Assembly: GCA_904374385.1 (NCBI GenBank)
Contig: CAJFGA010000017.1
Location: 1 to 33,026, forward strand
Reading direction: 5' to 3'
DNA length: 33,026 nt
Source of the DNA: an uncultured Clostridia bacterium
GTDB lineage: Bacteria; Bacillota; Clostridia; Christensenellales; Borkfalkiaceae
The notes under the pieces are model-generated. The model was not told the origin of the DNA. It saw only the letters and a list, made by a program, of their open reading frames with translations, and did not search any database. Shown piece after piece: positions 1 to 33,026 of the stretch (position 1 is its first letter; the number at the start of each line of letters is the position of its first letter). A program made the translations under genes and the position numbers.

Positions 1-475
1 CCACATTGCGGACATGCTCTTTGACGCGCGTTTTGGCGAGCTTATCTGCCTTGGTCGCCACGATCGTAAACGGTATGCGGTGATAGTACAAAAATTCGAT
101 CATGGTCCGATCGTCGGCAGTCGGGTTGTGGCGGATATCGGCCAGGGAAAAAACGTGCGAAATATTCTCTTTTTCCGCAAAAAAGTCCTCTAAAAGCCGC
201 GCCCATTTTTCCTTTTCCGCTTTGGAAACGCGCGCAAAGCCATATCCCGGCAGATCGGCGAGGATAAAAGCCCCGAAATCGAAATAGTTGACGAGGCGCG
301 TCCTGCCCGGTTCTGCAGACGTTTTGGCGAGTTTTTTTCGGTTGGCGAGCGCGTTGATAAACGAACTTTTGCCCACATTTGACTTGCCGCAAACGGCGAT
401 CATCGGCCTGTCCGGCCGGATAAATCCGCGCCTGTCTGCCGCGGAAAGCATGAACTTCGCTTCTTTGATGACCAT
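1..475 (-). CDS. engB: Ribosome-biogenesis GTP-binding protein EngB/YsxC (3' end beyond window)
   Basis: This is a TRAFAC-class GTPase needed for assembly of the large ribosomal subunit. The 158 codons present show the G1 P-loop GKSNVGKSS (about residues 30-38), the family stretch EPGRTRLVNYF carrying the G2 threonine, G3 DLPGYG, the block RHNPTADDRTM, and G4 TKADK. The G5 region and roughly the last 40 residues lie beyond base 1. The ATG at 475 overlaps the lon stop codon as TAATG, so the two genes are probably translationally coupled. Lon followed by engB is a common Firmicutes order. Nothing in the visible part is unusual. Confidence 0.95.
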   Translation of the reverse strand, partial: MVIKEAKFMLSAADRRGFIRPDRPMIAVCGKSNVGKSSFINALANRKKLAKTSAEPGRTRLVNYFDFGAFILADLPGYGFARVSKAEKEKWARLLEDFFAEKENISHVFSLADIRHNPTADDRTMIEFLYYHRIPFTIVATKADKLAKTRVKEHVRNV

Positions 476-2793
476 TATAACCCCGCGATGGCGTTGTGGA
501 ATACGGTGTCCACTTCCGCCGCGGGAATAAAGTTCAATTCCTCGCGGACGTTGGAAGGGATCTCTTCCTCGTCCTTTTCGTTTTCCTTGGGAATGATGAT
601 ATTTTTGATGCCGGCGCGGTGCGCCGCGAGCGCCTTTTCCTTCAATCCGCCGATGGGCAGCACCTTGCCCCTTAGGGTGATCTCGCCCGTCATGGCGATA
701 TCTTTGCGGACAGGTTTATGCGTAAAGGCGGACAAAATCGCCGTTGCCATCGTGATGCCTGCGCTCGGCCCGTCCTTCGGGGTTGCTCCTTCGGGGACAT
801 GGATATGGATGTCTGTGTTGGAGAAAGTTTCGGCATCGATGTCGTATTGATCGGCATGCGCGCGGATATAGCTGATGGCGGCGCGGGCGGATTCCTTCAT
901 GACATCCCCGAGCTTGCCCGTCAAAAGGATCTCTCCCTTTCCCGGCATGCACGATACTTCGATGGTCAGCGTTGTCCCCCCTACGCTCGTCCAAGCGAGG
1001 CCGGTCGCCGCGCCCACTTCGTTGCCGTCCAGCTGCGAATAATCGCGCACGAACTTGCGGACGCCCAATAGGCTTTCGAGATTGTCCGCCGTGACGACCT
1101 GTTTTTCCATCTCTTGATTTTCGGCATAGCGCACCGCGATCTTGCGGCACACGGAACCGATCTGCCGTTCGAGATTGCGCACGCCGGCTTCCATCGTATA
1201 TCCCTCGATGATGGCGGTGATCGCATCGTCCGTGATTTCGACCAGTTCTTTTTTCAATCCGTTTTCTTCGATCTTGCGGGGAACGAGATAGCGCTTGGCG
1301 ATCTCTCTCTTTTCGTCTAACGTATAGCCGTTGAGTTCGATCAGCTCCATCCTGTCCAAAAGGGGCGCGGGGATGGTATCCACTGTATTCGCCGTAGTGA
1401 TAAAAAGAACTTTGGAAAGGTCGTAAGGAACTTCCAAAAACCTGTCGCGGAAAGTCGCGTTCTGTTCGGGATCAAGCACTTCCAGCAGGGCGCTGGCGGG
1501 ATCGCCCCGCATATCGGAAGAAACCTTATCGATCTCGTCCAGCAAAAACACGGGATTGATCGAGCCGACCTGCTTCATCGCATAGATGATGCGCCCCGGC
1601 ATCGCCCCGACATATGTGCGGCGGTGCCCCCTGATTTCCGCTTCATCCTTGACGCCGCCCAGGCTCATGCGCACGAACTTTCTTCCGAGCGCGCGCGCCA
1701 CCGACTTCGCGATGGAAGTTTTGCCGACGCCAGGAGGCCCTACAAAACAGAGGATGGGGGCGTTCATGCTCTTGGTAAGCTGCAGTACGGCAAGATATTC
1801 CGTAATGCGCGTTTTGACCTTTTCAAGCCCGTAATGATCCTCGTCGAGGATCTTTTTTGCGTCGAGGATGTTTTCGGTGTCCTTCGTTTCCTCTGTCCAG
1901 GGAAGATCGATCAGCCAATCGATGTAATTGCGGATGACCGTATACTCGGGCGAGGAAGGGGGCATCTTGTCCATGCGGGCAATTTCTTTTAGCGCCTTTT
2001 CCTCGATTTCGGCGGGCATATGCTTATCCTTGATCTGCTGCGCGAGGGTATCCCTCTCCTGCTCGTCGTCGCCCAGTTCTGTGTGGATCGCCTTGAGCTG
2101 TTCACGGAGAAAGTATTCCTTCTGGTTTTTATCGATGCTGCGGCGCACCATCGAGCTGATCTTTTTTTCGAGTTTCGCGATCTCTAATTCGTCATTCAGA
2201 CAGCGCTCATACAGTTTGAGACGCTCGACGACGTTCGCCGTTTCTAAAAGCTGCTGTTTGATCTCCTCTTTGATGTGCAGATACTGCATGGAACGGTTGA
2301 TGAATATGTCGGGGTCAGACAGTTTGTCTAGATCGGCCATCTGCTCTTTGGGGAAGCGCATATCCCCCGCCGTCAGGTCGCGCATGACATCCCGCGCGGT
2401 ACGAAAATACGCCTCCTCTAAAACTTCATCGCCGTGTACCGCCTTCATGCGGGTGACGACCGCATAAAAACTGCCGTCTTCCTCGTAGATCTCCTCCGCT
2501 TCGGCACGGTAAAGCCCCTCCACGCTGACGCGGAGGTTATTGGAAGGAAGTTTTGCGATCTGCTTGATCTTGACGACCGTGCCAACGGTATAGACGTCTT
2601 TGGCGGTGATTTGATCTTTCTCTGCGTCCTTTTGCAGACTGACGAACAGATTCATATCCTTTTCGGAAGCGTGCGAGATCGCCGTCAGAGAGATCAGTCT
2701 GCCCGCATCAAAGCTGGACTGCGCATCAGGAAAAATCACCTTGCCGCGCAGCGCCACATAGGGAAATACATACGTCTTTTTACTTCTTGCCAT
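475..2793 (-). CDS. lon: ATP-dependent protease Lon (La)
   Basis: Lon is a cytoplasmic AAA+ serine protease that degrades misfolded and regulatory proteins. Numbering from an upstream TTG (2805): the N-terminal LON substrate-binding domain covers about residues 10-200, followed by a helical linker. Walker A is GPPGVGKTS (356-364) and Walker B is FLLDEIDK (420-427). The S16 protease domain holds the catalytic serine in PKDGPSAG (Ser681) and the catalytic lysine in GGLKEK (Lys724), spaced as in E. coli Lon. I prefer the ATG at 2793 (772 aa, MARSKK) to the TTG because it gives the usual N-terminus, although neither start has a strong ribosome-binding site. A good promoter lies upstream. No obvious CtsR or CIRCE site was seen. 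Confidence 0.97.
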   Translation of the reverse strand: MARSKKTYVFPYVALRGKVIFPDAQSSFDAGRLISLTAISHASEKDMNLFVSLQKDAEKDQITAKDVYTVGTVVKIKQIAKLPSNNLRVSVEGLYRAEAEEIYEEDGSFYAVVTRMKAVHGDEVLEEAYFRTARDVMRDLTAGDMRFPKEQMADLDKLSDPDIFINRSMQYLHIKEEIKQQLLETANVVERLKLYERCLNDELEIAKLEKKISSMVRRSIDKNQKEYFLREQLKAIHTELGDDEQERDTLAQQIKDKHMPAEIEEKALKEIARMDKMPPSSPEYTVIRNYIDWLIDLPWTEETKDTENILDAKKILDEDHYGLEKVKTRITEYLAVLQLTKSMNAPILCFVGPPGVGKTSIAKSVARALGRKFVRMSLGGVKDEAEIRGHRRTYVGAMPGRIIYAMKQVGSINPVFLLDEIDKVSSDMRGDPASALLEVLDPEQNATFRDRFLEVPYDLSKVLFITTANTVDTIPAPLLDRMELIELNGYTLDEKREIAKRYLVPRKIEENGLKKELVEITDDAITAIIEGYTMEAGVRNLERQIGSVCRKIAVRYAENQEMEKQVVTADNLESLLGVRKFVRDYSQLDGNEVGAATGLAWTSVGGTTLTIEVSCMPGKGEILLTGKLGDVMKESARAAISYIRAHADQYDIDAETFSNTDIHIHVPEGATPKDGPSAGITMATAILSAFTHKPVRKDIAMTGEITLRGKVLPIGGLKEKALAAHRAGIKNIIIPKENEKDEEEIPSNVREELNFIPAAEVDTVFHNAIAGL

Positions 2794-2844
2794 AATGATA
2801 CCCAAATTTTCCGATTGATTTCGGCATTTTTTCGATTATGAAAT

Positions 2845-2873
2845 AGTATAACACAGTCAGACAGATTTTACAA
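2845..2873 (-). promoter_or_regulatory. Promoter of lon-engB
   Basis: On the minus strand a -35 box TTGTAA (2873-2868) and a -10 box TATACT (2850-2845) are separated by exactly 17 bp. Transcription would start near 2838, about 45 bases before the lon ATG. No separate terminator for the upstream ABC gene is clear; the 2874-2939 stretch only has a T-rich tract. Confidence 0.7.
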
Positions 2874-2939
2874 GTCTATTTTAAAAACAAACGCCCGACT
2901 CCCCTTTTTCCTTGTAATTTTCACTTCCCGCGCACAAAT

Positions 2940-4705
2940 TCAAGAGCGGAACTGCGAACGCTGCAATGCCGCATATTCCCCGTTCAACGCCATCAACTCT
3001 TCGTGCGTGCCCCGTTCGGCAATCTGCCCGCCGCGCAGCAGGATGATCTCATCCGCATTTTTGACGGTGGAAAGGCGATGCGCCACGACGATGGTCGTCC
3101 TGCCTGCGGAAAGCTCTGCAAGGGACGCCTGGATCTGCATTTCCGTAAAATTGTCGAGAGCGCTCGTCGCTTCGTCGAGGATAAGCACGGGCGGATTTTT
3201 CAGAAACGCGCGCGCGATGGAGACGCGCTGCTTCTGCCCGCCCGACAGCTTGACGCCCCGCTCGCCCACCTCGGTATCGTAACAGTTCGGCAGCGTCTGC
3301 ACAAACTCATGGATATTGGCGCGGCGCGCCGCTTCATAGATCTGTTCGTCGCTCGCCTCGAGATTGCCGTAGGCAATATTTTCCTTGATCGTGCCGCCGT
3401 ATAAAAAAAATCCTGCGCGACGATGCCGATGCTCTTGCGAAGGGTTCGGCGCGTCACGCGGTCGATCTCGATGCCGCCGATCGAAATCGTGCCGCTGTCC
3501 GGCTCGTAAAAGCGCGGGATCAGGTGACACACCGTCGTTTTGCCTCCTCCCGAAGGGCCTACGAGCGCGACGGTCGTACCCTCTTTGACGGTAAAGCTGA
3601 GATGGGAGAGGACGGCATTTTCGCCCGTCTCTTTATTTTTATACGAAAAACTCACGTCGCGGAATACGATGTCGCCGCGCAAAAGGTCTACGTTTACGGG
3701 ATCGTCCGGCTCGCTCTCTTCTGGAACGGCGAGCACTTCCCGAAAGCGCGCAAAGCCCGCAAGGCCGTCCTGGATCTGTTCGAAGAGATTGACGAGCGTT
3801 CGGATGGGCGTCAACAGCATCGTGACATATAGGATAAACGCCGTATAGTCGCCGGGGCTGATGCGGCCGAAATAGAAAAACAACCCGCCCGCAACGAGCG
3901 CAATGAGGTACAAGAGGTCGTTGAACAGCCCCATTCCGCCCTGAAAGATCCCCATATAGCGGTATGCTTCCGAACGCGCCTTCTTAAATTCGCCGTTGGA
4001 ACGGTCGAATTTTTCCTCTTCCTTTTCTTCCGCGGTATATGCCTTGGAAACGCGGATCCCCGAAACGGAGGACTCGATGCTCGCATTTACTTCGGCGATC
4101 TTTTCGCGGGAGGCGCGGAATGCTTCGTTCATCCGGCCGCGCATCTTGACGGCGAAGAGCACCATGCAGGGCACGAACAGGATGACGATGAGGGAAAGCC
4201 ACGGATCGATAAAAAAGAGAAGAATGACCGCCCCGATAATACTGATAACCGACATAAAGGTATCTTCCGGGCCGTGGTGAGCGAGTTCGCTCGTTTCGAA
4301 CAAGTCATTGACGATGCGCGACATGATGGTGCCCGTCTTCGTTTCGTCAAAATAAGGAAAGGGCAGCCGCTCCACATGGCTGAAAAATTTGCGGCGCATG
4401 TCCGCTTGGATCCTGACGCCGAGCACATGCCCCCAAAAGCCGACGATATAGGTGAGGAACGCCTTTAGAACATAGATTGCCAAAAGCGCCGCCGCCCATA
4501 TGACGATGAGGGCGACCGCCCTGTTCGGCACGAAATCGTTCATGATCATGCGCGCGATAAACGGATAGAACAGGTTGCACACGGCGATTGTAAAAGAGCA
4601 GACCAAATCGAGTGCGAATAATTTTCTGTGCGGTTTATAATAGGAGAAAAAAGCGCGGATCGCTCCCCTTTCTCCTTTCTTCTTTGTTTTCATGTGATCG
4701 CGCAT
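2940..4705 (-). pseudogene. Half-size ABC exporter (multidrug/lipid type), one-base frameshift
   Basis: This is a type IV ABC exporter: an N-terminal six-helix membrane domain fused to a nucleotide-binding domain, acting as a dimer to export drugs, lipids or peptides. The first frame (4705 to about 3411) carries the membrane helices and Walker [10 protein letters not shown] and runs into the Q-loop IVAQDFF. The second frame resumes at [13 protein letters not shown] and holds the signature LSGGQKQR, Walker [13 protein letters not shown] and the H-loop VVAHRLSTV, ending at 2940. The break is the A8 run at 3403-3410; nine bases would restore a 588-residue protein of normal family length. The domain is otherwise intact, so this could be a sequencing error, a recent mutation, or slippage on the tract. 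The start at 4705 is chosen because GGAGG lies 8 bases upstream; an earlier ATG (4729) sits almost on the predicted transcription start. The substrate cannot be inferred. Confidence 0.85.
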
Positions 4706-4738
4706 GTCTTCAGCCTCCGGTTTTGTCATCTGTCTATT

Positions 4739-4747
4739 ATTGTAGCA
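4739..4747 (-). promoter_or_regulatory. Extended -10 promoter of the ABC exporter gene
   Basis: The minus strand reads TGCTACAAT (4747-4739): a TGn extension followed by a 5/6 match to TATAAT. No convincing -35 box lies 17 bp upstream. The predicted start near 4732 leaves a leader of about 27 bases carrying GGAGG before the ATG at 4705. Confidence 0.5.
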
Positions 4748-4818
4748 TATTTTCCGAAAAAAGGCGCGCTTTGCGCAATACTTTTTATAATTCTGCCCTG
4801 TTCGGAAAGGCGGGCTTT

Positions 4819-4843
4819 AAAAAACAAGGGCGGAGCCTTGCTT
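4819..4843 (-). terminator. Putative intrinsic terminator downstream of the XRE gene
   Basis: Read on the minus strand, AAGCAAGG (4843-4836) pairs with CCTTGTTT (4829-4822) around a 6-base loop, with one G-U pair, and runs into TTTTTT (4824-4819). It would stop transcription from the XRE gene before the ABC promoter. The intervening 4844-4974 holds hairpins but no supportable gene. Confidence 0.5.
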
Positions 4844-4884
4844 TTCCGAACGGAGCAATGCGAATGTAAACGGCTAAAAGGGAA

Positions 4885-4910
4885 GAGCGGAAGCTCATAA
4901 GCCTCCGCTC
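4885..4910. repeat. Imperfect inverted repeat / strong hairpin in an intergenic region
   Basis: GAGCGGAAGCT and AGCCTCCGCTC form an 11-position stem (10 paired, one A-C mismatch) with a CATA loop. On the minus strand it is followed by TTCCCTTTT, so it could assist termination after the XRE gene. A second small perfect repeat (GCCGC-AAAT-GCGGC, 4960-4973) sits directly after the XRE stop codon. Confidence 0.5.
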
Positions 4911-4974
4911 TACTCCGCTGCCCATATTTTTTCATCTGCCTCCTATATGTCGGCCGTCCGCCGCAAATGCGGCA

Positions 4975-5175
4975 TCAAATCTTTCTGCCGACCAGTTCAT
5001 CCAAACTGATCCCGTAATAGTCCGCGATCTTCACACACATTTCGATGCTCGGCAGGATCTTGCCGCTCTCCCACCTGTACACATTTTGATGATTAATGCC
5101 GAGGGCGTGCGCAAGTTCGTGCGGATTCAACCCTCTTTCCTCCCTGTTTTGTCTGAGCGATTCCGCGATATCCAT
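4975..5175 (-). CDS. Small XRE-family helix-turn-helix regulator
   Basis: This 66-residue protein consists almost entirely of one Cro/C1-type HTH domain: SLRQNREERGLNPHELAHAL forms helices 1-2, INHQNVYRWESGK contains the recognition helix, and PSIEMCVKIADYYGISLDEL closes the fold. It should bind DNA as a dimer; target and ligand are unknown. The ATG at 5175 is chosen because the upstream in-frame residues (back to 5265) do not look like protein. No Shine-Dalgarno precedes it. A TGCAATAAT sequence that could act as an extended -10 lies so close that the transcript might be leaderless. Two copies of ATGCAAT, 19 bases apart, lie just upstream and could be an autoregulatory operator. It sits between the hydrogenase operon and the ABC gene, each side bounded by a terminator. 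Confidence 0.85.
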   Translation of the reverse strand: MDIAESLRQNREERGLNPHELAHALGINHQNVYRWESGKILPSIEMCVKIADYYGISLDELVGRKI

Positions 5176-5263
5176 GGAATTATTATTGCATAAAAATGAT
5201 AAAATTGCATGAATTTCACATATTTGTGCAAACAAAATTTTACATCTTTTCCCCCTTTTCGCC

Positions 5264-5308
5264 AAAAAAAATCAATCGTGAAAACCCTTCGAGATCTTCA
5301 CGATTGAT
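5264..5308 (-). terminator. Intrinsic terminator of the hydrogenase operon
   Basis: A perfect 12-bp inverted repeat (arms ATCAATCGTGAA at 5271-5282 and its complement at 5297-5308) has a 14-base loop. Read on the minus strand it is followed by T8 (5271-5264). It starts 18 bases after the stop codon of the last hydrogenase gene. Confidence 0.88.
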
Positions 5309-5326
5309 CGTCTAAATCATATCCGG

Positions 5327-6781
5327 TTATTCTGCGCCCGTATCGCCGATGCTGAGTTTGTACAGTTTGACCGAATTGTCGATCGTCTTTTCTTTGGCAG
5401 AGGCGCCGTACTTATCCACGTCTACGACGTTCTTCGGCCCGTGGTTGAGGCAGAGCGCCCCGTTCAGGCATCCGCCGTCGCACGCCATCCCCTCGAAAAA
5501 GTTTTCCGTCGCACGATTGAGTTTGAGCTTCATCAAGGCGGCGCGGCATTCGTCGATCCCGTTCATCGCGAGCGGTTTGATGCCCTCGATGCCGTATTCC
5601 GCCGCCACATCCGAAATCCCCTGCGCTATGCCGCCGCTCTTGGCAAAGATCCTGCCGTAAAAGGAGGCATTATCGAGCGAGGTCTCTTCCAAAGATCCGA
5701 CATCGATGTGGCGCGCGTCGAGAAATGCCTGCAATTCTTCAAAGGAGAGAACGCTGTCGATCGCGCCCTGCGTTTTGGGCAGCTTATATTCGAGCTTTTT
5801 GCTTGCGCAGGGACCGATGAAGATAACTTTGCCGGCGGGATCGGTCCGCTTGATGAGCATCGCCGCCTCTACCATGGGCGACACGGAGTGTGAGATATAT
5901 TTTGCCAAATCCGGAAAATTCTTTTCCACAAACATCACGAAAGAGGGGCAGCAGGAAGTCGTCAAAACTCCTTTTTCCTCCCATTCTTCCGCCTCGTGAT
6001 AGAGGGTAATGTCTGCGCCGAGCGCCGCTTCGACCACTTGGTGGAAGCCGAGTTTGCGGATACCCGTTACGACCTGTTCGATCTTCGCATACTTAAACTG
6101 GCTGACAATGGAGGGCGCGATGACGGCGTAAACATGATACTTTTTCCCTTCTTCCGATTTTTTAAGGATATCTATGCTCTCCATGATCATCGATTTGTCG
6201 ACGATCGCGCCGAACGGGCACTGGTACACGCAGGCCCCGCAGGAAATGCATTTATCGTTATCGATAACCGCCTTTTTATCTTCCCCTACCGTGATCGCCT
6301 TCACCTTGCAGGAAGATACGCAGGGGCGCTTTTGATGGATGATCGCGCCGTAAGGGCATGCCTGCGTGCATTTGCCGCACTCGATGCACTTGGATTTATC
6401 CACGACCGCTTTGTGGTCGATGATCTGGATCGCGTCGCGCGGGCAGACCTCCTGGCAGCGATGCACGATGCAGCCGCGGCAGGCGGGCGTCACAAAAATA
6501 CCTCCGATGGGACATTCGTCGCAGGCAATATCGATGACTTCGACGACGTTGGGATTCTTTTTGTTTCCGCCGAGCGCGAGTTTGATGCGTTCCTGTACGA
6601 TGGCGCGCTCTTTGAAAATACAGCAGCGCATCGTCGCTTTGGGCCCCGGAGAAATCTCTTTGGGAATATCTATATAGATATTGTCGTAACAATGCTCGTA
6701 TTCGTTGCGAATGATCGCTTTCAACACGTCGTATTTGAGTTTTTGTACCGCTGTGTCAAAAATTCGTTTGTTATCTGCCAT
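5327..6781 (-). CDS. hydA2: Monomeric [FeFe] hydrogenase, group B type
   Basis: This 484-residue cytoplasmic iron-sulfur protein is likely to form or oxidise H2 with ferredoxin. The N-terminal half is cysteine-rich: CDEC (87-90), CRGC plus C109 and C113, then ferredoxin motifs at 132-142 (CIECGKCTQACP) and 178-188 (CISCGACVYQCP). The H-cluster domain follows with L1 TTSCCPSF (Cys277, Cys278), L2 FIGPCASKK (Cys325) and L3 GMACDGGC (Cys434, Cys438). All four H-cluster ligands and the proton-transfer cysteine are therefore present. The L2 form GPCASKK, rather than the bifurcating-type MPCxxKxxE, points to group B. A GAGAGGG ribosome-binding site precedes the ATG. The gene is last in the operon, 81 bp after the phosphatase gene; that gap contains a possible internal promoter. 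Activity in vivo is inferred; group B enzymes are poorly characterised. Confidence 0.92.
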   Translation of the reverse strand: MADNKRIFDTAVQKLKYDVLKAIIRNEYEHCYDNIYIDIPKEISPGPKATMRCCIFKERAIVQERIKLALGGNKKNPNVVEVIDIACDECPIGGIFVTPACRGCIVHRCQEVCPRDAIQIIDHKAVVDKSKCIECGKCTQACPYGAIIHQKRPCVSSCKVKAITVGEDKKAVIDNDKCISCGACVYQCPFGAIVDKSMIMESIDILKKSEEGKKYHVYAVIAPSIVSQFKYAKIEQVVTGIRKLGFHQVVEAALGADITLYHEAEEWEEKGVLTTSCCPSFVMFVEKNFPDLAKYISHSVSPMVEAAMLIKRTDPAGKVIFIGPCASKKLEYKLPKTQGAIDSVLSFEELQAFLDARHIDVGSLEETSLDNASFYGRIFAKSGGIAQGISDVAAEYGIEGIKPLAMNGIDECRAALMKLKLNRATENFFEGMACDGGCLNGALCLNHGPKNVVDVDKYGASAKEKTIDNSVKLYKLSIGDTGAE

Positions 6782-6801
6782 ATGACCCTCTCTAACCTAC
6801 T

Positions 6802-6816
6802 GATGATTTATATCAT
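6802..6816 (-). promoter_or_regulatory. Possible internal promoter/operator half-site before the group B hydrogenase
   Basis: The minus strand reads TGATATAAA (6815-6807), an extended -10 with no clear -35. It sits inside the imperfect palindrome ATGAT-N4-ATCAT. The plus-strand nine bases GATTTATAT (6805-6813) are identical to one arm of the palindrome over the operon's main promoter (10110-10131). A shared regulator is inferred from this. Confidence 0.4.
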
Positions 6817-6862
6817 TTCCCCTAAATTTGCTGCACTGTGCCACGCCTGAACCGCCATATTT

Positions 6863-8023
6863 TTAATCGTAATCGATCGCAACTTCCTTGCCCATCGCCT
6901 TCAAGTTTGCGGCGAGGCTTTCGACCAGTTTCAGCTTCATCGTGATGTCGATGGGAAGCCCCGTATGCGCCGCGTTGATGCTCTGCCCCACGAAAAAGTG
7001 AACGCTCGTCGCCTCTTCGAAGAGCATTTGCGCCAAGAGAGACGCGCCGTCCTTTTTAGTGAATGTTTTGGGCGTTAAATCGTGTACGTCTACATATTTT
7101 TCAGACAATTCCAAAAGTTTCCGCATGGTCAGGACGCCCTCCGTCGTGAGATCGATGCCGTCGATAAAACCGATGGGAGGGACGTCTTTATCGGGAAAGT
7201 CGAAAGACGCACGCACGCTGGTTTTCAAATGCCGCGCGACGATCTGCGAACTCGTGCCGCCGCAGACCACCTTTTTCCCCGCGCCCGCCAAAAAACGGGA
7301 AATGTAAAAATCATCCTTTGACTTATCGACGGGCGGGCCGATCATAAGGTTTACGTTCAGCTCTTCGCGCACCTTGACGGCGGCGACCGTCGTATCGTCG
7401 CCCGGGGTGCCGAGATACAGATCGTTGCACACGCCCGCCAAAAGGCAGGCGACCGCGCGTGCGCTCATCGTCGGCTTCACGTTATTGTCTAAAAACTCCA
7501 TGACCTCCGGCCGCTGCCAGCCGAGATTGAGCGTCATGCCGATCCCCGCATGAATGACGCCGTCGCTCATGACGACGATCACGTCGCCTTCCTTCAAGTC
7601 GAGCGCGGTCTTATACACCGTTTTGCCGAGGATGTCCATCCCTTCGCGGGGAAAATCACGGCACTTGCAGTCGCGGATCAAAATTGCCTGCGGATTGTCA
7701 AATTCGAAGAGATAACCCTTCCCCTCCCGATTCATGTGAATGACCGAAAAGGTGGAATAGGCGACCCCGCGCACCTTGCACACGGGCAAAGACTGGATGA
7801 TCGTTTCGACGCATTCTTCGATGTCGATTTCGTTGGAAACCATCGTACAGAGGATCTTTGAGGTGAGGGTCGACAAAATATTCGCTTTAACGCCGCTCCC
7901 CAGCCCATCCGCCAAAACGAGGGTGGTATAATCGCCCGAAACAATGCTCTCCACGCGGTCGCCGCACAGCTCTTCGTTCTTTTTGTTGAGCGATGTATAG
8001 CCGCTTTCCAGACAGAGAGCCAT
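6863..8023 (-). CDS. SpoIIE-type PP2C protein phosphatase linked to the sensory hydrogenase
   Basis: This 386-residue protein has a metal-dependent Ser/Thr phosphatase (PPM/SpoIIE) domain in about residues 1-220. The acidic metal-binding motifs are LADGLGSG (Asp39), VMSDGVIHAG (Asp154) and PGDDTTVA (Asp209-Asp210). The last 165 residues (from about NLMIGPPVDKSKDD) form an extra region that I do not recognise; it contains GGTSSQIVARHL and a late helical stretch. The start codon overlaps the hydS stop as TAATG, with GAGGAGGAG 8-9 bases upstream, so the two products are probably made in fixed ratio. PP2C genes beside PAS-containing hydrogenases are a known marker of the C3-type sensory hydrogenase. 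The likely role is to relay the HydS signal by dephosphorylating an unknown protein. No membrane segment is seen. Confidence 0.88.
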   Translation of the reverse strand: MALCLESGYTSLNKKNEELCGDRVESIVSGDYTTLVLADGLGSGVKANILSTLTSKILCTMVSNEIDIEECVETIIQSLPVCKVRGVAYSTFSVIHMNREGKGYLFEFDNPQAILIRDCKCRDFPREGMDILGKTVYKTALDLKEGDVIVVMSDGVIHAGIGMTLNLGWQRPEVMEFLDNNVKPTMSARAVACLLAGVCNDLYLGTPGDDTTVAAVKVREELNVNLMIGPPVDKSKDDFYISRFLAGAGKKVVCGGTSSQIVARHLKTSVRASFDFPDKDVPPIGFIDGIDLTTEGVLTMRKLLELSEKYVDVHDLTPKTFTKKDGASLLAQMLFEEATSVHFFVGQSINAAHTGLPIDITMKLKLVESLAANLKAMGKEVAIDYD

Positions 8024-9726
8024 TATTTTTTCTCCTCCTCTCCCTGCAAAGTCTTTTTGAGCTTGAGGAGAGCCACTTTTGTTTCTGCCGTCGTTTCACC
8101 CAATAGGGAGGCGATCTCCTGCGCGACGCGCATCTGCTTTTTGATGACCTCGTCGGTGGTGGCGAGCGTTTCGAGTTTGACCTTGTCCAGCTGCTCTTCG
8201 CTCTTGGTCTCCTGCGTGATGTCCTTCATCACGGCATATGTCCCCTTATTGTCTTTGAGAACGATGATGGTCAGCTCGATATAGCTGCCCGTCTTTTCGA
8301 GATAAACCTTTTTATTGTAAATATTCTTATTGTCGTTCTGTGCGAGCACGAATTCGGTGGGGTTGAAATAGTGGAAGATGCCCTTGCCCTTCACGTCATA
8401 CTCTTTGATCCCCAAAAGTTCTTTCGCCTTGCCGTTGATCTCCATGATGTTGAGATCGTTGTCCAACAGCACGATGCCGTTGGGGCTGGTTTGGATGATT
8501 TCGTACGACATGCTCTCCGCGCGGGCGCGCATATACGGCACGCACATGTCGATATTTGCATAGCCGTTCGCCACGGCCCAAGCCTTTTCATAACAGGTAT
8601 TATAACCGCAGGCACCGCAGTTGAGCATATCTTCCGGCTTCGTTTTGCCCGTTTTGGCGAGGATCTCGGCGATCTGCCGGTCGGTAGGAACAAAATCCTC
8701 CGTGCGCTTGCGCTCGTGCACGCAGGAAAAGTCGATGTCCTTTTCCTCTTCGTAAGGGGCGGAACTATGCTCGGCGAGGTCGCGGCTGACATACTTGCGG
8801 ATATCCGCGTTGGCCTTTAGAGCCCCCGCCTTGAGCGCGAGCGAACACGGCCCGTTGACGCAGGCGGAATCACAGCTGTTCATTTCGATAAACATGCCGG
8901 ATATACTCTCGATGTTTTCGAGCACCTCTTTGCACTTTTCCGCACCGTCTACGGCAACAAACTCATAGCCGTCGATATAATTTTCAAACGATTTGATGAT
9001 GCCGCGGCTGATGGGATAATACTTCGCACGGTTGACGCCGCCCGTCGCCTTGGACGGAAGGCGCGCAATCTCCGACAAAACGATACCCTTGTCTTCAAAC
9101 ATCGCCGCGAGATCTTCAAAGGTGAGAACGCCGTCGACGACCCCGCTCTCGTGCGCTTCCCTCTTTTTGGCGATACACGGGCCGATAAACACGACCTTTG
9201 CATCGGGATGCCTTTTGCGGATCATCTTGGCATGCGCGATCATCGGCGTATCTACGGGCGCCAAGTAAGCGAGCGCCTTGGGATAATACAGTTCGATGAG
9301 CGTATTGACCGCCGGGCAGCAGGAGGTGATAAAATTTTTATAGGTGTGCGCTTCGAGCAGTTTTTTGTACTGCGCGGTGACTTCGCGCGCGCCGATGCTC
9401 GTCTCCTCCGCATCGGCAAAGCCCAGCCTGCCGAGTGCGAGCTTCATCACATTGAAATCCTGCAGATCGAAGCTGGATACGAAAGAGGGCGCGACGGACG
9501 CGATGACATTGCCGCCCGCCAGCAACTTTTCCACCTCACCCCGCTCGGTATGCACGCTTTTGGCATTTTGCGGGCAGACTTCGGTACAATGACCGCAGAG
9601 GATGCAGCGGCTGTCGATGATCTTGGCATGATGATCGACCACCTTGATCGCCTTGACGGGGCACTCTCTGAGGCACTTATAACAGTCTTTACAGCGGGCG
9701 TCTTTGAAATCGAGATAATTGATCAT
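8023..9726 (-). CDS. hydS: Putative sensory [FeFe] hydrogenase with FeS and PAS domains (HydS, group C type)
   Basis: This 567-residue protein has two ferredoxin-type 4Fe-4S motifs (Cys12/15/18/22 and Cys41/44/47/51). The H-cluster domain has L1 TSCCPAV (Cys136, Cys137), L2 FIGPCIAKK (Cys184) and L3 NSCDSACVNG (Cys285, Cys289). A four-cysteine FeS domain (CGACGYNTC plus Cys395, about 370-395) follows, then a PAS domain (about 405-505) and a charged, probably coiled-coil tail. A PAS domain on a hydrogenase core marks the sensory group C, thought to sense H2 or redox state rather than make H2. L3 departs from the catalytic consensus ACxGGCxxGGG. The gene starts 15 bases after the 2Fe-2S gene, and its stop codon overlaps the phosphatase start. 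Its output is presumably the downstream phosphatase, since no kinase is adjacent. Confidence 0.93.
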   Translation of the reverse strand: MINYLDFKDARCKDCYKCLRECPVKAIKVVDHHAKIIDSRCILCGHCTEVCPQNAKSVHTERGEVEKLLAGGNVIASVAPSFVSSFDLQDFNVMKLALGRLGFADAEETSIGAREVTAQYKKLLEAHTYKNFITSCCPAVNTLIELYYPKALAYLAPVDTPMIAHAKMIRKRHPDAKVVFIGPCIAKKREAHESGVVDGVLTFEDLAAMFEDKGIVLSEIARLPSKATGGVNRAKYYPISRGIIKSFENYIDGYEFVAVDGAEKCKEVLENIESISGMFIEMNSCDSACVNGPCSLALKAGALKANADIRKYVSRDLAEHSSAPYEEEKDIDFSCVHERKRTEDFVPTDRQIAEILAKTGKTKPEDMLNCGACGYNTCYEKAWAVANGYANIDMCVPYMRARAESMSYEIIQTSPNGIVLLDNDLNIMEINGKAKELLGIKEYDVKGKGIFHYFNPTEFVLAQNDNKNIYNKKVYLEKTGSYIELTIIVLKDNKGTYAVMKDITQETKSEEQLDKVKLETLATTDEVIKKQMRVAQEIASLLGETTAETKVALLKLKKTLQGEEEKK

Positions 9727-9741
9727 AACGGCGCCCCCGCT

Positions 9742-9990
9742 TTACTTGCCGACGCGCGGATAGATCTGCGTGAGGAACAGTTCTTCGCAGTTATCTTTGT
9801 TGGCATTGTGTACGAGGATTTCATCCGCGAGCATGCTGACGCCGTTTTGGCAGTTTCCCATGCAGAAGCTCGCCTGCAGATCCACTTTATCCTCTACCCC
9901 GTACTTTTTGATGAGGCGCTTCATTTCCTCAATCACGTCGTAAGATCCCCGAAGATGACAGGAGCTTCCGACACAAACTTTGACGACCAT
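9742..9990 (-). CDS. NuoE-like thioredoxin-fold [2Fe-2S] ferredoxin
   Basis: This 82-residue protein resembles the C-terminal domain of NuoE/HydC. The four cluster ligands are visible as CVGSSC near the N-terminus and FCMGNC near residue 50, followed by the family-like NGVSM stretch. The ATG at 9990 is preceded by GAGAGG with 8-base spacing; upstream in-frame residues are not protein-like. It is the first gene of the hydrogenase-phosphatase operon, directly behind the operator-bearing promoter. It probably passes electrons to or from HydS or the group B hydrogenase. No flavin- or NAD-binding NuoF partner is present here, so it may be a stand-alone electron carrier. Confidence 0.88.
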   Translation of the reverse strand: MVVKVCVGSSCHLRGSYDVIEEMKRLIKKYGVEDKVDLQASFCMGNCQNGVSMLADEILVHNANKDNCEELFLTQIYPRVGK

Positions 9991-10091
9991 AACAATAACC
10001 TCTCGATAAAATTTATATATGCGCGCGCTTTTCTTCTCTTGCACAGACATGCGAAAAGACGCGCTTTCCGATTCCCTCTTGCGCGAATGTG

Positions 10092-10131
10092 AATCGATAT
10101 TTTTTTATCGATTTATATTATAATATAAATC
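10092..10131. repeat. Two overlapping perfect inverted repeats (candidate operator)
   Basis: The first repeat, 10110-10131, is a perfect 22-bp palindrome with half-site GATTTATATTA. It covers the -10 box and the predicted transcription start. The second, 10092-10113, has arms AATCGATA and TATCGATT separated by T6, and shares four bases with the first. AT-rich symmetry over a promoter start suggests binding of a dimeric repressor. It does not match the Rex consensus (TTGTTAA-N4-TTAACAA) usual for clostridial hydrogenases. Confidence 0.75.
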
Positions 10132-10145
10132 ACCGAGATAGTCAA
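10117..10145 (-). promoter_or_regulatory. Main promoter of the 2Fe-2S/hydS/PP2C/hydA2 operon
   Basis: On the minus strand, -35 TTGACT (10145-10140), a 17-bp spacer and -10 TATAAT (10122-10117) make a near-perfect promoter. Transcription would start near 10110, leaving a leader of about 120 bases. Such a strong core overlapped by a palindrome suggests expression is limited by repression. Confidence 0.88.
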
Positions 10146-10184
10146 CGATTTTTTAAAATTTGGCACAGGGATTTTCAGGGAAAA

Positions 10185-10218
10185 CAAAAAATACACGGGC
10201 ATACAACGCATGCCCGTG
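10185..10218 (-). terminator. Intrinsic terminator of the cation ATPase gene
   Basis: A perfect 9-bp stem CACGGGCAT/ATGCCCGTG (10194-10202 and 10210-10218) with a 7-base loop is followed on the minus strand by TATTTTTTG. It lies 25 bases after the ATPase stop codon and insulates the hydrogenase promoter. Confidence 0.9.
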
Positions 10219-10242
10219 CTAAAAAGTATGATTTGAAAAGCT

Positions 10243-12921
10243 CTATCGCGCGCTTGCTTTTTTCGCGGAGCGGCGGATCAACTTGATGACCTCGTCGAGC
10301 AAGATGACGGAGAATGCGAGCGCCACGATCTTGACCCAATCGAGCAGGCCGAGCGCTACGGTATCGAACACGGGACCGGCAAACTGCGTGATCACGATCT
10401 GCAGCGCGAATGCCGCGGCGAAGGCGATGAGCATGAGCTTATTTTTGAAGAAACTGGGAAATACGCTTCGATCGCCCAGTTCACGGCAGTTAAACGCATT
10501 AAAGAGCTGGAACAGGACAAACAGCGTAAAGATCACGGTGTTGGAAACCTCCTCCGCATCCGCGCCCTCTACAGAGATATGCAGGAAATTCCATTGCTTT
10601 TGCGCAAGACAGATCAGGCACATAAAGACGCCGTTTACGGCGATCTTGACCATCATTTCCGCGGAAACGATGCTCTCGTTCCGCGCGGTCGGCTTGCGCT
10701 TCATAAGATCGTCGCGGATGGGCTCCAACCCCAGCGTAAGCGCGGGCGGTCCGTCCATGATGATGTTGATCCAAAGAAGATCGAGCGCATTGAACGGATT
10801 TTCAAAATCGGTAAACAGGCCGATGACCGCGCAGAGGAAGATGATCGCGACGGAAGCGACGTTGACGGTGAGCTGAAACTGAATAAACCGCTTGAAATTC
10901 TCGTATATGCCCCTTCCCCACTTGACCGTTGTGACGATGGTGGAAAAAGAATCGTTGAGCAGCACGATATCCGCCGCCTCTTTGGAAACTTCCGTTCCCG
11001 AAATCCCCATGGCGATGCCTACGTCCGCATTTTTGAGAGCAGGCGCGTCATTGATGCCGTCTCCCGTGACGGCGACCACGTTGCCCTTGGAACGAAGTTC
11101 TTTGACGACGCGCATCTTCAACAGAGGGGTACTGCGCGCTATGACCCGCACCGTGGGAAGTACCTTGGAAAACTCTTCGTCCGAAAGCCCCTCGAGGTAG
11201 GAAGCCTCCACGGCAATATGGTCGTCGTCCAAAATGCCCAATTCGTCGGCAATGGCGGAAGCAGTGACGATGTTGTCCCCTGTGAGCATTTTGAGATCGA
11301 TCCCCGCATCCTTGCAGGCATGCACCGCATCGTATACCTCGGCACGCAGAGGGTCAGTGATCCCGACGAAGCCGTCGAACGTCATGCCGTGCTCCGCATC
11401 TTCTCGGCTCAGGGGCTTTTCCGATACATTTTTATGCGCGAAGGCGAGCACGCGGCGGGCGCGTTTTTGCAGCCCCATGATCTCCCCTTCTATCTTTTCG
11501 CGTTCCTCTTCGTCAATATTGCAGAGGGAAAGGATCTTTTCCGGGCTGCCCTTCGTGTATACGGCAAAACCGTCCTCGGCGCGGACGCAGGTGGTCATAT
11601 TTTTTGTATCGGAAGAGAACGGGTAGACTTCCGCGATGTGCGCCTGCCCCCTCTTTTGTTTATAGTTTACGCCGCACTTTGCTGCCGAAACGAGGAGTGC
11701 CCCCTCCGTCGGATTGCCCACGAAACGGGTAACGCCCTTCTCTTCATAGAGATCCGCCGTGCTGTTGAGACAATAGTTCTCCAACATGGGAAGATTGCAG
11801 AAGGAATCGATCGCCTGATAGCCGCCGTCTGCATAGACGTCGACGACGGTCATACGGTTTTCGGTCAGCGTACCCGTTTTATCCGAACAGATGACGTTGA
11901 TACATCCGATCGTTTCACAGGCGATCATCTTTTTGACGAGCGCATTCTGCTTTGCCATCTTCGCGATGTTGATGGACAGAGATATGGCGACGATGGTGGG
12001 CAGCCCTTCCGGCACGGCCGCAACCATCAGGACGATGCTTTCGATAAAGGCACCGCTGATCGTTTCAAAATTAATTTCCCCGTGGACGCCAGCTAAAATA
12101 CTTACAAACTGAATGATAAAAATGATCGCGGCGCAGACCGCCCCGACGATGGTAATGTCCTTGCCGAGCTTGCCCATCTTTTCCTGCAGGGGCGTCTGCC
12201 CCTCGCCGCCGCTTTGGATCTCGCGCGCGATCAGACCGAATTCTGTGTGATCGCCCACCCCGGTGACGACCATTTTTCCCGTGCCCCCCGTAATAAAACA
12301 GCCGGAAAAGACCATGTTGACGCGCTCGGCGACGGGAACCTCTCCCGACAGGATGGCGGAGGCATCCTTTTCGACGGGCACGCTCTCACCCGTGAGGGAA
12401 GATTCGTCGCTCGTCAAAGAGACGCTTTCGATCAGCCTGCCGTCGGCGACGACCTTGTTGCCCGTTTCGAGATACACGATGTCGCCCACGACCAATTCGC
12501 TCTGCGGTATGTACTGCACGATACCGTCACGCACGACTTTGATCTCGATGCCCTCTTTGATCTTGTTGAGCTCTTCAAATGCCTTGGCGCTCTTGCCCTC
12601 CATGACGACGGTGAGCACAACGGAAATGGCAATGGCAACAAGAATGCCGACGCACTCGATAAAATCGCCGTCGCCGGACTGCACCTCTTTTACGACATTG
12701 ACCGCGATGGTAATGATCCATGCAAAAAAGAGCAAAATCAGCATGGGTTCGGTAGCGGCTTCCCATATCCGCCGCAACAGAGATTTCTTTTTTGTTTCGG
12801 AAAAGGCGTTTCTGCCGTATTTTTCCGCGTTTTCCTGTACCTGCCCAGAAGACAGGCCGGCATGTGCATCGGACGAAAGTTCGCGGACGATCTCCTCCGC
12901 TGCCCTGTCATAAAACTTCAA
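10243..12921 (-). CDS. P2-type cation-transporting ATPase (Ca2+/Mn2+ exporter)
   Basis: This 892-residue membrane pump, numbered from the TTG at 12921, has the actuator motif TGES (177-180), PEGLP in TM4 (304-308), phosphorylated Asp347 in CSDKTGT, and the hinge block TGDGINDAPALKNAD. TM5 carries QLTVNVASV and TM6 carries INIIMDGPPALTLGLEP, the Asn/Asp pattern of Ca2+-type pumps. The TTG is chosen because GGGAGG lies 8 bases upstream; a longer frame (to 13038) would run through a terminator and riboswitch. The family would be called calcium-transporting, but the yybP-ykoY riboswitch in front argues for Mn2+ export, as described for related lactococcal and pneumococcal pumps. Expression should rise with Mn2+. 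Monocistronic. Confidence 0.95.
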   Translation of the reverse strand: MKFYDRAAEEIVRELSSDAHAGLSSGQVQENAEKYGRNAFSETKKKSLLRRIWEAATEPMLILLFFAWIITIAVNVVKEVQSGDGDFIECVGILVAIAISVVLTVVMEGKSAKAFEELNKIKEGIEIKVVRDGIVQYIPQSELVVGDIVYLETGNKVVADGRLIESVSLTSDESSLTGESVPVEKDASAILSGEVPVAERVNMVFSGCFITGGTGKMVVTGVGDHTEFGLIAREIQSGGEGQTPLQEKMGKLGKDITIVGAVCAAIIFIIQFVSILAGVHGEINFETISGAFIESIVLMVAAVPEGLPTIVAISLSINIAKMAKQNALVKKMIACETIGCINVICSDKTGTLTENRMTVVDVYADGGYQAIDSFCNLPMLENYCLNSTADLYEEKGVTRFVGNPTEGALLVSAAKCGVNYKQKRGQAHIAEVYPFSSDTKNMTTCVRAEDGFAVYTKGSPEKILSLCNIDEEEREKIEGEIMGLQKRARRVLAFAHKNVSEKPLSREDAEHGMTFDGFVGITDPLRAEVYDAVHACKDAGIDLKMLTGDNIVTASAIADELGILDDDHIAVEASYLEGLSDEEFSKVLPTVRVIARSTPLLKMRVVKELRSKGNVVAVTGDGINDAPALKNADVGIAMGISGTEVSKEAADIVLLNDSFSTIVTTVKWGRGIYENFKRFIQFQLTVNVASVAIIFLCAVIGLFTDFENPFNALDLLWINIIMDGPPALTLGLEPIRDDLMKRKPTARNESIVSAEMMVKIAVNGVFMCLICLAQKQWNFLHISVEGADAEEVSNTVIFTLFVLFQLFNAFNCRELGDRSVFPSFFKNKLMLIAFAAAFALQIVITQFAGPVFDTVALGLLDWVKIVALAFSVILLDEVIKLIRRSAKKASAR

Positions 12922-12948
12922 ACCGATAACCTCCCATCGTAATGCGAG

Positions 12949-12983
12949 CAAAATAAAAGCCGCGGGCAATGCGCGCCTGCGGC
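12949..12983 (-). terminator. Intrinsic terminator in the riboswitch expression platform
   Basis: On the minus strand, GCCGC-A-GGC pairs with GCC-C-GCGGC around a 7-base loop and is followed by TTTTATTTT. It lies between the aptamer and the ATPase start codon, where a ligand-controlled terminator is expected. Confidence 0.8.
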
Positions 12984-13007
12984 CAAAATCTTTCCAAATA
13001 CTCGGCA

Positions 13008-13142
13008 AAGGGACAGACTCCGACCATATAAGCGCCATTACGCTGCATTATATGAGTCTCGCAATTTCAGACAAGCCTATATCCGCTGCCGGATATGAGA
13101 TGAAGACTTGCCGCGCAAAATTGTGCGCCTGCTACTCCCTCA
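13008..13142 (-). promoter_or_regulatory. yybP-ykoY (Mn2+) riboswitch aptamer
   Basis: The minus-strand transcript contains the family hallmark GGGAGUAGC (from 13140). It is followed by a GCGCA/UGCGC hairpin, then AAGUC-UUCAUCUC and an AUAUCC/GGAUAU stem closed by AGGCUUG, the same layout as the lactococcal yybP-ykoY RNA as I recall it. The outer helix AGGGA/UCCCU closes the element near 13009. A further arm (AGACUC/GAGUCU enclosing AUAUAA/UUAUAU) lies between. This family binds Mn2+ and usually turns the downstream gene on. It lies between a consensus promoter and an intrinsic terminator ahead of a cation pump. Confidence 0.85.
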
Positions 13143-13171
13143 CGGAATTTATTTTGCTGTTGTCATAGAGA

Positions 13172-13200
13172 ATTATACTTACGGGCGCTCCCTTTGTCAA
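13172..13200 (-). promoter_or_regulatory. Consensus promoter driving riboswitch and cation ATPase
   Basis: TTGACA (13200-13195), a 17-bp spacer and TATAAT (13177-13172) match the sigma-A consensus exactly. Transcription would start near 13164, about 22 bases before the aptamer. The -35 lies only 26 bp after the niaR stop codon, and no clear terminator separates them. Confidence 0.93.
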
Positions 13201-13226
13201 GCGAAAAAACGCACTTTATCGCCCGA

Positions 13227-13736
13227 TCATACATTTTTTTCCACCAAAAACCCGAGCGCGCGCAATTTGTTTTCGATCACGTCGAGCACCTCTTCGCTTT
13301 CCGCGCTGACCGTATGGTAATGGTAACCGCTCGTCACATTTTTGAGGAGCGCCGACTTTCCGCTTTCGATCTTGCGCATAAACTCGCGCGCCTTTGAACG
13401 GCTGTCAATGCCCATGGGAGCGCTGATCGTCCCGTATACTTTATGATGGACGAACACGTTTTCGACACAGCCGCCCTCGTCTGCCACACAAAACAATTCC
13501 GCCTCGGTATCGGCGTCCGAATGGCGCACTTTGAAAACGCGCTTACACCGTACGCCGCCCGCCGCAACATAGCCGCGGTTGGTGGATACAATTGCGGCGC
13601 CTTCCGCGCGCAGAATGGCGACATCCTGCACGATCACTTGGCGGGACACCCCGAATCGTTCCGCCAACGCGGTCGCCGTGACCGGGTCGGCGCCGATCGT
13701 CGCCGCGATCTGCCTGCGGCGTTCTTCCCCGTTCAT
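13227..13736 (-). CDS. niaR: Nicotinate-responsive transcriptional repressor NiaR
   Basis: This 169-residue regulator has an N-terminal winged HTH (ALAERFGVSRQVIVQDVAIL) and a C-terminal 3H domain with the conserved histidines in VRHSDADTEAEL, VHHKVYG and GYHYHTV. NiaR/YrxA proteins bind nicotinic acid and repress NAD-synthesis or niacin-uptake genes. As last gene of the nadA-nadB-nadC-niaR unit it would repress its own operon; a candidate operator overlaps that promoter. The ATG at 13736 follows GGAGGTGG. A GTG at 13748 is a possible earlier start, but it sits directly on that Shine-Dalgarno sequence. Confidence 0.93.
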   Translation of the reverse strand: MNGEERRRQIAATIGADPVTATALAERFGVSRQVIVQDVAILRAEGAAIVSTNRGYVAAGGVRCKRVFKVRHSDADTEAELFCVADEGGCVENVFVHHKVYGTISAPMGIDSRSKAREFMRKIESGKSALLKNVTSGYHYHTVSAESEEVLDVIENKLRALGFLVEKNV

Positions 13737-13755
13737 ATACCTTTCCACCTCCGAC

Positions 13756-14634
13756 TCAATCGGAAAAATCTTCGTCGATCTCGACGGGATGCAGATTTTT
13801 AAGGGACACGTCGAGAATGGGTGCGGAATGCGTCAGCGCGCCGCACGAAACGACATTCGCGCCGATGTCCTTGAGGCACGCAGCATTTTCCGCAGTAACG
13901 TTGCCCGAAATTTCCACCAAAGCCCTTCCGGCGATATAGCCGACCGCCTCCCGCATCGCCGCGTCCGTCATATTGTCGAGCATGATGATATCGGCGCCAG
14001 CCGCGACGGCCTCTTTGACCATTTCCATCGTTTCGACTTCGACCTCTATCTTCATCGTGAAGGGCGCATAGGCCTTTGCCATGGCGACCGCCTGCCTGAC
14101 GCCGCCCGCCGCGCCGATATGATTGTCTTTCAGCAGTACCGCATCCGAAAGATTAAAACGGTGGTTTCCGCCGCCCCCGATGCGCACGGCATACTTTTCG
14201 AAAATGCGCATATTAGGGGTCGTCTTGCGCGTATCCACGAGCTGCAAGCCGCTCCCTTCGAGCAGTTTTACCATCTTTGCCGTATAGGTGGCGATGCCGC
14301 TCATGCGCTGCAAATAATTGAGCGCGGTGCGCTCGCCCGTCAAGATGACGCGCATGTCGCCCGATACGCGCGCCAGAATCTGCCCCTTCTGCACATGATC
14401 GCCGTCTTTAGCGAAAAATTGGGTGTACGCCCCCTCTCCGAGCAATTCAAAGACGCGCGCAAACACGGGAAGCCCTGCGATCACGCCGTCCTGTTTGCAG
14501 ATCAAGTCCGCCTCGCCGAAAGCGTACTCTTTGAGCACGCTGTTGGTAGAAACATCTTCGCTCGTCACATCCTCCGCAAGCGCCATGCGGAGAAGCTCGT
14601 CCGCACGGATCTTCATCGATACTTCATCAATCAC
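13756..14634 (-). CDS. nadC: Nicotinate-nucleotide pyrophosphorylase (quinolinate phosphoribosyltransferase)
   Basis: NadC converts quinolinate plus PRPP to nicotinate mononucleotide, CO2 and PPi, the last of the three de novo NAD steps encoded here. Motifs seen are TGERTALNYLQRMSGIAT, DTRKTTPNMR, the loop RIGGGGNHRFNLSDAVLLKDNH, EVEVETMEM, the phosphate-binding region MLDNM, and VEISGNV. Length (292 aa) is typical. The start is a GTG at 14634, with AAGGGAGG six bases upstream inside the nadB coding end, so the two genes overlap by 8 bases and are probably coupled. The in-frame ATG at 14616 has no ribosome-binding site. Confidence 0.96.
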   Translation of the reverse strand: MIDEVSMKIRADELLRMALAEDVTSEDVSTNSVLKEYAFGEADLICKQDGVIAGLPVFARVFELLGEGAYTQFFAKDGDHVQKGQILARVSGDMRVILTGERTALNYLQRMSGIATYTAKMVKLLEGSGLQLVDTRKTTPNMRIFEKYAVRIGGGGNHRFNLSDAVLLKDNHIGAAGGVRQAVAMAKAYAPFTMKIEVEVETMEMVKEAVAAGADIIMLDNMTDAAMREAVGYIAGRALVEISGNVTAENAACLKDIGANVVSCGALTHSAPILDVSLKNLHPVEIDEDFSD

Positions 14635-15922
14635 AATAAGCCTCCCTTTCCGCCTCTTCGCGGATCTCCTTCGCGTAGTTTCCTTTCAAACTCTCGTAAT
14701 CGGCGTAAGCCGCAAGATCGATCGGCTGAACGCCGCCCTTGCCAAATCCCTGCGCGGACATATCCGCCGCCGCCCGTTTCGCCCAGATCAGGCTTTCCAA
14801 AAGAGAATTGCTGGCAAGACGGTTTTTGCCGTGCACACCGTTGCAGGCGGTTTCCCCCGCCGCATACAGCCTGCGCATGCTCGTCCTTCCGTCAAGATCC
14901 ACTTTTACGCCGCCCATAAAATAATGTTGAGCGGGCACGACGGGAATGGGCGTCCGCAAAACGTCGTACCCCTCTTCGAGGCAGTGACGGTATATGGTCG
15001 GAAAGTGCTCTTTGACCGTCCTTTCCCCGAGGGGACGCATATCCAGCCAAACATGTTTTGTGCCGTCCTTCTGCATCTGCGCGCGGATGGCGCTCGTGAC
15101 GATGTCGCGGGGCAAAAGTTCATTGCAGAAGCGCTGCATATTTTTATCCAGCAGAACCGCGCCTTCTCCGCGCACGGATTCGGAAATGAGAAAGCGCCTG
15201 CCGTGCTTTTCCGAATAAAAGGTCGTAGGATGGATCTGCACATAGTCGATATGCTCGAGCGCGATGCCGTTTTTCAGCGCGATGCCGAGCGCATCGCCCG
15301 TCAGATGGCGGTAATTGGTGGAATTTTCCCACAGGCCGCCGACGCCGCCCGTCGCGAAGAGGGTGTACTCGGCATAGACAGGGAAAACTTTTCCGCTCGC
15401 GTTCTCCCGCACGACGCCGCCGAAGCATTCGTTTTCGCGCGCAATGACGTCCAGCAGTTCACAGTCCTCTGCGATCTGTATGTTCGGTCGTTTTTTGACC
15501 GCTTCGAGAAGGTGCGAAGTGATCTCTCTGCCCGTGACGTCGTCATGAAAAAGAATGCGGGGCACGCTATGCCCGCCCTCGCGCGTATAGCGGAACTGTC
15601 CCGCGCCATCGCGCGCAAAGCGCACGCCGTAGTCCACCAATTCGCCGATCAGCGCGGGCGACGATCGAATCATCAGTTCGACGGCGGCAGGATCGTTTTC
15701 ATAGTGCCCCGCGCGCATCGTATCGTCAAAATATTTTTCGTAATCGTCCGGCGACTTCAATACGCAGATGCCGCCCTGAGCCAAAAAGGAATCGCTCTTG
15801 TCGGCAGAGGACTTTGTAAGCATGAGAACGCGCCTTTCCGCGGGCAAATGCAGCGCGCAATACAGCCCCGCAACGCCCGTACCCGCGATCAGCACGTCAT
15901 ATTTTTTTTGTATCGTCGGCAT
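14627..15922 (-). CDS. nadB: L-aspartate oxidase
   Basis: NadB is an FAD flavoprotein oxidising L-aspartate to iminoaspartate for NadA. The N-terminal dinucleotide-binding fold is DVLIAGTGVAGLYCALHLP. The capping-domain and active-site region includes VQIHPTTFY, SVRGEGAVLLD and LLPRDIVTSAI, and the second FAD segment is AGETACNGVHGKNRLASNSLLE. At 431 residues it is about 100 shorter than the E. coli enzyme, because the C-terminal helical domain is largely absent; short forms like this occur in Clostridia. It starts 6 bases after nadA ends, with GTGAGGG before the ATG. In anaerobes the electron acceptor is probably fumarate rather than O2 (family knowledge). Confidence 0.95.
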   Translation of the reverse strand: MPTIQKKYDVLIAGTGVAGLYCALHLPAERRVLMLTKSSADKSDSFLAQGGICVLKSPDDYEKYFDDTMRAGHYENDPAAVELMIRSSPALIGELVDYGVRFARDGAGQFRYTREGGHSVPRILFHDDVTGREITSHLLEAVKKRPNIQIAEDCELLDVIARENECFGGVVRENASGKVFPVYAEYTLFATGGVGGLWENSTNYRHLTGDALGIALKNGIALEHIDYVQIHPTTFYSEKHGRRFLISESVRGEGAVLLDKNMQRFCNELLPRDIVTSAIRAQMQKDGTKHVWLDMRPLGERTVKEHFPTIYRHCLEEGYDVLRTPIPVVPAQHYFMGGVKVDLDGRTSMRRLYAAGETACNGVHGKNRLASNSLLESLIWAKRAAADMSAQGFGKGGVQPIDLAAYADYESLKGNYAKEIREEAEREAYCD

Positions 15923-15928
15923 AATCCC

Positions 15929-16828
15929 TCACTTTGCAAGCGCCAACATCCGGCGCAGCGGCCTCTCCGCCACCTCCATGTCTGCCCTGTCCATCAACAC
16001 TTCTCCCCTGCCGAGGGCGAGGCAGTCGCGCACTCCCTCGATGGTATTCCTTTTCATATCCGCACACTGGGGGCTGACGGGATAAAACTTTTTATCGGGA
16101 CAGCGCCGCTTGAGTTCGAACAGTACGCCCGGCTCTGTGCAGACGATCATCTCCGGCGCATCGCTCTTTTCCGCGTGAGCGATGATCTCCGCCGTACTGC
16201 CGATAAAATCGGATACGGCGCGCACCGCCTCGGTGCATTCGGGATGGGTGACAACCGCGGCCGAAGGATGGGCGCGCTTTTCGGAAAGGACATCTTCCGC
16301 CAAGAGGACGGCGTGTACGGGGCAGTATCCGCCCGAATAGTAAAAATTCTTTTCGGGCACCTGCTTTGCGACAAAACTGCCCAAATTTTGGTCGGGGATA
16401 AACAGAATATTTTTTTGGGGAAGGGCACGCACGATCCTGACCGCGTTGGAAGAGGTGACGCACACGTCGGAAAGACCTTTGAGCCGCGCCGTGGAGTTGA
16501 TGTAACAGGCGACGGCCAGATCCTCCACCTCCGCGCGCAATTTTTCGATCTGCTCCTCTGTCGCCATATGCGCCATTGCGCAGTCGGCGGAGAGATCCGG
16601 CATGAGGACGCGCCGGGAAGGGTTGAGTATCTTGGCGCTTTCCCCCATAAAATGCACGCCGCAGAATACGATGGTCTCTGCATCCGTCTGTGCGGCGACC
16701 TTAGCTAAATAAAAGGAATCCCCCACGAAGTCGGCGATCGCCTGCACTTCGTCCGGGGCGTAATAGTGCGCGAGCACGATCGCCCGTTCGCGCGCTTTGA
16801 GCGCCGAGATCTCTTGCGCCGTCGTCAT
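15929..16828 (-). CDS. nadA: Quinolinate synthase
   Basis: NadA condenses iminoaspartate with dihydroxyacetone phosphate to make quinolinate, using an oxygen-sensitive [4Fe-4S] cluster. Of 299 residues, the three expected cluster ligands are Cys83 (ADCAMA), Cys169 (GGYCPVH) and Cys255 (SPQCADM), with the spacing of the Thermotoga enzyme. Other family blocks are LAHYYAPDEVQAIADFVGDS, FCGVHFMGESAKILNP, FIPDQNLG and THPECTEAV. The ATG at 16828 is preceded by AGGCAGG; a longer frame to 16912 would run through the promoter. It is the first gene of the NAD operon. Confidence 0.96.
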   Translation of the reverse strand: MTTAQEISALKARERAIVLAHYYAPDEVQAIADFVGDSFYLAKVAAQTDAETIVFCGVHFMGESAKILNPSRRVLMPDLSADCAMAHMATEEQIEKLRAEVEDLAVACYINSTARLKGLSDVCVTSSNAVRIVRALPQKNILFIPDQNLGSFVAKQVPEKNFYYSGGYCPVHAVLLAEDVLSEKRAHPSAAVVTHPECTEAVRAVSDFIGSTAEIIAHAEKSDAPEMIVCTEPGVLFELKRRCPDKKFYPVSPQCADMKRNTIEGVRDCLALGRGEVLMDRADMEVAERPLRRMLALAK

Positions 16829-16859
16829 AATAAAACCTGCCTGATCTTTTGTTTGAAAA

Positions 16860-16892
16860 ACTATACACGAAAAATTGACATCTGTCAAGACA
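16860..16892 (-). promoter_or_regulatory. nadABC-niaR promoter with candidate NiaR operator
   Basis: On the minus strand, TTGACA (16888-16883), a 17-bp spacer and TATAGT (16865-16860) form the promoter. The -35 is embedded in two overlapping symmetric elements: TGTC-TT-GACA (16892-16883) and TTGACA-GA-TGTCAA (16888-16875). The TGTCTTGACA core resembles the NiaR-box type described for Bacillus and Thermotoga (from memory), which would place bound repressor over the -35. Confidence 0.75.
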
Positions 16893-16977
16893 ATAGACGG
16901 GTGCTTTGGCAATTTTTAGAAAAAAGAGAAAAATGCACAAAAACTGAAAACGCGGCGCGTTTAATTTTTAAAGGGGC

Positions 16978-17006
16978 TTGACCCGCACTTTCTCCTATGT
17001 TATAAT
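16978..17006 (+). promoter_or_regulatory. Promoter of the plus-strand flavin-oxidase-like gene
   Basis: TTGACC (16978-16983) and TATAAT (17001-17006) with a 17-bp spacer. Transcription would start near 17013, leaving a leader of about 23 bases that carries GAGGG. It diverges from the nadA promoter about 90 bp away. Confidence 0.88.
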
Positions 17007-17035
17007 GAGAAAAATCAAGACGACAAGAGGGAAAA

Positions 17036-17455
17036 ATGATGACAAAAGAACAAGTAATCGAGTTTATCAAAAAACGCAATGTATCTTTTATTTCGACTGT
17101 CGATGAAGACGGTTTCCCCGCGATGCGCGCGATGCTGCAGCCGAGGAAGATCGAGGGAAACATCATTTGGTTTTCTACAAATACATCTTCGAACAAGGTC
17201 AAAGAACTGATCAAACAGCCCAAGTCTTGCGTATACTTCTATTGCAAAGGGCCGTATTTTTATACGGGCGTTTTATTGCGCGGAACGGCAACAGTTTTGC
17301 AGGATCAGGCGTCGAAAAACATGCTTTGGCTGCAGGGCGACACGATGTTTTATAAACAGGGCGTCACCGATCCCGATTACTGCGTGCTGCGATTTGTCGC
17401 GCAAGATGCCAGAGTATACCGAAATTTCAAGACGGAAACAATTCAAATGGAATGA
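17036..17455 (+). CDS. Pyridoxamine 5'-phosphate oxidase-family flavoprotein
   Basis: This 139-residue protein has a split-barrel FMN-binding fold: VIEFIKKRNVSFISTVDEDG, FPAMRAMLQPRKI, NIIWFSTNTSSNKVKELIKQ and SCVYFYCKG are the characteristic strands and helix. Small members of this family bind FMN or F420 and act as reductases or stress proteins; the substrate cannot be told. The first ATG of an ATGATG pair is used; GAGGG lies 4 bases upstream (AAGAGGG). It is the only gene on the plus strand here, monocistronic, with its own consensus promoter and a strong terminator. The lower GC content of its first half compared with neighbours may reflect a different history, but this is weak. Confidence 0.9.
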   Translation: MMTKEQVIEFIKKRNVSFISTVDEDGFPAMRAMLQPRKIEGNIIWFSTNTSSNKVKELIKQPKSCVYFYCKGPYFYTGVLLRGTATVLQDQASKNMLWLQGDTMFYKQGVTDPDYCVLRFVAQDARVYRNFKTETIQME

Positions 17456-17470
17456 TCGATCCGCATACGG

Positions 17471-17509
17471 CAAAAGCCGCCGCCGAAAGTATTCGGCGGC
17501 GGCTCTTTT
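17471..17509. terminator. Bidirectional intrinsic terminator
   Basis: A perfect 12-bp stem (GCCGCCGCCGAA at 17476-17487 and its complement at 17492-17503) with an AGTA loop is flanked by CAAAA on one side and TCTTTTG on the other. T tracts are therefore available in both directions. It ends the plus-strand flavin-oxidase-like gene and the converging rpe-thiN-spoVM unit. Confidence 0.92.
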
Positions 17510-17518
17510 GGGCCGTTT

Positions 17519-17605
17519 TTATGTATTTTTCTCTCGCGTACGAACCAAGAGGCGCAAAACAAGGCGCACCGCCTTAGGCGGCTTGACGCATACGATTTTC
17601 AGCAT
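17519..17605 (-). CDS. spoVM: Stage V sporulation protein SpoVM-like small protein
   Basis: This 28-residue open frame starts MLKIVCVKPPKAVRL and ends in a basic tail. It has the SpoVM pattern: a short hydrophobic start, a Lys-x-Pro-Lys core (KPPK, compare KLPK around Pro9 in B. subtilis), then a basic amphipathic helix. SpoVM is a peripheral peptide that recognises the curved forespore membrane and anchors the SpoIVA coat base. The ATG lies inside the end of thiN (7-base overlap) with GGAAGGAG four bases upstream. Its position directly after rpe-thiN matches B. subtilis exactly. A terminator follows. Length, motif, ribosome-binding site and synteny together make this convincing, although the sequence is short. 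Confidence 0.83.
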   Translation of the reverse strand: MLKIVCVKPPKAVRLVLRLLVRTREKNT

Positions 17606-18213
17606 GGCACTCCTTCCGACTTTATTTCAAAAACGAAGAGCGTTCCTTTGTCGCAGTCGGCAAAGGCATAATCGCTCTGCACGATGTTGCTGATGCCGCG
17701 GCAGCTTCCTGCCGTAAGGGTCAGATCACAGAGCGGATATTTCAGCCCTTCACTCTCTATTATATGCGCCTGCAGTCCGACGGGTGCCAAAGAAACGGTA
17801 CGCCCCGCCTTGCCCTCAAAAACGATTTTGCCGGCCGCGCAGTAAATATCCGAACAAGCCGTCTTCATCACGCACTTTACGCCGCGCAAAAAAGCCGCAT
17901 ACAGCAACTGCAAATTCCCGAAAAAGTGATCTTCCCGCCTTCCGCCCCCGCCGTATATTTCGATCTCGCCGCAGCCCCTCTCGATGAGCAAATCGAGAGC
18001 GATCTCGCCGTCGGTAAAGTTCTTTTCGGAAGGATACACGACGGAGTGCTCGGGCACATAGCCGAGCGAATCGAAGTCGCCCGCCGTGATGTCTATGGAA
18101 ATTTTATCTTTCGCCCATGAGAGCGCACCGTCCGCCGCGAGCACGAGATCTCCCGCGCCCTTTTCGATCTTATCTAAATACGGTTCGCCGTTAAGCAATA
18201 TGATGCCTTTCAA
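17599..18213 (-). CDS. thiN: Thiamine pyrophosphokinase
   Basis: ThiN makes thiamine diphosphate from thiamine and ATP. In 204 residues the N-terminal catalytic domain shows LAADGALSWA, the metal-binding GDFDSLG, KNFTDGEIALDLL and the signature GRREDHFFGNLQLL. A C-terminal thiamine-binding beta domain includes SCRGISNIV. The start is a TTG at 18213, with GGAGG four bases upstream, 11 bases after rpe. The 3' end contains the ribosome-binding site and start of spoVM. Confidence 0.94.
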   Translation of the reverse strand: MKGIILLNGEPYLDKIEKGAGDLVLAADGALSWAKDKISIDITAGDFDSLGYVPEHSVVYPSEKNFTDGEIALDLLIERGCGEIEIYGGGGRREDHFFGNLQLLYAAFLRGVKCVMKTACSDIYCAAGKIVFEGKAGRTVSLAPVGLQAHIIESEGLKYPLCDLTLTAGSCRGISNIVQSDYAFADCDKGTLFVFEIKSEGVPC

Positions 18214-18224
18214 AATGCCTCCGT

Positions 18225-18908
18225 TTACAGCGTGCGCAAGTTTGCGATGGTCTTTGCCATGTCGTCCGATTTGAATACGGTGTTGCCCGTCACGATCACG
18301 TTTGCGCCCGCATCTTTGACGCGGCGCACATTTTCTTCGGTGATGCCGCCGTCGATCTCGATATCCTTGCCGATGCCCTGCGCATCAAAGATTCGCCGCG
18401 CTTCCTCCACCTTCGGAAGGACATAGTCGATAAACTTTTGCCCGCCGAGCCCCGGATATACGCTCATGATCAAAAGCATATCGCACAATTCGAGGCAGTC
18501 GTATACCTCCCGCAGAGGAGTATCGGGATTGACGACCACGCCGCAGTGCGCACCGCAGTTTTTGATGAGGCGGAGTACATTTTTCAGATTTTCCCCGCAC
18601 GCTTCGCGGTGTACGGTGATAAAATTTGCGCCCGCTTCCGCAAAAAAGCGAACCTGATTTTGCGGATTGACGACCATCAGGTGCACGTCCAGCGGCAGCG
18701 CCGTATGCCGGCGGATCGCCGCGATCATATCGCCCCCGAAGGTGATTTTGGGAACAAATGTGCCGTCCATCACGTCGCAATGGATCATGTCTGCGCCGCA
18801 CTTTTCCAATTTTTCCACGGCCGCGCCCATCGCCGCAAAGTCCGCCGACAATACAGACGGAGCGATTTTGATCTCGTTCATCTTTCCCCCTTTTACACTG
18901 TCCGTCAC
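18225..18908 (-). CDS. rpe: Ribulose-phosphate 3-epimerase
   Basis: Rpe interconverts ribulose 5-phosphate and xylulose 5-phosphate in the pentose phosphate pathway, as a metal-dependent TIM barrel. Motifs are IAPSVLSADF, the metal-binding HCDVMDGTFVPKITFG and DVHLMV, the phosphate loop MSVYPGLGGQKF (Tyr replaces the usual Asn), and IEIDGGI. Two starts are plausible: GTG 18908 with AGGAGG six bases upstream (227 aa), and ATG 18881 with GGGGG four bases upstream (218 aa), which better matches the family N-terminus. I give the former because its Shine-Dalgarno is far stronger. rpe leads an rpe-thiN-spoVM unit with its own promoter. Confidence 0.96.
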   Translation of the reverse strand: MTDSVKGGKMNEIKIAPSVLSADFAAMGAAVEKLEKCGADMIHCDVMDGTFVPKITFGGDMIAAIRRHTALPLDVHLMVVNPQNQVRFFAEAGANFITVHREACGENLKNVLRLIKNCGAHCGVVVNPDTPLREVYDCLELCDMLLIMSVYPGLGGQKFIDYVLPKVEEARRIFDAQGIGKDIEIDGGITEENVRRVKDAGANVIVTGNTVFKSDDMAKTIANLRTL

Positions 18909-18940
18909 GGCAAGCCTCCTTATGATGTCTTTACTCTATA

Positions 18941-18969
18941 ATGATAACAGACGCGCGCGCCGATGTCAA
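18941..18969 (-). promoter_or_regulatory. Promoter of rpe-thiN-spoVM
   Basis: TTGACA (18969-18964), a 17-bp spacer that is unusually GC-rich (ending CTGT), and TATCAT (18946-18941). Transcription would start near 18934, about 13 bases before AGGAGG. Confidence 0.85.
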
Positions 18970-18990
18970 CATTCTGCCGCGGTTTCGCAC

Positions 18991-19161
18991 TTAAAAATCC
19001 ACATAGTTCACTTTCAATGCAACGCCGAGGCGCTCTTTGAACGCCGCTTCGATCTTATCAAAGTTCTTCGGCTTTTTCGTATGGAACTTTGTACTTTTTA
19101 CCGTGCCGTCCGCAAAGAGAAATACGTCAAAGGCCGCCCGTACGCGCTTTTTATTCCCCTT
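18991..19161 (-). pseudogene. Start-less 56-codon coding-like frame between rlmN and rpe
   Basis: An uninterrupted frame runs from the codon after a TGA (19164-19162) to TAA (18993-18991), with no ATG, GTG or TTG. The translation looks like real protein: FDVFLFADGTVKSTKF, then KNFDKIEAAFKERLGV and LKVNYVDF at the end. I do not recognise the family. Its first bases overlap the last codons of rlmN. Deleting one base of the G4 at 19156-19159 would join it to rlmN as a C-terminal tail, but rlmN is already of normal length. More likely it is the 3' remnant of a lost gene, or a small gene with a sequence error. It lies where prpC-prkC-rsgA stand in Bacillus. Confidence 0.45.
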
Positions 19162-20191
19162 TCAGCCTGCTTGCGCGCAGCTGCCCGCATGCGCCGCCGA
19201 TATCCGCGCCCGTACGCCTGCGCAGCGTCGCGGAGAGTCCGCCCTTTTCGAGGAAGCCCAAAAAACGGTATGCCTCCTTTTCGTCCGCACCCGAAAGCGC
19301 CCTTTCCTTCACTTCGTTGAGGCGGATCAAATTGACGTGGCAGGGCCTGCCCCTTAAAACGGAAATGAGCTTTTCGGCGTGCGCACGGTCGGCGTTTTCT
19401 CCATGGATCAGGGAATATTCGAAGATATATCGGCGCCCCGTCTTTTCAAAATAATAGTCGCACGCCTTTAAAATATCCGCGAGTTTGTATGCCTTGGCCA
19501 CCGGCATGATGCGCGCGCGCTCCGCATCGTCTGCATTGTGCAGCGATACCGTAAGGTTGACGGGAATCCCTTCTTCGGCAAGGTCGTACATTTTCGGTAC
19601 TATGCCGCAGGTAGAGAGGGAAATATTGCGCGCGCTGATCGCGATGCCCCCTTCCGCCGTGACATTGCGCAAAAATTTGACGACGCGATCGTAATTATCG
19701 AGCGGTTCGCCGCTCCCCATAAGCACGACATTGGTCACGGCGCGTTTTTCGAGCGTGCCGCTGTGCCGTGCGTTGGCTACGAGGATCTGGGCAAGAATCT
19801 CGCCCGCAGAAAGGTTGCGGATCAGACCGTTCAGCCCCGAAGCACAGAAGGCGCAGTTCATGCGGCAGCCCACCTGCGTGGAGACGCATTGGGTATTGCC
19901 GTATTTATAGCGCATAAATACCCCCTCGATCACATTGCCGTCGGCAAGTTCGAAAAGGTACTTTTCTGTGCCGTCGGAAGAGGTCAGCGTTTCGATAATT
20001 TTGACCGGCTCGTCCTCAAATCGTTCCAAAAGTTTTGCCTTGAACGCCTTGGGAAGATCTGTGATCTCGGATATCTTTTTCCCCTGCATCAGCCCCCGCC
20101 AAAGCTGGCCCGCGCGAAATTTTTTTTCGCCCGCTTCCTCTACGAGAGCGCCCAACTCTGCCAAGGAGAGATCCTGCAAAATCCCTTTCAT
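19151..20191 (-). CDS. rlmN: 23S rRNA (A2503-C2)/tRNA methyltransferase RlmN
   Basis: RlmN is a radical-SAM enzyme that methylates C2 of A2503 in 23S rRNA and A37 of some tRNAs. The CxxxCxxC cluster motif is CRMNCAFC (Cys109, Cys113, Cys116), followed by GLIRNLSAGEI. Further blocks are NVVLMGSGEPLDNYD, ISLSTCGIVPKM and VSLHNADD, and the C-terminal ACGQLR carries a conserved cysteine. Length is 346, typical. The ATG overlaps the rsmB stop as ATGA and is preceded by AGAGGA. Confidence 0.96.
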   Translation of the reverse strand: MKGILQDLSLAELGALVEEAGEKKFRAGQLWRGLMQGKKISEITDLPKAFKAKLLERFEDEPVKIIETLTSSDGTEKYLFELADGNVIEGVFMRYKYGNTQCVSTQVGCRMNCAFCASGLNGLIRNLSAGEILAQILVANARHSGTLEKRAVTNVVLMGSGEPLDNYDRVVKFLRNVTAEGGIAISARNISLSTCGIVPKMYDLAEEGIPVNLTVSLHNADDAERARIMPVAKAYKLADILKACDYYFEKTGRRYIFEYSLIHGENADRAHAEKLISVLRGRPCHVNLIRLNEVKERALSGADEKEAYRFLGFLEKGGLSATLRRRTGADIGGACGQLRASRLKGE

Positions 20192-21435
20192 TTTTCATTC
20201 CTCTTCATCTTGCAAAAATAAAACCCGGCGCCCTGAGAGAGATGCGGCAAAAACTGTATGCCGTATTTCATGTCGATATGCGCGAGGGGACTTTGCGCGC
20301 GCTCGGCGGAAAACATCCCGTTTTCCGCCAAAAAAGCGCCGACCGTACCGTCATTTTCCTCTTCAAAAACCGAGCAGGTGGAATAATATAAAAAACCGCC
20401 CTTTTTGACATATCCGGCACATGCCCGCAGGATTGAAAGCTGCGTTTCGGCAAGCGAGGCGATATCCGACTGTCTGCGAAAAAACTTGATATCGGGATCG
20501 TCCGCGACTACCCCGTACCCAGTACAGGGCGCATCTACCAGCACGGCATCGAATTTTTCCGCATACTTTTCGTCAAAAACAGAGGAATCGCGGCAGACGA
20601 CATCGATGTTTTTTCTGTGCATGCGCCCGGCATAGCTCTCGATGAGCGCCGCGCGGTGCGGATGCAGTTCGAAGGCGGTCACTCTTTCACACTTTTCAGA
20701 AAGAAGAACGCTCTTGCCTCCCGGCGCGGCGCATGCGTCCAGGATCGCGGCGCACGGCTGTACCGCGTCCGCAATGGCGACTGAGCCGACCGACTGAAAG
20801 GTATAATCGCCCGCATCGTATCCGGCTTCCCGCCGGAAAGCACGGAAAATATATGTGTTTGCAAAGGGCGTCTTTTCGTATTCCGCCCCCGCAAGATAGC
20901 CATCGATCTTTTCCGCTTGGCAGGCAAAACGCACCGAAACGCCCTCTGCGCGGTACGCTGCGATCTTTTCCGCCGTTTCCCGCCCATACGCAGCGACGAG
21001 ACGGGCGAGGGCAAATTCGGGGTAAGATGTTTTGACCGACAGCGCCGCGAGCGGTCCGTCAGGCAGTTTGACGCGCTCGGCATCGAAGGCGCGCAGAAAG
21101 GCATTGACAAAGCCCGCCGCGCCCCCTTTGCCCAATTTTTTGACGAGAGACACGGCATTGTCCGTGACCATATACTTTTTTTTGCCCATAAAGGCGAGCA
21201 TATACACGGAAATTTTGAGCACGATACGCACGGGCAGCTTGGGATTTTTGGGAGCAAAAGCGCGGATACAGTGCTCTAAATACAGATCGTTTTCCATGAC
21301 CCCGTAGACGATTTTGACCGTGCGGGCACGGTTCGCCTCTTCGATCGGCGTATCCGCGAGCACCTGTTTTAAAAAGGCTCCTCCGCCGTATACTTTATTC
21401 AAGATCAGATAGGGGTCGGCGAGCGGATTGGTCAT
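20188..21435 (-). CDS. rsmB: 16S rRNA (cytosine(967)-C5)-methyltransferase RsmB
   Basis: This 415-residue protein has an N-terminal NusB-like RNA-binding domain (about 1-130) and a Rossmann methyltransferase domain. SAM binding is ILDACAAPGGKSVLLSE (231-247). The two catalytic-region cysteines are in DAPCTG (Cys304) and YSTCSVFEEEN (Cys354). The ATG at 21435 overlaps the fmt stop codon as ATGA, with GGGGAGAAGG just upstream. The in-frame extension to 21546 lies within fmt and is not protein-like. It belongs to the def-fmt-rsmB-rlmN translation block. Confidence 0.95.
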   Translation of the reverse strand: MTNPLADPYLILNKVYGGGAFLKQVLADTPIEEANRARTVKIVYGVMENDLYLEHCIRAFAPKNPKLPVRIVLKISVYMLAFMGKKKYMVTDNAVSLVKKLGKGGAAGFVNAFLRAFDAERVKLPDGPLAALSVKTSYPEFALARLVAAYGRETAEKIAAYRAEGVSVRFACQAEKIDGYLAGAEYEKTPFANTYIFRAFRREAGYDAGDYTFQSVGSVAIADAVQPCAAILDACAAPGGKSVLLSEKCERVTAFELHPHRAALIESYAGRMHRKNIDVVCRDSSVFDEKYAEKFDAVLVDAPCTGYGVVADDPDIKFFRRQSDIASLAETQLSILRACAGYVKKGGFLYYSTCSVFEEENDGTVGAFLAENGMFSAERAQSPLAHIDMKYGIQFLPHLSQGAGFYFCKMKRNEK

Positions 21436-22364
21436 ACCTTCTCCCCTGTGAACCGGTCGCCGACGGCAATCTTTCTGCCGTTGACAAAATCCGCCGCGCG
21501 CATCCGCTTGCCCCCTTCGAGCTGCATTTGCGTGATCTTGACGCAACCGCTCCCCGCGGCGACATAAATGCCCGTCTTATCCGCGCGGATCACTGTTCCT
21601 GCATCCCCCTTCTCTTCGCACGGTTCGGCGAAGCAAAAGTTGGCGAGTTTGCCGCCCAAAAACGCATAGGCGAGGGGGGCGGGATCCATTGCGCGGATCA
21701 AATTACAGATCTCCTTTGCCGGCCGCGTAAAATCGACGAGACAGTCTTCTTTTTTGATCTTTCTGCAAAAGGTCGCCCGCTCTTCATCCTGCTTTACAAA
21801 GACGGCCTGCCCCTTTTCGAGCAACTGCAGCGCCTCGCAAATGCACGAGGCCCCCACGGCGGAGAGCTTTTCAGAGAGAGTGCCCGCCGTATCCTGCGAA
21901 GAGATCGGCACTTCCCTCGAGACGAGCATGTCGCCCGTATCTAGGCCGAGTGCCGTCTTCATCACCGTCACGCCCGTCCTTTCATCCCCCGCCAAAATGG
22001 CATGCTGGATGGGAGAAGCCCCCCGCCAGCGTGGCAGAAGGGAGGCGTGAATGTTGTATACTCCCTGCGGAAAGGCGTCCAAGACCTCCTGCGTCAACAG
22101 CTGCCCGTAGGCGCAGGTGACCATGACATCCGCGCCGAGCGCTCTCAGTTCGGCGGCGTGATCGCGGATCTTCGGAAAATCATAGACGGGAATGCCGGCG
22201 CCTTCCGCATACTTTTTGAGGGGCGTAGGCGTCAGCACGGCTTTGCGCCCGACGGGCTTATCCGGCTGGGTGATGACGGCGACGGTGCAAAACCCCGCAT
22301 CCATCAAACTCTGCAGGGGCGCGACGGAAAATTCCGGCGCGCCCGCATAGACGATCTTCATCAT
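21432..22364 (-). CDS. fmt: Methionyl-tRNA formyltransferase
   Basis: Fmt formylates initiator Met-tRNA using 10-formyl-tetrahydrofolate. The catalytic domain carries the triad Asn104 and His106 in YNIHASLLPRWRGASPIQ and Asp142 in LDTGDM. The C-terminal OB-like domain follows (AGTVIRADKTGIYVAAGSG). The length of 310 is normal. The start is the first ATG of an ATGATG pair, with AAAGGAT upstream, two bases after the def stop codon. It pairs with def, whose product removes the formyl group. Confidence 0.97.
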   Translation of the reverse strand: MMKIVYAGAPEFSVAPLQSLMDAGFCTVAVITQPDKPVGRKAVLTPTPLKKYAEGAGIPVYDFPKIRDHAAELRALGADVMVTCAYGQLLTQEVLDAFPQGVYNIHASLLPRWRGASPIQHAILAGDERTGVTVMKTALGLDTGDMLVSREVPISSQDTAGTLSEKLSAVGASCICEALQLLEKGQAVFVKQDEERATFCRKIKKEDCLVDFTRPAKEICNLIRAMDPAPLAYAFLGGKLANFCFAEPCEEKGDAGTVIRADKTGIYVAAGSGCVKITQMQLEGGKRMRAADFVNGRKIAVGDRFTGEKV

Positions 22365-22366
22365 AT

Positions 22367-22825
22367 TTAATCCTTTACGCTCTCTACCTTTTCGGCGCGG
22401 TCGGTATATAAGATGCCGTCGAGGTGGTCGAGTTCATGGCACACAGCACGCGCAAAAAAGCCGCGCGCGACCAATTTTTTGCGTTTGCCCGTCCGATCCG
22501 CATATTCGACTTTGACGACGAGCGGGCGAGATACGACGCCGCGCTTGCCGCGCACGGAAAGGCAGCCCTCATAACCGCACTGTTCCCCTTTTGCCTCCAC
22601 GATAACGGGGTTGACCATCTCGTAAAAGCCCTCTTTTACGTCGATGACGACGGCGCGGCGCAAGATGCCTACCTGCGGCGCGGCGAGCCCCGCGCCGTCC
22701 TCCTTGCGGACGGTTTCCTTCATATCGTCCAAAAGCTGGCCGAGTTTTTCGTCGAAATTTTCCACTTCGAAGCACTTTTTGCGCAGGATATCGTCGCCGA
22801 CCTGCACGATGTTGCGAATCGCCAT
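22367..22825 (-). CDS. def: Peptide deformylase
   Basis: This is a metalloenzyme that removes N-formyl groups from nascent proteins. Of 152 residues, motif 1 is GAGLAAPQVG (44-53), motif 2 EGCLSV (metal ligand Cys88) and motif 3 CHELDHLDG (His130, catalytic Glu131, His134). The ATG at 22825 has AAAGGAGAAAG upstream; the in-frame extension to 22867 is not part of the family. It starts 47 bases after priA. Confidence 0.96.
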   Translation of the reverse strand: MAIRNIVQVGDDILRKKCFEVENFDEKLGQLLDDMKETVRKEDGAGLAAPQVGILRRAVVIDVKEGFYEMVNPVIVEAKGEQCGYEGCLSVRGKRGVVSRPLVVKVEYADRTGKRKKLVARGFFARAVCHELDHLDGILYTDRAEKVESVKD

Positions 22826-22872
22826 TTTACTTTCTCCTTTGACCAAAAAGCGGCGCTGCCGCTGCATTCATT

Positions 22873-25038
22873 CTATGATAAATTGTTCGGATCTTCTTCG
22901 ACATATACCAAAACGTCGCGCGAGGCATGCGGCAGAGAGCGGTCGTAAATTTCGGAAAGCAATTTGTCGCTCTTGATGCGCATGAGCACTTGATAACGGA
23001 ATTTGTTTTGGATCCGTTTGACGGGAGAGCGCATTTTATTGAAAAATAGAAATTCTTCCCGCTCTTTTTCATACAGAGCCTGGAGGGAAAACCAAATCTC
23101 TTTGAGCGCATCGAGCGCCTTTTTATCGTCTTCAGAAGAAATCATCACCCGCACGATCCTCGCAAAGGGCGGAAACGCCGTCGCTTTGCGCAGGGAAATC
23201 TCATGCTCAAAAAATCCTTTATAGTCGTTTTCGACTGCAAAACGCAGGATATAATTTTCCGGATCGTACGTCTGCAAGACGACTTTTCCCCTCTCTTCCG
23301 CGCGACCGCTTCTACCGGAAACCTGCGTTACGAGCTGAAAAGTACGTTCCCCGCTGCGGTAGTCGGAAAAGTGCAGGCTCATATCCGCATCGAGGATCCC
23401 CACGAGGGTAACGGCGGGAAAATCGTGCCCCTTTGCCACCATCTGCGTGCCGACGAGGATATCCGCCCGCCGTTCCGCAAATGCTTTCAGGATTTTATAG
23501 TGTCCTTCTTTGCCGGAGGTCGTATCGTTGTCCATGCGCAAAATGCGCGCGGAGGGATACATTTTTTTGAGCTCTCCCACCACTTTCTGCGTGCCCGTGC
23601 CCGTGTAATTGAGATGTATGCTGCCGCATTCGGGGCAGGCGGAAAGCATGTGGTACTGGGCGCCGCAGTAATGGCACTTCAAACAATCCTCCTCGCTGTG
23701 ATAGGTGAGAGATACGTCGCAGGAAGCGCACTTGGCGACATATCCGCATTCGCGGCAGATTACGCTCTGCGCAAATCCGCGCCGATTGATGAAGATGATC
23801 GCCTGTTTTCCCTTTTCGAGACAGTCTGCCAGCTCCTCGCGCAGCGCCGCCGAAAAGGCGGTGTTGTTGCCGCGGCGCACTTCCCGGCGCATATCCGCGA
23901 TGACGATTTCCGGCATCGGGCGGGCGTGGATGCGTTCGGGCAATTCCAAAAGACCGTATTCCCCTTCCTTCGCCTTGAGATATGTTTCCACCGACGGCGT
24001 CGCACTGCCGAGCACCAATTTGCAGCCGTTATATGCGGCGCGGAATTTTGCGATTTCGACCGTGCGGTAGCGCGGATTCGATTCGCTCGCATAGCTTTGG
24101 TCGTGTTCCTCGTCCATGACAATCACGCCCACATTTTCGACAGGCGCAAATACCGCGCTGCGGGCGCCGATCGCGATCTTCGCCTCGCCCGTCCGCAGCC
24201 GCCACCATTCATCAAATTTTTCTCCGGCGGAAAGGCCGCTGTGCAGGATCGCCGCGCTCTCTCCGAAGCGGGCGCGGAGCTGCTTGAACATCTGCGGCGT
24301 CAAAGCGATCTCCGGCACGAGAAAAATCGCACTTTTCCCCTGACGCAGCGCTTCGGCGATCAGGGTGAGATAAATTTCCGTCTTGCCGCTGCCCGTTACC
24401 CCGTGCAGCAGCTGCACGGTCTTATGAGAATTTTTGACCGCCTCGACCGCACTCTGTTGGGCGGGCGTCAACGGATGTTCCGCTCCTCCCGCCGCAAGGG
24501 CGGCATAAGGAGAACGGTTGACGCGCTCTTTTTCGACGCGCAGCGCCCCCTTTTTGACGAGTTCCGCCGCAGCCTGCCCGAATTTTTCGCGCAGGAGCGT
24601 ATAGTCTTCCCTGCCCTTTTCCTTCATGTGGGCGAGCACCGCCGCCTGCGCTTTGGCGCGGGAAGAAATTTCGATTTCCCGCTCGAACACGGCGACGTTT
24701 TTGAACAATTCGCGCACCGTGCCCTTCCGCATTTCGCCGGGCAGAAAAAGGCGCAAAACGAGCGCCTTGGGGCAATGATAGCGTGCCGCGATCTCGTCCA
24801 CCAAGCGCAGGCATTCTCCGTTCAGGGCGGGAATGCCATCCACGGCGGAGAGGATGCTCTTTAATTTTGCCGCATCGAAATCGCTCCCCTCTTTCAGCCG
24901 CATCACGAACCCGTCCACGACCCTGCCGCCGAAAGGGACTTTGACCTGGCTACCCGCCGCAACGCCGTCTATGGCGCGGTATTCGAATATTTTGTCCACC
25001 TCGCTGTGGGCGATGTCTACGATCACTTCCGCCGTCAT
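22873..25038 (-). CDS. priA: Primosomal protein N' (replication-restart helicase PriA)
   Basis: PriA is a superfamily 2 helicase that reloads the replisome at stalled forks. It has 721 residues. The N-terminal DNA-binding domain covers about 1-100 (VDKIFEYRAI, VKVPFGGR). Walker A is LLHGVTGSGKTEIY (about 210-223) and the DEEH box is VIVMDEEHDQSY (307-318). The zinc-binding module uses paired cysteines 428/431, 437/440, 455/458 and 468/471, followed by GTGTQKV. All expected motifs are intact. A terminator-like hairpin lies in the 78-bp gap between rpoZ and priA, so priA may be expressed at a reduced level relative to rpoZ. coaBC, usually between rpoZ and priA, is absent. Confidence 0.97.
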   Translation of the reverse strand: MTAEVIVDIAHSEVDKIFEYRAIDGVAAGSQVKVPFGGRVVDGFVMRLKEGSDFDAAKLKSILSAVDGIPALNGECLRLVDEIAARYHCPKALVLRLFLPGEMRKGTVRELFKNVAVFEREIEISSRAKAQAAVLAHMKEKGREDYTLLREKFGQAAAELVKKGALRVEKERVNRSPYAALAAGGAEHPLTPAQQSAVEAVKNSHKTVQLLHGVTGSGKTEIYLTLIAEALRQGKSAIFLVPEIALTPQMFKQLRARFGESAAILHSGLSAGEKFDEWWRLRTGEAKIAIGARSAVFAPVENVGVIVMDEEHDQSYASESNPRYRTVEIAKFRAAYNGCKLVLGSATPSVETYLKAKEGEYGLLELPERIHARPMPEIVIADMRREVRRGNNTAFSAALREELADCLEKGKQAIIFINRRGFAQSVICRECGYVAKCASCDVSLTYHSEEDCLKCHYCGAQYHMLSACPECGSIHLNYTGTGTQKVVGELKKMYPSARILRMDNDTTSGKEGHYKILKAFAERRADILVGTQMVAKGHDFPAVTLVGILDADMSLHFSDYRSGERTFQLVTQVSGRSGRAEERGKVVLQTYDPENYILRFAVENDYKGFFEHEISLRKATAFPPFARIVRVMISSEDDKKALDALKEIWFSLQALYEKEREEFLFFNKMRSPVKRIQNKFRYQVLMRIKSDKLLSEIYDRSLPHASRDVLVYVEEDPNNLS

Positions 25039-25051
25039 TTGTCTATCCGAT

Positions 25052-25083
25052 AAAAAACAGAAAGCCCCGAGGAAATTCGGAGC
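25052..25083 (-). terminator. Intrinsic terminator/attenuator between rpoZ and priA
   Basis: GCTCCGA pairs with TCGGGGC (one G-U) around a 6-base loop, followed on the minus strand by TTTCTGTTTTTT. It ends 14 bases before the priA start codon. No promoter is evident between it and priA, so it probably acts as a partial terminator within the operon. Confidence 0.65.
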
Positions 25084-25116
25084 GTCTTTTCTGCCTATCT
25101 TTTCCGCAAAGGAAAA

Positions 25117-25338
25117 TCAGTCTTTGGTCATGTGAAGGGTGCCGTTTTCGATCTCCTGGCAGGCGAGAGCGATCTCTTTGACGTTGCCGGGAAGCTCCTT
25201 GATGCCCTGATTCTGCTCCTGGTCGATGATCTGGCGGGCGCGCTTGGCGACCACTACGCACAGCGCATAACGGGATGCGGGATGTTCCTTAGTACCCAAT
25301 TTTTCTACCAAACTATCTACGGAAGGCTGATTGATCAT
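25117..25338 (-). CDS. rpoZ: RNA polymerase omega subunit
   Basis: Omega helps assemble RNA polymerase by chaperoning beta'. The 73-residue protein has the family core SRYALCVVVAKRARQI near residues 22-37, followed by an acidic helical tail. The ATG is preceded by GAGGT with 8-base spacing. It lies 88 bp after yicC; gmk, which usually separates the two in Firmicutes, is not here. Confidence 0.92.
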   Translation of the reverse strand: MINQPSVDSLVEKLGTKEHPASRYALCVVVAKRARQIIDQEQNQGIKELPGNVKEIALACQEIENGTLHMTKD

Positions 25339-25401
25339 TATGATTACCTCACAAAATTCTTTACAAAAATCATTCGATTTCCGAAACGGAAAACGTGCAA
25401 T

Positions 25402-25424
25402 AAAAACCGTGCCGAAGCTGCGGC
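25402..25424 (-). terminator. Weak hairpin with T tract between yicC and rpoZ
   Basis: On the minus strand, GCCG-CAGCTT-CGGC is followed after three bases by GTTTTTATT. The stem is short (4 bp), so this is at most a partial terminator. A second small palindrome (TTTCCG/CGGAAA) follows before rpoZ. Confidence 0.35.
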
Positions 25425-25426
25425 GC

Positions 25427-26302
25427 TCACTCTACATTTTGGATCTGCTCGCGCACCTTTTCGATCTCGTTTTTGAGTGCAAGCCCGCTGTTGGTCACCG
25501 CCAGATCGTTGCTCTTGGAACACACGGTGTTCGCCTCGCGGTTAAATTCCTGCACCAAAAAGTCGAGTTTCCTTCCGACCCGTTCCTCTTGGCAGATGGA
25601 ACGAAATTGCGCGATATGCGATTTTAAACGCGTCAGTTCTTCGTCGATGTTGGATTTGTCTACGAATACGGCGACCTCCGTCAAAAGGCGACCCTCGTCA
25701 TAATCGACGCCGGACAAGATCTCTTTCATGCGCTCCTCCTGCCTTTTGCGGTAATCCGCCGCGACCAGCGGGGCGCGCTCGCAGATACTTTCCACCAACG
25801 TTTGGATCGTCGCCATGCGCGAAAGCATATCCTCTTCCAGTTTTTTGCCCTCTTTCAGCCGCATCGCATTCAGATTATCGAGCGCGGCGTTGAGCGCCGC
25901 CGACAGCGCCGCCACCAACTCTTCGTCCGCACCCTGTACTTCTTCCTGCCGCACGACATCCGGGCACTTCAACAGAGCGCACAGCGTAAAATCGTCCTCA
26001 AGGGCGGGAAACAGCTCTTTCAGCTTCTGCACCGCCGCCACCCAACTCTGTGCCGCGGGCGCATCGACGTACAGATTTTTCGGCTTTTCGCGCTTATCGA
26101 CAAGGTTGATATAGATATCCGCATGCCCGCGCGTAAGTTTCTTGCGCACGGCAGTGCGGATGACCTCTTCATATGCGTTGAAAACTTTGGGGCTCTTTAC
26201 GGCAATATCGAGATAACGGTTGTTGACCGTCTTGATCTCGACGGTCATGTCGATCCCTTCCGCCTTGTATTCCCCTTTCCCGTAACCGGTCATGCTGAAC
26301 AT
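25427..26302 (-). CDS. yicC: YicC/YloC-family endoribonuclease
   Basis: This 291-residue protein has the typical start MFSMTGYGKGEY and VEIKTVNNRYLDIAVKSP, and the conserved C-terminus ERVGRKLDFLVQEFNREANT ending in EIEKVREQIQNVE. YicC proteins are metal-dependent endoribonucleases affecting small-RNA and mRNA turnover. GGGAG lies 9 bases before the ATG. It leads the yicC-rpoZ-priA-def-fmt-rsmB-rlmN unit with its own promoter. Confidence 0.94.
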   Translation of the reverse strand: MFSMTGYGKGEYKAEGIDMTVEIKTVNNRYLDIAVKSPKVFNAYEEVIRTAVRKKLTRGHADIYINLVDKREKPKNLYVDAPAAQSWVAAVQKLKELFPALEDDFTLCALLKCPDVVRQEEVQGADEELVAALSAALNAALDNLNAMRLKEGKKLEEDMLSRMATIQTLVESICERAPLVAADYRKRQEERMKEILSGVDYDEGRLLTEVAVFVDKSNIDEELTRLKSHIAQFRSICQEERVGRKLDFLVQEFNREANTVCSKSNDLAVTNSGLALKNEIEKVREQIQNVE

Positions 26303-26355
26303 GAAAGCCCGCTCCCTTGCGTATGCGCGCTGCGCGCCTTTATTTTTCGTCCCAT

Positions 26356-30725
<4,370 letters not shown>

Positions 30726-30783
30726 CTTATGTTTTGGCCCCGCGCGCACCGACGGCGCGCCCTATGCAATTTCGTTCCCTATA

Positions 30784-30812
30784 ATGATAACATATTTTGC
30801 CCCAAACGGCAA
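30784..30812 (-). promoter_or_regulatory. Promoter of pcrA-ligA
   Basis: TTGCCG (30812-30807), a 17-bp spacer and TATCAT (30789-30784). The 14 bases TGTTATCATTATAG around the -10 are identical to those at the rpe promoter. The -35 lies inside an inverted repeat (30795-30827). Confidence 0.65.
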
Positions 30813-30827
30813 GCATTCGGGGCAAAA
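30795..30827. repeat. 9-bp inverted repeat spanning the pcrA -35 box
   Basis: Perfect arms TTTTGCCCC (30795-30803) and GGGGCAAAA (30819-30827) are separated by 15 bases. No T tract follows on either strand, so a terminator is unlikely; it could be an operator or a transcript hairpin. It does not match the LexA boxes known to me. Confidence 0.55.
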
Positions 30828-30887
30828 CTGCGATGCGAGAAGATAAAATCATACACCGCCCTCAGCGCCTTTGCGATGCACCGCCAA

Positions 30888-31286
30888 TTATCCGCGCCGC
30901 TCAAATTCGCATTCTTTGCGGAAGCGTTCGAGCGCTTTCAAATATTTTTCGGAAAGGCGCAAGGTATAGCGCTGTTTGTCTTCATAGCTGAGCCGCGCAA
31001 ATTCCTCCTTGTCGGTCAGGCGGCCGATCGCGTCGCTCACCTCCCCTTCGGAAAGGAGCAGCGCTTTGACTTTTTCGTAAAACTCGTCGTCTTCGCCGCC
31101 GCGGATGGTATAGGTCACTTTGCCTGCGAAATACCGCTCGACCTTGCTTTCGTTCAGCCCCTCTTCCTTCGCGCGGGCAAGCTCTCCTGCCAGATCCTGC
31201 CGATAATTTTCCCAAAAACCGTTTTTCAGCCTCGCCTTCGCCTCCCGCGCGACGCTGCGGAAGTTCCTCGCCTCGTTTTTCGACAT
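30888..31286 (-). CDS. Conserved-looking hypothetical protein, charged and helical
   Basis: This 132-residue, highly charged protein has no membrane segment, no cysteine-rich motif and no signal peptide. It begins MSKNEARNFRSVAREAKARL, has a middle block KVTYTIRGGEDDEFYEKVKALL, and ends with SYEDKQRYTLRLSEKYLKAL, probably a long helix. I do not recognise a named family. A GGAGGG lies 9 bases before the ATG, and codon usage resembles neighbours, so it is very likely a real gene. It sits between the rpsU terminator and the pcrA promoter, probably alone; no strong promoter is visible, only a weak TTGCGC/ATAAAA pair. Function unknown. Confidence 0.85.
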   Translation of the reverse strand: MSKNEARNFRSVAREAKARLKNGFWENYRQDLAGELARAKEEGLNESKVERYFAGKVTYTIRGGEDDEFYEKVKALLLSEGEVSDAIGRLTDKEEFARLSYEDKQRYTLRLSEKYLKALERFRKECEFERRG

Positions 31287-31335
31287 CTTATACGACCCTC
31301 CGACAAATTTTTATTCAATACGGCAAATTTTGCGC

Positions 31336-31371
31336 AAACAAAAAGCCCGTTATCTTTCAATAACAGGCTTT
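31336..31371 (-). terminator. Intrinsic terminator of rpsU
   Basis: AAAGCCTGTTAT pairs with ATAACGGGCTTT (12 positions, one G-U) around a 6-base loop, followed on the minus strand by TTTGTTTG. It begins four bases after the rpsU stop codon. Confidence 0.9.
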
Positions 31372-31375
31372 TGTG

Positions 31376-31555
31376 TCAGTTCTTATTGCTTCTTTTTCTC
31401 GCCGCTTCCGACTTTTTCTTTCTTCTCACGGAAGGCTTCTCGTAATGTTCTTTACGGCGAAGATCTCCGATGATACCGTCGCGGGAGCACTTTCTTTTGA
31501 AGCGGCGCAATGCGCTGTCAATCGATTCGTTTTCTCCGACTCTGATCGTGGACAT
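31376..31555 (-). CDS. rpsU: 30S ribosomal protein bS21
   Basis: This 59-residue basic protein begins [20 protein letters not shown] and continues [26 protein letters not shown], the standard bS21 pattern. It binds near the anti-Shine-Dalgarno region of 16S rRNA and helps initiation. GAAGGAGGG lies 10 bases before the ATG at 31555. It follows mtaB and a HIT gene, as in many Clostridia, but has its own strong promoter and a strong terminator, so it can be expressed independently. Confidence 0.97.
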
Positions 31556-31601
31556 GCCTTTTCAACCCTCCTTCGCCTTACGCAATTCGTTCAACGGTGT
31601 T

Positions 31602-31630
31602 ATTTTACCCGAATCGGCAAAAAATGTCAA
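31602..31630 (-). promoter_or_regulatory. Promoter of rpsU
   Basis: TTGACA (31630-31625), a 17-bp spacer and TAAAAT (31607-31602). Transcription would start near 31595. The 150 bases between this promoter and the HIT stop codon hold no gene or clear terminator that I can support. Confidence 0.88.
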
Positions 31631-31780
31631 GCTATTTTTCGGCCATTTTCGGTCGCGACAAAAAAAACCTTTTTTCGGCAAATCGGCACACATTCCGCAT
31701 CGAAAAAGCCTATCGTCTCGGATACAGTTTGATAATAGCGCGCCCTTTCTGTTCCGCGCAAGGCGCAAGAAAAATGTGCG

Positions 31781-32122
31781 TCAAATAAGTTTTTCGCCCA
31801 GATCCTGCCCGCCGAGGATGTGAATGTGCAGGTGGAACACCGTCTGCCCGGCATCTTTGCCCTGATTGACGATGAGGCGATAGCCGTTATCCAGCCCGAG
31901 CTGCTTTGCGACGTCGGGAATTTTCGCCAAACACTTTTTGAGGATCTCCGCCTGCTGCGCGTCCATCTCGGCAAGCGTCGCAAAGTGTGCCTTGGGCACG
32001 CACAGGCAGTGCACCTTGGCCTGCGGATTGATGTCGCGGAATACGAGCATGTCTTCATCCTCGTACACTTTGTTTGAGGGAATCTCCCCCGCGATGATCT
32101 TGCAGAAAATACAGTTTTCCAT
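31781..32122 (-). CDS. HIT-family purine nucleotide phosphoramidase (HinT-like)
   Basis: This 113-residue protein of the histidine-triad family begins ENCIFCKIIAGEIPS and carries the nucleotide-binding DINPQAKVHCLCVPKAH and the triad HLHIHILGG near its C-terminus. HinT enzymes hydrolyse AMP-lysine and similar phosphoramidates, including aminoacyl-adenylates made by tRNA synthetases. It starts one base after mtaB ends, with AAGGAGAAAT upstream, so the two are cotranscribed. Confidence 0.94.
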   Translation of the reverse strand: MENCIFCKIIAGEIPSNKVYEDEDMLVFRDINPQAKVHCLCVPKAHFATLAEMDAQQAEILKKCLAKIPDVAKQLGLDNGYRLIVNQGKDAGQTVFHLHIHILGGQDLGEKLI

Positions 32123-32123
32123 C

Positions 32124-33026
32124 TTATATTTCTCCTTTTTCGTCTATATTTTCGGCGAGGAGTCCATCCTTGAACGACTGACCCGCGCGCACGCGGATGC
32201 GCCCCTTCGCCTCGCCCGCGAGATACAGGCGGATGTAGTTTTGCGAATATCCTTCGCAATGACCGTTCCGCGATTCCTCGGGCACCATTTCCAAAATTTT
32301 TCCGATAAATTTCCGCTCGTATTCCCCCCGCAGCCGCTGTGCAAGCGAAAGCAGCCGATGCAGGCGCTCGCTCTTGACGTCGGGAGAGATCTCGCGCATC
32401 TTTGCAGCGACGGTACCCGTGCGGCGGCTGTACGGAAAGCAATGCATCTGCGAAAAGCCGATCTCCTCCGCAAAACGAAGGGTCTCTTCGAAATCGTCCT
32501 CCGTTTCGGCCGGAAATCCCGCGATGATATCCGTCGTAATCGCGGCATCGGGAAAAGCCCCGCGGATCATCGCGACGCGCGCACGGTAGTCATCTTTCGT
32601 GTAGTGGCGGTTCATCTTTTTGAGCACCCTTTCCGCCCCGCTCTGCAAAGACAGGTGAAAATGAGGCGCAAAGTGCCGCACCTTGACGGCCGCATTCAGC
32701 AGTTTTTCGGTCACGGCGTTCACTTCGAGAGAGCCGAGCCGTATGCGACTGTCCGCATCTTTGACCGCCAAAAGCAGATCGGCAAGCCCCTTTCCGCCAT
32801 CGTCGTAAGAGGAAATGTCAATGCCCGTAATGACCGCTTCCGCCGCGCCGCACGTCAAAATTTCCGCCGCCGCGCTCTCGATCTTCCGCGAGCGGCTTCT
32901 GCCGCGCAGGTAGGGAATGATACAATAGGAACAAAAATTATTGCAGCCGTCCTGTATTTTGACGAACGCGCGCGATTTGAAAGACTTAGGGGGAAGCAAT
33001 TCGTCGTATTCCCGGTCGTTTTCGTC
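32124..33026 (-). CDS. mtaB: tRNA (t6A37-C2) methylthiotransferase MtaB (5' end beyond window)
   Basis: This is the C-terminal 300 residues of a radical-SAM methylthiotransferase that adds a methylthio group to t6A37 of tRNA. The CxxxCxxC motif lies in VKIQDGCNNFCSYCIIPYLR, followed by GRSRSRK. Further blocks are FHLSLQSGAERVLKKMNR, TTDIIAGFPAETEDDFEET and FPYSRRTGT, and a C-terminal TRAM-like domain runs to the stop. The N-terminal UPF0004 domain with the second cluster lies beyond base 33026, and the frame is open to the edge. MtaB rather than MiaB or RimO is favoured by GCNNFCSYCIIPY and by the mtaB-HIT-rpsU order. Confidence 0.93.
   Translation of the reverse strand, partial: DENDREYDELLPPKSFKSRAFVKIQDGCNNFCSYCIIPYLRGRSRSRKIESAAAEILTCGAAEAVITGIDISSYDDGGKGLADLLLAVKDADSRIRLGSLEVNAVTEKLLNAAVKVRHFAPHFHLSLQSGAERVLKKMNRHYTKDDYRARVAMIRGAFPDAAITTDIIAGFPAETEDDFEETLRFAEEIGFSQMHCFPYSRRTGTVAAKMREISPDVKSERLHRLLSLAQRLRGEYERKFIGKILEMVPEESRNGHCEGYSQNYIRLYLAGEAKGRIRVRAGQSFKDGLLAENIDEKGEI

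Follow-up and report, generated by a model that had tools for sequence, protein, structure and literature searches.

The DNA analysed here, called the window, is a stretch of 33,026 nucleotides from an uncultured Clostridia bacterium, a fermenting organism of gut type. It holds a unit of four genes, all on the minus strand, which encode in order a NuoE-like protein, a hydrogenase-like protein with a PAS domain (HydS), a SpoIIE-type phosphatase and a group B [FeFe] hydrogenase (Table 1). The preliminary description had recognized this unit and a TAATG overlap between the second and third genes; both were confirmed, the stop codon of HydS and the start codon of the phosphatase having base 8023 in common. 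A sigma-70-like promoter precedes the unit and terminator-like stems mark its two ends. The scans gave six promoter sites compared with 4.5 expected from shuffled sequence, and seven stems compared with 7.0 expected; since shuffles yield similar numbers, these features are consensus matches only.

Table 1. Features of the four-gene unit and its surroundings (window positions).
Feature	Position	Strand	Basis or remark
Terminator-like 18-pair stem with T run	5270..5309	-	End of unit
Group B [FeFe] hydrogenase, 484 aa	5327..6781	-	TIGR04105
SpoIIE/PPM-type Ser/Thr phosphatase, 386 aa	6863..8023	-	PF07228
Phosphatase residues 221-386, unnamed C-terminal alpha/beta domain	6866..7363	-	
Phosphatase residues 34-61, metal-binding DG and alpha-1 switch region	7841..7924	-	
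HydS, 567 aa	8023..9726	-	Domain profiles and cysteine motifs
HydS residues 530-557, near-invariant C-terminal helix end	8056..8139	-	Proposed output element
NuoE-like thioredoxin-like [2Fe-2S] protein, single-domain, 82 aa	9742..9990	-	PF01257 match
Operator AATCGATA-N6-TATCGATT, proposed Rex-type site	10092..10113		0 mismatches
Sigma-70-like promoter TTGACT-17-TATAAT	10117..10145	-	11/12 consensus matches
Terminator-like stem 3′ of upstream P-type ATPase gene	10193..10219	-	Marks start of unit

The hydrogenase belongs to group B, scoring 536.3 bits with TIGR04105 (FeFe_hydrog_B1; curated cut-off 450). The NuoE-like protein matches PF01257 at 35.9 bits (cut-off 24.8), scored on a longer reading of 102 aa from position 10050; judged by eye, the start at 9990 has a GAGAGG-like ribosome site and that at 10050 has none. 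Its closest PDB sequence is 7p5h, the C-terminal part of an Fe-hydrogenase alpha subunit. Among 98 loci from the taxonomic order of the window, a NuoE-like gene lies immediately 5′ of HydS in 86, and a relative of the group B hydrogenase (>250 bits) is found 3′ of the phosphatase in 76.

HydS consists of an N-terminal ferredoxin domain with two [4Fe-4S] motifs, the H-cluster domain, a C-terminal Cx2Cx4Cx16C cluster, a PAS domain and a long C-terminal helix (Fe_hyd_lg_C 154 bits; FeS PF04060 39.2 bits; PAS PF00989 30.3 bits, cut-off 22.6). The H-cluster cysteines C137, C184, C285 and C289 are present in all 56 HydS sequences aligned, and C370, C373, C378 and C395 of the Cx2Cx4Cx16C motif are likewise invariant. 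An AlphaFold2 model has a mean pLDDT of 86.7 and a pTM of 0.72. Proteins of 423-571 aa match HydS residues 8-404 at 30-34%.

It had been suggested beforehand that the PAS protein is a sensory hydrogenase, and every sequence mark of group C (M2f) that was tested is present, so that it looks like a member of that group. It shares its H-cluster surroundings and the C-terminal Cx2Cx4Cx16C motif with the biochemically studied sensory hydrogenases, and TmHydS too has a PAS domain. In the portions of this biochemical literature that were compared, TmHydS included, no output protein had been demonstrated, and the main texts of the three papers do not contain the word phosphatase. The retention of the H-cluster cysteines, and in the window protein of the proton-relay cysteine (the position of C299 in CpI), would also suit a catalytic hydrogenase whose redox role is ordinary and whose phosphatase neighbor is incidental. 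This is highly improbable, however: the position of Met353 is occupied by glycine in 56/56 sequences and that of Met497 by N, S or H, never by Met, replacements also seen in sensory hydrogenases that have low activity (PMC10055695, PMC8163306), and the pairing with the phosphatase described below is near-absolute.

The phosphatase matches SpoIIE PF07228 at 51.2 bits (cut-off 25). Its metal-binding residues D39, D154, D209 and D210 occur in 60/60 phosphatase sequences, and its fold matches 3pu9 (TM-score 0.78 by target length), 5mqh and 5ucg; with the whole chain, the Foldseek matches listed are PP2C structures. Beyond the catalytic domain is an alpha/beta domain, modeled mostly with high confidence, for which no Pfam or NCBIfam family exceeded its cut-off in the window protein and none was consistent over 16 members. 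Assignment to a 3trj/1w61 type was considered and dropped, the profile matches to PDB (E 0.0027 over 59 positions, and 0.15) being too weak to name it. The domain has GGT(T/S)S and GID..EG segments, which may resemble parts of DeoR/ISOCOT-type sugar sensors.

HydS and the phosphatase form a near-obligate pair. The gene order foreseen in the preliminary description is kept in relatives, HydS being directly 5′ of the phosphatase in 95 of the 98 loci; of the other three, two lie at contig ends and one is an isolated C-terminal domain. In a second set of loci, taken from named records and partly overlapping the first, the same holds for 79/80. With such counts in both sets, the arrangement is far beyond chance. 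The gap between the genes is -8 to +2 nt in 58/95 loci (uncorrected ORF starts). An order-wide search of 297 genomes found the phosphatase in 95 and the 57-residue HydS C-terminus in 93, all of them within those 95. In a sample of 398 genomes of the phylum, the phosphatase adjoins the HydS C-terminus in 140 of the best 142 places (those down to E 5.9e-32, with eight weaker listed rows, and those beyond the listing, left out); the other two are a contig break and a tandem HydS-HydS-phosphatase arrangement. The link to a Ser/Thr phosphatase that distinguishes HydDB group C3 is thus present in 95/98 loci and in 140 of these best 142 places. HydS homologues with another output align to the query only as far as the PAS region, and the two that were scanned both have a sigma-54 activator domain instead.

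Conservation in HydS peaks in its last helix, not at the H-cluster. In alignments from 80 loci (55 HydS and 59 phosphatase rows used), the 28 residues with the highest conservation are 530-557 (0.916; 14/28 columns invariant in 56 sequences). The model ends in a helix of 63 residues, 504-566, with block-mean pLDDT of 52-67 from residue 521 onward, and conservation favors no face of this helix (moment 0.05). In the phosphatase the corresponding maximum falls on residues 34-61 (0.914), and the model places a helix at 44-63. The near-absolute pairing and these two matched conserved segments together point to a likely contact, in which the helix end of HydS is proposed to meet the alpha-1 switch of the phosphatase. 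In the genome designated G301, where a lone phosphatase occurs and HydS has no match, ten alpha-1 residues are missing; this is one case. A limited search of literature, read in part, turned up no description of the HydS C-terminal helix.

A different role for the helix has to be weighed. It may serve only to dimerize HydS, with the phosphatase regulated otherwise, perhaps through metabolite binding to the alpha/beta domain at its C-terminus, and the operon kept together for one common pathway and not for contact. Against the contact stand the low model confidence of the helix end and the chance that a conserved helix serves HydS dimers. The alternative is favored by a C-terminal domain that is modeled as largely well folded, is about as conserved as the phosphatase as a whole (0.634 vs 0.642), has a weak profile match to the sugar-phosphate isomerase 3trj, and occurs once alone, beside Ldh-like and NuoE-like genes (L133). 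Nevertheless, all of the best 142 helix-bearing HydS places, bar the contig break, adjoin or stand in a row with a phosphatase, the helix is absent from the two scanned homologues whose output differs, and conservation without a preferred face exceeds what a plain two-stranded coiled coil should require. The alternative as a whole is considered unlikely.

Contact between helix and switch would have a precedent in design. RsbP/RsbU-type PPM phosphatases combine a sensor domain, a helical linker and an alpha-1/alpha-2 switch (PMC12143880, PMC8080068, PMC11418112), and HydS and its phosphatase are proposed to work alike, through sensor, linker and switch helices. With a helix acting in trans, the system would be an RsbP-like PAS-linker-PPM protein divided into two overlapping genes at the junction of linker and phosphatase domain. 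RsbP, as described there, is one polypeptide with a STAS substrate, whereas the window system has two genes and an extra C-terminal domain, and among the first 98 loci no ORF was matched by both HydS and the phosphatase. The pair works like RsbP, on this proposal, and is not a member of its class.

The comparison raises the question of the substrate. There is no STAS protein inside the four-gene unit. The assembly (89.6% complete) yielded a single one, a SpoIIAA-like protein below the SpoIIAA equivalog cut-off, which adjoins a sporulation-type sigma factor on another contig; with no other candidate found in this incomplete assembly, a canonical STAS partner switch was set aside. A partner-switching pathway in which an RsbW-like ATPase on contig C1 is the kinase opposing the phosphatase is suggested by a protein that scores 35.6 bits with HATPase_c_2 (cut-off 27.4) and is encoded next to a PAS-less, group D-like hydrogenase. 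The neighbors of its gene, named partly by eye, we take to be PHP-like and DRTGG-like. Such a pathway is quite improbable, given that no STAS protein lies near either locus and that the sole one found is the SpoIIAA-like protein elsewhere.

Upstream of the unit is the dyad ATCGATA-N6-TATCGAT. A search allowing three mismatches or fewer would be expected to give 0.2 such sites in the window, and at least one was found in 19/100 shuffles. The same operator, with one mismatch, precedes a group of genes for Rex, AdhE and an APH-type kinase on contig C9. Genome-wide, at one mismatch or fewer, there is one further match (C10:41368), set aside as lying inside a predicted ORF. In many relatives a single operon runs Rex-AdhE-APH-NuoE-HydS-phosphatase-hydrogenase, which is split in two in the genome of the window. 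At least one of Rex, AdhE and APH-type kinase is found upstream and in the same direction in 53/98 loci.

Of 150 loci whose upstream sequence reaches 300 nt or more (80 of the 98 and 70 of the 80, from the two partly overlapping sets), only 37 have the operator at one mismatch or fewer. It goes with rex: in the first set it precedes 15/22 operons that begin with Rex vs 6/58 others, and in the second, partly overlapping set 11/17 vs 5/53, kinship being ignored in both comparisons. The site is probably bound by a Rex-type repressor. It does not match the published clostridial Rex consensus TTGTTAANNNNTTAACAA (PMC8457756); by eye, the two have the same dyad spacing, and T.G.TA is common to each arm. 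No relevant paper was among the matches listed in a literature search with the operator letters. In other genomes, five matches outside the HydS and Rex operons were inspected (G193, G296 contig C40, G007, G109 and G162; three extra ones of G137 were left out), two of them in clear ORFs and one ambiguous. The operator thus occurs beyond these operons: in G193, a member of the window's family without the phosphatase, a perfect copy lies in front of unrelated genes, and in G109 a copy with one mismatch lies in front of a membrane-protein gene. In the close relative G296 the operator stands before Rex-AdhE-APH, but the version before the NuoE gene has three mismatches.

The APH-type kinase might act opposite to the phosphatase on one substrate. 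It is encoded 5′ of the phosphatase and in the same direction in 42/98 loci, lies behind the same operator in this genome, and is associated with the phosphatase over 297 genomes (odds ratio 6.5, kinship ignored). An obligatory antagonist it is not, as 35 of the 95 phosphatase genomes are without APH at E 1e-20. Moreover, APH occurs in 42 genomes that lack the phosphatase, of which 18 belong to the window's own family, and APH may follow AdhE instead. An opposing action of the two enzymes is accordingly a doubtful proposition.

Systems of this kind are already known. HydDB group C3 is described as 'phosphatase-linked (putative)' and as a putative H2 sensor (PMC5037454), as proposed here. That source lists the link only; the present analysis adds the pairing counts, the near-invariant helix, the common operator and a description of the C-terminal domain. 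In Thermoanaerobacterium saccharolyticum, the hfsABCD operon encodes a PAS-hydrogenase (HfsB), a serine phosphatase (HfsC) and a hydrogenase (HfsD), with a predicted Rex site upstream (PMC5707799, PMC5886521). By gene order and descriptions, HfsB-HfsC-HfsD are matched by HydS, phosphatase and hydrogenase; nothing in the window unit corresponds to HfsA, and HfsD is said there to resemble HydA2, whereas the window hydrogenase is of group B. It is reported that deletion of hfsB raises the adhE transcript and ethanol, that deletion of hfsC or hfsD does not, and that the high-ethanol phenotype required wild-type hfsC and hfsD (PMC5707799). Similarly, Ruminococcus albus is described as having a sensory hydrogenase, a phosphatase and a hydrogenase in an H2-dependent cluster; in co-culture with an H2 user the cluster containing hydS is 111-fold lower (PMC6776011). 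There AdhE is inside the cluster and the hydrogenase is of group A1; here AdhE, Rex and APH are on another contig and the hydrogenase is of group B.

These comparisons bear on the preliminary description, which had a sensory hydrogenase feed a phosphatase that controls the partner hydrogenase. The first part is supported by the group C marks and the phosphatase next to HydS. The second looks too narrow, because Rex, AdhE and APH lie behind the same operator on another contig here, and upstream in relatives, and because the hfs genetics point to AdhE (PMC5707799).

Taken together, these findings make it probable, with appreciable doubt, that the unit encodes a two-protein, H2- or redox-responsive Ser/Thr phosphatase with its electron partners, joined by a helix-switch contact, directed at the ethanol branch and placed under a Rex operator. 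HydS would be altered by H2 or by the redox state of its H-cluster, and the change would pass through its C-terminal part and the PAS domain to the long helix, whose end (530-557) would pack in trans against the switch (alpha-1/alpha-2) of the separate PPM phosphatase and set its activity. Dephosphorylation of a substrate would then favor the ethanol branch. Gene content, pairing, conservation and the common operator are seen directly in the sequence, whereas the helix-switch contact, Rex binding, the substrate and the sign of the signal are inferred. The window operon and the Rex-AdhE-APH operon would be under one operator, probably through a Rex-type repressor. The redox output to be tuned would be that of two partners, the group B hydrogenase and the NuoE-like protein. 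A fuller version, held more tentatively, is a split, H2-gated, linker-controlled PPM phosphatase that combines a helix lever with a metabolite signal through the C-terminal domain and, with a Rex variant, a two-promoter H2/ethanol regulon.

The question of the HydS partner can now be reduced to binding and mutagenesis. The common operator ties the sensor to AdhE where their genes are unlinked, and HydS and the phosphatase, together with Rex, would tune the H2/ethanol branch. This tie bears on the output of H2 and ethanol, and hence of methane, by gut and industrial anaerobes.

The four-gene operon proposed in the preliminary description, in which an [FeFe] hydrogenase sensor is linked to a PP2C phosphatase, was confirmed in all its genes, each on the minus strand, and the names given there match the Pfam and NCBIfam results for all four proteins. 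The TAATG overlap joining the stop of HydS (the PAS-bearing, sensory-type hydrogenase) to the start of the SpoIIE-type phosphatase was read in the sequence at 8025–8021. The unit is flanked by a promoter-like site (10145–10117) and by terminator-like stems on either side, similar numbers of which are given by shuffled sequences. As contig C17, the window belongs to a draft genome of 1.96 Mb in 101 contigs, 89.6% complete. Two SpoIIE-domain proteins were found in it: the phosphatase of the unit and one of 767 aa that is SpoIIE-like (303.6 bits, cut-off 490.8). A small HTH_3 protein (4975–5265, minus strand), with an RstR family match below the cut-off, is encoded immediately past the terminator-like stem of the operon. 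The end of an ABC transporter ORF (3200–4729 and 2940–3530, minus strand) reads frame-shifted, with another frame open beyond, and is a frameshift or an assembly error.

Features of the hydrogenase–phosphatase operon in the window
Feature	Position	Strand	Evidence or setting
NuoE-like protein	9742–9990	-	passes 2Fe-2S_thioredx
HydS	8023–9726	-	passes Fe_hyd_lg_C, FeS and PAS
Phosphatase	6863–8023	-	passes SpoIIE
Group B hydrogenase	5327–6781	-	TIGR04105, 536 bits, cut-off 450
Perfect inverted repeat AATCGATA-N6-TATCGATT	10092–10113		just downstream of the -10 hexamer

A sequence search found the phosphatase in 95 of the 297 genomes of the order Christensenellales, and 98 loci of the order, the window counted in, were laid out. 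The gene order is conserved: HydS is immediately 5′ of the phosphatase in 95 of the 98; at two of the other three (L132, L134) the contig ends, and the third (L133) is a C-domain standing alone. NuoE stands immediately 5′ of HydS in 86, and downstream of the phosphatase there is a protein related to the window's group B hydrogenase (>250 bits) in 76 and some hydrogenase in 90. Upstream, at least one of the genes for Rex, AdhE and the APH-type kinase is present in 53 loci and all three in 27. In 14 of the 98 a phosphoesterase of some 180 aa, YfcE-like by eye, lies between phosphatase and hydrogenase (e.g., L059, 5966–6505; L079, 7658–8236). Among 80 named-record loci, which partly overlap the order set and include Bacteroidales-labelled records and one Treponema, HydS is directly 5′ of the phosphatase in 79; the remaining one, L215, begins at a contig end. 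The phosphatases of L144, L148, L155 and L158 (Bacteroidales labels) and L166 (Treponema label) are 68–75% identical to that of the window. Such loci in records of other phyla look like transfer between phyla, unless the records are misbinned.

The pairing is equally close when followed from the 57-residue C-terminus of HydS, which has matches in 93 of the 297 genomes of the order, each of which also has the phosphatase; of the 95 with a phosphatase, two gave no match, G062, where the contig ends, and G249, which has the C-domain alone. In a phylum sample of 398 genomes, the phosphatase comes next after the HydS C-terminus at 140 of 142 places, with a median gap of 23 nt measured between aligned ends; of the other two, one lies at a contig break (G545) and one belongs to a HydS-HydS-phosphatase tandem (G655). 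A tandem HydS pair before a single phosphatase is seen at L228 (2288–7255), the conserved helix ending both HydS proteins. Four of 148 phosphatase matches had no HydS match upstream: three at contig ends (G545, G684, G689) and a lone gene in G301, whose product is without 10 residues of the alpha-1 region and whose genome gave no HydS match.

With HydS residues 1–405 as query, E drops among the matches listed from 5.5e-75 to about 3e-43 after the HydS genes of the set, two split matches apart, and below the drop the matches listed are group B-like and other proteins. Eight weaker matches of the C-terminus search, among those listed, end short of the helix, in ORFs 732–901 aa long. Four of the eight were read and two of these domain-scanned; both scanned proteins have a sigma-54 activator domain and a helix-turn-helix, and NuoE/NuoF-like genes adjoin, by eye. 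These fusions of a HydS-like hydrogenase with a sigma-54 activator domain (L220, 1766–4366; L223, 2256–4541; L222 and L231 similar by eye) are possibly one-protein, H2-responsive transcription activators.

All 56 HydS sequences compared keep the ligand cysteines and the Cx2Cx4Cx16C motif. Gly stands at the Met353 position in every one of them and N, S or H at the Met497 position, and the proton-relay site corresponding to C299 holds Cys in 26, including the window, Ala in 28 and Ser in 2; Cys at a C299-type site is reported for 17% of sensory enzymes (PMC10055695). Since the Met positions are replaced and Cys is kept at the C299 position, the window's HydS is, by its sequence, of the sensory type, and may have kept a proton relay of a more usual kind.

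The most conserved 28-residue segment of HydS is 530–557, with a mean majority frequency of 0.916 vs. 0.578 for the whole protein (56 sequences); the H-cluster-ligand (0.782 and 0.734), FeS (0.805) and PAS (0.479) segments are lower. An AlphaFold2 model places it towards the end of a helix of 63 residues, with block-mean pLDDT of 52–67 from residue 521 on, and suggests that nothing inside the monomer holds it. An invariant segment of HydS reads QEIASLLGE. In the phosphatase the top segment is 34–61 (0.914, 60 sequences), comprising the metal-binding DG and alpha-1. Because the boundary between the two genes falls at the linker-phosphatase junction of RsbP, the pair can be read as a split RsbP. 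We infer that the end of the HydS helix contacts the alpha-1 region of the phosphatase.

For phosphatase residues 221–386 no model in Pfam or NCBIfam scored above its cut-off, nor did a consistent family emerge from 16 members. This C-domain is conserved at 0.634 vs. 0.642 for the whole protein, and is modelled as alternating strands and helices, mostly with high confidence, with weaker blocks near 271–280 and 351–360. Its best PDB profile match is phosphoheptose isomerase (59 positions, E 0.0027), and our guess is that it binds a ligand. At L133 (6462–8181) the C-domain occurs by itself, as 150 aa lacking the PP2C part; it is flanked by genes that by eye look Ldh-like and LysR-like, and a NuoE-like gene is near.

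The inverted repeat, a predicted operator, is by itself mildly unusual, 19 of 100 shuffles having at least one match at ≤3 mismatches. At ≤1 mismatch and 10–450 nt before the first gene it occurs in 37 of 150 loci, 14 of the 37 having copies 14 bp apart; the count pools two partly overlapping locus sets and covers loci whose upstream part spans 300 nt or more. Of the 65 sites at ≤1 mismatch across 2.42 Mb of loci, the upstream zones of the 150 loci (66 kb) hold 49, rising to 53 once short-upstream loci are counted; by distinct sequence context, they hold 45 of 57. The operator tracks Rex-first operons (15/22 vs. 6/58 in the first set, 11/17 vs. 5/53 in the second). The window's genome has three sites at ≤1 mismatch, before the window operon, at a Rex-AdhE-APH operon on contig C9 and within a predicted ORF on C10; with the pattern reversed as a control, there were no sites in this genome and one in the other ten genomes. 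In G296, of the same genus, the operator lies just before the Rex-AdhE-APH genes, and before NuoE there is a 3-mismatch version only. Against specificity, G193, a family member without the phosphatase, has a perfect operator before unrelated genes (L256, near 3324), and G109 has a 1-mismatch operator before a membrane-protein gene.

The window operator agrees with the published clostridial Rex consensus, TTGTTAANNNNTTAACAA (PMC8457756), in dyad spacing and, by eye, in the T.G.TA of each arm. Predicted Rex sites precede hfsABCD and adhE in Thermoanaerobacterium saccharolyticum (PMC5886521). Rex is likely to bind the predicted operator. In the simplest history, an operon that relatives have in one piece came apart in the window's genome, and each half retained the same switch.

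When T. saccharolyticum lost HfsB, its PAS-hydrogenase, adhE transcript, NADH-linked ADH activity and ethanol rose; loss of HfsC (serine phosphatase) or HfsD (hydrogenase) did not raise adhE, and high yield required wild-type hfsC and hfsD (PMC5707799). In Ruminococcus albus, growth alongside an H2 user left the cluster 111-fold lower, and the authors of that study proposed H2 sensing via the sensory hydrogenase and phosphatase (PMC6776011). Taken together, these data suggest that HydS would restrain the phosphatase at low H2, and that at high H2 this restraint would be lifted and the phosphatase would favour AdhE; we infer the sign of the H2 signal across species. Apart from one SpoIIAA-like protein, no STAS partner was found in the window's assembly (89.6% complete). 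The APH kinase and the phosphatase occur together in 60 of the 297 genomes; the kinase is associated with the phosphatase, yet not obligatory. On contig C1 of the same genome (L036, 16761–20000), a group D-like hydrogenase that lacks a PAS has as neighbours an RsbW-like HATPase_c_2 protein and, by eye, PHP/DRTGG-like genes; this is a possible second sensor system.

The HydS-phosphatase unit is real, conserved and of a known kind. The analysis adds the near-absolute pairing count and a matched pair of strongly conserved segments, which indicate the probable coupling site; the operator common to two promoters and the unnamed C-domain of the phosphatase are further additions to this kind of unit.
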